From assembly GCF_030680935.1 (NCBI RefSeq), contig NZ_JAUXUP010000026.1, positions 1 through 64,000 of the forward strand: a stretch of DNA of 64,000 nt. Direction: 5' to 3'. This document shows positions 1-64,000 of the stretch, piece after piece. Numbering within the stretch: position 1 is the first letter of the stretch; each line of letters opens with the position of its first letter. Origin of the DNA: Polaromonas sp. (lineage in GTDB: Bacteria; Pseudomonadota; Gammaproteobacteria; Burkholderiales; Burkholderiaceae_C). The position numbers and the translations under genes were made by a program. The notes beneath the pieces were generated by a model. It saw only the letters and a list, made by a program, of their open reading frames with translations, was not told the DNA's origin and did not search any database.

Positions 1-44
1 TTCGGTTGCCAGGGCATGGGCCTCTCCTTGCGTTGATCGCAAGC

Positions 45-95
45 AAGAAGTGTTTCCTATGTCCTCGCACACCTGTTTCCCATGTCTCCTGTCCA
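45..95. mobile_element. Possible insertion-sequence terminus (IS21/IS481-like end repeats) at window edge
   Basis: Two near-identical direct repeats TGTTTCCTATGTCCTC (51-66) and TGTTTCCCATGTCTCC (74-89), 23 bp apart; resembles repeated termini of IS21/IS481-type elements. No transposase visible in window. Confidence 0.35.
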
Positions 96-212
96 TACAG
101 CGACGCAAAAGAAAGTGAGTTGCCGCCGGGCAACCCCCGGCCAGCGAGCGCAGACGAACTAATGAAGCTTTAAAGAGAAACGCGTTCATATCTTCAACCA
201 CGGTCGGACCGC

Positions 213-1400
213 TCAGAACGACCTCGGCAACCCAAGCAGATGCTCCGCCACATAGGAGTAAATGAGGTTGGTGGAAATCGGCGCCACCTGGTACAACCGT
301 GTCTCCCGGAACTTGCGCTCCACGTCATATTCACAGGCAAAGCCAAACCCGCCATGTGTCTGCAAGCACATGTTGGCCGCTTCCCACGAAGCCTTTGCGG
401 CCAGGTACTTCGCCATGTTGGCTTCGGCGCCGCAGGGCTTGCCTGCATCAAACAGCTCGCAAGCCTTGAAGCGCATCAGGTTGGCCGCTTCGGTTTCTAT
501 GTAGGCGTCGGCCATCGGGAACTGCACGCCCTGGTTCTGGCCGATGGGCCGGTTGAAGACGACGCGGTCACTCGCGTAGCGGCGCGCCTTGTCGACAAAC
601 CAGTAGGCGTCGCCAATACATTCGGCGGCGATCAGCGTGCGTTCGGCATTCAGGCCGTCGAGGATGTACTTGAAACCCTTGCCTTCTTCGCCGATCAGGT
701 TCTCCTCGGGGATCTCGAGGTTGTCGAAGAAAACTTCGTTGGTCTCGTGGTTCACCATGTTGAGGATGGGTTGCACCGTCATACCATGGCCGATGGCGTC
801 TTTAAGATTGACGATGAAGATCGACATGCCTTCGGATTTTTTTTTCACGTCAGCCAGTGGCGTGGTGCGCGCCAGCAGGATCATCAGGTCCGAATGCTGG
901 ATGCGAGAAATCCAGACCTTCTGGCCGTTGACGATGTATTTACCGCCCTTCCTGACCGCAGTGGTCTTGAGTTGTGTGGTGTCGGTGCCGGTGGTCGGCT
1001 CGGTGACAGCCATGGATTGCAGACGCAATTCCCCTGTGGCTATCTTCGGCAAGTACAGTTTTTTCTGCGCGTCGGAGCCGTGGCGGAGCAGCGTGCCCAT
1101 GTTGTACATCTGGCCGTGACAGGCACCGGCATTGCCGCCAGCGAAGTTGATCTCTTCCATGATGACGGACGCCTCGGCCAGGCCGAGGCCGGAGCCGCCG
1201 TACTCGGCAGGAATCAGCGCCGCCAGCCAGCCCGCTTCGGTCAGCGCGTTGACAAATGCCTCGGGGTAACCGCGCTCATGGTCGACTTTTTGCCAGTAGG
1301 CGGAATCGAAAGACGCGAGCATGCCGCGCAGGGCCTCGCGCATGTCCTGGTACGCGTCGGGAGTGGGGATTTGTGTTTTCATGAATGGTGTCTTTGGCAA
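213..1400 (-). CDS. Acyl-CoA dehydrogenase
   Basis: 395 aa; typical acyl-CoA dehydrogenase sequence (MAVTEPTTGTDTTQLKTTA, QTHGGFGFACEYDVERKFRETRLYQVAPIST). Confidence 0.93.
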   Translation of the reverse strand: MPKTPFMKTQIPTPDAYQDMREALRGMLASFDSAYWQKVDHERGYPEAFVNALTEAGWLAALIPAEYGGSGLGLAEASVIMEEINFAGGNAGACHGQMYNMGTLLRHGSDAQKKLYLPKIATGELRLQSMAVTEPTTGTDTTQLKTTAVRKGGKYIVNGQKVWISRIQHSDLMILLARTTPLADVKKKSEGMSIFIVNLKDAIGHGMTVQPILNMVNHETNEVFFDNLEIPEENLIGEEGKGFKYILDGLNAERTLIAAECIGDAYWFVDKARRYASDRVVFNRPIGQNQGVQFPMADAYIETEAANLMRFKACELFDAGKPCGAEANMAKYLAAKASWEAANMCLQTHGGFGFACEYDVERKFRETRLYQVAPISTNLIYSYVAEHLLGLPRSF

Positions 1401-1457
1401 ACTTTAAAAGTTGTTGTCATCCCGAAGCGATTCCGGGCTCAGCGGGCGCTGAAAGGC

Positions 1458-2339
1458 TCAGGCCAGCGTGGCCGTGGCCTGCATGGTGAGCCAGCCTTCG
1501 TGATCTTCTGTCCAGAGGCTGATGGTCTTGCCATCGGCTGACGGCAGCCCGTGCAGCTTGAAGGGCCAGAGGTCGAACACCGGACGCACCGCGCGAAATT
1601 CGAACTTCAACAGGCGCGCGCCGGGCATGTTTCTGCGCAGCAGGTCGGCCAGCAATGTCGCAATCAGCGGGCCGTGCACGATCAGGCCGGGGTAGCCCTC
1701 GACCTCGGTCACATACTTGCGGTCATAGTGAATGCGGTGGCCGTTGAAGGTCAGCGCGGAATAACGGAACAGCAGCACGTCATCGGGCACGATCTCGCGG
1801 CTCCAGGCGGCGTTTTTGGCCGCGAGCTGCGGCGCCGGCACCGGGTCGCCGGGCTGGGGATTGGCGCGATAAACAATGTCGTGTTCTTCGGTCAGGGCCA
1901 AGCCCTGACGGCTGCGCACCGCATGCTTGACCAGCACAAACACCAGGTCACCGGTGCGTCCCGACTTGTGGGTGACTGACTCGATGCGCGAGGTGCGCGT
2001 CACTGCATCGCCGACCTGCAGCGGCTGCTGCTGCCACTGCAGGCGACCACCAGCCCACATTCGGCGCGGCAGCGGCACTGGCGGCAGGAAACCACCGCGT
2101 TGCGGATGCCCGTCGGGGCCCAGACCGGACTGCCGCGCGGCCGGCAAGAAATACAACCAGTGCCACAGCTCGGGAAGCGTGGTGCCCGGCACCGGATCGG
2201 CGTCGTCCCGGTCCAGCGTGGCGGACAGGGCGCGCACCGGAGCGGCGGTGACGCTGTCGCTGAAGGTTTCGGTCTTGCCGATCCAGCCCTGCAACGTTGT
2301 CAGCATGGCGGCATCCACAGTTCGACAGTCTGAATTCAT
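1458..2339 (-). CDS. MaoC/FAS1-like dehydratase domain protein (mesaconyl-C4-CoA hydratase-like)
   Basis: ORF to 2474, likely start MNSDCRTVDAAML near 2339; LPELWHWLYFLPAARQSGLGPDGHPQRGGFLPPVPLPRRMWAGGRLQ is typical of the hydratase family. Confidence 0.8.
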   Translation of the reverse strand: MNSDCRTVDAAMLTTLQGWIGKTETFSDSVTAAPVRALSATLDRDDADPVPGTTLPELWHWLYFLPAARQSGLGPDGHPQRGGFLPPVPLPRRMWAGGRLQWQQQPLQVGDAVTRTSRIESVTHKSGRTGDLVFVLVKHAVRSRQGLALTEEHDIVYRANPQPGDPVPAPQLAAKNAAWSREIVPDDVLLFRYSALTFNGHRIHYDRKYVTEVEGYPGLIVHGPLIATLLADLLRRNMPGARLLKFEFRAVRPVFDLWPFKLHGLPSADGKTISLWTEDHEGWLTMQATATLA

Positions 2340-2520
2340 GACGGCCATCGTCGGCCCATGCGCGCTGAAATGCAATCTGTCATTTCCACACCAAGACTTC
2401 TGAAATTTCGAAGGCTGAAAGCAGCTTCTTTGCAAGGGTTTATGGGTTCTCACCTCAGCAGCGAGTGGCGACAAGACTTCGTCAGGTCCGAAGACTCATG
2501 ACTTTCGGTTAGCATGGTGC

Positions 2521-3411
2521 ATGCAATTCGACCTGACGGACCTGCGCCTGTTCGTGGCCACCGCCGACGAGGGCAACATGACCCGGGCTGCCGGACGCCA
2601 GCACCTGTCGCTGGCGGCGGCAAGCGCGCGCATCAAGGCGCTGGAAACACAGTCTGGCCTGAGCCTGCTCTACCGCGAGGCCCGCGGCGTACGTTTGACG
2701 CCGCCGGGAGAAGCGTTTCTTTACCACGCTCGGGGTGTGTTGCGGCAGGCCGATCAGTTACGAACCGACCTGCAGGAGTACGGCGGCGGACTGCGCGGCC
2801 ATTTGCGGGTGTTTGCCAACACCACGGCGGTGACCGACTTTCTACCCGAAATCCTGCCCGGCTTCCTGGCCGAAAACGCCCGAATCAACATCGACCTGCA
2901 GGAGAAACCCAACCCCGAAATTGCACGCGGCGTGCTGGACGGCAGGGCCGACATCGGCATCGTGGCCGGCAAGGTCGACACCCTGGGTCTGGAGTCCATC
3001 CACTTCAGCACCGACCGCCTGGTGCTGGCGACGGCGAAAAACCACCGCTTCGCACGCCGCAAAAAAATTACCTTTGCAGAAACCCTGGACGAGGACGCGG
3101 TAGGCATGCAGCCGGGCAGCACGCTGCAGACATTCCTGGGACAAGTGACCGATGCACTGGGCAAGCCGCTGAAACTGCGCATCCAGCTCTCCAGCTTCGA
3201 TGCGATGTGCCGGATGATTGGCGCGGGGGTCGGGGTCGGCATCGTGCCGGAGTCGGCGGCGCGGCGCAACCAGGCCGCCATGGGTATCTCGTTGATTGAG
3301 CTGACCGATGCCTGGAGTGTGCGTGAGCGCTATATCCTGGTGCGCAACCGCGCAGCCCTGCCCCGCTACGCCGAGTCACTGATAGAGACGCTGTGTGCGC
3401 ACTACCGCTGA
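2521..3411 (+). CDS. LysR family transcriptional regulator
   Basis: N-terminal HTH (LRLFVATADEGNMTRAAGRQHLSLAAASARIKALE) plus substrate-binding domain; divergent from the hydratase gene. Confidence 0.93.
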   Translation: MQFDLTDLRLFVATADEGNMTRAAGRQHLSLAAASARIKALETQSGLSLLYREARGVRLTPPGEAFLYHARGVLRQADQLRTDLQEYGGGLRGHLRVFANTTAVTDFLPEILPGFLAENARINIDLQEKPNPEIARGVLDGRADIGIVAGKVDTLGLESIHFSTDRLVLATAKNHRFARRKKITFAETLDEDAVGMQPGSTLQTFLGQVTDALGKPLKLRIQLSSFDAMCRMIGAGVGVGIVPESAARRNQAAMGISLIELTDAWSVRERYILVRNRAALPRYAESLIETLCAHYR

Positions 3412-3612
3412 GCTGAGGCGGGCTCTCGCGCCCGGCCTTCGTCCTCAGTTGCGCAGCTTGCCGTCGCGCGTGCCCCTGCCCAGCTCCACCTACTTGCGGC
3501 CATGGTGCCGGCTGGATGAATTGGCTACGGTGAAGCCGCCAGTGTCATAACTGCCCTCGGAATGTCACTGCTGCCACGCCGCGCGCACTTGCAAAAAATA
3601 CATGGCCCGACT

Positions 3613-4401
3613 CTAGCCACCCTTCCAGAGAGGATGTCGTTTTTCAACAAAGGCCGATACGCCTTCATGAAAATCAGTACTGCCGTAACAGCGGCGAATT
3701 AGGTCCTCGTCCGGCGGCAGGTTGGCGCCCACCAGACGGCGCAGGCCTTCCTTGCTGACGCTTTGGGTCACCGGGGCCAGCGCGCTCAGTCGCTGGCAAA
3801 GCGCGCCCGCCAGCGCATCAATCTCGCTGGCGTCCACCCGCTCCAGCAGAAAGCCGCAGGCCAGCGCCTCATCGGCGGTCAGCACCTCGGCCAGCATCAA
3901 CATGCGTTTGACACGCGGCGTGCCAAACACCGCGCAAAGCCGCGACAGATTGGCCACCGACAGGCAGTTGCCCAGGGTTTTGGCAATTGGCACGCCGAAA
4001 CGCGAGCCGGCTGTGGCAATCCGGAAGTCGCAGGCGGTGGCAATCGCCAGGCCGCCGCCTATGGTCCAGCCCTCGATCACGGCGACCGTGGGCATGGGCA
4101 AGGACTCCAGCCGGGCGATGCACTGGTCGATCTGCTTTTCGTAAGCCACGCCGTCCTCGCCGCTGCTGAAGGTGGTGAACTGCTCAATGTCGGTGCCGGC
4201 CACAAAAGCCTGGCCACCGGCGCCGCGAAATGTCACGACCCGCACCGATACGTCGGCCTTGAGCTGCTCGCAGATGGCATTGAGTTGCTCGTACATGGCC
4301 CAGGTCATGGCGTTGCGCGCCGCAGGACGGTCAAACAGCACCGAGGCCACTCCGGCGCTGATGCTCAGGTGGACGCTACCCTTGGTGGCCGCCTCGGTCA
4401 T
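3613..4401 (-). CDS. Enoyl-CoA hydratase/isomerase family protein
   Basis: Crotonase fold motifs (AFVAGTDIEQF, IEGWTIGGGLAIATACDFRIA). Confidence 0.92.
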   Translation of the reverse strand: MTEAATKGSVHLSISAGVASVLFDRPAARNAMTWAMYEQLNAICEQLKADVSVRVVTFRGAGGQAFVAGTDIEQFTTFSSGEDGVAYEKQIDQCIARLESLPMPTVAVIEGWTIGGGLAIATACDFRIATAGSRFGVPIAKTLGNCLSVANLSRLCAVFGTPRVKRMLMLAEVLTADEALACGFLLERVDASEIDALAGALCQRLSALAPVTQSVSKEGLRRLVGANLPPDEDLIRRCYGSTDFHEGVSAFVEKRHPLWKGG

Positions 4402-5597
4402 GCTGCAAAAGCCCCCTGCTCGCCCAACGCGGCCTGCTCTTCGGCACTGATGCCCAGCTCGGCCAGCACCTCGGCCGTGTGTTCACCCAGGCGAGGCGGA
4501 TGGCGCCGCACCTGCTGCGGCGTGCCGGACATCTTGACCGCAAAACCAATGTTGGGCACCTTGCCTTCGACCGGGTGGTCGATCTCCATGCGCATCTCGC
4601 GCGCCTTGGCATGGTCGCTCTCAAAGGCTTCGGGGTAGGTCAGGATCGGACCGGCAGGAATGCCGGCTTCCAGAAAAGTGCTGACCCAGTAGTCTTTGGG
4701 CTGGAGGCGAAAACTTTTCTCCAGCTCGACTTCCAGCGCATGGCGGTTGGCAAGCCGCAGCGAGATGGTAGAGAAGCGTTCATCGGCCAACAGCTCTTCG
4801 CGGCCCATCAGCTTGCACAACTGCAGCCAGAGCTTCTGGTTGTTGGCGCCCATCACAAAGTAGCCGTCGGAGCAGGCCATTGCCTGGTAAGGCGCGGTCA
4901 TTTTGTTCGAGGTGCCCAGCGGCTCGGGCGGCTTGCCGGTGCCCCAGTAGTCGCAGATGTCCCAGACCGAAAACGCCAGCGCCGAGTCGAACAGCGACGC
5001 ATCCACATGCTGTCCCTGCCCGCTGGTCTTCGCGCCGATGAACGCGGACAGCGTGGCATACACCGCGAACAGCGCGCAACCAATGTCGGCCACCGGCACG
5101 CCAGCCTTGACCGGTGGGCCACCCGGATACCCGGTGACACTCATCACGCCCGACATGGCCTGCGCCATCAGATCGAAACCGGGCCGGTCCGACCACGGCC
5201 CGGTCTGGCCGAAGCCCGAGATGCTGGTGTAGACCAGGCGCGGGTTGACTTCTTTCAGCACCTCGTAACCCAGCCCCAGTTTTTTCATCGCGCCGGGGCG
5301 GTAGTTCTCCAACAGGATGTCGGCATCTTTTGCCAGCCGCAGCAGCAAGGCCTTGCCTGCCGCCGACTTGAGGTTGAGCGCAACGCTGCGTTTGTTGCGG
5401 TTCATGTTCAGAAAGCCGAGGGAGTCCGGCCCCTTCATCTTGAAGCCCATGGCGCCGCGTGTCTGGTCGCCGCTGCCGGGCGGTTCGATCTTGATGACGT
5501 CGGCGCCCATGTCTGCCAGCAGCATGCAGGCATAGGGGCCAGCCATGACCTGACTGATGTCCAGCACGCGCACCCCCTCCAGGGGAAGTTCTCTCAT
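4398..5597 (-). CDS. CaiB/BaiF-type (class III) CoA-transferase
   Basis: LPLEGVRVLDISQVMAGPYACMLLADMGADVIKIEPPGSGDQTR; 4 bp overlap with the enoyl-CoA hydratase gene. Confidence 0.93.
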   Translation of the reverse strand: MRELPLEGVRVLDISQVMAGPYACMLLADMGADVIKIEPPGSGDQTRGAMGFKMKGPDSLGFLNMNRNKRSVALNLKSAAGKALLLRLAKDADILLENYRPGAMKKLGLGYEVLKEVNPRLVYTSISGFGQTGPWSDRPGFDLMAQAMSGVMSVTGYPGGPPVKAGVPVADIGCALFAVYATLSAFIGAKTSGQGQHVDASLFDSALAFSVWDICDYWGTGKPPEPLGTSNKMTAPYQAMACSDGYFVMGANNQKLWLQLCKLMGREELLADERFSTISLRLANRHALEVELEKSFRLQPKDYWVSTFLEAGIPAGPILTYPEAFESDHAKAREMRMEIDHPVEGKVPNIGFAVKMSGTPQQVRRHPPRLGEHTAEVLAELGISAEEQAALGEQGAFAA

Positions 5598-5703
5598 GGT
5601 TGTCTGTGTCTTTCAAGGTCCAGGCCAGCGCGGAACCGGCTTAGCCGGGCCGCAGATGGCGCCCCCTGAGGGGGAAATGGCCGCCGGCCATATCGGGGGG
5701 GAG

Positions 5704-6672
5704 TCAAGACTCTGCCTTGACGCCGCCATCCTTGATGATCTTGGCCCACTTGATCTGCTCGGCGCGCATGAAGTCGCCGAACTTCTCGGTAGAGCCGCCG
5801 CCGTCCTGGGCGCCCGAGGCGGCCAGCTTCTCCATCACGTCCGGCATCTGCATGACCTTGTTGACATCCTCGTTCATGCGCTTGGCCAGGGCCAGCGGCA
5901 TCTTTGCAGGGCCGGCCAGCCCGTACCAGGTGGTCGCCTCAAAGCCGGGGAAACCCGACTCGGCCATGGTCGGCACATTGGCATAGGCCGGCACGCGCTG
6001 CAGCCGCGTCTGCGCGATCGCGATGGCCTTGCCGCTTTTCACATGGGGCGTTGCCGCCGTCATGGTGTCGAAGCTGTACTGGATGGTGCCGCCTATCAGG
6101 TCAGTGAGCATGGGGCCCGAGCCCTTGTAGGGCACATGGATGGCATCAACCTTGGCGGCCAGCTTGAACATTTCAAGCGCCAGGTGCTGGGCAGAGCCGG
6201 TACCGGCCGAGCCGAAACTGACCTTGCCCGGATTGGCGCGGCACAGATCGACCAGGTCCTTCACGGTTTTGGCGGGCTGGTTTTCATTGCAGATCAGCAG
6301 ATTGGGCGTGACACCGACCAGCACCACCGGCTGGAAGTCTTTTGCCGCGTCGTAGTTGACCTTCTGCAAGGCCGGCGTGATGGCCTGGCTGTTGATGTGG
6401 GCCATCAGCAGCGTGGCGCCGTCGCCGGGTTGCTTGGCCACGTAGTCGGCGGCGATGGTGCCCGAGGCGCCCGCCCTGTTCTCGACGATGACCTGCGTTT
6501 TCCACATCTCACCGAGCTTCTGGCCGATGACACGCGCCAGGATGTCGGTGCCGCCGCCGGGTGCGAAGCCGACGATGATGCGCACCGGCCCTGTGGGCAG
6601 GTTCTGCGCCAGGATCAATGAGGGAAAGGCAAGTGCCGCGGCGCCGGCGGTTACGAGGGTTCTGCGTTGCAT
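5704..6672 (-). CDS. Bug/TctC-family tripartite tricarboxylate transporter substrate-binding protein
   Basis: MQRRTLVTAGAAALAFPSLILAQ signal, then PVRIIVGFAPGGGTDILARVIGQKL; start set at MQRRT (~6672) rather than ORF start 6816. Confidence 0.9.
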   Translation of the reverse strand: MQRRTLVTAGAAALAFPSLILAQNLPTGPVRIIVGFAPGGGTDILARVIGQKLGEMWKTQVIVENRAGASGTIAADYVAKQPGDGATLLMAHINSQAITPALQKVNYDAAKDFQPVVLVGVTPNLLICNENQPAKTVKDLVDLCRANPGKVSFGSAGTGSAQHLALEMFKLAAKVDAIHVPYKGSGPMLTDLIGGTIQYSFDTMTAATPHVKSGKAIAIAQTRLQRVPAYANVPTMAESGFPGFEATTWYGLAGPAKMPLALAKRMNEDVNKVMQMPDVMEKLAASGAQDGGGSTEKFGDFMRAEQIKWAKIIKDGGVKAES

Positions 6673-6748
6673 GGTTTGTCTCCGGTGGGTGTTGAAAATC
6701 GTCAAGGAAGCGGAAAAACGCGGGAAAAGGGGAGAATAAAAACGGCGC

Positions 6749-7969
6749 TCAGGCTGCCTTGCGCAGCGGCACCACAGCGGCGTGGCTGGAAAAATAGTCC
6801 ATCGCCGCCAGCACACCCGAGCCGGCCAGCTTGACGCCGGAGAGCTTAAGGCCCATCTCGCAGCCCGACAGCGCAGCCATCAGGGTGAGGTCGTTGCAGT
6901 CACCGAGGTGGCCGATGCGGAACATTTTTCCCTTGACCTTGCCCAGGCCGGTGCCCAGCGAGCAGTCAAAGCGCTCGTAAATGATCTTGCGCACCGCGTC
7001 GGCGTCCACGCCTTCGGGCGTCATCACGCCGGTCAGAATGGGCGAATACACGGCGGCATCGGCGCACTGGATCTGCAGACCCCAGGCCTTGACTGCCGCG
7101 CGCACACCTTCGGCCCAGCGCTGGTGGCGCGCAAACACCACATCCAGGCCATGCTCCAACAGCATGTCGCAGGCTTCGTTCAGGCCATAAAGCAAATTGG
7201 TGTTGGGCGTGGACGGCCAGTAGCCGGTCTTGTTCATCTCGATGATTTCGTCCCAGGCCCAGAAGGCCTTGGGCAGTTTGGCGGTCTTGCTGGCCTCCAG
7301 CGCCTTGACAGATACCGCATTGAAGCTGATACCGGGTGGCAGCATCAGGCCTTTTTGCGAGCCGCTGATGCTGACATCCACACCCCATTCGTCGTGTTTG
7401 TAGTCCGCGGAGGCCAGGCCGGAGATGGTGTCCACCAGCAGCAGGGCCGGGTGTTTGGCCGCATCCATGGCTTTTCGCACCGCAGCAATGTTGCTGGTCA
7501 CGCCGGTGGAGGTTTCGTTGTGCACGACGCACACCGCCTTGATGCTGTGTTGGGTGTCGGCCTTCAGCCGTTCCTCGATCAGGTCGGCGCGCACGCCGTG
7601 GCGCCAGACTTCCTTGCCGGGATCGCTCATGACTTCGGTCTTCAGGCCGACACGCGCGGCCAGCTTTTGCCACAGCGCTGCAAAGTGGCCAGTCTCGTAC
7701 ATCAGCACATGGTCGCCGGCGCTCAGGGTGTTGACGAGGGCCGCTTCCCAGGCGCCGGTGCCGGATGCCGGGTAAATCATCACCGGCTGTTTTGTCTTGA
7801 AGATTTTCTTGATGTCAGCCAGCACCTTGAGCCCCAGCGCGCCGAACTCCGGGCCGCGGTGGTCGATGGTGGGCAGGCTCAAGGCCCGCAGGATGCGGTC
7901 GGGTACCGGCGAGGGCCCGGGGATTTGCAGAAAGTGGCGGCCAGTGGGGTGGTAGTCGAGCGTCAGCAT
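6749..7969 (-). CDS. Class V PLP aminotransferase, serine-glyoxylate / alanine-glyoxylate type
   Basis: FLQIPGPSPVPDRILRALSLPTIDHRGPEF; SGSQKGLMLPPG PLP lysine region. Start MLTLDYHPTG at 7969. Confidence 0.9.
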   Translation of the reverse strand: MLTLDYHPTGRHFLQIPGPSPVPDRILRALSLPTIDHRGPEFGALGLKVLADIKKIFKTKQPVMIYPASGTGAWEAALVNTLSAGDHVLMYETGHFAALWQKLAARVGLKTEVMSDPGKEVWRHGVRADLIEERLKADTQHSIKAVCVVHNETSTGVTSNIAAVRKAMDAAKHPALLLVDTISGLASADYKHDEWGVDVSISGSQKGLMLPPGISFNAVSVKALEASKTAKLPKAFWAWDEIIEMNKTGYWPSTPNTNLLYGLNEACDMLLEHGLDVVFARHQRWAEGVRAAVKAWGLQIQCADAAVYSPILTGVMTPEGVDADAVRKIIYERFDCSLGTGLGKVKGKMFRIGHLGDCNDLTLMAALSGCEMGLKLSGVKLAGSGVLAAMDYFSSHAAVVPLRKAA

Positions 7970-7998
7970 AAGAAACACAATCAATGAAGGTTTGTCAT

Positions 7999-8015
7999 TT
8001 TTTGCATACAAAATC
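7999..8015. promoter_or_regulatory. Putative GntR operator copy 1
   Basis: TTTTTGCATACAAAATC; exact copy at 8063-8079, both in the divergent promoter region of aminotransferase and GntR genes. Confidence 0.6.
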
Positions 8016-8062
8016 TTTTTGTCAAGCGGCTCAACCCTGAACAGCAGGTTTGACACCTCATC

Positions 8063-8079
8063 TTTTTGCATACAAAATC
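8063..8079. promoter_or_regulatory. Putative GntR operator copy 2
   Basis: TTTTTGCATACAAAATC, 64 bp from copy 1 and immediately upstream of the regulator's likely ATG (8085). Confidence 0.6.
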
Positions 8080-8084
8080 AACCT

Positions 8085-8768
8085 ATGACAGCCGAAATCA
8101 TCAATATTCCGCGCGCCGCCCTGCATGAACAGGTAGCCCACCGCCTGCGCCAGATGCTGGTTGAAAACCGCATCGCGCCGGGTGCCAAGCTCAACGAGCG
8201 TGAGCTCAGCGAGGTGCTTCAGGTGTCGCGCACACCCCTGCGCGAGGCCATAAAAATGCTCGCCGCCGAGGGCCTGGTCGAGCTGCTGCCGAACCGCGGC
8301 GCCATTGCGGTGGAGCTGACAGAAACCGATGTGCTCAACACCTTTGAGGTCATGGCCGGGCTGGAAGCGCAATCGGGCGAGTTGGCCGCAGCACGCATCA
8401 CCGACGCTGAATTGGTCGAGATCAAGGCCATGCATTACGAAATGCTGGCGGCCTTTACGCGGCGCGACCTTCCCGCTTACTACCAGCTCAATGCCGCGAT
8501 TCACCGCGCCATCAACAGCGCCGCCAAAAACCCGGTACTCACCGCCACCTACAACCAGGTCAATGCCCGGTTGCAGGCCTTGCGCTTTCGCTCCAACCAG
8601 GATGGCGACAAATGGCGTGCCGCCGTACAGGAGCATGAGCAGATGATTGAAGCACTGGACCGGCGCGACCCGGTCGCCATGCGGGCTGTGCTGCTGGCAC
8701 ACCTGCACAACAAGCGCGCCGTGGTGATGGAACAACTGCGGGCCGGACAACAGGCGGCCAGCGCATGA
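8085..8768 (+). CDS. GntR family (FCD domain) transcriptional regulator
   Basis: MTAEIINIPRAALHEQVAHRLRQMLVENRIAPGAKLNERELSEVLQVSRTPLREAIKMLAAEGLVELLPNRGA. Confidence 0.93.
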   Translation: MTAEIINIPRAALHEQVAHRLRQMLVENRIAPGAKLNERELSEVLQVSRTPLREAIKMLAAEGLVELLPNRGAIAVELTETDVLNTFEVMAGLEAQSGELAAARITDAELVEIKAMHYEMLAAFTRRDLPAYYQLNAAIHRAINSAAKNPVLTATYNQVNARLQALRFRSNQDGDKWRAAVQEHEQMIEALDRRDPVAMRAVLLAHLHNKRAVVMEQLRAGQQAASA

Positions 8769-11700
8769 GCGCCGCCCTGCCCCTGACGCTGACCGGAGAC
8801 ACAGCGGCCCACGCCTACGACAGTGTGGCGCGCATCAGCAATGAAGTGGCCGGCAGGCTGGCTGCGCGACTCGCCAGCGAAACCCAGGGCGAGGTACTTT
8901 TCTCGGCGCCTGACCGTGGCCGTTATGCCACCGATGCGTCGATCTACCAGGTGACACCGGTCGGTGTATTTGTGCCGCGCAGCGCACCCGACGTCAAAAC
9001 CGCGCTCGACATCTGCCGCGACATGGGCGTACCCATGGTGCCGCGCGGCGCAGGCACCAGCCAGTGCGGCCAGACGGTGGGCACCGGCCTGGTGGTCGAC
9101 TATGCCAAACACCTGCGCAACATCATTGATGTCGACGCGGTGGAGCGCACCGCAGAGGTAGAGCCCGGCATTGTGCTCGACCACCTCAACGCAGCCCTGA
9201 AAAAACATGGCCTCTGGTACCCGGTGGATGTGTCCACCAGCGCACAGGCCACGCTGGGCGGCATGGCGGGCAACAACTCTTGCGGCAGCCGCAGCATTGC
9301 CTACGGCAACATGGTGCATAACGTGCTGGGCGCGCAGGCCTGGACATCCGCCAGCCAGCTGCTGCAGCTGGGCTCCTACGCCACCAGCAGCGGCAAGGCA
9401 CGAGAGCTGGGCAACTACGTGCGCTCGCTGGCCGAAGAGCTGCACCCCGCCATCAAGCAGATGTGGCCCAAGGTAATGCGCCGCGTGGGCGGCTACAACC
9501 TGGACATTTTTGACCCGCAGAGTGAGCGGCCCTACACCAGCGACGGCTCGGTCAACCTGGCGCACCTGCTGATCGGAAGCGAAGGCACGCTGGCCCTGAC
9601 CAAATCTCTCACGCTGCGCCTGAGCGAGCTGCCGCGTGCCAAGGTGTTGGGCGTGGTGAACTTCCCGACCTTTTACCGCGCCATGGATGCGGCCCAGCAC
9701 ATCGTCAAGATCGGGGATGGCACGCTGACAGCCGTCGAGCTGGTGGACCGCACCATGATTGATCTGTCGCTGCAAAACCCGGCGTTTGCGCCCACCATAC
9801 GCAGCGCGCTGATTGACCAGCCCGCTGCCATCTTGCTGGTCGAGTTTTCGGGTGCGAGCAAGGCCGAGTTGTTGCCCAAACTCAAACGCCTGGGCGAGCT
9901 GATGGGCGATTTGCTGCTGCCCAACTCGGTGGTTGAAATGACGGACGACGCACCGCAGAAAAACCTGTGGGAAGTGCGCAAGGCCGGGCTCAACATCATG
10001 ATGAGCCTCAAGGGCGACGGCAAGCCGGTGAGTTTTATCGAAGACTGTGCCGTGCCCCTGGAGCATCTGGCCGAATACACCGACGCACTGACGGAAGTTT
10101 TCAGAAAATACGGCAGCAAGGGCACCTGGTACGCCCATGCCTCGGTGGGCACCCTGCATGTGCGGCCGATTCTGGACATGCGGCGCGAAGGTGCGCCCAA
10201 GATGCGCGCGATTGCCGAAGAGGCTTCAGAGCTGGTGCGCAAGTTCAAAGGGGCTTACAGCGGCGAACATGGCGACGGCCTGTGCCGGGGGGAGTGGATC
10301 GAGTGGCAGTTTGGCCCGAAGATCAACGAGGCCTTTGCAAAAATCAAGCAGGTCATGGACCCGATCAACCTGCTGAGCCCGGGCCGCATGGTCAACCCGC
10401 CGAAGATGGACGACACGCGGTTGATGCGGTTTGCACCTGGCTACAAAGTCATACCGATCCAGACCGCACTCGACTGGCGCGTCTGGGACGTACAGAACGA
10501 CCCGGTCACCGAGCAAACCAGTGCGCCCGGCAGCGGCGGCGATCCGGCCCAGGGTTTTGCCAAGGCCGTGGAGATGTGCAACAACAACGGCCACTGCCGC
10601 AAGTTCGATGCCGGCACCATGTGCCCCAGCTACAGGGTCACGCGCGACGAAAAACACCTGACGCGGGGCCGCGCCAACACCTTGCGGCTGGCCTTGAGTG
10701 GCCAGCTCAGCGGCCTGGACGCAGCTGACGCCCTTGCCAGCGAGGAGGTCAAGGATGCGCTGGACCTGTGTGTGGGATGCAAGGGCTGCAAGCGCGACTG
10801 CCCCACAGGTGTGGACATGGCGAAGATGAAGGTGGAATTTTTGCACCACTACAAGGCCAGGCACGGCTACACATTGCGCGACAAGCTGGTGGCCCGGCTG
10901 CCCGACTACGCGCACTGGGCCAGCCGGCTGGCACCATTCCTGAACCTGCGCGACAAAATTCCGGGCCTGGCGGCGCTGAGCGAAAAGCTGACCGGTTTTT
11001 CAGCCAGACGCACGCTGCCGCAATGGAAAACGCAAACCTTCTTCAACACCGCACCGAGAGGCGCCACGCGCGCGGAAGTGCTGGCCGCCAGCAAGCCCGT
11101 GGTGCTGTTTGTAGATACCTTCAACGGCACGTTTGAATCACACAACGCCACTTCAGCATTAAAAGTGCTGCAAGCCGCTGGCTACACAGTGCATGTAGCT
11201 ACCAAAACCATAGCAGATGGCAAACACCTGTGTTGCGGCCGCACCTACCTGGCCAGCGGCATGGTGGAAGAAGCGAAGGCCAAGGCGCGCGAGGTGGTCG
11301 ATGCCCTGCTGCCCTTCGCCGAAAAAGGCATCAGCATCGTGGGTCTGGAGCCGTCCTGCCTGCTGACGCTGCGCGACGAGATGCTGGTGATGGGCCTGGG
11401 TGAAGACGCTCACACCATCAGTCAGCACGCCCTGCTGCTGGAAGAGTTTCTGGCCCGCGAAGCCGTTGCGGGCAAGCTGGAAGAACTCAAGGGCAAACTT
11501 CAGGCGGTGGACCAGCCCATCTTGCTGCACGGCCACTGCCACCAGAAAGCCTTTGGTGCGGTCAGCCCCATCATGGAGGTGCTCAAGCTGATTCCTGGTG
11601 CGAAACCAGCATTGATTGAATCGAGTTGCTGCGGCATGGCAGGCAGTTTTGGTTATGAATCCAGTCACTACGAGGTGTCCATGCAGATGGCTGAGTTAAG

Positions 11701-11839
11701 CCTGCTACCGGCGGTACGCCAGCAGCCTGATGCCATCGTGGTGGCCGATGGCACCAGCTGCCGGCACCAGATCCGCGACGGCGCGCAGCGCGAGGCGGTG
11801 CATGTGGCGGTGCTGCTGGCGCAGCAACTCAGGGCGTAA
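8765..11839 (+). CDS. FAD-binding oxidase / (Fe-S)-binding fusion protein (D-2-hydroxyacid dehydrogenase, YdiJ-like)
   Basis: 1024 aa; FAD_binding_4 (PRGAGTSQCGQTVGTGLVVDYAKHL), 4Fe-4S CVGCKGCKRDCP, CCG-type C-terminal domain (LCCGRTYLASGM, ESSCCGMAGSFGYE). Overlaps GntR stop by 4 bp. Confidence 0.92.
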   Translation: MSAALPLTLTGDTAAHAYDSVARISNEVAGRLAARLASETQGEVLFSAPDRGRYATDASIYQVTPVGVFVPRSAPDVKTALDICRDMGVPMVPRGAGTSQCGQTVGTGLVVDYAKHLRNIIDVDAVERTAEVEPGIVLDHLNAALKKHGLWYPVDVSTSAQATLGGMAGNNSCGSRSIAYGNMVHNVLGAQAWTSASQLLQLGSYATSSGKARELGNYVRSLAEELHPAIKQMWPKVMRRVGGYNLDIFDPQSERPYTSDGSVNLAHLLIGSEGTLALTKSLTLRLSELPRAKVLGVVNFPTFYRAMDAAQHIVKIGDGTLTAVELVDRTMIDLSLQNPAFAPTIRSALIDQPAAILLVEFSGASKAELLPKLKRLGELMGDLLLPNSVVEMTDDAPQKNLWEVRKAGLNIMMSLKGDGKPVSFIEDCAVPLEHLAEYTDALTEVFRKYGSKGTWYAHASVGTLHVRPILDMRREGAPKMRAIAEEASELVRKFKGAYSGEHGDGLCRGEWIEWQFGPKINEAFAKIKQVMDPINLLSPGRMVNPPKMDDTRLMRFAPGYKVIPIQTALDWRVWDVQNDPVTEQTSAPGSGGDPAQGFAKAVEMCNNNGHCRKFDAGTMCPSYRVTRDEKHLTRGRANTLRLALSGQLSGLDAADALASEEVKDALDLCVGCKGCKRDCPTGVDMAKMKVEFLHHYKARHGYTLRDKLVARLPDYAHWASRLAPFLNLRDKIPGLAALSEKLTGFSARRTLPQWKTQTFFNTAPRGATRAEVLAASKPVVLFVDTFNGTFESHNATSALKVLQAAGYTVHVATKTIADGKHLCCGRTYLASGMVEEAKAKAREVVDALLPFAEKGISIVGLEPSCLLTLRDEMLVMGLGEDAHTISQHALLLEEFLAREAVAGKLEELKGKLQAVDQPILLHGHCHQKAFGAVSPIMEVLKLIPGAKPALIESSCCGMAGSFGYESSHYEVSMQMAELSLLPAVRQQPDAIVVADGTSCRHQIRDGAQREAVHVAVLLAQQLRA
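11157..11216 (-). repeat. Dispersed repeat, possible highly diverged copy F, inside FAD oxidase gene
   Basis: Minus: CTGCTATGGTTTTGGTAGCTACATGCACTGTGTAGCCAGCGGCTTGCAGCACTTTTAATG. Confidence 0.4.
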
Positions 11840-12818
11840 CAGGCGTCGGGGCAGGCAGTGCCATGCCCCGACGCTTCATCTCTTCGCGCAGCAGGTCGGG
11901 CCGGTCGGTGACGATGCCGTTCACGCCCATGTCAAACACGGCCGCCATACGGGCCGGCTCATTGACGGTCCAGGCCAGCACCTGCAGACCCAGAGCCTGC
12001 GCTTCCTTGACCTTCTCAGCCGTCAGATCCAGATGAAAAGCCGACCAGGTGTGGCCACCAGCGGCCTTGATCATTTTGGGCACCGAGCGGTAGTCGCTGT
12101 AACGCAGGCCGGCGGTCCACGGTGAAGGCTCGGCCTTGTCGACACCAATGTTGTCCCCGTTGCCACGCTGGATAGTCAGGTACACGGTGGGAATCTCGGG
12201 CGCCTCGCGCTGAATCACTTGCAGGGTGCGCCAGTCAAACGACAGCACAGAGCTGCGGGAGGCCATGCCCGCCTCACGAATCGCGGCAACCACAGCGCGG
12301 GCGAAAGCCTCGGGCGCCAGGGTGTCTTGCGGCGCCAGCGGCGAGAGCTTGGTTTCAATCGCGAAACGAACCTGGTCGTTGCCCGATTTTTTGACCAGCG
12401 CAAACAGATCGGCCAGGCGCGGTATGCGTGTGCCGTCGATCGCTTTCTGATCCGAAAATTGCCGCGCGTAGTTGGTGCCGGGCTTGATGCGGCCCACGTC
12501 GTAACGAGCTACTTCTGCAAAGCTCAATGAAGACACCGCAGGGCCTGGTGCATCGATAAAGCGTCCGTCCGGACCGCGCGTGATGTCGGGGTTGAGTGCC
12601 CGGTCGTGCGTGACCACCAGCACACCGTCCTTGGTGATGGCGATGTCCAGCTCCAGCGTGGTCACGCCTATGCCAAGCGCCTGGGCAAACGAAGGCAGCG
12701 TGTTCTCGGGGGTCAGTGCGCGGGCACCGCGATGGCCCTGCAGGTCAAAACCGTGGCTGTGCAAGCTCGCCGCCAGCAAGGCGGCGGCGAGTGTGAAGTG
12801 GCGAATGGTCATAAGCAT
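11829..12818 (-). CDS. glpQ: Glycerophosphodiester phosphodiesterase, secreted
   Basis: Signal peptide then FDLQGHRGARALTPENTLPSFAQALGIGVTTLELDIAITKDGVLVVTHD. Confidence 0.92.
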   Translation of the reverse strand: MLMTIRHFTLAAALLAASLHSHGFDLQGHRGARALTPENTLPSFAQALGIGVTTLELDIAITKDGVLVVTHDRALNPDITRGPDGRFIDAPGPAVSSLSFAEVARYDVGRIKPGTNYARQFSDQKAIDGTRIPRLADLFALVKKSGNDQVRFAIETKLSPLAPQDTLAPEAFARAVVAAIREAGMASRSSVLSFDWRTLQVIQREAPEIPTVYLTIQRGNGDNIGVDKAEPSPWTAGLRYSDYRSVPKMIKAAGGHTWSAFHLDLTAEKVKEAQALGLQVLAWTVNEPARMAAVFDMGVNGIVTDRPDLLREEMKRRGMALPAPTPVTP

Positions 12819-12870
12819 CGGTATCCCCTTTGACGGGCAGTGTAAGGCGTCGCAAAGGGGGGGCTGATCC

Positions 12871-13470
12871 TCAGATGGCGCGACCCAGCAAGGCGCTTTT
12901 CAGCTGCTCGTCCGCGGGCTTTGGACCCACCCACATGCCAAGCAAGGCCTCAAACAGGGCGGGCTGAGGGAAAGCCTCGCCCTGTTGCTTGCCATTGATG
13001 CTGATGACCGTGCCCTGACCCGGTTGCCAGGCGATCTGGAAGCTGTCGCCAGCCGCCAGCTTTTTCTGCTCGCCCAATATTTCCCCCAGGCGGAACAGCG
13101 CAGGGATCAGGGTGGCCAGCTGCGCATCGCTGGCGCTGGCCTGCATGCCACGCGCCAGCAGATCACCCATGTCAGAGGCGCTGATGTCTTTGAGCATGAC
13201 CACGCGCAACTGCTTGGCGCCGGGGTTGCCCAGCACTGAGTCGGGTGTGGCGAGCTTTTGATCAAGGTACAGACCTGCGGTGTACAGGCCGCTGCCGCTG
13301 TGCTGCCGTACGCCTGCGCCATTGAGTTGCAGCGAGGTAGCACCGGTTTGCAGCACCCGGGGATGCGTCACGCCGCCCAGATCGAGCGCGATGGCAGGCG
13401 CCATGGCGGCCCACAGGGCCAAAGGCGTGAATGTGTTCAAAGCCAGTTTGGCGAAAGAGAAGGTTTTCAT
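12871..13470 (-). CDS. Chalcone isomerase-like family secreted protein
   Basis: GVTHPRVLQTGATSLQLNGAGVRQHSGSGLYTAGLYLDQKLATPDSVLGNPGAKQLRVVMLKDIS; signal-peptide-like N terminus. Confidence 0.82.
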   Translation of the reverse strand: MKTFSFAKLALNTFTPLALWAAMAPAIALDLGGVTHPRVLQTGATSLQLNGAGVRQHSGSGLYTAGLYLDQKLATPDSVLGNPGAKQLRVVMLKDISASDMGDLLARGMQASASDAQLATLIPALFRLGEILGEQKKLAAGDSFQIAWQPGQGTVISINGKQQGEAFPQPALFEALLGMWVGPKPADEQLKSALLGRAI

Positions 13471-13656
13471 ACATGCCTTTGAAGTGCAGAGCGGGAGTGC
13501 CCTGGACACAGGCTATCAGCGCAATGCCGGCAACATTAGGGTGTGCAGTCTGTCACGCGCCTGTCACGCGCCGGGTGCACCGATGTCGGGACAGCACGCA
13601 CCAAAAGAGCCGTGCCTGCACCAGCCAGGCATGAAAATCAGCGCGCATTCAGGCCA

Positions 13657-16008
13657 TCACCCCGGGGTGACGGCTTGTTCAATCGCGTCAGGCGCAGGCA
13701 ATGGTTGAGCGGGTGCCCGCGCCCTGCGCTGCGACACCTTCCACCAGCCAGGAAGCAAGGCCTGCACCTTGGGCTGCGCGTAACGGTCGTCAATCAGGTA
13801 CACCACACCCTGGTCTGACTCGGTGCGGATCACACGGCCTGCGGCCTGTACCACTTTTTGCAGGCCGGGGTAGAGGTAGGTGTAGTCATGGCCCTTGCCG
13901 AAGCTGGCCTCCATGCGGAGTTTGATCTGCTCGTTGACCGGGTTGATCTGCGGCAAGCCGAGCGTGGCGATAAAAGCGCCAATCAGGCGTTTGCCCGGCA
14001 GGTCTATGCCCTCTGAAAACGCGCCGCCAAGCACCGCAAAACCGATGCCGCGGGACTCCCCGGTGAAACGCGCGAGAAAATTTTTCTTCGCGGCCTCTTC
14101 CATGCCGCGCGATTGCTCCCAGACCGGAATCTCGGGGTGGCGTGCCTTGAACAGTTCGGCCAGTTGCTCCAGATAATCAAAGCTGCTGACAAAACTCAGG
14201 TAGTTGCCGGGCGCGGCAGTGAATTGCTGCGCCATCAGCGCCACCATCGGCGAGAGAGAGTTTTCACGATGCTGGTAACGCGTGGACACGTCCCTGACCA
14301 CCTGCACCGACAGCTGCGCCGCAGTGAATGGCGAGGTCACGTCCATACAGACAGTGTCCTCCGGCAGGCCCAGCATGTCGCGGTAAAAATCCGTTGGGCT
14401 CAGGGTGGCCGAAAACAGCGCGGCTGAACGCGCCGCAGCAAAACGCGGTGACAGAAAAGGCGCCGGCACCACATTGCGCAGGCACAGCAGCGCCCCACCG
14501 TCCCCCTGCGTAATGTCAAACAGCGAATGATCGCCAAGTAGCTCGGCCATGCGCGAGAAATGCAGCACCTCGAAGAAAAAATCCTGCAGCCGTGCGTCAA
14601 TACCTGCGGGGTGATCGGCCAGATGGTCCAGGATGGCGCTGGCGGTCTGCTGCAAGGCGCCGCGAAAGGCCTGCGGCACGTCTTCATACACCTGGTAGAC
14701 CTCGACCTGATCGCGGTGCAGCTCGTACCAGCTGCGCGCAAGCCGGTCCAGCACGCCCTTGATCGCCGTGGGTGCCGCCTGCCGGGCCAGCGCCAGGTGG
14801 GCAGGGTCCAGCTCGGCCGAATACATTTTGCGGGCACGCTCAACAAGGTTGTGTGCTTCATCCACCAGCACACTGACACGCCACTGGGTGGCCTGGGTCT
14901 GCGCAAACAGCATGGCATTAACATCAAAATAGTAGTTGTAGTCGCCCACCACCACATCGCTCCAGTGCAGCAAGTCCTGGCTCAGGTAATAGGGGCAGAC
15001 CTGATGTGCCAGCGCCACCTCGCGCAGCGCGTTTTTGTCCAGCGCGGCGGTGCTGGCGGCCGCCACATCAACCGCAGCTTGCCGCGCCGCCGGTAACCGG
15101 TCATAAAAACCCTGGGCCAGTGGGCAGGCGTCGCCGTGGCAGGCTTTGTCGGGGTGTTCACAGGCCTTGCCCTTGGCCACCAGCTCCAGCACCCGCACCG
15201 GCAGGCCCGGCGCAGCGGTCTTGATGAGGGCCATCGCATCCAGCGCCAGCTGCCGGCCCGGCGTTTTGGCCGCGAGGTAAAACACCTTGTCGAGTTGCTG
15301 CGTGGGGCAGGCCTTGAGCAAGGGAAACAAGGTACCGACGGTCTTGCCGATGCCGGTGGGGGCTTGCGCCATGAGGCAGCGACCGCTGCTGGCCGATTTG
15401 TACACCGCCTCGGCCAGATCGCGCTGGCCGGGGCGAAAGCTGTCGTGCGGAAAGGTCAGCGACGACAGGGCCTGATTGCGCGCAGCACGATGCGCCAGCT
15501 CTTGCTGCGCCCAGGCGCTGAAGCGCTCGCACTGATCTTCAAAAAATACCTGCAGGTCCGCAGCGCTGTGCGGCTCGACGATCAGCGTTTCTTCCTGCGT
15601 GGCCACGTTGAAATACACCAATGCCAGCTTGATGTGTGGCAAACCTTCTTTCTGGCACAGCAGGTGACCGTAGACCTTGAGCTGCGCCCAGTGCAGATGC
15701 CGGTGGTTCTCACGCATGGTCTCCAGGTTGCCGCGAAAGGTCTTGACCTCTTCAAGCTGGCCCAGCTCGGCATCGTAGCCATCGGCCCGGCCACGTACCC
15801 GCAGGTTTTTGTAATCGCCGCTCAGGCTGACTTCGGTCTGGTAGTGCGGCGGGCGCCGCATCGCCACCATGCGGTGACCGGCCATGCCTTCGAGCGCTGA
15901 GGGTGACGGTGTAAAACGCAGGTCGAGGTCACCGCGCTTGGCAGTGAAGTCACAAAGTGCACGCACGGCCACGACATACGGCTTGTCCGGGTCGTGGTGG
16001 GTGCTCAT
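13657..16008 (-). CDS. PD-(D/E)XK-like nuclease domain fused to XPD/DinG-type Fe-S DNA helicase
   Basis: Walker A QAPTGIGKTVGTLFPLL, DEAH box LVDEAHNLVERARKMYS, cysteine cluster CEHPDKACHGDACPLAQ...CPYY, C-terminal GAFSEGIDLPGKRLIGAFI...GRVIRTESDQGVVYLIDDRY; N-terminal RADGYDAELGQLEEVKTF resembles a PD-(D/E)XK active site. Confidence 0.85.
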   Translation of the reverse strand: MSTHHDPDKPYVVAVRALCDFTAKRGDLDLRFTPSPSALEGMAGHRMVAMRRPPHYQTEVSLSGDYKNLRVRGRADGYDAELGQLEEVKTFRGNLETMRENHRHLHWAQLKVYGHLLCQKEGLPHIKLALVYFNVATQEETLIVEPHSAADLQVFFEDQCERFSAWAQQELAHRAARNQALSSLTFPHDSFRPGQRDLAEAVYKSASSGRCLMAQAPTGIGKTVGTLFPLLKACPTQQLDKVFYLAAKTPGRQLALDAMALIKTAAPGLPVRVLELVAKGKACEHPDKACHGDACPLAQGFYDRLPAARQAAVDVAAASTAALDKNALREVALAHQVCPYYLSQDLLHWSDVVVGDYNYYFDVNAMLFAQTQATQWRVSVLVDEAHNLVERARKMYSAELDPAHLALARQAAPTAIKGVLDRLARSWYELHRDQVEVYQVYEDVPQAFRGALQQTASAILDHLADHPAGIDARLQDFFFEVLHFSRMAELLGDHSLFDITQGDGGALLCLRNVVPAPFLSPRFAAARSAALFSATLSPTDFYRDMLGLPEDTVCMDVTSPFTAAQLSVQVVRDVSTRYQHRENSLSPMVALMAQQFTAAPGNYLSFVSSFDYLEQLAELFKARHPEIPVWEQSRGMEEAAKKNFLARFTGESRGIGFAVLGGAFSEGIDLPGKRLIGAFIATLGLPQINPVNEQIKLRMEASFGKGHDYTYLYPGLQKVVQAAGRVIRTESDQGVVYLIDDRYAQPKVQALLPGWWKVSQRRARAPAQPLPAPDAIEQAVTPG

Positions 16009-16121
16009 GGGAAAGTGTGGGTTGGTGGCGATACTGTATGAATAGCCAGTATTGTAGCCAGCACGCCGGTGCCCCTCGACGCCGCAGTCGGTTGACACGG
16101 TGTCAGCGTGCTGTCGGCACG

Positions 16122-16595
16122 CTACTTCGCGTTCCAGAACTTCTGCATCTCGACAAAAAGAAAGGACGCTGTCCAGGTGATCAACACCAGGCCCGTCAAT
16201 GACTCGATGCCCGTCAGGAACCGCAGGTCACCTGTGGGCTGGATGTCGCCAAAACCCAGCGTGGTGAAGGTGGTGAAGGAAAAATACACGCAGTCCATCA
16301 GGCTGCCATCAAAACTTCCCGTCAGGTGGCCCCATGCCTTGGCCTGATTCATGAAGTAGTAGGCAAAGGCAAACACCCAGACCTCGACCGCATGAGCCAC
16401 CAAGGCGCCGCCTACACCCAGCAGGATGCGCAGGCGATGCCTGATCTTCACCCGGGCCAGCAACAGGGTCAGCCGCAGCAGGAATTCGTAGTGAATGATC
16501 ACGGCAATAGACACCACAGCAATATTGGCGAGTACAACAACGAACACAACGATCCTTCCGATACTTGTTTGAAAAATCGGAGGCCTACACCCCAC
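16122..16595 (-). CDS. Two-TM potassium channel family protein
   Basis: Pore-like [46 protein letters not shown]. Confidence 0.87.
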
Positions 16596-16652
16596 CGGCG
16601 CGCGGAAGGTGTGCGCGGCAACTGGTGGAACTATAAGCCGCGTAGCGGTCCG

Positions 16653-18122
16653 TCAGGCGGCGCGGTCGGGCGCCGGTGCAATCAGTGCGTCCAGCACGCC
16701 CGCGTCGAAATGTTTGTCGATGTAATCGGCCAGTCCATCAAACACCGAATCCAGCGTGGGGGTGCTGGCACCAAACAGCGCTTGCAGCACCGCCGGGTCT
16801 TCAAACAGGCCATGCAGGTAAACACCCAATACATTGCCGCTGCCGTTTTGCCAGGCCAGGCCGTCCGACATGACGGCATGCGCCACATCGCCGGCTGCAG
16901 CCATGGCGCTGTGCGCTGCAGTCTGGCCGTGGTGGATTTCGTAGCCCTGCACGGTCACACCCGACAGCGCCGACCACGCACCGCCCACCGACGAAAAAAG
17001 CGCGCGCCTGTGCCGCACGGTCTTGTCGGCATCGAACAGCGTGACCACCGGCAGCAGCCCCAAGCCGGGGCCGTTGCCGTCGATGCCGTGCGGATCGATC
17101 AGCGCTTCGCCCAGCATCTGCAGGCCGCCACAGATACCGAGTACCGCCCCACCCCGCCCTGCATGTGCCGCAATCGCGCTGTCCAGGCCCTGCGCGCGCA
17201 GCCAGGCCAGGTCACCGCTGGTGTGTTTGGAGCCGGGCAGGATGATCCAGTCGGCGTCGATCAACTCTGCGGGGCTGCGTACCCACTTGAGGTGAATACC
17301 CGGCACGTTTTTGAGCGGCTGGAATTCGTCGAGGTTGCTGATGCGCGGATAGGCGATGACGGCCACAGTTCGCGTGACAGCGCCAGAGCGCACGCTGGTG
17401 GCATCAAACACACCATCCTCTTCCGGCAGGCCGTGTTGCCACCACATCGGCAGCGTTGCAACGGTGGGCACACCGGTCAGGTCCTGCAACATTTGCGGGC
17501 CGGGTGCCAGAAGCGTCGCATCGCCGCGAAACTTGTTCAACACAAAACCCCTGATCAGCTTTTGCTCTGCCTGATCCAGCATGGCCCAGGTGCCGTAGAG
17601 GTGCGCAAAGGCACCACCACGGTCGATGTCGGTGACCAGCAGGCAGGCCGCGTTGGCATGTTGCGCCACACGCATGTTGACGATGTCGCTGTCTTTCAGG
17701 TTGATCTCGGCCGGTGAGCCCGCGCCTTCCATCACCACCACATCGTTTTCTGCCAGCAACTCGTCCAGCGCCTGCGCCACCACCGGCCAGACCGAGGCGC
17801 TGCGGCCACGCCAGGCCATGCGCGAGAGTTCGGCATTCACCTGACCCATCAAGATCACCTGGCTTTGCGTGTCTTTTTCGGGCTTGAGCAACAGCGGGTT
17901 CATGCGCACCTCGGGCTCGGCGCGCGCCGCCAGCGCCTGAAAGTACTGCGCGCTGCCGATTTCACCCCCCGCCACCACTCTTGCGTTATTGCTCATGTTC
18001 TGCGCCTTGAAGGGCGCGACCTTGAGCCCCTGCCGCGCGTAATAACGACACAACGCGGTGGTCAGCCAGCTTTTTCCGGCGCCGCTGGTGGTGCCCAGAA
18101 CCATGACACTTCTTGCGCTCAT
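16653..18122 (-). CDS. cobQ: Cobyric acid synthase
   Basis: [50 protein letters not shown]...; class I GATase domain ([13 protein letters not shown]). Confidence 0.95.
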
Positions 18123-19117
18123 ATTGCCTTGCCGATCAGGTGTTGCCACGCATTGTGCAGCGCATCCTGCGCGGCCGGCGACATGGCACTCATGCGCACA
18201 TGGCCCGGCAGGCCGAAGGAAGTGGCGTCGCGCAGCTTGATGCCCTGCGACCGCAGCTGTGCCAGCGCCTGCGGCAGGCTGATGCCCTCAGGCAAGGCAG
18301 GCTGGGCGCAGAAGAAGTTGGTGTTGCTGAGTAGGACATTCCAGCCCAGCGATTCACACAGCGTGACTTGCCGCGTTTTCCAGTCGCGCAAGGTAGCAAG
18401 GCTTGCAAACAGCCAGCCTTGCACGTCGGGCGTGGTCCACGCGTGCAACATCGCCACCCCGTGTGCCCCCACAGGCCATGATGGTGCGAGCCCCTCCAGC
18501 TGCACCACCAGCTCTTCTGAGCCGGGAGGCGCAATCACGTAGGCCGCGCGCACACCGGTCAGGCCCAGGGCTTTGTTCGGTGTCCAGAGCTGCCAGAACT
18601 TTTGCAACACTTCCTGGCCCACCGCGAGCGCACCAGTTAGCCGCAGCGGCTCATAGGCGCGGTCCAGTACACACAATGCGCCGCCGCCCAGCAGTTGATC
18701 CAGCCCCGCATGTGCGACGCCCAGCGGGCTGGAGGGGTCACAGGCCCAGCGCAGTTGCGCCTGCCCTGCCCCGGTGGCCAACGGCAGCTTCCAGGCCTGC
18801 GCTGCGTGTGCATAGTCGCCATAACCGTGCGGCGGCAGCCAGACGGCACGTGCACCGCGCAGCACGGCAAGTGCTGTGATGCGAAAGATGAATTCGCTGG
18901 CGCTGCCGGCCAGCACCACGCGCTGCACATCAACATCATGAAAATCTGCAAGCTGCCCCCGCAGCGCCGTGTAAGTGGCGTCCGGGTAACACGTCGGATC
19001 GGCCCTCTGCACAGCGGCCAGCGCAAGGGGGCACGGTCCGCAGGTATTGCTGTTGCTGGAAAAATCGTGCAGGGGAACGCCCCCCTGATCGGTCCCGCCA
19101 TGGCTGCGGGGTTTCAC
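18119..19117 (-). CDS. cobC: Threonine-phosphate decarboxylase / class I-II aminotransferase in cobalamin cluster
   Basis: PLP aminotransferase (TPNKALGLTGVRAAYVI), HDFSSNSNTCGPCP start typical of the CobC/CobD family; cluster context. Confidence 0.82.
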   Translation of the reverse strand: MKPRSHGGTDQGGVPLHDFSSNSNTCGPCPLALAAVQRADPTCYPDATYTALRGQLADFHDVDVQRVVLAGSASEFIFRITALAVLRGARAVWLPPHGYGDYAHAAQAWKLPLATGAGQAQLRWACDPSSPLGVAHAGLDQLLGGGALCVLDRAYEPLRLTGALAVGQEVLQKFWQLWTPNKALGLTGVRAAYVIAPPGSEELVVQLEGLAPSWPVGAHGVAMLHAWTTPDVQGWLFASLATLRDWKTRQVTLCESLGWNVLLSNTNFFCAQPALPEGISLPQALAQLRSQGIKLRDATSFGLPGHVRMSAMSPAAQDALHNAWQHLIGKAI

Positions 19118-20031
19118 GCACCACCTCCATTTGCTATTAATACAATAGCTGTTGATGCAAGTACAGCAAGGGCTACAACCACTTTTAATGAGACAGCCAG
19201 AGCCAACGGCGTATCCGTGGCTTCAGGCGCCCTGCGGCCTGCATTCAGCGCATAGACGCCGGGTTTGCGCAGGTACACGCCCAGGGCGAGTGCCATGGCA
19301 GCCATGGGCCAGCCGCTGTTCGGCGAGGGCGTGCGCCGCGCCTCGGATCGCAGGTTAGCAAGGCAAAAGTTGCGCGTCACCGCCCAGATCAATAAAGCCG
19401 TGAGGCGCGCGGGCAGCCAGGACAAGACATCGTCCGCATATGCGGCCCACTTGCCGGCCCACTCCCAGCGCCCCCGGTAGCCCCACATCGCATCGGCGGT
19501 GTTGGCAAAGCGGTAGATCGCCGCACCGGGCAGGCCAAACAGCACAAACCAGAAAATGGGCGCAACGACTGAATCATTGAGGTTTTCAGCCAGGGATTCG
19601 ATGGCGCTCTCTCGCACCTCGCTTTCGCTCAAGTACGTCGTGTCGCGGCTGACCAGCCAGGACAGGCGCTCGCGCCCGGCAGACAGCGAGTGTTCAAGTG
19701 CGGCTTCCACCGCGCGCACTTCGTCGTGCAGCATGCGCCAGGAGAACATGGGCTTGAGCAGGACAGCCAAGGCCAGCGCGGACAGAAATTCAGGCAATTG
19801 CGTCAACGCCAGGGCCTGTAGCCACCCCGCCAGCCAGCCCGTCGCCAGCATGCCCAAGCACCAGACCAGCATGCCGGCGCCAAATGCCGCTGCAGCGGGC
19901 AAGCCGGGCAAACGCTGGCCTGCTACCTTGAGATAAAACCCCATGGCCACCACCGGGTGTATGGCGGCAGGCGGTTCACCCCAGAGCCGGTCGATCAGCA
20001 GCGCCAGCAACAGGGCGGCAAGCAGGGCCAT
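19114..20031 (-). CDS. cbiB: Adenosylcobinamide-phosphate synthase
   Basis: LLIDRLWGEPPAAIHPVVAMG, SRDTTYLSESEVRESAIESLAENLNDSVVAPIFWF, FANTADAMWGYRG. Confidence 0.93.
   Translation of the reverse strand: MALLAALLLALLIDRLWGEPPAAIHPVVAMGFYLKVAGQRLPGLPAAAAFGAGMLVWCLGMLATGWLAGWLQALALTQLPEFLSALALAVLLKPMFSWRMLHDEVRAVEAALEHSLSAGRERLSWLVSRDTTYLSESEVRESAIESLAENLNDSVVAPIFWFVLFGLPGAAIYRFANTADAMWGYRGRWEWAGKWAAYADDVLSWLPARLTALLIWAVTRNFCLANLRSEARRTPSPNSGWPMAAMALALGVYLRKPGVYALNAGRRAPEATDTPLALAVSLKVVVALAVLASTAIVLIANGGGA
19131..19190 (+). repeat. Dispersed repeat, copy G, inside 3' end of cbiB
   Basis: TTGCTATTAATACAATAGCTGTTGATGCAAGTACAGCAAGGGCTACAACCACTTTTAATG, no gaps vs copies A-D. Confidence 0.75.
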
Positions 20032-20037
20032 GGGCGC

Positions 20038-20631
20038 TCAGTCTTCAATGCCGCGTTGCGCCGGAATACCCGCATTGAAGGCGTGTTTGACCTTGGTCAT
20101 TTCGGTCACGGTGTCGGCCAGCTCGATGATTTCGGGCGGGCAACGCCGGCCGGTGATGACCACATGCACATGCGTGGGGCGATCAAACAGGGTCTGCACC
20201 ACTTCTTCAACGCCACCGATGGGCTCCATCCAGCCGTAAATCAACGGGTAGGTGAACTCGTCGAGCACCACCATGAAGTTGTCGCCGCTCATGATGGCGG
20301 CTTTTGCCCGCTGCCAGCCGTCGCGCGCCAGTTGCGCCGAGTGTTCCAGGTCCTGGCTTTTCCAGCTGAAGCCGTCACCCAGACCTTCGATCGGAATACC
20401 CAGTTGCTCGAACATGCGGTGTTCACCAAAACGCGCCGAAGGCACCTTCATGAACTGGAAAATTTTCACCGCCTTGCCGTGCACATGGTGGCGGCCATGG
20501 GCACGCAGCGCCAGGCCAAAAGCGGCGGTACTTTTGCCTTTGCCATCACCGGTGTTGACGATGAGCAGGCCACGACGTTCCCCCTCGGGCTTGGCATAGG
20601 GTTTGTCGGTGGGAGGTGTTTCGATTTGCAT
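20038..20631 (-). CDS. cobO: Cob(I)yrinic acid a,c-diamide adenosyltransferase
   Basis: [28 protein letters not shown]...; likely start [17 protein letters not shown] (~20631). Confidence 0.94.
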
Positions 20632-20642
20632 GCTGATCTCTT

Positions 20643-21419
20643 TCAAATTCTGGGCAGCGCCACCCATTGACCGGCCAGCTGGTGTACGCCTATGCGGTGG
20701 TCAAACACCAGCTCCAGTGCGCGGTGAGTCGCCGCATCATTGCAGGCGCCGTGGTGCGTGACCCGGCCTGCGGCCATGACCACCATGTCGTCGGCGTGCA
20801 GCGCAAATGAAATTTCGTGCAGCACGCTGACCACGGTTTTACCGCTGGCCACCAGTTGCCGCACGATCTGCAGCCAGTCGGTCTGGTGCGGCGGGTCGAG
20901 GTTGGCCAGCGGCTCGTCCATCAGCAGCACCTGCGCTTCGGTGGCCAGCGCCCGCGCCAGCAGCACACGCTGGCGCTCACCGCCCGAGAGCTGGCCCAGG
21001 GGGCGGTCACGCCCGTCCCAGGCGTGGGTGGCGCGCAAAGCACGCGCTACCGCCGCATGGTCGGCATCGCTGGGCGGTGCCAGCCAGGGCTGGTGTGGCA
21101 GCCGGCCCAGCATGGCTACGTCGTAGGCGGTCAGGTCGTCGGCAGAGCTTTCGTTCTGGCCGAGCCAGGACAGTTGCTGCGCACGTTCCCTGGCGCGCAG
21201 CGTGGCCAGCGGCTGGCCCAGCAGCAGCACCTCGCCCGCATGCGGCAGTAAATTTGCCAGTACCTTGAGGAGCGTTGATTTGCCCGCCCCGTTGGGGCCC
21301 ACAATGCTGGTCCAGCGTCCCGCCGAAAAAGCCACGGAGATGTTGTGCAACACCTCGATGTTTCCGAGTTTTGCCCTTATCCCGCGGGCGCCAACAGCTA
21401 CTGAATCAATAGCATTCAT
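20643..21419 (-). CDS. btuD: Cobalamin/iron-siderophore-type ABC transporter ATP-binding protein
   Basis: Walker [15 protein letters not shown], signature [15 protein letters not shown], Walker [13 protein letters not shown]. Confidence 0.92.
21360..21416 (-). repeat. Dispersed repeat, diverged copy H, at 5' end of btuD
   Basis: Minus: ATGCTATTGATTCAGTAGCTGTTGGCGCCCGCGGGATAAGGGCAAAACTC. Confidence 0.6.
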
Positions 21420-22435
21420 AACCCGGCTCCGCGCCCGGTGCGCCTGTGCATCAGCCACAGCAGGTAACCGCCACCCAGCACAGCAGTGAGCACACCTACC
21501 GGCAACTCCTGAGGCGCGATCAGGCCCCGGGCCAGAATGTCGGCCGCGGTCAGCAGTACCGCGCCAGTCAGGCTGGACAACACAATCAGCCGGCCGTGTG
21601 TGGTCTTGATGACCGAGCGCACCAGGTGCGGCGCGGCCAGGCCAACAAACGCAATCAGCCCGGTTTGCGCCACGGCCGTGCCAGTCGCCAGTGCCAGCAC
21701 CGCCACCAGGGCCGCGCGCATTTGCGGCAGCCTCAAACCCAGGCTTTGCGCGGTGGCTTCACCCAGCGCCAGGCCGTCCAGCACATGGCTCATCATCCAG
21801 GCCGCCAGCAGGCAAAACACAAACACGCCAAGCATGATGGCGCAGGCGGTCCAGCCCACAAAAGCGGTACTGCCCAGCATGAAGGCCTGCATGGCCTGCA
21901 TGATGTCGGGCGTGAGCAGCAATATCAGCGAGCTGAAAGCGCCCAACACCACCCCCACAATCACACCGGCCAGCAGCAGTCGCAAGGTATGCTGCACGCC
22001 CTTGGCCAGCAGCAGGGTCAGCAGCACCGCCGCGACCGCGCCAACAAAGGCCGCGCCCGTCAGGCCAATACGCGCCACCCAGTGTGTGGCCAGTGGCGAC
22101 ACGCCAAACAGCGCCATGGCCAGTGCCACGCCCAAGGCAGCACCCGAGGCGCTGCCTAACAAATAGGGGTCGGCCAGCGGGTTGCGAAACAGGCCTTGCG
22201 CCACGGCGCCAGCCAAGCCCAATAAGGCCCCAGCCAGCCAGGCGCCCGCCGTGCGTGGCAGGCGAATCTCCCAGATGATTTGCATCGCCTGCGGATCGCG
22301 CTGCATGTTCAGCACACTTTCAAAACCGGTGCTGCCCACACTGACACCCAGCAGCAACAGGCCAGCGCTGACCAGAAGCAGCACACCCATCAACCAGAAG
22401 GCGCGGTGCTGATAACGGGCAGCGGGATGATTCAT
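21416..22435 (-). CDS. btuC: FecCD/BtuC-family ABC transporter permease
   Basis: Multi-TM; IIWEIRLPRTAGAWLAGALLGLAGAVAQGLFRNPLADPYLLGSASGAALG. Confidence 0.94.
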   Translation of the reverse strand: MNHPAARYQHRAFWLMGVLLLVSAGLLLLGVSVGSTGFESVLNMQRDPQAMQIIWEIRLPRTAGAWLAGALLGLAGAVAQGLFRNPLADPYLLGSASGAALGVALAMALFGVSPLATHWVARIGLTGAAFVGAVAAVLLTLLLAKGVQHTLRLLLAGVIVGVVLGAFSSLILLLTPDIMQAMQAFMLGSTAFVGWTACAIMLGVFVFCLLAAWMMSHVLDGLALGEATAQSLGLRLPQMRAALVAVLALATGTAVAQTGLIAFVGLAAPHLVRSVIKTTHGRLIVLSSLTGAVLLTAADILARGLIAPQELPVGVLTAVLGGGYLLWLMHRRTGRGAGL

Positions 22436-23310
22436 CGCGCGCCCCCGCCCGCATATTTTTCAAGGCAATTGGCCATCAGCCGCGCGGCTTCGGCCATGCG
22501 CGGGCCGGGGCGCACCACCACATCGGACTCGTCAACGCCGAACACGCAGATGCGCTGTTCCCTGACCGCCTTGATGCCGCCCCAGCCCGGGTAAGTGGCC
22601 ATGGCCTGCATGCTGCGGTTACCGACCATGATCACGTCCGGGTTGGCGCGCACCACAAACTCGGGGTTGAGCTTGGGAAAAGGGCCCAACGAGGCGGGCA
22701 CCACGTTGTGCACACCGAGCCGCGTCAGGGTTTCGCCAATAAAGGAGGACTCGCCCGCCGCATACGGTCCGCGGCTGACTTCAAAATACACCCGTGCCTT
22801 GCGGGCCTGGGGCGACAGCGACTGCGCTGCTGCCGACACACTGGTATCGATAACGCGCCAGAGCCGCGCGGCGCCCTGCTCTTCGGGCACCTCCAGCAGC
22901 AGGCCCAGCTTGTGCAACACGCGCCGCACATCGGCATGGCTTTTGGGCTCCAGCGCCACCACCTTGATGCCCAGCGATTCCAGACGGGTGATGACACGCG
23001 ACGAGGTCGCCAGCAAGACGACGTCGGGCTTGAGCGCCACAATCGCTTCGATGTTCGGGTCCAGCCCACCGCCCAACGCGGGCAGTTGCCGCACCAGCGC
23101 GGGATGGTTGGAATAACGGTCCCGTCCGACCAGCCGATGGCATTGCGCCATGGCGCAGACACTTTCTGTCAGCGAGGGCAACAGGCTGATGATGCGTTGT
23201 GGCGACTGGGAGAAATTGACTGTGACATTGCGGTCGTCGGTCAGTTGCAGGGCGTGTGCCTGGCTCGTGATCAGCCAAAAACAGGTCCACAACGCGGCAA
23301 TACTTCTCAC
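22432..23310 (-). CDS. btuF: Periplasmic cobalamin-binding protein
   Basis: Signal peptide; QRIISLLPSLTESVCAMAQCHRLVGRDRYSNHPALVRQLPALGGGLDPNIEAIVALKPDVVL. Confidence 0.9.
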   Translation of the reverse strand: MRSIAALWTCFWLITSQAHALQLTDDRNVTVNFSQSPQRIISLLPSLTESVCAMAQCHRLVGRDRYSNHPALVRQLPALGGGLDPNIEAIVALKPDVVLLATSSRVITRLESLGIKVVALEPKSHADVRRVLHKLGLLLEVPEEQGAARLWRVIDTSVSAAAQSLSPQARKARVYFEVSRGPYAAGESSFIGETLTRLGVHNVVPASLGPFPKLNPEFVVRANPDVIMVGNRSMQAMATYPGWGGIKAVREQRICVFGVDESDVVVRPGPRMAEAARLMANCLEKYAGGGAR

Positions 23311-23897
23311 GACTGGCCCTTCAGCGAGAGCGGCAACCCGGCGGCCATGAAGGTCACGCGCGCGCAGACCTGTGCCACCTCCTGATTCAGGCGGCCCAGC
23401 GCGTCCACAAAGTCACGGGTCTCTCGCCCCATCGGAATCACGCCGAGACCAATCTCGTTGCCGACCAGCACCAGTGGCCCCGGCGCAGCCTCAATTGCTA
23501 CTAAAAGCATAGCTGCCTGCATAGGTGCAGAAAGGGCTGGAGCCTGATTTGGCTTGAAGTTTTCAGCCGGCATCAGCAAATTGGTCAGCCAAAGTGTCAG
23601 GCAATCGACCACCAGCAAGGTCTGCGGCGCACTGTGCTGCGTGATGGCCTGTGCCAGTTGTATCGGCTCCTCCACCGTCACCATGCCTGGCACGCGCTCG
23701 GCCCGGTCTAGCTGGTGCCGGGTGATGCGTTGGCGCATTTCATCGTCCCAGGGCCGGGCGGTGGCAATCAGCACAGCACGGTGCTGCGCAGACTGCGCCA
23801 GCCAGTCTCTCGCCAGCAGCTCGGCACGGCGCGACTTGCCGCTGCGCTGGCCGCCGAGGATGAATTCGCTGTGCTGGAGCCTGTGCTGTTCACTCAT
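23307..23897 (-). CDS. cobU: Adenosylcobinamide kinase / adenosylcobinamide-phosphate guanylyltransferase
   Basis: FILGGQRSGKSRRAELLARDW, VDCLTLWLTNLLM, VGNEIGLGVIPMGRETRDFVDALGRLNQEVA. Confidence 0.94.
   Translation of the reverse strand: MSEQHRLQHSEFILGGQRSGKSRRAELLARDWLAQSAQHRAVLIATARPWDDEMRQRITRHQLDRAERVPGMVTVEEPIQLAQAITQHSAPQTLLVVDCLTLWLTNLLMPAENFKPNQAPALSAPMQAAMLLVAIEAAPGPLVLVGNEIGLGVIPMGRETRDFVDALGRLNQEVAQVCARVTFMAAGLPLSLKGQS
23495..23559 (+). repeat. Dispersed repeat, copy E, inside cobU coding sequence
   Basis: TTGCTACTAAAAGCATAGCTGCCTGCATAGGTGCAGAAAGGGCTGGAGCCTGATTTGGCTTGAA, no gaps vs copies A-D. Confidence 0.8.
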
Positions 23898-24741
23898 GTT
23901 GTTCAGACCAGCCCATGATGATGCGGTGAATTTGCTCCACGCCCTCGGTCAAGGCCGCTGGCCCCGGCTGCAGAATTTCTGCCGACTTGATCTCAAACAG
24001 CTGCCTGTTTTTGACCGCGTTGACCTCGTCCCAGCCGGGCCGCGCCAGCACATGCGCTGGCCGGAATTTGCGGCCACACCAGGAGCCAAAAATAATGTCA
24101 GGGTTGCGCCGCACAATCTCACTGCCGTCGGCAATGATGCGGTCCTTGCCCATGGCCTGCGACGCCAGCTCCGGGAAGCAGTCGTCACCCCCGGCGATAC
24201 CCATCAGCTCCGACACCCAGGCAATCGCGCTGATATGCGGGTCGTACCACTCTTCAAAAAATACGCGCGGCCGGCGCTTGAGGTTTGCAGCCGCCTGTTC
24301 AATTTCCAGCAGACGCCGCTGCATGCCCTGCATCAACTCCCGGCCACGCGCCTCCTGCCCCACCATGGCGGCAAGCTGGTACATCATCGAAAAAATCTCG
24401 GCCACGCTGCGCTGGTTGAAGATGGTGACCTGAATGCCCTTTTTGACCAGCTGTGCGGCAATGTCGGCCTGCAGGTCAGAAAAGCCAATCACGCAGTCGG
24501 GCTTCAGATCGACGATCTTGTCGATCTTCGCGTTCAGGAAAGCACTGACCTTGGGTTTTTCCTCGCGCGCACGCGGCGGCCGCACGGTGTAGCCGGATAT
24601 GCCGACAATGCGCCGCTCTTCGCCCAGCAGGTAGAGCCATTCGGTGGGCTCCTCGGTCAGGCAAACGATGCGCTGCGGGCCATAGGCCGAGCTGTCCTGG
24701 CTGGCGGCCAGGGTGCGCCAGTTGCCGGAATTTTCAGTCAT
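23890..24741 (-). CDS. BtuF-like cobalamin-binding protein lacking an obvious signal peptide
   Basis: PQRIVCLTEEPTEWLYLLGEERRIVGISGYTVRPPRAREEKPKVSAFLNAKIDKIVDLKPDCVIGFSDLQADIAAQLVKKG; N terminus MTENSGNWRTLAASQDSS is polar. Confidence 0.85.
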   Translation of the reverse strand: MTENSGNWRTLAASQDSSAYGPQRIVCLTEEPTEWLYLLGEERRIVGISGYTVRPPRAREEKPKVSAFLNAKIDKIVDLKPDCVIGFSDLQADIAAQLVKKGIQVTIFNQRSVAEIFSMMYQLAAMVGQEARGRELMQGMQRRLLEIEQAAANLKRRPRVFFEEWYDPHISAIAWVSELMGIAGGDDCFPELASQAMGKDRIIADGSEIVRRNPDIIFGSWCGRKFRPAHVLARPGWDEVNAVKNRQLFEIKSAEILQPGPAALTEGVEQIHRIIMGWSEQHE

Positions 24742-26128
24742 GGCTGTCCTTCATGAAAAGCCCGGCCGCAGCCACGGGATTGGACGCAAACCAGGCGTGG
24801 AAATAGCTGGCCCGGACGGCCCCTGATACATACAAGGCCTCGCCCTCGCCGCGCAGTTTGCGTCCGGACGCCGCTTGCGTGCGCGCTGCGACGGGCAAAG
24901 GCGTGGCACAGGTCGAGTAATGAAAGGCATGGCCGCGCAGAGCGCCACCCGCCACGCCGCTGGCTACGTCCAGTTGCTGTGGGCCCAGTGCGGCCAGCCG
25001 CTTTTGCATGGTGACGCTGCCGGGCAACACGCCCCACATCGGGTGGCTGCTGCCGTCCACCGTGGTGAGCTGGTCAAACAGCGCCATCATGCCGCCGCAC
25101 TCGGCCCAGACTGGCTTGCCCGCCTGCACATGGCCCAAGATGGCGTTTTTCATGGCGCTGTTGGCGGTCAGTGTGTCGGCATGTAATTCGGGGTAGCCGC
25201 CGGGCAACCAGAGCGCATCACACACGGGCAGGGCACCGTCTGCGAGCGGTGAAAAGAAGGCTAACTGGGCACCCATAGCGTGCAGACAATCAAGATTGGC
25301 CGCGTATATAAAACAGAAGGCGGCATCACGCGCCACCGCAATGGTTTGGCCTTGCAACGCGCAGGCTGGAAAGTTGTCTGCCGCTGAATCAGGCGCCGCA
25401 AAATCCACAGCCCAGGCCTGTAGATCGGCCACGCCCATCTGGCCCAAGGGAGAGTCAGCCAGCGCATCAGCGGCCGCATCCAGCCGTGCCATCGCATCGT
25501 CCAGCTCGTGCGCCATGACCAGACCCAGATGCCGCTCAGGCAGGGTCACGGCCTCGCTTCGCATCAGCGCGCCCAGCCATTGCGCCGGGTCGCGCAGACT
25601 GTCGCGCAACATCGTGGCGTGTCCCTCAGAAGCAACCCGATTTGCCAGTACCCCCGCAAAGCGCAGGCCTTCGCGGTAATGCTGCAGCCCCCAGGTCAAG
25701 GCCCCAAAAGTGCCGGCCATGGCGCTGGCGTCTATCACCGTCAGCACTGGCAGGTCAAAGCGCTGTGCCAGATCGGCGGCGCCAGGCTCCCCGTCAAACA
25801 GGCCCATCACACCTTCAACAATGATCAGGTCGGCCTCTTGCGCGGCAGCGTGCAAACGTTGTGCGCAGTCCAGCTCGCCGGTCATCCATAAATCGAGTTG
25901 ATACACAGGCGCGCCGCTGGCCAGACTTAACCAGTACGGGTCCAGAAAATCCGGCCCGCACTTGAACACCCGCACCCGCCTGCCCTGCCGTACATGCAGC
26001 CGCGCCAGGGCGCAGGCAAGCGTGGTTTTGCCCTGACCGGATGCCGGGGCGGCGATGAGTATGGCGGGACAGCGGGTTGAAGGCATGGCGGCTGTTTTAC
26101 ATCGCCCAGGACACGGACGCAAACACAT
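24734..26128 (-). CDS. cobB: Cobyrinic acid a,c-diamide synthase
   Basis: ILIAAPASGQGKTTLACALARLHVRQGRRVRVFKCGPDFLDPYW; GATase domain (WLPGGYPELHADTL, WAECGGMMALFDQL). Confidence 0.94.
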   Translation of the reverse strand: MCLRPCPGRCKTAAMPSTRCPAILIAAPASGQGKTTLACALARLHVRQGRRVRVFKCGPDFLDPYWLSLASGAPVYQLDLWMTGELDCAQRLHAAAQEADLIIVEGVMGLFDGEPGAADLAQRFDLPVLTVIDASAMAGTFGALTWGLQHYREGLRFAGVLANRVASEGHATMLRDSLRDPAQWLGALMRSEAVTLPERHLGLVMAHELDDAMARLDAAADALADSPLGQMGVADLQAWAVDFAAPDSAADNFPACALQGQTIAVARDAAFCFIYAANLDCLHAMGAQLAFFSPLADGALPVCDALWLPGGYPELHADTLTANSAMKNAILGHVQAGKPVWAECGGMMALFDQLTTVDGSSHPMWGVLPGSVTMQKRLAALGPQQLDVASGVAGGALRGHAFHYSTCATPLPVAARTQAASGRKLRGEGEALYVSGAVRASYFHAWFASNPVAAAGLFMKDSHD

Positions 26129-27992
26129 TGCGGCCAGGCACCGAGAAGCCGTTGGCGAGCATGTACTGCTTGTCCGTCAGGTTGTTGATGCGGGCCAGCA
26201 AGGAGACGTTTTTCTGCACCTTCCAGGTCACGCCGGTATTGAGCACACCGTAGCCGGGGAGCGTATCGCGGCCTGCGCCCACCACCTTGGCATCCTCGCG
26301 ATTGCTCGACAGCTTGAGCTCACCAAAGACACTGACATCGCCCATGCGGTGGGTGATGCGGGCATTCAGCACGTTCTGCGCGATACGCACCAGGCGCAAG
26401 TCATTGGAAGCCGGCACAGTCGAGTAAGAACGCGGGTCTGCGTAGTCGTAAGACAGCGAATAACTGGTCGCGCCAGACTGGACATCGGCGCTCAGGGTGA
26501 CGCCGCGCAAGACAGCCAGCGAACTCTGCACATTGGTGGACGGGATGATGAAACCCTGGATATCGTTGTGGTAGGCCACCGCGCCCAACGCGACATTGCC
26601 CTGCTGGTATTTCAGGCCCACTTCGGTGGCCCGGTTGCGTTGCGGTACCAGCGCAGGATTGCCAAACCCCGGGAAGTACAGCTGGTTGAAGGTAGGCGCC
26701 TGAAAACTCGTGCCCACACTGGCCACGGCGCGCAGGCCGTCCACCAGGCGATAACCGGCGGAAAGTGCCCAGTTGTTGAAGCTGCCGAACTGGGAGTTCT
26801 TGTCGTTGCGGATCACGGCCAGCGCATTCCAGCGCTCACGGTTCAGCGCATACGACGCCAGCGCGCTGCGTACATCGCGCTGCTTGACCGTGTAGTTGGT
26901 GGTACTGTCCACCGCTTCAGAACGGTCCTCGAAGAGCACCGACAGCACATCCTTGCCCAGCGTGAAGTCGTTTTGCCAGGTCAGCTGCTGGCGGTTCGTA
27001 TTGAACTGGCTGCTGCCGCCGAACCGTCCATCGGACACGCGGTAATACTCGCTGACCGATTCTTCGTCGCTGGTCCCCGCTGTGAGTGTGGATTTCCAGT
27101 GCGGCAGCCACTGCGCGTCCCACCGGAAGGTGGCGTTGTTGAGTTTTGGTTTGGCCCGCGCGTCTGAGGTGAGCCGGGTCAGGGCCAGCGGATTGGGCGT
27201 TGGCAAACCATCAAACTGGTATTCGGTATCGCTGTGCAGCAAGCTCAATGTCAGCGCATGTTCGCGGTTGATTTTGGCCGTGAGTTTGGCGTCCACACTG
27301 GCAGAGGTGAAGCCGTCTGCGTCCGGGCTGAAGCTGGTTGAGGCAGGGTTGGAAACAGAACTGATGCCCCGCGCTTTTTCGCGCGACACGCCCAGGCTGT
27401 AGCCAATCGCGCCGGTACTGCCGCGCACCGATGCATCCGCCTGCCGCTGGCCGGCTGAGCCAAACCCGGCACTGGCGCTGAGCGCAAGACCATCGGCGGG
27501 CTCTCGGGTAAAAATCTGGATCACGCCGCCCACGGCATCCGGCCCGTACAGCGCAGAAGCCGCACCGCGCAAAATTTCTATACGTTCTATTCGCGACAGC
27601 GGAAGGTTCTCAAACGACGCGCCGCCCGAAGTGGCTGAGCCCACCCGCACACCGTCTATCAGCACGATGGTTTGCGAGTTGCTGGCGCCGCGCAGGAAGA
27701 TGCTCGAGTTCGAGCGGTAGCTGCCATTGCTGCCCATCTGAACGCCCGGTTGCTGCGCCAGAATGTCACGCAGCGACGACTGGCCCGCACGCTCCAGGGT
27801 CTCCCGGTCAATGATGGAAACGTCGGCAATCACATCGGTGACCGGCGTGGCCACACGCGAGGCGGTGACCACCGTCTCCTTGAGCTGCGGGGCCGCAGTG
27901 GATTGCGACAAGGCAGGAAAAGCCGCCGTCAGGGCAAGCGGGAGCACGGCAAGGCGTGCGCAAAAAACACAGGTTTTCATGGAAAAATACAT
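26097..27992 (-). CDS. btuB: TonB-dependent vitamin B12 receptor
   Basis: Signal peptide; ETVVTASRVATPVTDVIADVSIIDRETLERAGQSSLRDILAQQPGVQ plug; C-terminal beta-barrel strand ending FASVSWAM; behind riboswitch. Confidence 0.93.
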   Translation of the reverse strand: MYFSMKTCVFCARLAVLPLALTAAFPALSQSTAAPQLKETVVTASRVATPVTDVIADVSIIDRETLERAGQSSLRDILAQQPGVQMGSNGSYRSNSSIFLRGASNSQTIVLIDGVRVGSATSGGASFENLPLSRIERIEILRGAASALYGPDAVGGVIQIFTREPADGLALSASAGFGSAGQRQADASVRGSTGAIGYSLGVSREKARGISSVSNPASTSFSPDADGFTSASVDAKLTAKINREHALTLSLLHSDTEYQFDGLPTPNPLALTRLTSDARAKPKLNNATFRWDAQWLPHWKSTLTAGTSDEESVSEYYRVSDGRFGGSSQFNTNRQQLTWQNDFTLGKDVLSVLFEDRSEAVDSTTNYTVKQRDVRSALASYALNRERWNALAVIRNDKNSQFGSFNNWALSAGYRLVDGLRAVASVGTSFQAPTFNQLYFPGFGNPALVPQRNRATEVGLKYQQGNVALGAVAYHNDIQGFIIPSTNVQSSLAVLRGVTLSADVQSGATSYSLSYDYADPRSYSTVPASNDLRLVRIAQNVLNARITHRMGDVSVFGELKLSSNREDAKVVGAGRDTLPGYGVLNTGVTWKVQKNVSLLARINNLTDKQYMLANGFSVPGRNVFASVSWAM

Positions 27993-28069
27993 TCAACAAA
28001 AGGCCCTCACCGGCTTCCCCGCCAGTGCATGAGCGTTACGATTGCGGCCTGTTGAAACAGACGTGCAAC

Positions 28070-28310
28070 CACCTTGTTGGCCGGTATCCGGGCTGACGGA
28101 GCTGACCTCGTCGCCTTCCCAAGCGTGTGTTCAAACGCTCAGTGGCTAATGACGAGGGCTGAATGCACCCAAAGTTGAATTTCGGGAAGGCATTCGTCCG
28201 TTTTACCGTTGCGGGGGCAGCGCAGGTTAAAAAGTCACAGCGCTTTCGCACCGGATTGACCCGGTGCGGATGGCCAGGACTTCCTCCTGCTTCCCGTTGA
28301 ACTGCGGCGT
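28070..28310 (-). promoter_or_regulatory. Cobalamin riboswitch upstream of btuB
   Basis: On minus strand: CCATCCGCACCGGGTCAATCCGGTGCGAA...GCGCTGCCCCCGCAACGGTAAA...GCCACTGAG...GGGAAGGCG...GTCAGCCCGGATACCGGCC, i.e. conserved CCCCGCAAC and B12-box-like elements in order. Boundaries approximate. Confidence 0.9.
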
Positions 28311-28385
28311 GTGAACCACACCGCGAGCACCAACAGGCAAGATTCTACGCGCCAAAAGCGTGCAAACCCTACAATTGGGCCTGCC

Positions 28386-28646
28386 ATGGCCAACCCAACC
28401 CACATCGACCAGATCACCGAGCGCGTGGAGCGACTGCTGGTGCGCTACGAAGAGTTGCAGCGCACCAACGCGCTGCTCGATGAGCAGGTGCAGGTTTTGA
28501 CACAAGAGCGCGACTCCCTGCGCTCACGCCTGAGCGCCGCGCGGGCCAGGGTCGATGCACTGCTTGAGCGGCTGCCCGATTCTTCCGCACCCATGATGGG
28601 CTCCGGCCAGTCCAACGGCAGAACAGCGGTGGGCTCTGACTCATGA
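28386..28646 (+). CDS. Coiled-coil cell division protein (ZapB-like / TIGR02449-type) adjacent to zapA
   Basis: MANPTHIDQITERVERLLVRYEELQRTNALLDEQVQVLTQERDSLRSRLSAARARVDALLERLP; overlaps zapA start by 4 bp. Confidence 0.82.
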   Translation: MANPTHIDQITERVERLLVRYEELQRTNALLDEQVQVLTQERDSLRSRLSAARARVDALLERLPDSSAPMMGSGQSNGRTAVGSDS

Positions 28647-29017
28647 AGCAGCTTGACGTACAGATCATGGGCCAGAGCTACCTGCTCGGTTGCCCCGAAG
28701 GCGGCGAGACACGTTTGCTGGAGGCAGTCGAAAAAGTCGATGCCGCCATGTGCAAGATCCGCGATGCCGGAAAAATCAAGGCGCGTGACCGCATCGCCGT
28801 GCTGGCCGCCCTGAACCTGGCGTTTGAGCTGTCCGAGCTGGAAGCCAATACGCTGAAAGACTCGCGCCACGCCGCAGCCAGCAGCCCGGCCCCGCTTGAG
28901 GCTGCGCCGCGAGCACGCGGTCCGGTCAGCGCTGCTGAAGCCCTGGCAGAGCCGCAATTGAGCGCGCTGCTGCAAAGGCTGGACAACGCCCTTGGGGTGG
29001 ACGGCCGCCTGCTGTAA
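28643..29017 (+). CDS. zapA: Cell division protein ZapA
   Basis: MKQLDVQIMGQSYLLGCPEGGETRLLEAVEKVDAAMCKIRDAGKIKARDRIAVLAALNLAFEL. Confidence 0.92.
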   Translation: MKQLDVQIMGQSYLLGCPEGGETRLLEAVEKVDAAMCKIRDAGKIKARDRIAVLAALNLAFELSELEANTLKDSRHAAASSPAPLEAAPRARGPVSAAEALAEPQLSALLQRLDNALGVDGRLL

Positions 29018-29090
29018 ACAAACGCGCGCGGCGCGGCGTAAAGTCGCGCAGTTCATCAGCAAGAGCCGGCACAAGCGCCTACAATTAAAC

Positions 29091-29263
29091 CGTCTGCGGT
29101 ACGCACCGGGCTTTATATTTCCTTGTACCAATGCTCTTAGAGCACGGGCTTGGTAAATTGTCAGGCAGGCGTGATCGTCTCGCGTTAGACGAACCCGAAA
29201 CCTGACTGCCCTCGCCCACCTGAACCCTGGTTCAGGATGACGGTCCGGTGGTATTCGCAGACA
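29091..29263 (+). ncRNA. ssrS: 6S RNA
   Basis: Downstream of zapA. Terminal stem GTCTGCG (29092-29098) / CGCAGAC (29256-29262); conserved 3' segment CACCTGAACCCTGGTTCAGGATGACGG parallels E. coli CACCTTGAACCAAGGGTTCAAGGGTTACAGC; TACAAT -10-like box at 29080-29085. Confidence 0.9.
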
Positions 29264-29337
29264 CCTCTTTTTCATCACCCCGCCGCCGCTTTTTCAACCC
29301 GCTTGCCCCCCCTGCGAGCAGCCTCGCCACACGCCGC

Positions 29338-30156
29338 ATGACCTTCGAACCCCTGCTTATCCTTGAACTTGCCCTGCTGGGCGTCGGCACCGGTTTTCTG
29401 GCGGGGTTGCTGGGCATAGGCGGGGGCATGCTGATGGTGCCTTTCATCACCATCATCATGGCGCAGCGAGGCGTGGCCCCGGACCTGGCGGTCAAGATGG
29501 CGATTGCCACCTCGATGGCCACCATCATCTTCACCTCGATCTCGAGCGTGCGTGCGCACCACCGGCGCGGCGCCGTGCGCTGGGACATCGTCAAACGCCT
29601 GGCACCGGGCATTGTGGTCGGCAGCATCATCGGCAGCCTGGGCGTGTTTGCGCTGCTCAAGGGCTCTTACCTGGCGATCTTTTTCGGGCTCTTCGTGAGC
29701 TTCTCCGCCACCCAGATGTTTCTGGACAAAAAACCCAAACCCACGCGCCAGATGCCGGGTGCAGCGGGTCAGTTTGCAGCCGGTGGCGTCATCGGTTTTC
29801 TGTCGGGGCTGGTAGGTGCTGGCGGCGGCTTTATCAGTGTGCCTTTCATGACCTGGTGCAATGTGGCGATCCACAGCGCGGTGGCCACATCTGCGGCACT
29901 GGGTTTTCCGATCGCCGTGGCCAATGTGCTCGGATATGTCGTCAGCGGCATGAATGTGCAGGACCTGCCTGCCGGCTCCTTCGGCTACATCTGGCTGCCG
30001 GCACTGGCGGTGATTGCCGTGTGCAGTTTCTTCACCGCGCCCCTGGGCGCCAAAGCCGCCCACAAGCTGCCAGTCGGCAGACTTAAACGTGTTTTTGCCA
30101 GCATTCTTTACGTGCTGGCGGCTTACATGCTCTGGAAGGGTCTGAGCAGCCTGTAA
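29338..30156 (+). CDS. TauE/SafE family sulfite-exporter-like membrane protein
   Basis: LGVGTGFLAGLLGIGGGMLMVPFI...GFLSGLVGAGGGFISVPFMTW; start MTFEPLLI preferred because the longer ORF overlaps 6S RNA. Confidence 0.9.
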   Translation: MTFEPLLILELALLGVGTGFLAGLLGIGGGMLMVPFITIIMAQRGVAPDLAVKMAIATSMATIIFTSISSVRAHHRRGAVRWDIVKRLAPGIVVGSIIGSLGVFALLKGSYLAIFFGLFVSFSATQMFLDKKPKPTRQMPGAAGQFAAGGVIGFLSGLVGAGGGFISVPFMTWCNVAIHSAVATSAALGFPIAVANVLGYVVSGMNVQDLPAGSFGYIWLPALAVIAVCSFFTAPLGAKAAHKLPVGRLKRVFASILYVLAAYMLWKGLSSL

Positions 30157-30174
30157 ACCACCGGGGGCAGCCCG

Positions 30175-30519
30175 TCAGCCGTGTGCCTGGCGCGAGTCAG
30201 CCGGCGCCTCGTCCCGCTGCTTCAGGCCATAGTCGCGGATCACCTCGGCAATGCGCAGCCGGTAGTCCTTGAACATGGTGGACCGTCCCGCCGCCTGCGC
30301 AGCGCGGTGCGCCTCCAGGTTGCGCCAGGCCTGCAGACAGGACTCATCGCGCCAGAACTGCAGCGACAGCAGCTTGTCGGGCTCAGTCAGGCTCTGGAAG
30401 CGCTCAATGGAGATAAAGCCGTCCATCTTCAGCAGCTCGGTCTTGAGCTCGGCCGCCCAATTGAGGTAACCCTCGCGGTGGGCCGGGTCCGGCCAGACTT
30501 CAAAAATCACGGAGACCAT
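30175..30519 (-). CDS. Antibiotic biosynthesis monooxygenase (ABM) domain protein
   Basis: MVSVIFEVWPDPAHREGYLNWAAELKTELLKMDGFISIERFQSLTEPDKLLSLQFWRDE. Confidence 0.86.
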   Translation of the reverse strand: MVSVIFEVWPDPAHREGYLNWAAELKTELLKMDGFISIERFQSLTEPDKLLSLQFWRDESCLQAWRNLEAHRAAQAAGRSTMFKDYRLRIAEVIRDYGLKQRDEAPADSRQAHG

Positions 30520-30685
30520 GGTGTTTTCCTTTCTTGGTTTTCAGTTTTCAACTACCGGAATACGTGCGTTGGACAAGGGCCTGAAACTACTCTGCCGCCC
30601 GAAGCAAGCGTCAAATCGGCCTGTAGCCCTGGCGGCCCCAAGTCCGAAGGGCAACACCTGACGGCAAAGCCGGTAAGGTCAGCGC

Positions 30686-30880
30686 ATGAAAGCACAAGCA
30701 AAGTACCAGCAGCTTGGAATTGAAGATCGCAGGGACCACCTGGGCGGTGCACTGGGCGAGGCGCTGGCCCGGCACTTCACCCAGCAAGGCTGGATCACCC
30801 GCAAAAAACATCTGCGTGTGGTGCCGATCACCGGCGGGGGCAGCGCGCAGTTCAAACGCCTGGGGATCCAGCTGCCGGGT
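30686..30880 (+). pseudogene. C-terminal remnant of an ArsR-type winged-helix regulator
   Basis: EDRRDHLGGALGEALARHFTQQGWITRKKHLRVVPITGGGSAQFKRLGIQLP resembles the 'CLDW(S/T)ERRxHLAGALGAAL..F..GW' C-terminal block of these regulators; no N-terminal HTH, runs into the 3' end of the opposing gene. Confidence 0.6.
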
Positions 30881-30895
30881 TGCGCAACGCCCGCG

Positions 30896-31435
30896 TCAGG
30901 CCTGCAGCGGCGCCGGCATCACGAGGATGCCATCTTCATCGGCATACAGCCAGTCGCCCGGATAGACCCACACGCCCTGGATCTGCACCGCCACGTCGCG
31001 CTGGCCTTCACCGCGTTTTTCGGTCGGTAGCGGCATCGCGGCGAGCGCGCGTATGCCGACCTGGCACTGCGCCAGCTCGGCCACGTCACGCACACAGCCA
31101 TCAATCACCACGCCGGCCCAGCCGTTTTTGGCGGCTGCTGCGCCCAGGTTGCCGCCCAGCAGCGCGCGCCGCAGCGAGGCGCCACCATCAACCACCAGCA
31201 CCGCTGGCACACGCCCTGCGGGCGTTTCAAGCAGCCCGCTGCCATCCACCGCCGCCTTGACCAGCGAGTTGTCCTCAAAACATTTGACGGTGACCACGGG
31301 GCCGCAGAAGCGGGCGACCGCGCCAAACGGCTTGAAGACCGGGGGCAAGACACGGAAACGGCCTGAGCTGTCGTTTTTATGGGTGTCGCACAAGTCGCAG
31401 GTGGCAAAGGGCGCAGCAGGCGTCGGGGGGGTCAT
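30896..31435 (-). CDS. RraA family protein
   Basis: PPVFKPFGAVARFCGPVVTVKCFEDNSLVKAAVD...VLVVDGGASLRRALLGGNLGAAAAKNGWAGVVIDGCVRDVAEL. Confidence 0.9.
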   Translation of the reverse strand: MTPPTPAAPFATCDLCDTHKNDSSGRFRVLPPVFKPFGAVARFCGPVVTVKCFEDNSLVKAAVDGSGLLETPAGRVPAVLVVDGGASLRRALLGGNLGAAAAKNGWAGVVIDGCVRDVAELAQCQVGIRALAAMPLPTEKRGEGQRDVAVQIQGVWVYPGDWLYADEDGILVMPAPLQA

Positions 31436-31837
31436 GGTCGGGGTTCCTTCAGAGAGCGGGGGGCACAAAAGCAATCGCTTGAAAAGTACCTGCAAGGATA
31501 ACCCGGCGGCAACGCGTCACAGGCCAAATGCTGTGTGGTGGCGCGGTGTTAAGCCCGCTTCCTCGGGTGCTGGGTGAGCACGCGCGCAGCGGCGCAGCCA
31601 GCAATGGGCGGCGCATTTTCTCTCCTGTGCAAGCGCTCGCCACTGCGCTTCACCGACTCAGCGCCGGGCCGCAAGCGCTGCGATTTCCATCTCCCAGAGG
31701 GAAATCTGCAACATCCAGACCCAAAAAAATTGCATTTTCCCTATGAAACAGCTGTTTTCTCCAGTAGCATCCGCAGTGCCAGTGAAGAGTAGTTATCTGC
31801 ATTGGTGATTTATCAACTTCTAGAAGGAAAATCAATC

Positions 31838-32290
31838 ATGGCAACTGCAAAAAAAGCACCGGCTAAAAAAGCAGCCGCAAAAAAGGCTGCACCGGCAAAG
31901 AAAGTAGCTGCGAAGAAGGCAGCTCCAGCAAAGAAAGCCCCTGCGAAAAAAGCACCGGCTAAAAAAGTAGTGGCGAAGAAAGCCCCTGCAAAAAAAGTAG
32001 TGGCGAAGAAAGCTCCTGCGAAAAAAGCGCCCGCCAAAAAGCGTACGCCCAACGCAGCGTTCATGAAGCCACTGACATTGAGCCCTGCCCTGTCGGCCGT
32101 GGTTGGCGCTGCTGCGCTGCCCCGCACCGAGATCGTGCGCAAACTCTGGGTCTACATCAAGGCCAAGGGTCTGCAGGACAAGATCAACAAGCGCATGGTC
32201 AATGCCGACGAAAAACTGCGTGCCGTTTTCGGCAAGGCGCAGGTGTCGATGTTCGAGATGGCTGGCCTGATCGGCAAGCACGTCAAGTAA
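31838..32290 (+). CDS. Histone H1-like Lys/Ala-rich tail fused to SWIB/MDM2 domain
   Basis: N-terminal (K)KAPAKKA repeats; C-terminal FMKPLTLSPALSAVVGAAALPRTEIVRKLWVYIKAKGLQDKINKRMVNADEKLRAVFGKAQVSMFEMAGLIGKHVK is a SWIB domain. Confidence 0.93.
   Translation: MATAKKAPAKKAAAKKAAPAKKVAAKKAAPAKKAPAKKAPAKKVVAKKAPAKKVVAKKAPAKKAPAKKRTPNAAFMKPLTLSPALSAVVGAAALPRTEIVRKLWVYIKAKGLQDKINKRMVNADEKLRAVFGKAQVSMFEMAGLIGKHVK
31961..32026 (+). repeat. 30 bp tandem repeat in histone-like tail
   Basis: AAAAAAGTAGTGGCGAAGAAAGC(C/T)CCTGC unit at 31961 repeated at 31991. Confidence 0.8.
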
Positions 32291-32338
32291 ACGTCGCGAA
32301 GGACTTGCTCCGCGTTCGCGCGGAACAAGACCGGTAGA

Positions 32339-32364
32339 AGGGCCACGCAAGTGGCCCTTTTTTT
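32339..32364 (+). terminator. Rho-independent terminator
   Basis: GGGCCAC-GCAA-GTGGCCC followed by TTTTTTT downstream of the SWIB gene. Confidence 0.92.
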
Positions 32365-32414
32365 ATGTCTGTTGATAAAAGCGGGTGCAGCCCCCGACTC
32401 GCAAGCGCCGACCG

Positions 32415-34121
32415 CTACTTTTTCTGCAGCGCAGTGTTCGTGATGCCCGACAGCGTGCCGCGGGTGCTGATGACCTCCGGGTCCAGCATTATTTCGATCA
32501 GCGCCCCTTCCTTGCCCTGCAGCGCCTGCCGCAGCACGGCTTCAAACTCTTCGGTGTGGGTGATGCGGTTGGCGGTGTAGCCATAGGCGCGCGCCAGCGC
32601 GCAGAAATCAGGGTTCTGCAAATTCGAGCCGCTGACATGGCGCGGGTACTCGCGCTCCTGGTGCATACGAATGGTGCCGTACATGCCGTTGTTGAGCAGC
32701 AAGATGATGCTTTTGGCGCCGTGCTGCACGGCAGTGGCCAGTTCCTGGCCGTTCATCAAAAAGTCACCGTCGCCGGCAATCGTGAAGGCGGTACGGCCCG
32801 ACACGATGTTCGCTGCAATACCGGCCGGCACCCCGTAACCCATGGCGCCCACGGTGGGCGCCAGCTGCGTCTTCAGGCCCTTGACCAGCCCGTGGTGCTG
32901 GAAGAAGCGGTGCACCCAGCTCGCAAAGTTGCCGGCGCCATTGGTCAGCACCGCGTCCGCTGGCAGCAGTTTTTTCAGCGTCGCCACGATGGCTGGCATG
33001 TCTATGCTGCCCGGCAGCACCACGCCGCCGTTGGCCGGGTCGATGTTGGCCAGGTAGTCTGCGTTGGCCGACTCGGCCCAGGCCAGCCAGGACACGGTCA
33101 CCGGCGCGGTCAGCACCTCCAGCGAACGCGCTGCCGCGTTCATCGTTGCATTGATGGCCAGGTCGGCCTGGAACACGCGGTTCAACTCTTCGGCACTGGC
33201 ATGGATGTGTACCAGCTTCTGCCTGGGCCGCGGCGCCTCGATCAGGGTGTAGCCGCCAGTGGTCATCTCACCGAGGCGCGGGCCGATGGCCAGGATCAGG
33301 TCGGCCTGCTTGACGCGTGCCGCGAGTTTCGGGTTCAGGCCAATGCCGACATCACCCGCGTACAGCGGGTGGTGGTTGTCAAAGGTGTCCTGGAAACGAA
33401 AGGCATTGCCGACCGGCAGCGACCAGTTCTCGGCAAATCGCTGCAGCGCCTGGGCCGCCTGCGGCGTCCAGCCGCCACCGCCGGCAATCACCAGCGGCCG
33501 CTCGGACTGCAGCAGCATCTCACGCAGCCGGCGCAATGAGCCGGGGTCGCTCCAGGCCTCCACCGCCTCCACGCGCGGCAGCGGCTCCAGGTCCACCATC
33601 TGCGTGAGCATGTCTTCCGGCAGCACCAGCACCACAGGGCCGGGGCGTCCGTTCATGGCGGTCGCAAATGCACGCGCCACGTATTCGGGGATGCGCCGCG
33701 CATCGTCGATGCGCTCTACCCGTTTGGCCATGCCTTTGGTGGACGGGCCAAAGAAGCTACTGTAGTCCACCTCCTGGAAAGCCTCACGGTCGCGGGTGTC
33801 GCTGGCGACGTCGCCGACGAACAGAATCATCGGCGTGGAATCCTGGAAAGCCGTGTGAACGCCGATGGAGGCGTTGGTGGCGCCGGGGCCACGTGTCACA
33901 AAACAGATGCCGGGCCGACCAGTCAGCTTGCCGTGGGCCTCGGCCATGAAGGCGGCGCCGCCCTCTTGACGGTTGATGATGAAGCGGATCTGGTCGTGAT
34001 AGGCATGAAAGCCGTCGAGCACCGCCAGATAACTTTCACCGGGGACACCAAAGGCATGGGTAACGCCCTGGGCCACAAGGCATTGAACAAGAAGATGGCC
34101 AGCAAGTTGTTGAGTCATCTG
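32415..34121 (-). CDS. Thiamine pyrophosphate-dependent enzyme, acetolactate synthase-like
   Basis: GVPGESYLAVLDG, RQEGGAAFMAEAHGKLTGRPGICFVTRGPGATNASIG, IAGDGDFLMNGQELATAVQHG...NNGMYGTIRMHQ. Confidence 0.88.
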   Translation of the reverse strand, partial: QMTQQLAGHLLVQCLVAQGVTHAFGVPGESYLAVLDGFHAYHDQIRFIINRQEGGAAFMAEAHGKLTGRPGICFVTRGPGATNASIGVHTAFQDSTPMILFVGDVASDTRDREAFQEVDYSSFFGPSTKGMAKRVERIDDARRIPEYVARAFATAMNGRPGPVVLVLPEDMLTQMVDLEPLPRVEAVEAWSDPGSLRRLREMLLQSERPLVIAGGGGWTPQAAQALQRFAENWSLPVGNAFRFQDTFDNHHPLYAGDVGIGLNPKLAARVKQADLILAIGPRLGEMTTGGYTLIEAPRPRQKLVHIHASAEELNRVFQADLAINATMNAAARSLEVLTAPVTVSWLAWAESANADYLANIDPANGGVVLPGSIDMPAIVATLKKLLPADAVLTNGAGNFASWVHRFFQHHGLVKGLKTQLAPTVGAMGYGVPAGIAANIVSGRTAFTIAGDGDFLMNGQELATAVQHGAKSIILLLNNGMYGTIRMHQEREYPRHVSGSNLQNPDFCALARAYGYTANRITHTEEFEAVLRQALQGKEGALIEIMLDPEVISTRGTLSGITNTALQKK

Positions 34122-34222
34122 GCTATTGTGCCGCTGGAACAGGGCCCCACGTTTGCTCACCGGGTCTAGCGTTGCGCCCGCTTGTTGCGCGGCGTGCTCC
34201 GCATCTCTGAGAGGACGCGAAA

Positions 34223-34531
34223 CTATTCAGGGGTCTTGTTGTCGCCGTCCGCGCCACCTGCCTCCAGCGCCTGCCGGGCCAGCTCTTCGTCACTCAGCGG
34301 CGCTGCGTTTTCCAGCGCATTGAGCTCTTCCAGAAATTCCGGCGTGGGCTCTTCGTGCTCCAGCAGCACTTCCTCGAGTTTTTGCCGTCCGGTCTCGACG
34401 TGCACTGATGGAGAATGCAGCTCGGTCGGCGGAACCGGAAATTTTTCACCGAGTTCGAATTTCAGCGCCTCGGCCTGCGCATCTACCCAGTTTGCAAAGT
34501 CGCCATCTTTGGGAGTGTCTGAATTGTTCAT
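34223..34531 (-). CDS. Small acidic hypothetical protein
   Basis: MNNSDTPKDGDFANWVDAQAEALKFELGEKFPVPPTELHSPSVHVETGRQKLEEVLL...; coherent composition. Confidence 0.6.
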   Translation of the reverse strand: MNNSDTPKDGDFANWVDAQAEALKFELGEKFPVPPTELHSPSVHVETGRQKLEEVLLEHEEPTPEFLEELNALENAAPLSDEELARQALEAGGADGDNKTPE

Positions 34532-34655
34532 GCCTGATTCCTTGCAGTTCGGCACTGGCGCGATTGGCCTGTGCATGCTTCATTATGGAGGGGCGCCCGC
34601 CACAGCGGTAGGGTTGGGTCGCCGGTTTTCAGAACGTTTCGGCACATCTTGCGTT

Positions 34656-34676
34656 AATTCACCAAACAGTTAAATT
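34656..34676. promoter_or_regulatory. Putative TetR operator at tetR promoter
   Basis: AATTCACCAAACAGTTAAATT, shares AATTCACC half with the perfect palindrome at 35374-35393. Confidence 0.5.
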
Positions 34677-34683
34677 ACCGACC

Positions 34684-35334
34684 ATGTCAACCGCCAAAAA
34701 GAAACCCGCCGAACCCCGGTCCCGCGATGCCGACCGCTCGCAACTGGCCATTTTGCTGGCCGCGCGCGACGAGTTTGCGCAACACGGCCTGGGTGGCGCG
34801 CGCATGGACCGCATCGCAGAACGGGCCGCCCTGAACAAGCGCCTGATCTACTACTACTTCACCAGCAAGGACGAGCTGTTTCTGGCGGTGCTGGAACAGG
34901 CTTACGCCGACATCCGTGCGGCCGAGACGCAACTGCACCTGCGCGACATGGCGCCTGCGCAAGCCATACGCCGGCTCACCGAATTCACCTGGGATTACTA
35001 CATTGCCCACCCCGAGTTCCTGACACTGCTCAACAGTGAAAACCTGCACCAGGGCAGGCATCTGGCCATGTCCGGGCGGGTACAAGAAATGAACTCGCCG
35101 CTGGTCCAGACACTGGCCGAAATTCTTGAACGCGGCCGCGCCGACGGGCTTTTTCGCGGCGGCATAGACCCGGTGCAGCTCTACGTCTCGATTGCCGGAC
35201 TTTCCTACTTTTACCTTTCCAACAATTCGACCCTCTCGGCCATCTTCGGGCGCGACCTGATGGGGCCCAAGGCCCTGAACGAGCGACTCTCGCACATGTG
35301 TGATGTGATCCTAGGGTATGTCCTTAGAAACTGA
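34684..35334 (+). CDS. TetR family transcriptional regulator
   Basis: LLAARDEFAQHGLGGARMDRIAERAALNKRLIYYYFTSKDELFLAVLEQAY. Confidence 0.94.
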   Translation: MSTAKKKPAEPRSRDADRSQLAILLAARDEFAQHGLGGARMDRIAERAALNKRLIYYYFTSKDELFLAVLEQAYADIRAAETQLHLRDMAPAQAIRRLTEFTWDYYIAHPEFLTLLNSENLHQGRHLAMSGRVQEMNSPLVQTLAEILERGRADGLFRGGIDPVQLYVSIAGLSYFYLSNNSTLSAIFGRDLMGPKALNERLSHMCDVILGYVLRN

Positions 35335-35373
35335 AAGGCCGGCTTGATTGACCCCTGCACGGGCGTTTTCTAC

Positions 35374-35393
35374 AATTCACCCTTTAGTGAATT
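35374..35393. promoter_or_regulatory. Putative TetR operator upstream of tctC operon
   Basis: AATTCAC-CCTTTA-GTGAATT perfect 7 bp inverted repeat upstream of the transporter gene. Confidence 0.6.
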
Positions 35394-35414
35394 ATTAACG
35401 AAGGAGACGTCTGC

Positions 35415-36422
35415 ATGAAATCTGCCCTGTCCACCCGCGGTCTGCTGATTGCGGGACTGCTGTCCATCACTGCCACGGGCGCCCTCGCCCAGTGGAAACC
35501 CACCAAACCCATCACACTGATCGTGCCCTGGGCGCCAGGGGGCTCTACCGACCAGGTCAGCCGCGTGACCGCGGCCGAACTGGAGAAGTTCCTGGGACAG
35601 AAAATTGTGATCATGAACCAGCCCGGCGCTTCCGGCTCGGTAGGTACCAAAAACGCGATGGAAGCCCCAAGGGACGGCTACACCTGGACAGCGGGCGGCG
35701 CCAAAGACCTCGGCACCTACAAAGTGCTGGGTATGCTGGACACATCGGCCCGGGACTGGAATCTCTATCTCAACGTGGCACACATCGCCGTGGTCGGGGT
35801 CAATGCGGATACGCCTTACAAAACGATGCCCGAGCTGCTGGCCGCCATGAAAGAAAAGCCCGGCGCCATTTCTGTCGCCACAGCCGGGGTCAATTCCAGC
35901 GGGCATTCGGCGATTGAATCGATTGCCCGCGCAGCGGGTGTGACTTACAAACATGTGACCTACGATGGCGGTGCGCCTGCTGCTGTTGCAGCCGCATCCG
36001 GCGAGACCCAGGTGACCACCCAGCTCGCGGCAGAACAGACCGACATGATCCGCGCCAAAAAGATCCGTCCGCTGGCGGTGGTGGGCGACAAGTCGATTGA
36101 AATCGAGGGTTACGGCACCATTCCGCCGCTGTCTCAGTTCATCCCCGGCTACAAGGACCCGATCAACTACTTTGGCATTTTTGTACCCAAGGGCGCACCG
36201 CCGGAAGTGGCGCAGACGCTGGACAAAATCTGGGCCACCGAGATGGTCAAAAATGAAGCGCTGAAAAAGTACGCGCAAGCACGCGGCGCCATGTTTGCGC
36301 CCATGGCCGGGGAAGACGCGCAGAAGGCGGTGTTTCCGGCGATCCAGTCTTACGCCTGGACGCAGCAAGCTGCCGGCAAAGCCAAGGTGTCGCCTGACAC
36401 CATCGGCATTCCGAAACCCTGA
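35415..36422 (+). CDS. Tripartite tricarboxylate transporter substrate-binding protein (Bug/TctC)
   Basis: Signal peptide; PTKPITLIVPWAPGGSTDQVSRVTAAELEKFLGQKIVIMNQPGASG. Confidence 0.92.
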   Translation: MKSALSTRGLLIAGLLSITATGALAQWKPTKPITLIVPWAPGGSTDQVSRVTAAELEKFLGQKIVIMNQPGASGSVGTKNAMEAPRDGYTWTAGGAKDLGTYKVLGMLDTSARDWNLYLNVAHIAVVGVNADTPYKTMPELLAAMKEKPGAISVATAGVNSSGHSAIESIARAAGVTYKHVTYDGGAPAAVAAASGETQVTTQLAAEQTDMIRAKKIRPLAVVGDKSIEIEGYGTIPPLSQFIPGYKDPINYFGIFVPKGAPPEVAQTLDKIWATEMVKNEALKKYAQARGAMFAPMAGEDAQKAVFPAIQSYAWTQQAAGKAKVSPDTIGIPKP

Positions 36423-36436
36423 GCACCCGGCACCCC

Positions 36437-36928
36437 ATGACTGAGGGCGTCAATACCGCCCGCTCCGATCTGTGGGGTGGAGCGGGCTGGGTCGGGTTTG
36501 GCCTGTTGATTGTGGTGGAGTCGCTGCGCATGGACCGCTTCAAGGCCATGGGGGCAGAGCTTTACACCATGCCGGGTTTTGTGCCCGGCATGATAGGCGG
36601 TGTACTGATGCTGCTGGGCGCCATCCTCATGCTGCGCGGCTGGCGCCGCGGCAGCGTGCCACACACCGAGGTCGAGCCTGCAGGGCTGCTGCTCAACCGC
36701 CGGGTCATAGCGACGCTGCTGCTCACGCTGGTGTACGCCACCGGCCTGATCGGACGCCTGCCCTTCTGGCTGGCGACTGCGCTGTTTGTGGCCGCCTTTG
36801 TCGGCTATTTCGCCCCGCCGGAGAAAACGCCAGCCCGGCGCCTGATGGCCGCCGTGCTGGCCGGCGCCCTGACCGCATTGATCGTGACGCTGGTTTTCCA
36901 GTACGTCTTCCTGGTCCGCCTTCCATGA
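36437..36928 (+). CDS. TctB family small transporter subunit
   Basis: Four-TM small protein between TctC and TctA genes. Confidence 0.88.
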   Translation: MTEGVNTARSDLWGGAGWVGFGLLIVVESLRMDRFKAMGAELYTMPGFVPGMIGGVLMLLGAILMLRGWRRGSVPHTEVEPAGLLLNRRVIATLLLTLVYATGLIGRLPFWLATALFVAAFVGYFAPPEKTPARRLMAAVLAGALTALIVTLVFQYVFLVRLP

Positions 36929-36988
36929 AACAAAACCAAATGAACAAGCGCCAACCCGTGCGTTTCGCAGTCACGCGGAGACACGGGC

Positions 36989-38476
36989 ATGTTTGACGGC
37001 CTGATCCTGTTTGGCGAGTCCATCCTGCGCTTCAGCACGCCTGAGGCCATCTTCTACGCCCTGCTGTCGTCGCTGGTCGGCGTCATCATGGGCGCCCTGC
37101 CCGGACTCACGGCAACGATGGCGCTGGCGCTGATGACCACGCTGACGCTCAAACTGCCGCCCAGTGAGGCATTGCTGATCCTGATTTGTACCTACGTCGG
37201 TTCGATCTACGGCGGGTCGCGCTCAGCCATCTTGTTGAACATCCCGGGCACGCCCGCGTCTGCTGCGTCATGCCTGGACGGCTACGCCCTGGCGCGGCAA
37301 GGCATGGCAGGCCGCGCCATGGGTATTGCCACCTCGGGTTCTGTCCTTGGCACGCTGATTGGCATGGTTTTTCTGGCCGGTTTCACGCCCATTCTCGGCG
37401 GCCTGGCCCTGAAGTTTGGCGCCTACGAGTTTTTCTGGCTGGCCCTGTTCGGCGTCATCATTGCCGGTACGCTGACCGGCGATGACCCGCTCAAAGGCTG
37501 GATCGCCGGCATTGCAGGCCTGTTTATCGCCGGCATTGGCCAGGAGCCACAGTACGCCTATGAACGGTTTGCATGGGGCATACGCGATCTGGCTGGGGGT
37601 ATCCAGCTGGTGCCTGCGCTGGTCGGTGCGTTCGGCTTTGCCGAGCTGCTGACCGCCATCAAGCAGCGCCAGCAGCCGGTGAAGATCAGCCGCTTCGACA
37701 CCGTCATTCCCAAGTTGCGCGACATCACGAAATACTGGCGCACCATCCTGCGCTCGGGCCTGATCGGTACCGGCGTCGGCATTGTGCCGGGCGTGGGTGA
37801 AGACGTGGCGGCCTGGTCGTCTTACGCCGCCGCCAAACGCGCCAGCAAGGAACAGGAGATGTTTGGCAAAGGCTCTATCGAGGGCCTGATGGCCGCCGAA
37901 ACCGGTGACAACGCCTGCGTCCCGGGCGCGATGATTCCGGTGCTCACGCTCGCCATTCCAGGCTCGGCCCCTGCGGCCGTGCTGATGGCCGCCATGATCA
38001 TCCACGGCGTCAAGCCGGGCCCGCTGATCATGGTGGAGAACCCTCAATTTGTGTACGACGTGGTGGCCATGATGCTGTTTGCCACCGTTGGTATCCTGAT
38101 CTACGGCCTGGTGCTGACCAAGGCACTGGTGCAGGTGCTGCGTGTGCCCCAGCATCTGATAGTGCCGATTATTTTTGTGCTTTGTGCGGTTGGCAGCTTT
38201 GCCATTTCAGGCCGGCTGTTTGACGTGTATGTGATGCTGGTCTTCGGCATCATCGGATTTTTTCTGCGTGGTTTTGGCTACCCGATGGCGCCGCTGGTGC
38301 TGGGCATTGTGCTGGGCGACCTGCTGGAAAAAAACCTGCGCCGTGCGTTGATCCTGTCCGATGGCAGCTTGGCCCCCTTCTTCACACGACCGATCTCTGG
38401 CGCGGTAGCAGCGCTGATCTTCGGCACCATAGGCTGGAAGCTCTACAGCCTGTATGGCCGCAAGAAGACCGCATGA
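36989..38476 (+). CDS. TctA family transporter permease
   Basis: GALPGLTATMALALMTTLTLKLPPSEALLILICTYVGSIYGGSRSAILLNIPGTPASAAS. Confidence 0.95.
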   Translation: MFDGLILFGESILRFSTPEAIFYALLSSLVGVIMGALPGLTATMALALMTTLTLKLPPSEALLILICTYVGSIYGGSRSAILLNIPGTPASAASCLDGYALARQGMAGRAMGIATSGSVLGTLIGMVFLAGFTPILGGLALKFGAYEFFWLALFGVIIAGTLTGDDPLKGWIAGIAGLFIAGIGQEPQYAYERFAWGIRDLAGGIQLVPALVGAFGFAELLTAIKQRQQPVKISRFDTVIPKLRDITKYWRTILRSGLIGTGVGIVPGVGEDVAAWSSYAAAKRASKEQEMFGKGSIEGLMAAETGDNACVPGAMIPVLTLAIPGSAPAAVLMAAMIIHGVKPGPLIMVENPQFVYDVVAMMLFATVGILIYGLVLTKALVQVLRVPQHLIVPIIFVLCAVGSFAISGRLFDVYVMLVFGIIGFFLRGFGYPMAPLVLGIVLGDLLEKNLRRALILSDGSLAPFFTRPISGAVAALIFGTIGWKLYSLYGRKKTA

Positions 38477-39303
38477 AACTCGCACTCTGCAACGAAGTTC
38501 TGCACCCCCTGCCCTTTGCCCGGCAGTGCGCGCTGGCAGCTTCTTACGGCTACACCGGCCTGGAGCTGGCGCCTTTTACACTCGCCGACGACCCCCAAAC
38601 CCTGAATGCAGACGCCGCCCGCCACTACCGCATGACGGCGCACAGCCACGGCCTGGGGATCTCCAGCCTGCACTGGCTGCTGGTCAAGCCCGATGGCTTG
38701 TCGCTGGTCATCGCGGACGCCGCCGTGCGGCAGCAAACCCTGTCACTGCTCAAACGCCTGATCGATTTTGCGACTGCCTGCGGCGCTGCCGTGCTGGTGC
38801 ATGGCTCCCCCAGGCAGCGTTCACCCCTGCCCGGCCAGAGCCTTGCCGACGCCACCGAACGCCTGCACGACGCGCTGGCCGAACTCGCGCCCCACGCCGC
38901 AGCGGCGGGCGTGGTGTATTGCCTGGAGCCGCTGTCGCCTGCAGAAACACCGGTGATCAACACCGTGGCACAGGCTGCCGCCCTGGTTGACCGCATCGGC
39001 TCGCCAGCCCTGCGCACCATGCTCGATGTGAGCGCCGCGTCGCAGGCCGAAAGTGCACCGGTGCACCAGGTGCTGGCGCGGTACCTGGCCAGCGGTCACA
39101 TTGCGCACGTGCAGCTCAACGACAAAAACCGCCGTGGCCCAGGCCAGGGTGACACGCCGCAACAACCAGTGCTGCAGGTGCTTAAAACCGCCGGCTACAC
39201 CGGCTGGATGGCGGTCGAACCCTTTGACTACCAGGGCGACGGTCCCGGCTGCGCAGAATTCAGCGCCCGCCATGTGAAGGACATCTGGAGCGCACTGGCA
39301 TGA
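38473..39303 (+). CDS. Sugar phosphate isomerase/epimerase (xylose isomerase-like TIM barrel)
   Basis: MKLALCNEVLHPLPFARQCALAASYGYTGLELAPF...VCLEPLSP-type motifs; 4 bp overlap with tctA. Confidence 0.87.
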   Translation: MKLALCNEVLHPLPFARQCALAASYGYTGLELAPFTLADDPQTLNADAARHYRMTAHSHGLGISSLHWLLVKPDGLSLVIADAAVRQQTLSLLKRLIDFATACGAAVLVHGSPRQRSPLPGQSLADATERLHDALAELAPHAAAAGVVYCLEPLSPAETPVINTVAQAAALVDRIGSPALRTMLDVSAASQAESAPVHQVLARYLASGHIAHVQLNDKNRRGPGQGDTPQQPVLQVLKTAGYTGWMAVEPFDYQGDGPGCAEFSARHVKDIWSALA

Positions 39304-40652
39304 GCGCTGTGACCGTCCGCTCCATTGCGCTGTTTGAACGGCCTGTGACCTTGCGCCTGCCTTTCCGTTTTGGTGCAGCCACCGTCACCCGTTGCCCGCA
39401 GGCCTTTGTGCGCGTCGAACTTGACATCGGAGGCCGGACTTTCGAAGGCGGCAGCGCCGAACTCATGGTGCCCAAGTGGTTCGACAAATCCCCCGACCTC
39501 ACCCATGAGCAGAATTTCGAACAACTGCGCGAGGCCCTGCGCACCGCACGCGACGCCTATGCCGGTGCCGACGGCGGCCAGAGCCCGCATGGGTTGTCCC
39601 AGTCGGCAGGTGCTGCGGCCATCGCGACGGCGGTGGCGCGCGGCTTGCCTCGGCTGGCAGCGCAGTTTGGGCCGGCCCTGCTGGACAAGGCCATCGCCGA
39701 CGCGGCCCTGCGCTGCGCCGGCCTGTCCTGGGTAGACGGTCTGCGCGCCGGCGTACTCGGCGACCCGTGGTCGCCCATTCTGGCGCTGGTCAAGCCGCGC
39801 GCCGTCACCTTGCGCCACACCGTCGGCCTGGCCGACCGCCTGACCGCCGCCGATGCAGGCACGGACCCCAACGACGGCCTGCCGGCCACGCTGGAAGCCG
39901 CCATCGCGGCTTATGGCCTGCACCATTTCAAACTCAAGCTGTCGGGCCGCCCGGACGCGGACATGGACCGTCTCTCGCAGATTGCCGCCGTGCTCGATGC
40001 GCGGGCAGCTGACTACCGCGTCACGCTGGACGGCAACGAAACCTTTGCCGATGCCGAGGCGCTGGGCGCCTTCTGGCCGACGCTGAAGCAGGCGCCGCAA
40101 CTGGCCGGCCTGCTGCGCCGCACCCTGCTGCTCGAACAGCCACTGGCACGCCGTGTTGCGCTGGACCAGTCCATTGCCGGGCTGGGCATCGACGTGCCTG
40201 TGATCCTCGACGAATCCGACGACCAGGCCGAGGTGCTGGAACGCGGCATCGCGCTGGGTTATCGCGGCATTTCGAGCAAGGCCTGCAAGGGCATTTACCG
40301 CTCACTGGCCAATGCAGCGCGCATCGCCCAGGAGCCGCAGCGCCTGCTGCTGTCAGGCGAGGACCTGACCTGCCAGGCCGGGCTGGCTGTGCAACAGGAC
40401 ACCGTGCTGGCCGCCTGCCTGGGCGTGACACACATCGAGCGCAACGGCCATCACTATGTGGACGGTTTCGGTATCGCGCCCGATGCAGAAGCGCAGGCCT
40501 TTGCCAAAGCGCACCCCGGTTTTTACGACAGCCACGCCGGCCGCCCGCACCTGGCCGTGCATGGCGGCGAGCTGGACCTGTCATCGCTGCACGTTCCCGG
40601 CTTTGCCAGCGCTGCGATGCCACGATGGGACAGCCTGAAAGCCATTTCCTGA
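39300..40652 (+). CDS. Enolase superfamily enzyme (mandelate racemase/muconate lactonizing-like)
   Basis: FKLKLSG (KxK), VTLDGNETF (DxN), VILDESDDQ, GISSKACKGIYRSLANAARI. Confidence 0.83.
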   Translation: MSAVTVRSIALFERPVTLRLPFRFGAATVTRCPQAFVRVELDIGGRTFEGGSAELMVPKWFDKSPDLTHEQNFEQLREALRTARDAYAGADGGQSPHGLSQSAGAAAIATAVARGLPRLAAQFGPALLDKAIADAALRCAGLSWVDGLRAGVLGDPWSPILALVKPRAVTLRHTVGLADRLTAADAGTDPNDGLPATLEAAIAAYGLHHFKLKLSGRPDADMDRLSQIAAVLDARAADYRVTLDGNETFADAEALGAFWPTLKQAPQLAGLLRRTLLLEQPLARRVALDQSIAGLGIDVPVILDESDDQAEVLERGIALGYRGISSKACKGIYRSLANAARIAQEPQRLLLSGEDLTCQAGLAVQQDTVLAACLGVTHIERNGHHYVDGFGIAPDAEAQAFAKAHPGFYDSHAGRPHLAVHGGELDLSSLHVPGFASAAMPRWDSLKAIS

Positions 40653-40690
40653 TTCAACCCCACCCACCTCAAGAGAAGAAGAGAACTTTC

Positions 40691-41854
40691 ATGGCTACAC
40701 AACGACTCGGAATCATCATGCACGGCGTCACCGGACGCATGGGCATGAACCAGCATCTGATCCGTTCCATCGTCGCGATCCGTAAACAGGGCGGCGTGCT
40801 GCTTTCCAACGGTGACAAGGTCATGCCTGACCCGATTTTGATCGGCCGCAACGCCGAAAAAATCGAGGCCCTGGCCAAGACCTGGGGCATTGATCGCTGG
40901 GGCACCGACCTCGACGAAGCACTGAAGAACAAGGACGACACCCTCTTCTTCGACGCCGGCACCACGCGAATGCGCCCGACCCTGCTGGCCAAAGCCATCC
41001 GCGCCGGCAAACACGTGTACTGCGAGAAGCCCATTGCCACCAACCTCAACGAAGCCGTCGAGATCGCACGACTGGCCGAAAAATCGGGCCTCAAACACGG
41101 CGCAGTGCAGGACAAACTCTTTCTGCCCGGTCTGCGCAAGCTCGACATGCTGCGCCGCGCCGGCTTCTTCGGCAAGATGCTGTCGGTGCGTCTGGAGTTT
41201 GGCTACTGGGTGTTTGAGGGCGACCTGCAGCCTATCCAGCGCCCGAGCTGGAATTACCGCACCGAGGACGGTGGCGGCATGATTCTGGACATGATGTGCC
41301 ACTGGCGCTACGTGCTGGACAACCTGTTCGGCGAAGTCAAGTCCATCTCCTGCATTGGTGCGACGCACATCCCCGAGCGCTGGGATGAAGCCGGCAAACC
41401 CTACAAGGCCACCGCCGACGATGCCGCCTATGCCACGGCCGAACTCATCGGCCACAACGGCGAGCCGGTGATTGCGCAAATGAACATGTCCTGGGCCACC
41501 CGCGTGAACCGCGAGGACCTGGTCACCTTCCACGTCGATGGCACCCACGGTTCGGCCGTCGCAGGCCTGTCTTCATGCAAGGCTCAGTCACGCGTCAACA
41601 CGCCGCGCCCCGTCTGGAACCCGGATGAAAAACAGACAATGAATTTTTCAGCCCAGTGGCAGGAAGTACCGGACACCCAGACCTACGACAACGGTTTCAA
41701 GATCCAGTGGGAGCATTTCATCCGCCACGTGGTCGAAAACGAGCCCTACAAATGGACCCTGCCCGAAGGCGCCAAAGGCGTGCAACTGGTCGAAGCCGCA
41801 CTCGTAAGCTGGAAAGAGCGGCGCTGGGTGGACGTCCCCGCGCTACAGGTTTGA
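40691..41854 (+). CDS. Gfo/Idh/MocA family oxidoreductase
   Basis: RLGIIMHGVTGRMGMNQHLIRSI...AGKHVYCEKPIATNLNEAVEIARLAEKSGLKHGAVQDKLFLPG. Confidence 0.92.
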   Translation: MATQRLGIIMHGVTGRMGMNQHLIRSIVAIRKQGGVLLSNGDKVMPDPILIGRNAEKIEALAKTWGIDRWGTDLDEALKNKDDTLFFDAGTTRMRPTLLAKAIRAGKHVYCEKPIATNLNEAVEIARLAEKSGLKHGAVQDKLFLPGLRKLDMLRRAGFFGKMLSVRLEFGYWVFEGDLQPIQRPSWNYRTEDGGGMILDMMCHWRYVLDNLFGEVKSISCIGATHIPERWDEAGKPYKATADDAAYATAELIGHNGEPVIAQMNMSWATRVNREDLVTFHVDGTHGSAVAGLSSCKAQSRVNTPRPVWNPDEKQTMNFSAQWQEVPDTQTYDNGFKIQWEHFIRHVVENEPYKWTLPEGAKGVQLVEAALVSWKERRWVDVPALQV

Positions 41855-41909
41855 TAGCTGCTTACGCTCTCTGAACAAGGGCTAGAGGCATATTTGATGC
41901 ATAAAAGGT
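41850..41909 (+). repeat. Dispersed two-hairpin repeat, copy A (intergenic)
   Basis: TTTGATAGCTGCTTACGCTCTCTGAACAAGGGCTAGAGGCATATTTGATG. Confidence 0.85.
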
Positions 41910-41918
41910 AGATTTTTC

Positions 41919-43106
41919 ATGGCTTTGACTCTCACATTGCCCGTCGCCACCGGCAAGCTTCAGCCCTATACGCTGCAAGGCACCACGCCCGTTCAACCCG
42001 CCAAGGGTCTGAAGTTCAACCGCATCGCCTACTCGGCAGCGCATGTGGTGGCCGACCCGCTGGCGGTGGTGGACCCCTGGGTCAATTGCGCCATCGACTG
42101 GGACGCCACCATCGCCTACCGCCAGCACCTGTGGTCGCTGGGCCTGGGCGTGGCAGAGGCGATGGACACCGCGCAGCGCGGCATGGGGCTGGACTGGCCG
42201 ACTTCGCTGGAGTTGATTCGCCGCTCGCTCGATGCCGCCAAAGAAACCCCGGGCGCATTGGTCGCCTCCGGCTGCGGCACCGACCACCTGGTGCTTGAAA
42301 ACGTCAAAACCGTTGACGAGGTGATTGCCGGTTATGAAGAGCAGATGGCCGCGATTGAAAAGCTCGGCGGCAAACTCATCGTCATGGCCAGCCGCGCGCT
42401 GGCCCGCGTCGCCAAATCACCCGCCGACTACGAACGCGTTTACGACCGCATCCTGAGCCAGGCCCAACAGCCGGTGGTGCTGCACTGGCTGGGCGAGATG
42501 TTCGACCCGGCACTCGCTGGCTACTGGGGCAGCAGCGATGTCGAGAAAGCCATGGACACGGCACTCGGCATCATTGCCGCGCATCCCGACAAGGTTGATG
42601 GCATCAAGATCTCGCTGCTCGACAAGGACAAGGAAATTGCGATGCGGCGGCGCCTGCCTGCCGGCGTGCGCATGTACACCGGCGACGACTTCAATTACGC
42701 CGAGTTGATCGCGGGCGACGGGCATGGCAGCGAACTGTTCCATGGCCAGAGCGATGCGCTGCTGGGCATCTTCGACGCGATTGCGCCGGCGGCCAGTGCC
42801 GCGCTCGGAGAGCTGGCACAGGGAAACACCGAAAAATTCCACGCCATCCTCGGCCCCACTGTCTCGCTGTCGCGCCATATCTTTGCCGCGCCCACGCGCT
42901 TTTACAAAACCGGTGTCGTGTTCATGGCCTGGCTCAACGGCCACCAGAAGCACTTCACCATGGTCGGCGGCCAGCAAAGCACACGTTCGCTGCAACACTT
43001 CGCCGAGCTGTTCCGGCTGGCCGATGCGGCGAATCTGCTGGAGCATCCCGAACTGGCCACGCAGCGCATGAAAACGCTGCTGGCCATGCACGGTGTCCAG
43101 GCATGA
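41919..43106 (+). CDS. Dihydrodipicolinate synthase-like aldolase (DUF993 family)
   Basis: VADPLAVVDPWVNCAIDWDATIAYRQHLWSLGLGVAEAMDTAQRGMGLDW; TIM-barrel aldolase-like. Confidence 0.85.
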   Translation: MALTLTLPVATGKLQPYTLQGTTPVQPAKGLKFNRIAYSAAHVVADPLAVVDPWVNCAIDWDATIAYRQHLWSLGLGVAEAMDTAQRGMGLDWPTSLELIRRSLDAAKETPGALVASGCGTDHLVLENVKTVDEVIAGYEEQMAAIEKLGGKLIVMASRALARVAKSPADYERVYDRILSQAQQPVVLHWLGEMFDPALAGYWGSSDVEKAMDTALGIIAAHPDKVDGIKISLLDKDKEIAMRRRLPAGVRMYTGDDFNYAELIAGDGHGSELFHGQSDALLGIFDAIAPAASAALGELAQGNTEKFHAILGPTVSLSRHIFAAPTRFYKTGVVFMAWLNGHQKHFTMVGGQQSTRSLQHFAELFRLADAANLLEHPELATQRMKTLLAMHGVQA

Positions 43107-43981
43107 GGGACTTTTCGCAGGACCACCGCTGGCTCTCCATCAACACCGCGACCATCCGCAAGAGCCGTGGGGTGGAGCAGCCACTGACCGACATCATCGA
43201 AGCCTGCGTGCAGCGCGGCATCCGGGCCATCTCGCCCTGGCGCGACCAGGTTGCCGCCGCTGGCCTGCCAGCCATCTCCAAACTCGTCAAAGCCCACGGC
43301 CTTGAACTGTCGGGCTATTGCCGCGGGGGCATGTTCCCGGCCACGGACGCCGCGGGTCTGAAGGCCGCGCGTGATGACAACCGTCGCGCCGTGGACGAAG
43401 CCTGCGAACTGAACGCCACCTGCCTGGTGCTGGTGGTCGGCGCCCTGCCCGGCGCGCTGGCCGGCCAGGCCGTGCATAAGGACATCGCGCTGTCGCGCAG
43501 CCAGGTCACGGACGGCATTGCCGAACTGCTGGAGTATTCAAAGGCCAACAAGATGCCGCTGGCGATCGAGCCGCTGCACCCGATGTACGCCGCCGACCGG
43601 GCCTGCATCAACACCATGGAACAGGCGCTGGACGTTTGCGATGCGCTGGACCCTTCTCAAACGGGGGCCTTGGGGGTGGCCGTCGATGTGTACCACGTCT
43701 GGTGGGACCCGAAACTCGAAGCGCAAATCAAGCGCGCCGGCAAGGAGCGGCTGCTGGCTTTCCATGTCTGCGACTGGATGACCCCCACCACGCATTTGCT
43801 GGAAGACCGCGGCATGATGGGTGACGGCGTGATCGACATCCCGCGCATTCGCGGCTGGGTTGAGGCTGAAGGTTTCGCCGGTTACAGCGAGGTCGAGATT
43901 TTTTCGTCCGGCAACTGGTGGCAACGCGCGTCCGCCGAAGTGCTGGACACCTGCATCGCCAGGCACCGCAGCGCGGTGTAA
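43103..43981 (+). CDS. Sugar phosphate isomerase/epimerase
   Basis: SINTATIRKSRGVEQPLTDIIEACVQRGIRAISPWRDQVAAAG...LAIEPLHPMYAADRACINTMEQAL; 4 bp overlap with DUF993-like gene. Confidence 0.9.
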   Translation: MRDFSQDHRWLSINTATIRKSRGVEQPLTDIIEACVQRGIRAISPWRDQVAAAGLPAISKLVKAHGLELSGYCRGGMFPATDAAGLKAARDDNRRAVDEACELNATCLVLVVGALPGALAGQAVHKDIALSRSQVTDGIAELLEYSKANKMPLAIEPLHPMYAADRACINTMEQALDVCDALDPSQTGALGVAVDVYHVWWDPKLEAQIKRAGKERLLAFHVCDWMTPTTHLLEDRGMMGDGVIDIPRIRGWVEAEGFAGYSEVEIFSSGNWWQRASAEVLDTCIARHRSAV

Positions 43982-44041
43982 TCTGAAAAAACTGCGTCCC
44001 ACCGGTCGTGGCAGAGCGCATTTTCTGCGTCGCTCGCTTCC

Positions 44042-45274
44042 TCAGGCTGCGACCAACGCCGTGCGCCGCACCCGCCGCACATGGAAGGCGCTGGCAATCA
44101 GCACGCCCTGCATCAGCGCCAGGCCCAGCAACACGCCACGGTACTGGCCGTGGTCCATCATCACGCCAAAAATCAGGGGCGAGATGGCCTGCCCGATATC
44201 CAGCCCTGCGTACACCACACCGTAAACGCGGCCCGAGGCGTTTTCCGGGGTTGAGCGTTTAACCAGCAGGTCACGCGACGGACCGGCAATGCCGGATGCA
44301 AAACCCATGGCACCAAACAACACCGGCACCATCCACGCGGACAAGCTGCCCAGAGCCAGCAGCAGCGCCATCACCGCCGCTACGCCAAAACCGGCGCCCA
44401 CAATGCGCTCACAGCGCGCCGGGTCTGAAGCCAGAAAACCACCCAGCACCATGCCGCTTGCGCTGCAAACCATGTAAATGGTCAGGCACATCGCCACCAG
44501 CCCCAGGGGCACCGCATGTATCTGGCGCGCGGCCTCTGGCGCAAAGGCCTGCACCACGCTGAGCACAATCGCGTACCAGAAGAAAAACGCAAAACACATC
44601 CACACCGCAGGGATTTTCAGAAAATCCAGCGAGTTGTCGGTGGTCGCCGCGCCTTTGACACTGGCAGCCACCGGCAGGGTCAGCTTGTCACGGTGCAATA
44701 GCAGCACGGCCAGCACTGCAAAGGCCAGCACACCGGCGGCAGCCAGCGCCACGCGCCACGAGTACGCAAAAGTCAGCGACACCACCAGGGCCGGCGCCAG
44801 CGCCCAGCCCAGGCTGCCAGTGATGCCGTGCACGCTGTACGCATGGCCGAGTCGCGGGCCACTGACTTTGCGGTTGAGCAAGGTGTAGTCCACCGGGTGA
44901 AACACGCCGTTGCCCATGCCGGCCAGTGCGGCAAAAGCGGCCAGCATCCAGTAGCTGGTGCTCACCGAATACCCAAAAGCCGCGATACCGATCAGGCTCA
45001 GCCCGGCAAAAAGAATGGGGCGCGGGCCAAAGCGGTCCACCCAAAACCCCGATACGGCCTGAACCGTACAGGACACGACGAAAAAAATGGTCATCAGAAA
45101 CCCCAGCTCGGCGTAACTGACGCTGAATTCGTCTTTCAGCCACGGAAACAGCGGCGCCAGCAACAACTGGCTGAAGTGACTGATCAGGTGGGCCAGACCC
45201 ACCAGGCCAATCACACCGGCATCCGTGCGCAGGGGAACAAGGCCAGGGCCTGGCAGGGTGCTTGCTGTAGTCAT
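44042..45274 (-). CDS. MFS transporter
   Basis: 12-TM pattern; VGLAHLISHFSQLLLAPLFPWLKDEFSVSYAELGFLMTIFFVVSCTVQAVSGFWVDRFGPRP. Confidence 0.93.
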   Translation of the reverse strand: MTTASTLPGPGLVPLRTDAGVIGLVGLAHLISHFSQLLLAPLFPWLKDEFSVSYAELGFLMTIFFVVSCTVQAVSGFWVDRFGPRPILFAGLSLIGIAAFGYSVSTSYWMLAAFAALAGMGNGVFHPVDYTLLNRKVSGPRLGHAYSVHGITGSLGWALAPALVVSLTFAYSWRVALAAAGVLAFAVLAVLLLHRDKLTLPVAASVKGAATTDNSLDFLKIPAVWMCFAFFFWYAIVLSVVQAFAPEAARQIHAVPLGLVAMCLTIYMVCSASGMVLGGFLASDPARCERIVGAGFGVAAVMALLLALGSLSAWMVPVLFGAMGFASGIAGPSRDLLVKRSTPENASGRVYGVVYAGLDIGQAISPLIFGVMMDHGQYRGVLLGLALMQGVLIASAFHVRRVRRTALVAA

Positions 45275-45369
45275 GGCGCTATCGTAGTATCAGGCGTCAG
45301 GGCTGAAAAGCGACAAAAAGCCATCATTCAGCGAATTTCAGACAAACCACAAGAACGGCAACTCAACCC

Positions 45370-46200
45370 ATGGCCCGCCAGCCACGCCTTCATTTCATGC
45401 CGGTCGGCGACACCGACCCTTTCACGCCCAGCCGCGACCGGCCGGTGCGGGTGCGTGCCCGCTCCATGCCAGTGGACACCCATTTCGAGCCCCATGCCCA
45501 CGCCTGGGCGCAGCTGGCTTACTGCGCCACCGGGATCGTGCAGGTCACAGCCGAACAAAGCTGCGGACAGGCCGACGAGATCACCTACATCGTGCCGCCT
45601 TCGCGGGCGGTGTGGATTGCACCTGGCGCGCAGCATCACATCACCGTGCTGGAGGCAGCCGAGTTCCGCACGCTTTACATCGACGCGGGCGCCACGCCGC
45701 CGGGCTGGACCACCTGCCGCGTCATGGTGGTGTCTGCGCTGTTGCGCGAAGCCATCCACTCGCTGGACAAGACACCCCTGAGTCCATCGCGTGAGGAGCT
45801 GCTGACCCGCCTGGTGCTTGACGAGATCGCGCAAGCCGACATGCAGGCGCTTGGCGTGCCCATGCCACATCCGCAAAACGGCGACAAGCGCCTGCGTACG
45901 CTGTGCGAGGCGGTGCTGCGCGCGCCGTCCGACCGCGCCACGCTGGCCGAATGGGCTGCCGACACAGGCGCCAGCGAACGCACCATGGCGCGGCTGTTCC
46001 GCGACGAGCTGGGTACCAGCTACCAGCAGTGGCGCCAGCAGGCCATCCTGGCGCACGCGCTGCCGTTGCTGGCGCGCGGCACGCCGGTCAGCCAGGTGGC
46101 CGCCGCCAGCGGCTACGCCAGCGACAGCGCTTTTTCAGCCATGTTCAAGGCCGCCATGGGGCAGTCGCCGAGTTACTTCCAGAACAAAGCTGGCCTGTAG
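45370..46200 (+). CDS. AraC family transcriptional regulator (cupin sensor + HTH_18)
   Basis: PHAHAWAQLAYCATGIVQVTAEQ; LAEWAADTGASERTMARLFRDELGTSYQQWRQQAILAHALPLLARGTPVSQVAAASGYASDSAFSAMFKAAMGQSPSYF. Confidence 0.95.
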   Translation: MARQPRLHFMPVGDTDPFTPSRDRPVRVRARSMPVDTHFEPHAHAWAQLAYCATGIVQVTAEQSCGQADEITYIVPPSRAVWIAPGAQHHITVLEAAEFRTLYIDAGATPPGWTTCRVMVVSALLREAIHSLDKTPLSPSREELLTRLVLDEIAQADMQALGVPMPHPQNGDKRLRTLCEAVLRAPSDRATLAEWAADTGASERTMARLFRDELGTSYQQWRQQAILAHALPLLARGTPVSQVAAASGYASDSAFSAMFKAAMGQSPSYFQNKAGL

Positions 46201-46205
46201 CCGGT

Positions 46206-46355
46206 CTAGGCACCCGACAGTCGCCGCGCCGACGGCGCACCTGCACGCGGCAGGCTGGCGCTGACCAACGCCGCAGCCAGTGTGACCAGCCACGAGTAAT
46301 ACACCCACACCAGAAAAGCCGCCAGGTCGCATGCCCAGCATTCCGCTGGAGGCCG
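46206..46355 (-). pseudogene. 3' remnant of a membrane protein gene, possibly YihY/BrkB (UPF0761)-like
   Basis: Open frame between stops, not in ORF list (no start): PPAECWACDLAAFLVWVYYSWLVTLAAALVSASLPRAGAPSARRLSGA*. Confidence 0.4.
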
Positions 46356-46405
46356 CTAGAACTCCGGTCTGACAAACAAGCTTTTCCGCCTCCGAGACAT
46401 CGCGT

Positions 46406-46636
46406 TCACCTGAAGATGAACGGAGCGGCTGCCAGCACTGCGCCAATGACAACGATCAGGTAGGTGTTCTGAATGGCGTACGGAAACAGCATCAGCGCAA
46501 GGCCGCTCAGAAAGGGAACAAGCGCGCGTTGCTTCTTGCCGTACAACGCGTAGCCGGCGCCAAGGGACCCAAACAACACGCCCCAGAGGATTGACGAAGT
46601 AGTCACGGTGGTTGCTGTGCGGGCTAGCGTAGACAT
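46406..46636 (-). CDS. Small two/three-TM membrane protein, putative gene-cassette product
   Basis: ...TTSSILWGVLFGSLGAGYALYGKKQRALVPFLSGLALMLFPYAIQNTYLIVVIGAVLAAAPFIFR; real start may be GTG near 46606. Confidence 0.7.
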   Translation of the reverse strand: MSTLARTATTVTTSSILWGVLFGSLGAGYALYGKKQRALVPFLSGLALMLFPYAIQNTYLIVVIGAVLAAAPFIFR

Positions 46637-46708
46637 GACCGGACAACAACACCGCGCGGCGAAACCGCCTTCTGCTGTTGTTGGTCCGCGTCGGTTGACA
46701 TGTTGCCC
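46622..46708 (-). other. attC-like recombination site 2 (degenerate, ~87 bp)
   Basis: Minus strand GGGCAACATGTCAACCGACGCGGACCAACAACA...TGTTGTTGTCCGGTCATGTCTACGCTAGCC: long imperfect hairpin between two ORFs, R-box-like ends diverged. Confidence 0.5.
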
Positions 46709-46709
46709 C

Positions 46710-47222
46710 TCACGCGGCGACCTCCAGCGGCAACACAGGGTAGCCCTGCGATTGCGCGGAGTACGAAAACACCAAGTAGGCCGAGGAGATTTGCCTCATG
46801 GGCCCGAAGCGCTCATTCTTTAATTCTTCTCGAAGTTCCTCAAAGTCTAGGTCGAACTCGTCCGTGAACAGGCACGCGACGACTTCCTTGTACGGGCCGC
46901 CGAGGTATTGCTTCCCGTCCTTCTTCAGAAGTAACCCTCGAATGTGGGCAGCGGCATCACCGGGTTGCCACCGCCGCATGACGTTTTCGCCGCGCGCCGT
47001 TCGGGCTGCTGCTACCGAACAAACGACCTCGGCGACCTCAATAGCGATATGTGCTCCGGAGGGATCGGAGCAAATGCAATCGGGCGGATCGGGTTGCTGC
47101 GGCTTCAACGAATGCCAGCCGAACCCGCGTTCGCGGTTGATGTATGCCACTAGGTGCTCAGCGACGCCCACCTCCTTCTGAGGCTTGTCGGACCACTCGA
47201 AGAAAGGCGCGTACGACTTCAT
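46710..47222 (-). CDS. Hypothetical protein with PD-(D/E)XK-like motif; putative cassette ORF
   Basis: HSLKPQQPDPPDCICSDPSGAHIAIEVAEVV; starts 3 nt after the R' box of attC site 1. Confidence 0.65.
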   Translation of the reverse strand: MKSYAPFFEWSDKPQKEVGVAEHLVAYINRERGFGWHSLKPQQPDPPDCICSDPSGAHIAIEVAEVVCSVAAARTARGENVMRRWQPGDAAAHIRGLLLKKDGKQYLGGPYKEVVACLFTDEFDLDFEELREELKNERFGPMRQISSAYLVFSYSAQSQGYPVLPLEVAA

Positions 47223-47225
47223 GAG

Positions 47226-47283
47226 GGATAACGTTTGAATTCAGTGGACGCCGAAGGCGGTCCGCTGGAATGATGGGTTGGGC
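47226..47283 (-). other. attC site 1 (58 bp, 59-base-element-like)
   Basis: Minus strand GCCCAAC-CCATCATTC-CAGCGGACCGCCTTCGGCGTCCACTG-AATTCAAAC-GTTATCC: R''=GCCCAAC, R'=GTTATCC, imperfect stem, located between ORFs. Confidence 0.75.
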
Positions 47284-47314
47284 GGCAAGTGCCTGGCAGA
47301 TTCGCAATCAAGTG

Positions 47315-47806
47315 CTACTTGACAATGAAAGGCAGCGCTTGAAGCGCTGCATTTGATTTCGTACTGATTTTTATATTTGTGGTTGAACCTATCCCCGCAA
47401 CCAGACCAGTGGATTTTTCAGCTATTTTTGTGGAAATTTCTTTGCCATCGAATGTGGATGACAGGACGTATGCGGTGTTCGGTTTTATGTCCGCATTGAA
47501 CTCGTAGATGGCGTAGACGATGAAGCTGTTCGAAGGACTATCAAGGTTTGACGCCACTTTATACCGATGCTGCCCAGGCTTCAAGCTGTATGTATACGGT
47601 GAGAGGCACCCGTGCCCTGAGCCGATAAATGAACCATCGACTTCGACGAGTGTCACGTACGGCTTATACGTTTTGCCATCTGCTGCGGTAAAAGCTGGGG
47701 CATCGCACGGTACCGGCATGTAAGCGGCATCGCCTCCGCTATACCTGTTCATACTTGTGCAGCCAACCAACCCTGCGACCAGCATAAGGAGAACTGTTCT
47801 TGTCAT
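47315..47806 (-). CDS. Secreted lipoprotein of unknown function, putative cassette ORF
   Basis: MTRTVLLMLVAGLVGCTSMNRYSGG lipobox LVGC; lower GC than flanks. Confidence 0.72.
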   Translation of the reverse strand: MTRTVLLMLVAGLVGCTSMNRYSGGDAAYMPVPCDAPAFTAADGKTYKPYVTLVEVDGSFIGSGHGCLSPYTYSLKPGQHRYKVASNLDSPSNSFIVYAIYEFNADIKPNTAYVLSSTFDGKEISTKIAEKSTGLVAGIGSTTNIKISTKSNAALQALPFIVK

Positions 47807-48102
47807 ACGAGACTCTTTTTCCTTTGCCGCTCAACTTTGATATATCCCGCAAAACTGCGGAATAACATGGCGGCCAATCAGATAACAACGGCAACTGTCG
47901 CTGGAAAAATTGTTCAAAGCCATAGACTTATCTCGCGATGTACTACAAATGCCTGGGTATAACAAAACCGACAAAGTCGCCAGCACTGTTTGACCCTCTC
48001 CCGCTTGCGGCCCCGGCGCAGAGCTTGATGACCTGACTATAACTTTCAAATCGGCCGCTACGGGCACGCCCACCAGCCGGCTGTCTCTGCCTGACTACAC
48101 TC

Positions 48103-48849
48103 GTGCGGATGCGCCCCCCGCCCTCACCGTCCGGCCTCCTGGATCATTTGACCAGCTACTTCTGGAGCGGTGACCTTATCCGCAGCCGAAGTGTCAGTGA
48201 CATCGTGTTGTCGGGCACGCTGGATGTACCTGCGCCACCAGCCTTGCTGCTCGCGGACTGGGAACGTGACATCGCGCAGCAACTGCAACTCGAACCCGGT
48301 GACGTCGAGCCCCTGCCGCTGGCGCGGGCGCGCATGCGCTGGCCGGACTACAAACACTGCGTGCTGGCGGTGGCGGATTGGACGCGTGGGCTGGGTCTGC
48401 AGAAGGTACTGGCCGACTCGGACGTGGCGCTGATGGCCTGCCGCGGGGCAAAGTACCACCATGACGGTGCGCAGTATGGCGGCGCGGCTTTTTGTAACCT
48501 CTTCCTCAGCGACGACAAGGGGCTGGACCTGCATTTCCCGGCCACTGGCCAGCGCATCCCGCTGAGCCGGGGCACGGTGGTGATCTTCGATACGGGGCAG
48601 CCGCACGCGGTGATCAGGCGCGGCAGCAGCGGCTTTGATGCGGCCCACTTTTTGCCGGGAACGGACTGCAGCCAGGTCTTTCTCAGTTGGGAGCTTCCCA
48701 TCGAAGACGCCGATGTCGCACACGCACTTCGCGTCGCTTTCGACGTCGACCCTTCGACTTGCCTGTTGCTGGACGAAGAGCAGGTGTGGCCAGGCGGCGC
48801 ACGGACCACGGTCTGCCCTGCCACCGGTCGCTGGCGCCGTGCGGAGTGA
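48103..48849 (+). CDS. 2OG-Fe(II) oxygenase-like protein
   Basis: YHHDGAQYGGAAFCNLFLSDDKGLDLHFP...RGTVVIFDTGQPHAVIRRG: HxD...H arrangement. Confidence 0.65.
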   Translation: MRMRPPPSPSGLLDHLTSYFWSGDLIRSRSVSDIVLSGTLDVPAPPALLLADWERDIAQQLQLEPGDVEPLPLARARMRWPDYKHCVLAVADWTRGLGLQKVLADSDVALMACRGAKYHHDGAQYGGAAFCNLFLSDDKGLDLHFPATGQRIPLSRGTVVIFDTGQPHAVIRRGSSGFDAAHFLPGTDCSQVFLSWELPIEDADVAHALRVAFDVDPSTCLLLDEEQVWPGGARTTVCPATGRWRRAE

Positions 48850-48895
48850 GCGTCAGCGCAGACCACCTTGAGATATTGCCAACGCGTACATCAAG

Positions 48896-48957
48896 AACAA
48901 AACAGGGCTTCAGCCCTTACCAGTCAAGCGCAAGCAGCTATCACAACGATAGCAAAT
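48896..48957 (-). repeat. Dispersed two-hairpin repeat, copy D (intergenic)
   Basis: Minus: TTGCTATCGTTGTGATAGCTGCTTGCGCTTGACTGGTAAGGGCTGAAGCCCTGTTTTG. Confidence 0.88.
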
Positions 48958-49005
48958 CAGGCAGCCTTGACCGCCTTGCCAGCAGGGGTTCATGCGGGTG
49001 TTAGC

Positions 49006-49926
49006 ATGAACAGCCCACCCAGCAACATGGCCTGCGCGTCATTAATGACCATGAACAAATATGCATCGGGCTTGCTGACAGCCCTTGTTTTTGCCGCCAT
49101 CGGCGCAGGCGCCTGGTTCTGGTGGCAGCACAACCGGCCAGCCCCCTCTAGTGCCCCTGCCGCCACCGCTGCGGTAGCACCTGCGCCCTCACCGGCCGCA
49201 TCTGCGCCGGCCCTTCCGGCGGTGCTGTACCCGATCAGCCCCGAAGGCACGGAAGAGACTACATCGCCCCTGCCCGCGCTGGCCGGGTCCGACACCTATG
49301 TGAGCCAGGCGCTGGTCGAGCTGCTGGGCCGCGACAAGGTTCAGCGCTTTCTGAATCTTGAAGGTTTTGCCCGCCGCGTGGTGGCCACCACCGACAACCT
49401 GGCGCGCGAACATGCGCCGCCGGTGTTGTGGCCCGTCGTTCCCACCCCTGGCCGCTTCACCACGCTGGCCAACGGCGGCCAGGCAGGCAACCCCAGCGCG
49501 GCAGTCACCCCCATCAGCCCCGACAACAGCTTGCGCTACACCCCCTTCGTGCTGTTTGTAGAGTCGGTGGACAACGCCGCCGCAGTCCGCCTGTATGCGC
49601 GCCTGTACCCGCTGTTTCAGCAGGCGTATGAAGAGCTGGGCTTTCCTGGCCGCTACTTCAACGACCGACTGGTCGCGGTGATTGACCTGCTGCTGTCGAC
49701 CCCGGTGCAGTCCGGCCCGCTGGAGGTGGCGCTGGTCGAGGTCAAGGGCCCGGTGCCGTCGGTGCGGCCCTGGGTGCGTTATGAGTTCACCGACCCGGCG
49801 CTGCAGAAACTGTCAGCCGGCCAGAAGATGCTGCTGCGCAGCGGGCCCGTCAACCACAGGCGCCTGAATGCCAAACTGCAGGAAGTCCGGCGCCTGATCA
49901 CTGGCGGCGCACTCCCAAAGCGTTGA
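49006..49926 (+). CDS. DUF3014-like membrane-anchored protein
   Basis: Single N-terminal TM then Pro/Ala linker and LPALAGSDTYVSQALVELLGRDKVQRFLNLEGFARRVVATTDNLAREHAPPVLWPV. Confidence 0.8.
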   Translation: MNSPPSNMACASLMTMNKYASGLLTALVFAAIGAGAWFWWQHNRPAPSSAPAATAAVAPAPSPAASAPALPAVLYPISPEGTEETTSPLPALAGSDTYVSQALVELLGRDKVQRFLNLEGFARRVVATTDNLAREHAPPVLWPVVPTPGRFTTLANGGQAGNPSAAVTPISPDNSLRYTPFVLFVESVDNAAAVRLYARLYPLFQQAYEELGFPGRYFNDRLVAVIDLLLSTPVQSGPLEVALVEVKGPVPSVRPWVRYEFTDPALQKLSAGQKMLLRSGPVNHRRLNAKLQEVRRLITGGALPKR

Positions 49927-49972
49927 ATCGGTAACCGCTGCCCAGAGCGCGGCTTGACGCGGACACCCCTCG

Positions 49973-50311
49973 TCAGTTGGCCTCGCGGTAACTGCGCAGC
50001 AGCACATGGCGGGCGCCACCATTTTTGGCACCACAGGAAGAACACGACGGCGTCGTGCTGGCACCTGGCGCCAGGGTGGCGCAGCCTTCCTGCTCACGCC
50101 CGTTGTTGGTGACAATCGTGTAGCACAGCCGTGCCGTGCGCTTGCCATCGTTGGTGACTTCTGCGTACCCGGAACCGCCCGAGGTGTATGAGCAGGCCTT
50201 CATGCTGACCGGGTAAGCCTTGTGCGTCCACCCCTCACAGGTATCGGCCAGCGCGGGCAGGCCCAGGCTGCCCAGAAGCAGGAATGCCAGCAGAAACTTT
50301 GGATGTCTCAT
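49973..50311 (-). CDS. Small secreted hypothetical protein
   Basis: Signal peptide MRHPKFLLAFLLLGSLGLPALA; four cysteines. Confidence 0.6.
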   Translation of the reverse strand: MRHPKFLLAFLLLGSLGLPALADTCEGWTHKAYPVSMKACSYTSGGSGYAEVTNDGKRTARLCYTIVTNNGREQEGCATLAPGASTTPSCSSCGAKNGGARHVLLRSYREAN

Positions 50312-50436
50312 GAAAACGCCACGTGTGGATGCGAAGCAAAAATGTTATCCGGATGAGGCGCGGCGGCCCATCCCTGGTTCATGGGGTTTCCGGCAGTGCG
50401 ATCCCGGGGGAGCAAGCGCCTGGCTATCATGGACGG

Positions 50437-51312
50437 ATGCACACGCCAAGACCCTGTCCTGTTCGCCACGCCTTCTACGGCCTGGCGCTGGCACTGCTGT
50501 CGGCGGGCAGCCATGGCCAGACGGTCGCAGAGCACCCTGGCCTGCTCAACGCGCTGAACAACGTGCGCCAGCAGGGCTGCGAAACGGGTGCAAAACCCGC
50601 CGCCCCGCTGCGTGAAAACTCCACGCTTTCGCGTGCAGCGATGCTGATCGCCAACGGCGGCAACATGAACGATGCGCTGGGCGCCGTTGGGTACCGCGCG
50701 GTACGGGCTGCGCAAATCAATGTCAGCGGCGCATCGGGTGAAGCTGCGCTGGCGCGCAAGACGCTGGACAAATCGTGCAGTGTTGTCACGCAGCCGGAAC
50801 TGGCGGAGGCCGGCTTCCACCAGCGCGGCAAGCTCACCTGGCTGCTTGTGGCGGCACGTTTTATGCCGCCGCTGGCGGAGCAGGCCGACGAGATGCAGGC
50901 CCGCATACTGGCGCTGGTGAACGAGGCACGCGCCAGGCCGCGCCGCTGCGGCAACGACGCCTTTGCGCCTGTGCAGCCCCTGCTGCTGAACAGCACCTTG
51001 CAGCAAGTCGCCGCGGTCCATGCCATCGACATGGCAACCCACGGCTACTTCAGCCACACCGGCCGCGACGGCAGCACCGCCGACTTGCGCGCCAACCGGC
51101 TGGGCTACCGCTGGCGCGCCATCGGCGAAAACATTGCCACCGGGTTGATGCAGGCCGACACGGCGGTTCTGGGCTGGCTGAACAGCCCCAGCCACTGCGC
51201 CACCATCATGTCGCCGAATTTTCAGGAGACGGGGGTCGCGTTTGCGCTGAGCAGCAGCACCACCGCCAGCAACGGCATTTACTGGGTACAGGTGTTTGGT
51301 ACGCCACGTTAG
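50437..51312 (+). CDS. CAP/SCP-domain secreted protein
   Basis: LQQVAAVHAIDMATHGYFSHTGRDGSTADLRANRLGYRWRAIGENIATG...SPSHCATIMSPNFQETGVAFA. Confidence 0.92.
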   Translation: MHTPRPCPVRHAFYGLALALLSAGSHGQTVAEHPGLLNALNNVRQQGCETGAKPAAPLRENSTLSRAAMLIANGGNMNDALGAVGYRAVRAAQINVSGASGEAALARKTLDKSCSVVTQPELAEAGFHQRGKLTWLLVAARFMPPLAEQADEMQARILALVNEARARPRRCGNDAFAPVQPLLLNSTLQQVAAVHAIDMATHGYFSHTGRDGSTADLRANRLGYRWRAIGENIATGLMQADTAVLGWLNSPSHCATIMSPNFQETGVAFALSSSTTASNGIYWVQVFGTPR

Positions 51313-51335
51313 CCGCCTGCACTGGGCTTACAGGT

Positions 51336-51393
51336 AAAAACGGCCTGTAGCCCTTACCCCACCTGCGTAAGCAGCTATCAAAACAGGAGCTAT
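51336..51393 (-). repeat. Dispersed two-hairpin repeat, copy B (intergenic)
   Basis: Minus: TAGCTCCTGTTTTGATAGCTGCTTACGCAGGTGGGGTAAGGGCTACAGGCCGTTTTT. Confidence 0.88.
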
Positions 51394-51806
51394 TCGGGTG
51401 GCCGGCGCCGCCGCGGAGCAGGCGGAAAGTAAAACCAGCTGGCAATCACCAGCAACCCAAACAGCGAATAGACCAGCACAAACACCCAGCTGGGCGCGTC
51501 GTAATACAGCAGCCGCTGCATCCAGTGTTCGATAAAACCACCGCCGTAGTTGCCGGTGCCGGCGCGGGCGCGCAGCCACATCTCCAGCGTGGTCAGGGGG
51601 CAGACCTGCCCCAGCCAGGACTGCAGCACCACAAACACAATCGCAGCCAGATGGGCCAGCCTGAACCACAGGGCATTGACCCAGTGCCAGCGCCGCAGAT
51701 TGCCCGCCACCACCAGCAGCAGACCGCCCACCACAAAACCCACCACCGCCAGGTGCAAGGCCAACACAAGATTGGCGAGCAACTGAAAGACGGACGGGCT
51801 GCTCAT
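51390..51806 (-). CDS. DUF2784 family membrane protein
   Basis: MSSPSVFQLLANLVLALHLAVVGFVVGG...WLGQVCPLTTLEMWLRARAG. Confidence 0.87.
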   Translation of the reverse strand: MSSPSVFQLLANLVLALHLAVVGFVVGGLLLVVAGNLRRWHWVNALWFRLAHLAAIVFVVLQSWLGQVCPLTTLEMWLRARAGTGNYGGGFIEHWMQRLLYYDAPSWVFVLVYSLFGLLVIASWFYFPPAPRRRRPPE

Positions 51807-51819
51807 GGGCTGATCACAT

Positions 51820-53232
51820 TCACAACCAGCGCTTGAGCAACCCCATGATCTGGTCAAAACGTTTGCCGTAAGGCGGGTAGAACAAATCACCACGCGCCCA
51901 TTTGGACGACACCAGCACCGGCTTTTGCTGGGTGAAGCGCAGGAAGCCAGCCTCACCGTGGTAGGCGCCCCAGCCACTGTCACCGACACCGCCAAAAGGC
52001 AGGTTTTCGTGCGCAATGTGCATCAACGTGTCGTTGACGGTCACGCCGCCGCTGACGGTGCGTGCCAGCACCGCGTCGCGGGCGGCGTTGTCGCTGCCAA
52101 ACCAGTACAGCGCCAGGGGCCGTGGCCGGTCGTTGATGTATTGAATGGCTGCGTCCAGCGAGGTATAAGTCAGCACCGGCAGGATAGGGCCGAAAACTTC
52201 TTCCTCCATCAGCTTCATGGCCGGTGTGGTGTCAAACACCAGCACCGGCGCCATCTGCCGCGCGCTGTCGGCACTGTTGCCACCCGGGTTCAGTACCTGC
52301 AGGCGCGCCCCTGCACCTTCTGCCTGCGCCAGCAAAGCCTGCAGGCGCTCGTGGTGCCGCACACTGATGATGGCTGCGTAGTCGGGGTTGCCCGCAATCG
52401 TCGGGAAGAGTTGGGCCACCGCCAGCGCATACGCCTCGCCAAACGCGGTTTCACTACCCTCGGGCACCAGCACGTAGTCAGGGGCAATACAGGTCTGACC
52501 GGCGTTGAGCAACTTGCCATGTGCAATTTTCAGCGCAGCGCCGGCCAGGTCGCATGAGGCGTCCACAATACACGGCGACTTGCCGCCCAGCTCCAGCGTG
52601 GTGGGGGTGAGGTTGGCGGCGGCGGCCTCTGCCACCTTGCGGCCAGTGGCGGTGGAGCCGGTGAACACCAGGTGGTCAAACGGCAAGGCGGTGAAAGCTG
52701 CCGCCAGTGCGCCGTCGCCCTGCACCAGACAAAACTCGTCGGGTGCAAAATTTTGCGCAATCAACTCGGCCAGCAGCGCTGCGGTGCGCGGCGTCAGCTC
52801 GCTCGGTTTGAGCATCACGCGGTTGCCCGCTGCCAGCGCGGTAATGGCCGGTGCCAGGGCGAGTTGCACCGGGTAATTCCAGGGCGAGATCACGCCGACC
52901 ACGCCCAGTGGCTGACGCTGCAGGTAGGCATGCGATGGCAGCAGGTAAATCGGCGTGGACACCTTCTGGGCCTTCATCCAGCCCGGGAGATGCTTGAGCG
53001 TGTGCGACAGCAGGGTGCGCAGCACAAACAAGTCGGCAATTTCGGTCAGCTGCGGCGAACGCACACCAAAGTCAGCCTGCACCGCCGCCGCAAGCGCGGA
53101 GCCATGCGCATCCAGCAGTGCCCGCACGCGCAGCAGGCGTTCGCGCCGCAAGGCCAGCGGCACGTCGATCTGCGCACGGCTGGCGCGGTGCTGGGCATCA
53201 AACAGGGGGCGAAGGTCGGTGGGGGTGTTCAT
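51820..53232 (-). CDS. Coniferyl-aldehyde-dehydrogenase-type aldehyde dehydrogenase
   Basis: PLGVVGVISPWNYPVQLALAPAITALAAGNRVMLKPSE, LELGGKSPCIVD, GQTCIAPDYVLVP; start MNTPTDLRPLF at 53232. Confidence 0.93.
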   Translation of the reverse strand: MNTPTDLRPLFDAQHRASRAQIDVPLALRRERLLRVRALLDAHGSALAAAVQADFGVRSPQLTEIADLFVLRTLLSHTLKHLPGWMKAQKVSTPIYLLPSHAYLQRQPLGVVGVISPWNYPVQLALAPAITALAAGNRVMLKPSELTPRTAALLAELIAQNFAPDEFCLVQGDGALAAAFTALPFDHLVFTGSTATGRKVAEAAAANLTPTTLELGGKSPCIVDASCDLAGAALKIAHGKLLNAGQTCIAPDYVLVPEGSETAFGEAYALAVAQLFPTIAGNPDYAAIISVRHHERLQALLAQAEGAGARLQVLNPGGNSADSARQMAPVLVFDTTPAMKLMEEEVFGPILPVLTYTSLDAAIQYINDRPRPLALYWFGSDNAARDAVLARTVSGGVTVNDTLMHIAHENLPFGGVGDSGWGAYHGEAGFLRFTQQKPVLVSSKWARGDLFYPPYGKRFDQIMGLLKRWL

Positions 53233-53316
53233 GGTCATCGGGCGATGATAGGACGCAGGCTGCTTGTACATTAGGCAGACAACCTCAGGCCAAGCCAAAA
53301 ACAAGGAATAAAACCC

Positions 53317-54531
53317 ATGCACCGCAGACATCTCCTGGCAGGCGCGGCCGGAGCCGCCGCCCTTGCTGCCCTGCCGACGCTGGGGCAAACCGCAGACGCC
53401 TGGGGCGCCAGTGCGGGCTACCCGACCGGCTGGGGCGGCGGTTTTGAAAAGGGCCGGACCTTCCGCGTGGGCAACTATTCGGGCGGTTATGAGCAGATGT
53501 TCAAGCACCGCAGCATCGCCGCCGGCGCCCTTGTCAGCCCTTTGACCGAAGCCTTGCGCCCTGATTTCAAATACCGCTGGGGCCTGTTCCAGCGCAGCCC
53601 GCAGGATTATCTGGACCAGTGGCCAGTCACCGGCCTGCTGATCGCGCGCAAGGGCAATATCTGGCACGAGAGTTATCGCCACCAGCGCACGGCAGCCATG
53701 CGGCTGACCAGCTGGTCCATGGCCAAAAGTGTGACGTCGCTGTTGCTGGGCATCTGCCTGGACCGGCGCCTGATCGCCTCCTACGACGACCCGGCGCAGC
53801 GCTACCTGCCCGAGCTGCAGGGCACTCTCCATGGCGGTGTGACGCTCAGGCACCTGTCCAACATGTCCAGCGGCGCAGAGGTGCTGCATGACCGCGACAA
53901 CGCGGTGATTTATCCCGCTGCTTTTCTGGGCGCCGACACCGACATCGCGCGCACCGTGGCCGGCTGGAACCAGCGGCGCGAGGACGCCGGGCGCAGCTTC
54001 AACTACAACGAGCTCTGTCCGCTCACTATCGGTATGGTGATACGCCGCGTCACCGGACAAAGCCTGTCGGAGTTTGCGCAAACAGCGCTGTGGCAGCCCA
54101 TGGGCGCCGAAGCCGCTGCCACCTGGCTGACCGACTCGCGCCTCAACGAGTTCAATTGCATTGGCGTGGGTGCGCGGCTGCGTGACTGGGCCCGGCTGGG
54201 CCAGCTGGTGGCCCAGCGCGGCAACATGAATGGCACGCAGGTAGTCAGCACGGCCTGGATCGACGAATGCACCCGCTGGAGCGACAGCGACAAACAGGTC
54301 AGCTATGGCTCTGCGCGTCAGCGCCCTGCCCTGCTGGCGGGATACAAGGCCTTCATGTGGCACGCCAAGGCTGATGGCTCGCAGCCAGTCTTCGCCGGTC
54401 ACCACGGGCAACGTGTGCTGGTGGACTTGCCAACACAGACGGTGGTGGTACAAACCGGTGTCGACCATGAAGGCGCCTGGCAGCCAGAGCTGCACGCCCT
54501 GTTCAATGCAGCCGCCGACATGAAAACATGA
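53317..54531 (+). CDS. Serine hydrolase (beta-lactamase/6-aminohexanoate-dimer hydrolase-like)
   Basis: Tat-like MHRRHLLAGAAGAAALAALPTLGQ; SMAKSVTSLLLG (SxxK), FNYNE (YxN-type). Confidence 0.9.
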   Translation: MHRRHLLAGAAGAAALAALPTLGQTADAWGASAGYPTGWGGGFEKGRTFRVGNYSGGYEQMFKHRSIAAGALVSPLTEALRPDFKYRWGLFQRSPQDYLDQWPVTGLLIARKGNIWHESYRHQRTAAMRLTSWSMAKSVTSLLLGICLDRRLIASYDDPAQRYLPELQGTLHGGVTLRHLSNMSSGAEVLHDRDNAVIYPAAFLGADTDIARTVAGWNQRREDAGRSFNYNELCPLTIGMVIRRVTGQSLSEFAQTALWQPMGAEAAATWLTDSRLNEFNCIGVGARLRDWARLGQLVAQRGNMNGTQVVSTAWIDECTRWSDSDKQVSYGSARQRPALLAGYKAFMWHAKADGSQPVFAGHHGQRVLVDLPTQTVVVQTGVDHEGAWQPELHALFNAAADMKT

Positions 54532-54570
54532 GCGCAGCGTCAGACCAGGCCGTCAGCCTGAATTCATGAG

Positions 54571-54628
54571 AAAAATGGGCCATCAGCCCTTTATCTGTAT
54601 GCGTAAGCAGCTATGATTTCAGGAGCAA
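54571..54628 (-). repeat. Dispersed two-hairpin repeat, copy C (intergenic)
   Basis: Minus: TTGCTCCTGAAATCATAGCTGCTTACGCATACAGATAAAGGGCTGATGGCCCATTTTT. Confidence 0.88.
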
Positions 54629-54656
54629 CTTTCACCCACCTCTCAGAAGAAGATCT

Positions 54657-55979
54657 ATGGAGTACTTCAAATCCGTGCGCCAAAATTCTGTGACCGAAAA
54701 ACTTGAAGCCGCCCTTACCCTGATCGGCGACGCGGGTGACGAAGGGCGCCGTATTTTTACGCGCCTGTATGCAGAACCGGCACGCGCCTCCGCCCAGGCA
54801 GCCGACCAGCGCGCCCAGGCCGGCGCCAGCCTCGGTCCGCTGGATGGCCGCATCGTCTCGATCAAGGATTTGTTCGATGTGGCAGGCGAGGCCACCACCG
54901 CTGGCTCGGCCCTGCTGCGCGATGCCGCGCCGGCCCAGCGCGATGCGGTGGTTGTCAGCCGCCTGCGCGCGGCAGGCGCGGTCATCATCGGCAAAACCAA
55001 CATGACCGAGTTCGCTTTTTCCGGCGTGGGCATCAACCCGCACTACGGCACACCCGGTAACGCGCTGGACAGCAGCCGCATTCCGGGTGGCTCGTCCTCG
55101 GGCGCGGGTGTGGCGGTGGCGCGCGGCCTGTGTGAAATTGCCATCGGCTCGGACACCGGCGGCTCCGTGCGTATTCCTTCGGCGCTGAACGGGCTGGTGG
55201 GTTTCAAGCCGACGCAGGCGCGGGTCCCGCGCGACGGCGCTTTTCCGCTGTCCTACACGCTGGATACGCTGGGTCCGCTGTGTCGCAGCGTGGCCGATGC
55301 CGCCGCAACGGACAGCGTGCTGGCTGGCAGTGTCGACGAAGCGCTGCAGCAGTGCGAAATACGCGGCCTGCGTCTGGGCGTGCCCCGCGGCCTGCTGTTC
55401 AGCCAGGCCGAAGACGCGGTGCTCGCAGCGGTGGAACAAGCCCTGGCACAACTCGCCAGCGCGGGTGCACAGCTCAGCGACGAAAGCCTGGATGATCTGC
55501 TGGTCCAGCCTTCCCGCCTGCAGGAGCGTGGCACCCTGGTGGCTGCTGAAGCGGCCTGGATACACCGCGAGTGGGTGGACAGCCAGCCAGGGGCGTATGA
55601 CCCCATCGTGCTGGGCCGCATACGCCGTGGTCAGACGCTGGACGCTGCCAGTTATGTCGGCATTCAGCAGGCGCGGGCCGCGCTGTTGCCTTCGCTGGAT
55701 GCCCGCATGGTCGGGCTGGATGCGCTGGTATTGCCCACCGTGCCGCTGCTGGCGCCACTGATCAGCACGGTGCAGGATGAGGACGCGTTTTTACGCACCA
55801 ACGCCCTGCTGCTGCGCAACCCATCAGTCTTCAATTTTTTTGATCTCCCCGCGCTGTCCCTGCCGCTGGCGCGTGGCAGCGGACTCGCGGTCGGCCTCAT
55901 GCTGGTGGGCCGGCGCGGACGAGACCGGGACCTGCTGGCGCTGGGCGCCGCAGTAGAGACCCTGCTGAAGAAACGGTAG
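54657..55979 (+). CDS. Amidase (amidase signature family)
   Basis: GRIVSIKDLFDVAGEATTAGSALL...GGSSSGAGVAVARGLCEIAIGSDTGGSVRIPSALNGLVGFKPT. Confidence 0.95.
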   Translation: MEYFKSVRQNSVTEKLEAALTLIGDAGDEGRRIFTRLYAEPARASAQAADQRAQAGASLGPLDGRIVSIKDLFDVAGEATTAGSALLRDAAPAQRDAVVVSRLRAAGAVIIGKTNMTEFAFSGVGINPHYGTPGNALDSSRIPGGSSSGAGVAVARGLCEIAIGSDTGGSVRIPSALNGLVGFKPTQARVPRDGAFPLSYTLDTLGPLCRSVADAAATDSVLAGSVDEALQQCEIRGLRLGVPRGLLFSQAEDAVLAAVEQALAQLASAGAQLSDESLDDLLVQPSRLQERGTLVAAEAAWIHREWVDSQPGAYDPIVLGRIRRGQTLDAASYVGIQQARAALLPSLDARMVGLDALVLPTVPLLAPLISTVQDEDAFLRTNALLLRNPSVFNFFDLPALSLPLARGSGLAVGLMLVGRRGRDRDLLALGAAVETLLKKR

Positions 55980-55997
55980 CTGGGCGAAAGGCGTTTT

Positions 55998-56804
55998 TCA
56001 GCCGCGTTTTTCAGCCCACAACCAGAGCCAGACTCCGGCCGCAATCATTGGCAGGCACAACCACTGCCCCATGCTCATGCCCAGGGCCAGCACGCCAAGG
56101 AAGTCGTCCGGCTCGCGGAAGAACTCGGCAATAAAACGGAACACGCCATATCCGACCAGAAAGGCGGCTGACACCTGTCCGGTTTTGCGCGGCTTGCGTG
56201 CATACAGCCAGAGCAGCACAAAAAGCAACAGCCCTTCGAGCAGGAATTGATACACCTGCGACGGGTGGCGCGGCATCAGGGAGCCGCTGTTCCTGAAAAC
56301 CATGCCCCAGGGCAGGTCCGGGCTGCTGAAGCGGCCCCAGAGTTCACCGTTGATGAAGTTGCCAACCCGCCCGGCTGCCAGCCCGGTGGGCACACACGGA
56401 GCGATCAAATCCATCACCTGCAACCAGGGCTTTTTCCGGGTGCGCGCAAACCAGATCTGCGACACCAGCACACCCAGCATGCCGCCGTGGAAACTCATGC
56501 CCCCCTGCCAGACGTAAAAAATTTCCAGCGGATGGGTCAGGTAATAACCGGGTTTGTAAAACAGGCAGTAGCCAATGCGTCCGCCCAGCACGACACCCAT
56601 CACACCCAGGAACAAAATGTCTTCGATGTCTTTCCGGCTCCAGGCGGCCGCGCCGGTCATCGAGGCATACGGCTCATGCCTGAGGCGGCGCAGGCCCAGA
56701 AACAGAAAAAGGCCAAAAGCCGCCAGGTAAGTCAGGCCGTACCAGTGGATGGCCAGGGGTCCCAATTGCAGGGCGACGGGATCAATGGTGGGGTGAATCA
56801 ACAT
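55998..56804 (-). CDS. lgt: Prolipoprotein diacylglyceryl transferase
   Basis: [78 protein letters not shown]. Confidence 0.97.
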
Positions 56805-56809
56805 GCGGC

Positions 56810-57751
56810 TTATTGTGCCAGCGTGCCGCGCGCTGCCAGACCAGCCGGTGCCGGGGCATAAGCCACAAAACGCTGCACACAGGGATTGACCATGCCGGCG
56901 GGCCAGACCAGGCTGGTCTCACACACCGGGACGCGCTGCCCCCGGGTGCCGGCCACGCCGCGATAGGTCACGCCCGCCCGCTGAAACTGCCGCACGCTGT
57001 CGGGCACCCATGCCACGCCCAGCCCCGCCGAAACAAGGTTCACGATGGTCTGCATCTGGATCGCTTCCTGGGCGATCTGGGGTGACAGGCCAGCCGCGTG
57101 GTACATGGCAAAAATGGCGTCATGCAGCGATGGCAGAATGCGGCGCGGAAAAATCACCAGCGGCTCGCCCAGCACCTGAGCCAGCGTCAGCTGTTTTTGC
57201 GCGGCCAGCGGGTGCTGATCGGCCAGCGCCAGCACCAGCGGCTCCCTGGCCACCAGCCGGTGCGCCAGACCGGGCAACACCATGCCCGGCGAGTGCAGCA
57301 TCACACCGGCATCGATGTCATGCCGTTCAAATGCCTGCAGTTGCATATCGCCAGTAGCTTCCAGCAGTTCGAGCTGAACCCCGGGCTCCTGCTCACGAAA
57401 AGCCCGCACCCACGGCGGCAGCAAGGAAAATCCGGCGGTAGAGACAAACGCCAGGCGCAAACGCCCCACCTGACCGGCAGCCGCTGCCCGCGCCTGCCCG
57501 GGCAGCGCCTCGGCCCGCGCCAGCAAGTCCAGCACCTGCGGCAGCAGCGCCAGCGCCGCTTCCGTCATGTGCACGCTGCGTTTGGTGCGCTCAAACAGGC
57601 GCACGTCCAGCAACTTTTCCAGGTGGGCAATCGCCTGCGTCAGCGGCGGCTGCGTCATGTGCAGGCGTGTAGCCGCCCGGCCAAAATGCAGTTCGTCGGC
57701 CAGCGCCGCAAACTGGCGCCAGAGCCGCAGGTCTATGTGGGGACTGCTCAT
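56810..57751 (-). CDS. LysR family transcriptional regulator, divergent from ilvD
   Basis: [53 protein letters not shown]. Confidence 0.95.
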
Positions 57752-57754
57752 ATG

Positions 57755-57790
57755 TCCAACATATTAATTGATTGCCATAAATATATTGGA
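57755..57790. promoter_or_regulatory. LysR-type dyad in lysR-ilvD intergenic region
   Basis: TCCAACATAT (57755-57764) ... ATATATTGGA (57781-57790): 9/10 inverted-repeat match. Confidence 0.55.
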
Positions 57791-57847
57791 GCCGTTGTAG
57801 ATGACGTTGCATACTCTGACTTTTGCCACCCCACCGAAAACCCCACC

Positions 57848-59557
57848 ATGAATCAGCAAGACAAAGACAGCGCAGGCGACGCCATCAACCGCCGCAGCAG
57901 AAACATCACCGAAGGCACAGCCCGTGCGCCAAATCGCTCGATGTACTACGCCATGGGTTACGAGGCGGGTGACTTCAAGAAACCGATGGTCGGTGTGGCC
58001 AATGGCCATAGCACCATCACCCCCTGCAACAGCGGCCTGCAAAAGCTTGCCGACGCAGCGATTGCCGGTATCGAGGAAGCTGGCGGCAACGCGCAGGTTT
58101 TTGGCACACCCACCATCTCTGACGGTATGGCCATGGGCACCGAGGGCATGAAGTATTCACTGATCAGCCGCGAGGTCATCTCCGACTGCATCGAAACCTG
58201 CGTGCAGGGCCAGTGGATGGACGGCGTGCTGGTGGTCGGTGGTTGCGACAAAAACATGCCGGGCGGCCTGATGGGCATGCTCCGCGCCAATGTGCCTGCC
58301 ATCTATGTGTACGGCGGCACCATCCTGCCGGGCAGCTACAAGGGCAAGGACCTGAACATCGTCAGCGTGTTCGAGGCCGTGGGCGAACATTCCGCCGGTC
58401 GCATGAGCGACGAAGACCTGCTGCAGATCGAGCGCCGCGCCATCCCTGGAACCGGAAGTTGCGGCGGCATGTACACCGCCAACACCATGTCGAGCTCATT
58501 CGAGGCCCTGGGCATCTCCCTGCCCTACTCCTCGACCATGGCCAATCCGCACGATGAAACCAAAAACTCGGCCAAAGAGTCGGCCAGGGTACTGGTCGAA
58601 GCGATCAAAAAGAACATCAAGCCACGCGATATCGTGACCAAAAAGGCGATTGAAAACGCAGTGGCCGTGATCATGGCAACTGGCGGCTCGACCAATGCCG
58701 TGCTGCACTACCTGGCCATTGCGCATACGGCGGGTGTGGACTGGGCGATTGAAGACTTCGAGCGCATTCGTCAAAGAACCCCCGTGCTGTGCAACCTCAA
58801 ACCCAGCGGTCAATACCTGGCGGTGGACCTGCACAAGGCCGGCGGTATTCCGCAGGTCATGAAGACCCTGCTGGTGGCCGGCCTGCTGCATGGCGACTGC
58901 CTGACCATTAGCGGCCAGACCATCGCTGAAGTGCTCAAAGACGTGCCCGATGTGCCGCGTGCCGACCAGGACGTTATCCGTCCGATCAACAACCCGATGT
59001 ACGCGCAAGGTCACCTGGCGATCCTCAAGGGCAACCTGTCGCCCGAAGGCTGTGTGGCCAAGATCACCGGCCTGAAAAACCCGGTGATGACCGGACCGGC
59101 GCGTGTATTCGACGACGAGCAGTCAGCGCTCAAGGCCATCCTGGCCGGCAAAATTGTGGCGGGTGATGTGATGGTGCTGCGTTACCTGGGCCCCAAAGGC
59201 GGGCCCGGCATGCCCGAGATGCTGGCACCTACAGGCGCACTGATAGGCGCGGGGCTGGGCGAAAGTGTGGGCCTGATCACCGATGGCCGCTTCTCAGGCG
59301 GCACCTGGGGCATGGTCGTTGGCCATGTGGCGCCTGAGGCCGCGGCAGGTGGCAACATCGCCTTCATCAAGGAAGGCGACTCCATCACCATCGACGCCAA
59401 ACAGCTGCTGCTGCAATTGAACATCGACGACGCCGAGTTGGCCAAACGTAAAGAAGGCTGGAAAGCACCCCTGCCACGCTACCTGCGGGGTGTGCAGGCC
59501 AAATTTGCATTCAATGCGTCGAGTGCCAGCAAGGGTGCGGTGCTGGACGACTACTGA
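57848..59557 (+). CDS. ilvD: Dihydroxy-acid dehydratase
   Basis: [61 protein letters not shown]; start corrected from ORF start 57098. Confidence 0.97.
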
Positions 59558-59584
59558 AGCTTTCCCTTTCGCGGGGGTGAAAAA

Positions 59585-60529
59585 CTAGCCCTTGAGGCCG
59601 CGTGCTGCCACTTCCAGGATTTCCGGCGTGGATTTACCCTGAAGGCACAAGGATCCAATCAGGCGCCCCGAAGCGCCCAGCGCATGCCTTTGCGGGTCGT
59701 TGCCTTCGCCCGGGATCAGCTCTACCGTTGCGCCCAGTTCTTTCAGGCGTGTTGCCAGGGGCAACTGCGTGGGCCAGGGCACATTGCTGTCCCTGGGATC
59801 GCCAAGAACAAACACACGCAGCTGAGGATGGAAGACCTCGCGCCTGAGCTGATCCACCGGTTCGTATGAATCCGCATGCCCCGTCAGGTCGGCAGTTCGT
59901 CCCATACCCTGCCAGCGCATTTTGGGCGAGGACACCGATGAAGTGGGCACGGCGCAGACGATGTCGGAACGCCACCCCAGCAGCGACGCCACCGTGTGTC
60001 CACCGCCGCTGAGTCCCACCAGCACCAGCTCGCTGATGCCATGCCTGGCCTTGATCAGGTCCAGCGCCGCCGACATCAGGCGCGGCTCCAGCTCGCGCCG
60101 GCGCTGCTTGTGTTCACCCGATGAGCCAAAGATGCCCGGACGCGACAGCAGGATCAAGGGCGCACCGGCGCGGGCAGACATGCCATCGGTCAGGCCTTGC
60201 ATGATCTTCGGGTTGCGGCCCGCATACCCCGCATCGGCCTGGTCAAAAGCCATTTGATCGCTGGGAATGTAAATCAGCACGCGCGCCACCGGCCCACCTG
60301 CGGGCAGGCCCGATGCCCAGTACCGAAGACACTCGGCCGAGCCGCCTGGGGCGCGGGCCCACACCGCGTTGGGCACGGCGGCGCATTGCGCCTCGCTGGC
60401 GACAACACCGCGCACGAGGCCCTCTGCGGTGAAGTTGTCATCGCCTGTCGAGAATGAAGTGCGCTGGGCATGCACCGGACCGATGGCACTGAGCACCAGC
60501 AGGAGACGAAGAAACAATCCACGACGCAT
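59585..60529 (-). CDS. Secreted alpha/beta-hydrolase-fold protein
   Basis: Signal peptide; ELVLVGLSGGGHTVASLLGW (GxSxG). Confidence 0.78.
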   Translation of the reverse strand: MRRGLFLRLLLVLSAIGPVHAQRTSFSTGDDNFTAEGLVRGVVASEAQCAAVPNAVWARAPGGSAECLRYWASGLPAGGPVARVLIYIPSDQMAFDQADAGYAGRNPKIMQGLTDGMSARAGAPLILLSRPGIFGSSGEHKQRRRELEPRLMSAALDLIKARHGISELVLVGLSGGGHTVASLLGWRSDIVCAVPTSSVSSPKMRWQGMGRTADLTGHADSYEPVDQLRREVFHPQLRVFVLGDPRDSNVPWPTQLPLATRLKELGATVELIPGEGNDPQRHALGASGRLIGSLCLQGKSTPEILEVAARGLKG

Positions 60530-60590
60530 TGCAACTCCTTGTTAAACCGTCGGGGCTGTCCGTACGCAAAAGCAGTCGGCGGCGGAAATC

Positions 60591-63500
60591 CTATTTGGCG
60601 ACCAGTTCACCTTCACGCGGCAAACCGGGCAACTCTTTGGCTTCGGCCGTATTGGCACCCGGTATCTTCTTGCGCGCAAACAGCGAATACATGGTGGGCA
60701 CCACAAACACGGTCAGCAAGGTACCCAGCGACATGCCACCCACAATCACCCAGCCGATCTGGACGCGGCTTTCCGCACCGGCACCGGTGGCCAACGCCAG
60801 CGGCAGGGCACCCAGCACCATGGCGCCAGTGGTCATCAGGATGGGGCGCAGGCGCTGCGACGAGGCCTTGATCAGGGCCTCGATCATGTCCATGCCCTGC
60901 CCGCGCAACTGGTTCGTGAACTCGACAATCAATATGCCATGTTTGGTGATCAGGCCGACCAGGGTGATCAGGCCAATTTGTGAATAGACATTGAGCGAGC
61001 CGCCCGACCATTTCAGTGCCAGCAGCGCGCCAATCATGGACAGCGGCACCGACAACATGATCACCAGCGGATCGACAAAACTCTCGAACTGCGCGGCCAG
61101 CACCAGAAAGATGAACAGCAGCGCAAGCACAAACACAATCGCCAGCGCGCCCTGCGAACTTTTGAATTCGCGTGAGGTGCCGTTCAAGTCCGTGGTGTAG
61201 CCCGCTTTGAGCACCTTGGCCGCTGTCTGGTCCATGAAGCTCAGGGCCTGTCCAAGGGAATAATCAGGCGACAGATTGGCAGTGATGGTGGCTGAGCGGC
61301 GCTGGCCAAAGTGGTTGAGCTCGCGCGGCGACACGCTTTCGCGCACCTTGACCAGCGCCGACAGCGGAATCATGGCCTCGTTGCGGCCGCGTACATAAAT
61401 GCCGTCAATGTCTTCTGGCGTACTGCGGCCACTGGCCTGGGTCTGGACAATCACGTCGTATTGCTCAGCGTCGCGTTTGTAGCGCGTCACATTGCGCCCG
61501 CCCAGCATGGTCTCCAGCGCCTTGGCGACCACCTCCACACTGACGCCCAGATCTGCCGCCTTGTCGCGATTGACTTCAATACGCAACTCGGGTTTGTTCA
61601 GGCGCAGGTCCACATCGGGCGACTGGATGCCGGGGTTTTTGGCAATTTCGTCCATCATCTGGCGAGCCACCAGGTTGAGGTTCTGGTAGCTGTCCGATGT
61701 CTGGATCACAAAGTTGACGGGCCGCTCGCGAAAGCCCTGGCCCAGCGAAGGAGGTGTGATCGGAAACGCCGTCACGCCCGGCAGGCTGGCAAATTTGGGT
61801 TGCATTTCGCGCGCCAGTTCCAGCGTACTGCGCTTGCGGTTTTCCCAGTCCACGGTGCGGTAGACCACGCTGGCCTGTGACACCGTGGGGTTGCCCACAT
61901 TGGCAAAAATGCGGTCGAATTCTTTGTAGGGCTGACCAATTTTTTCCAGCGCCAGCGCATACCGGTTGGTGTAGTCCAGCGTGGCACCGTCCGGCGCAGT
62001 CACGGTGGCCAGTATCGTGCCCCGGTCTTCCAGCGGTGATAACTCCTGCTTCATGGACGGGAACACCAGTGCAATGGCAGCTGCACAAACCAGCATGACC
62101 GCCACCACCATCCAACGCGCCTGCAACACCACCCCCTTGATTTTGCTGGCCACACCTTTCTCGCCCGGTGCAGCGCGGTAGCGGCGCGAGACGACCCAGC
62201 GCAAAGCCGTTCCGTAGCGATCCGAGAGCGTCGTCAGCCAACGCTCCATGGAGCGGTCAAACCAGTTGGGCTTGGGGTTGTGCTTGAGCAAGAGCGAACA
62301 CATCATCGGCGTCAGGGTCAGGGCGACCAGGCCCGACACCACCACCGCACCGGCCAGCGCCAACGCAAACTCGACAAACAGCCGCCCGGTTCGCCCGGGG
62401 GTAAAAGCCAGTGGCGCATACACCGCCACCAGCGTGGCCGTCATGGTGACGACTGCAAAGCCAATTTCACGCGCGCCCTTGATCGCTGCAGAGAAAGGGT
62501 CCAGTCCCTCCTCGATGTGCCGGAAAATATTCTCCAGCATCACAATTGCATCGTCAACGACGAGCCCAATGGCCAGCACCAAAGCCAGCAAAGTCAGGGT
62601 GTTGATCGTGAACCCGGCCAGCGCCATCAGCGCAAAGGTACCCACCAGACTCACAGGAATGGTGACGATGGGAATGATGGAGGCACGGAAAGTGCGCAGA
62701 AACACAAAAATCACCAGCGCCACCAGAGCCACCGCCTCGGCAATGGTCCTGTAGACGTTTTTGACGGAGCGGTCGATGAAGATCGAGTTGTCGTTGGCCA
62801 CGTCAATCAACATGCCGCCGGGCAGGTCTGCCTGCAGGCGCGGGATCATCTCGCGCACCCCCTTGGAGAGCACCAGCGGGTTGGCTGTCGCCTGCCGTAT
62901 CACGCCGACAGCCACCGCCGAGCGGCCATTGAGCCGCACGGCGCTGCGCTCGTCGGCGGCGGCCTCTTCCACCCGGGCCACATCCCGGATCTTGACGGGA
63001 AAACCGTTGACGCTTTTGATGACAATCTCTGAAAACTGCGCCGGGCGCACCAGGTCGGTCTGGGAGGTGACGCTGAACTCACGTTGTTGGGATTCAATGC
63101 GTCCGGCCGGCAGTTCCAGGTTGCTGCGCCTGAGGGCGTCTTCCACATCCTGGGTCGTGAGCTTGTAACCGGCCAGCTTGTCGGCATCCAGCCAGACACG
63201 CATGGCATATTTGCGCTCACCAAAAATGCGCACATCCGCCACACCGCTCACCGTCTGCAGGCGCGATTTGACGACCCGGTTGATCAGGTCATTGATCTGC
63301 AAACGAGACAGCGTTTCGCTGCTGAAAGCCAGAAAAATAACCGGGAAGGCATCGGCCTCTACCTTGGCGATCACCGGTTCCTCGATCGCCTGCGGCAAGC
63401 GGTTGCGTACACGCGACGTGCGGTCACGTACCTCGGCGGCGGCGGCGTCTGCATCTTTTTCAAGCCGGAAGCGCACCGAGATCTGCGCCTGCTCTGCCCG

Positions 63501-63752
63501 GCTGATGGAAGTGATGACATCGACCGCATCAATGCCAGCGATCGAGTCTTCCAGCGGCTTGGTGACCTGTGACTCAATCACCTCGGCCGACGCGCCGGCA
63601 TAACGCACGCTCACGGTGACTACCGGCTCATCGATTTTCGGGTACTCGCGCACCGCCAGGCGGCTGAAACTGACCGCTCCCACCAGTACGATCAACAGCG
63701 AGAGCACGGTGGCAAAGACGGGCCGTCGTATGGAAATTTCAGCTAGTTGCAT
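60591..63752 (-). CDS. RND efflux transporter, inner-membrane pump subunit
   Basis: 1053 aa; MQLAEISIRRPVFATVLSLLIVLVGAVSFSRLAVREYPKIDEPVVTVSVRYAGASAEVIESQVTKPLED. Confidence 0.95.
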   Translation of the reverse strand: MQLAEISIRRPVFATVLSLLIVLVGAVSFSRLAVREYPKIDEPVVTVSVRYAGASAEVIESQVTKPLEDSIAGIDAVDVITSISRAEQAQISVRFRLEKDADAAAAEVRDRTSRVRNRLPQAIEEPVIAKVEADAFPVIFLAFSSETLSRLQINDLINRVVKSRLQTVSGVADVRIFGERKYAMRVWLDADKLAGYKLTTQDVEDALRRSNLELPAGRIESQQREFSVTSQTDLVRPAQFSEIVIKSVNGFPVKIRDVARVEEAAADERSAVRLNGRSAVAVGVIRQATANPLVLSKGVREMIPRLQADLPGGMLIDVANDNSIFIDRSVKNVYRTIAEAVALVALVIFVFLRTFRASIIPIVTIPVSLVGTFALMALAGFTINTLTLLALVLAIGLVVDDAIVMLENIFRHIEEGLDPFSAAIKGAREIGFAVVTMTATLVAVYAPLAFTPGRTGRLFVEFALALAGAVVVSGLVALTLTPMMCSLLLKHNPKPNWFDRSMERWLTTLSDRYGTALRWVVSRRYRAAPGEKGVASKIKGVVLQARWMVVAVMLVCAAAIALVFPSMKQELSPLEDRGTILATVTAPDGATLDYTNRYALALEKIGQPYKEFDRIFANVGNPTVSQASVVYRTVDWENRKRSTLELAREMQPKFASLPGVTAFPITPPSLGQGFRERPVNFVIQTSDSYQNLNLVARQMMDEIAKNPGIQSPDVDLRLNKPELRIEVNRDKAADLGVSVEVVAKALETMLGGRNVTRYKRDAEQYDVIVQTQASGRSTPEDIDGIYVRGRNEAMIPLSALVKVRESVSPRELNHFGQRRSATITANLSPDYSLGQALSFMDQTAAKVLKAGYTTDLNGTSREFKSSQGALAIVFVLALLFIFLVLAAQFESFVDPLVIMLSVPLSMIGALLALKWSGGSLNVYSQIGLITLVGLITKHGILIVEFTNQLRGQGMDMIEALIKASSQRLRPILMTTGAMVLGALPLALATGAGAESRVQIGWVIVGGMSLGTLLTVFVVPTMYSLFARKKIPGANTAEAKELPGLPREGELVAK

Positions 63753-63785
63753 AAAGGGCTGCCTCTTCGGTCACCGGGTCAGTAT

Positions 63786-64000
63786 TCAGGCCGGATCACG
63801 CGCCGCTGCCGCCGGACGGCGATCCGGGGTGGCCGCATTGCGCCCCGCTTTCGAGGCGGTCGGCAACTCGGCAACAACGGATCCGCAGGGGTTTGGCCCG
63901 GAAGTCGACATCCGCGCTGCGGGCGCAGCAGCAAGCGCCTTGTCTCCGCGCGGCCCAACCGGGGACGAGGCGGCTGGCGCAGCAGCAGACGAAGGCGGTG
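63786..64000 (-). CDS. C-terminal end of a truncated gene, probably the RND periplasmic adaptor
   Basis: Minus-strand frame ...PPSSAAAPAASSPVGPRGDKALAAAPAARMSTSGPNPCGSVVAELPTASKAGRNAATPDRRPAAARDPA*; Ala/Pro-rich tail typical of adaptor C termini; gene order. Confidence 0.45.
   Translation of the reverse strand, partial: PPSSAAAPAASSPVGPRGDKALAAAPAARMSTSGPNPCGSVVAELPTASKAGRNAATPDRRPAAAARDPA

Follow-up and report, generated by a model that had tools for sequence, protein, structure and literature searches.

The stretch of Polaromonas DNA analysed here (64,000 nucleotides, hereafter the window) contains what, judged from its sequence, is an integron that has decayed in place, on its own platform, and not a set of cassettes captured at an ectopic site. 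We consider it likely that this locus is a relic platform, one of about nine in the same genome, whose cassettes have been exchanged by an integron integrase (IntI) acting in trans. Starting from a divergent oxygenase-like gene (48103), the locus consists of an intI stub, a leader ORF, an attI site, two gene cassettes, and ORF3, in that order (Table 1). The GC content is 0.50 to 0.58 across approximately 46.75 to 48.2 kb and 0.60 to 0.69 in the surroundings, so the AT-richer patch that a preliminary description had noticed is indeed there.

Table 1. Features of the relic integron locus (positions in the window)
Feature	Position	Strand	Description	Basis
5' stub of lost integron integrase gene	47949..48050	plus	ATG at 47949; first 14 codons readable	
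Leader ORF MALNNFSSDSCRCYLIGRHVIPQFCGIYQS	47831..47923	minus	30 codons; stop codon overlaps the crossover	
attI (family 1)	47829..47886	minus	Crossover between G 47835 and TT 47834-47833; first box GTTGAGC	
Gene cassette 1	47232..47834	minus	603 bp; starts at the attI crossover, ends with the G of R'	Boundaries read from sequence
Cassette 1 ORF	47315..47806	minus	163 aa, putative lipoprotein; lipobox LVGC judged by eye	
attC of cassette 1	47226..47283	minus	58 bp, GCCCAAC...GTTATCC	Covariance model and blastn
Gene cassette 2	46628..47231	minus	604 bp, from TTATCC after the G of the first attC to R' of the degenerate second attC	
Cassette 2 ORF (ORF2)	46710..47222	minus	170 aa	
Degenerate terminal attC of cassette 2	46622..46708	minus	87 bp; R'' GGGCAAC, R' GCTAGCC	
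Native flanking gene (ORF3)	46406..46606	minus	66-aa membrane protein; orthologous, same position in G017:C48 and G081:C10	

When relatives were searched with the patch, the sequence 47886-47833 was found to recur at different loci. It matches at 50 of 54 positions (93%) the element that adjoins an intact integrase gene in G073:C57, and a homologue of the same family (family 1) also adjoins an intact one in G012:C97; these integrases score 442 and 436 bits, respectively, with a cut-off of 265. Because it adjoins intact intI in both genomes, the element is, by this comparison, an attI recombination site. The fixed spacing beside intact intI in the two genomes also led us to reject the idea that the upstream element is a random repeat. 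At nearly all attI copies the conservation stops at GTTRRRY or a near variant, after which the sequences are unrelated. In the window, cassette 1 begins exactly at the attI crossover, and its attC is oriented in the attI direction, as part of an array whose second attC is degenerate. Exact matches to the attI element were found in Polaromonas only, in a pattern scan over 85,462 species.

No intact integrase gene adjoins this attI. The ATG at which the stub begins lies at -114 from the crossover, which is the identical spacing seen for intact intI in G073 and G012. The stub reads MPGYNKTDKVASTV*, compared with MNRYNNPDKVAAPAL in the intact IntI of G073 and MYSYNRNEKIAAPAL, and it grades into the conserved TTTGAAAGTTATAGTC segment at 48050-48035. 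Over 47994-47825 the window matches G026:C31 with 74.6% identity (E = 3.8e-24), and the stub there is recognised as IntI by tblastn (E = 4e-5). The window stub itself went undetected by tblastn, as 14 codons are too few to score, and its assignment is therefore based on the multiple alignment and the match to G026:C31. The earlier statement that the window has no integrase thus holds for an intact gene, but the 5' end of one is still present. The cassettes were correctly described as having no adjacent integrase: the attC is positive in the model search described below, and the intact IntI lies only on another contig. A LexA-like CTG-N10-CAG motif in the intI start region is kept at most of the orphan platforms belonging to loci A and C, where intI is gone; in the window it is degenerate. 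The divergent gene next to the stub (48103-48849), named an oxygenase in the preliminary description, has no Pfam or NCBIfam match above cut-off and only a weak one to Cupin_2, and it is a conserved attI neighbour at loci B and C.

Between the stub and the first cassette, the leader ORF retains its start, frame, and stop in most copies. Its pN/pS is approximately 0.87 and the frames differ little, so we claim no function for the peptide. As its stop codon spans the crossover, the first bases of an inserted cassette determine the stop. As a candidate for the cassette promoter Pc there is a segment with the sequence TTTGAA(A/G)G(T/C)TATAGT, conserved at the attI copies in the multiple alignment, but a promoter scan of the region gave no sigma-70 consensus match. 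A dyad is seen 9-11 bp ahead of the crossover in the attI copies (-36 to crossover), in the forms CCGCA/TGCGG, GAGCA/TGCTC, and CGGCA/TGCCG. Its sequence varies between attI families and its complementarity is kept, and it could be an IntI binding site or an RNA hairpin. The site attI1 seems to have a comparable dyad.

Since Rfam gave no attC match, we trained covariance models on attCs taken from plasmids and from the genome itself, with the window site left out. The training set of model R1 comprised six attCs from plasmids and three from contig C63 of the window genome, and R2 was built from the same kinds of sources; the R2 training set includes several of the Polaromonas attCs reported below, so that R2 results for these are not independent, whereas R1 results are. 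The attC of cassette 1 (47283-47226, minus strand) was found with 62.9 bits and an E value of 7.5e-14 over 140 kb, and with an E value of 1.9e-15 in an unfiltered model search of the 3.5-kb patch. This is the 58-bp GCCCAAC...GTTATCC element that had been proposed as an attC, together with the suggestion of a covariance-model check; the observation that the next ORF (47222-46710) starts 3 nt past the R' box was also right. By blastn the element is 83 to 85% identical to the attCs of the OXA-46, OXA-119, and OXA-732 cassettes and to attCs on two Polaromonas plasmids, 90% identical over 51 bp at the aacA34 cassette, and 75% identical in the cassette preceding aadA5; the OXA-46-type and aadA5-linked cassettes matched are those of class 1 integrons. 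By both the model and these matches, it is a real attC. The G and left end TTGAGC of cassette 1 pair with the R'' box GCCCAAC with one mismatch.

Neither cassette ORF has a Pfam or NCBIfam match. Among 300 other Comamonadaceae genomes searched, the lipoprotein ORF of cassette 1 has no homologue and ORF2 has one, with 34% identity. A scan of the genome contigs found no homologue of ORF2, and its structure prediction without an alignment (pLDDT 39) was unusable. Immediately past the ORF2 stop codon starts the hairpin 46708-46622, which scored below threshold with R1 as well as with R2. At the same locus in G081 (G081:C10), the second cassette has a terminal attC with which the hairpin shares 77% identity, and cassette ends in the G025:C20 array, where other sites are model-positive, match it at up to 83%. 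Based on this homology to the G081 and G025 cassette ends only, we accept it as an attC, and it is best read as a degenerate terminal one in which the GTT core of R' is mutated to GCT. The preliminary description had noted the attC-like layout of this spacer, and the homology bears this out, although both models missed it.

The same description counted three cassette ORFs, of which two are cassettes; the third, ORF3, belongs to the native flank, as its orthologues in G017 and G081 show. ORF3 had been called as 46636-46406, and its true start is probably the GTG at 46606. Beyond it, the window carries at 46208-46320 (minus strand) a C-terminal remnant of a YihY/BrkB-like membrane protein gene (name given by eye), which is complete at the same place in G017 and G081 and mostly deleted in the window genome.

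The window attI is not alone. About nine attI platforms are present in the window genome (G000), together with a single intact integrase gene, the IntI on contig C48, which is the only TIGR02249 match above cut-off in this genome (440 bits). Family-1 attI copies lie on C77 (the window), C28, and C17. Family-2 copies, cognate to the intact IntI, lie beside it on C48 and are dispersed at C36, C31, C9, and C63 with attCs, and C25 carries a further attI variant. A same-strand attC was detected downstream of every attI copy of this genome except the one on C17; no attC was found either at some copies elsewhere, such as G004:C63 and G033:C16. Of 22 testable family-1 copies, none of which contributed to the training of R1, 9 have a downstream same-strand attC by this model (E < 0.05), and a tenth copy with an attC (L118) came from R2. 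Among the relatives sampled, five (G004, G017, G026, G033, and G080) have at least two attI copies each, and a search of them at E <= 1e-60 gave no integrase. Several of the related genomes were assembled from metagenomes and consist of many contigs, but in G026 two copies are 224 kb apart on one contig, so the dispersal is not an assembly effect there. The genome-wide counts come from pattern, DNA, and model searches, in which diverged copies may be missed. In the three-contig genome G067, in which no integrase was detected, contig C1 has two attI-like copies approximately 700 bp apart (L121, around 8219-8267 and 8930-8968).

Grouping the sites by their upstream flanks gives locus groups A (five species), B (the window and G081), C (five), D (three), and E (two), so that as many as five species have attI copies at an orthologous locus. 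Downstream of attI, homology resumes after approximately 0.4 to 1.8 kb at loci A, B, C, and E and, for D, in two of three genomes, wherever the contigs permitted this comparison (G000:C28 is not among them). Despite these orthologous flanks, the first ORF or the sequence directly after attI differs between genomes; the listing of first ORFs ends before the last D and E sites, which are covered by the pairwise comparison. At the locus orthologous to the window, G081 has two other cassettes, and G017 (contig C48) has neither attI nor cassettes, which provides the relative without the patch that had been proposed for comparison. Cassettes are also shared between platforms that are not orthologous: G081:C10 and G017:C61 have one in common (626 bp, 94.7% identical) that ends at the crossovers, and the pairs G073:C86 and G080:C24 (73.5%) and G000:C48 and G083:C4 (89.9%) each share one whose left end is at the crossover.

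These data bear on how the platforms were used. A complete integron would formerly have stood at the window locus. Its integrase gene would have been reduced to a 5' stub of about 14 codons, with the presumed cassette promoter, the leader ORF, and attI retained, and the cassettes with the lipoprotein ORF and ORF2, each with its attC, are found behind attI. Most probably, an IntI supplied in trans would insert, exchange, and excise cassettes at the dispersed attI sites by attI x attC recombination, and several first-position cassettes could then be expressed at once. From the sequence comparisons we infer the action in trans, the promoter activity, and present-day activity at the window site. 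Several findings speak against such a model: the intact IntI of the window genome belongs to the other attI family, the terminal attC of the window is without the GTT core, some attI copies gave no attC, and the promoter scan gave no sigma-70 match. IntI enzymes reportedly prefer their cognate attI.

The most serious alternative, which we hold to be possible but clearly less probable, is that the locus is a dead relic, in which intI was lost, the cassettes became immobile, and a long ancestral array left different members behind at the orthologous sites of different species. The differences in cassette content between such sites could indeed have arisen in this way. The intI stub and the degenerate terminal attC are signs of decay, and clusters of attC sites lacking integron integrases (CALINs) have been proposed to be degraded integrons (PMC9024848). 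Set against this is the cassette shared by G081 and G017. It is 94.7% identical at non-orthologous platforms, compared to 87.7% for the locus B flanks of the same two genomes, and the stub-oxygenase junction is common to both; this cassette therefore probably reached locus B of G081 after the loss of intI in cis, unless the difference merely reflects slower evolution of the cassette than of the flanks. The attI core is also strongly conserved across copies in the multiple alignment, and the genome has an intact IntI. We thus favour the exchange model, in which cassettes probably kept arriving through an integrase in trans after the cis intI had been lost.

It is also conceivable, but unlikely, that the upstream repeat is a self-spreading mobile mini-element, made up of a promoter and attI, and that most sites never had a full integrase. 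Many copies retain just the 5' part of intI beside attI, which would fit. However, the stubs vary in length, with longer remnants at locus A in G000, G004, and G026 (up to approximately aa 90), and the intI of G028:C79 is internally deleted, pointing to separate decay of complete genes. Locus D provides one case of this kind, as G073:C57 has a complete intI and its orthologues in G026 and G075 have none. Remnants of intI also occur at family-2 sites (G004:C91, G080:C24, G024, and G028). Near locus A there are also sequences with approximately 31% identity to aa 89-314 of IntI; we regarded these as belonging to different tyrosine recombinases and left them out. On another contig of the window genome, a fragment with one stop at C10:3737-3940 (minus strand) matches the integron integrase model over its 68 C-terminal positions with 99 bits, and it is possibly another decayed intI. 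Cassette capture at an attG-like ordinary chromosomal site, as first proposed, would account for attC sites without a neighbouring integrase and has precedents in insertions at attG (cited in PMC12901181), but it is very improbable and is refuted for the left end, where the first cassette starts at the crossover of an attI whose homologues adjoin intI and the intI stub lies at the canonical spacing.

Integrons are described as one integrase, typically with one attI and one array, in which only the first cassettes are well expressed. In Polaromonas, by contrast, we may be dealing with a distributed integron, in which one integrase, sometimes absent, feeds many scattered attI platforms, each of which has lost its own intI and retained its promoter region and attI, so that many cassettes would occupy the first, expressed position simultaneously and would not have to queue in a single long array; we judge the chances of this wider reading to be about even. 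If the platforms are used in trans, the limit that one array sets on expression would be bypassed. A literature search found no description of many attI platforms in one chromosome; it covered few subscription journals and is weak evidence. The dispersed multi-attI arrangement appears to be a new form of integron, whereas CALINs themselves are already known. Like a CALIN, the window has attC sites and cassettes without an adjacent intI. It differs in that attI and an intI stub are still there and in the recurrence of attI, of which the genome has copies at about nine loci. IntegronFinder 2 reports CALINs with a default of at least two attC sites (PMC9024848); the window has one attC above the model threshold and a second by homology to the G081 and G025 cassette ends. 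As this program has no attI detection beyond class 1 (PMC9024848), such platforms would be missed. In Xanthomonas, CALINs occur at several conserved chromosomal loci and are said to be mobilisable in trans (PMC12444791). If our reading is true, scattered CALINs would be former platforms whose attI is ignored by current software, and with orphan attI sites the question of where CALINs come from could be put to the test in other genera, for example at the conserved Xanthomonas loci.

The window also resembles a sedentary chromosomal integron, as it is chromosomal, has its attI beside intI (here a relic), and carries mostly uncharacterised attC cassettes. The genome differs from such an integron in that its attI sites are many and their arrays short, where a sedentary integron has a single long array at a single attI, and intI is absent in cis. 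Insertions at attG are likewise cassettes outside a complete integron, but their target is a divergent non-att site, whereas here it is attI. The delta-attI cassettes described in class 1 and 2 integrons (PMC12901181) share with the window an attI away from its usual place beside intI, and theirs is still usable by IntI. In those cassettes an attI fragment replaces attC inside the cassette, whereas the window has a complete attI beside an intI stub in the chromosome. The leader ORF can be compared with ORF-11: both are short ORFs in the attI region that end near the crossover. ORF-11 belongs to attI1 and is reported to aid translation of the first cassette. The leader ORF of the window differs from it in sequence and in length (30 codons), and its stop overlaps the crossover.
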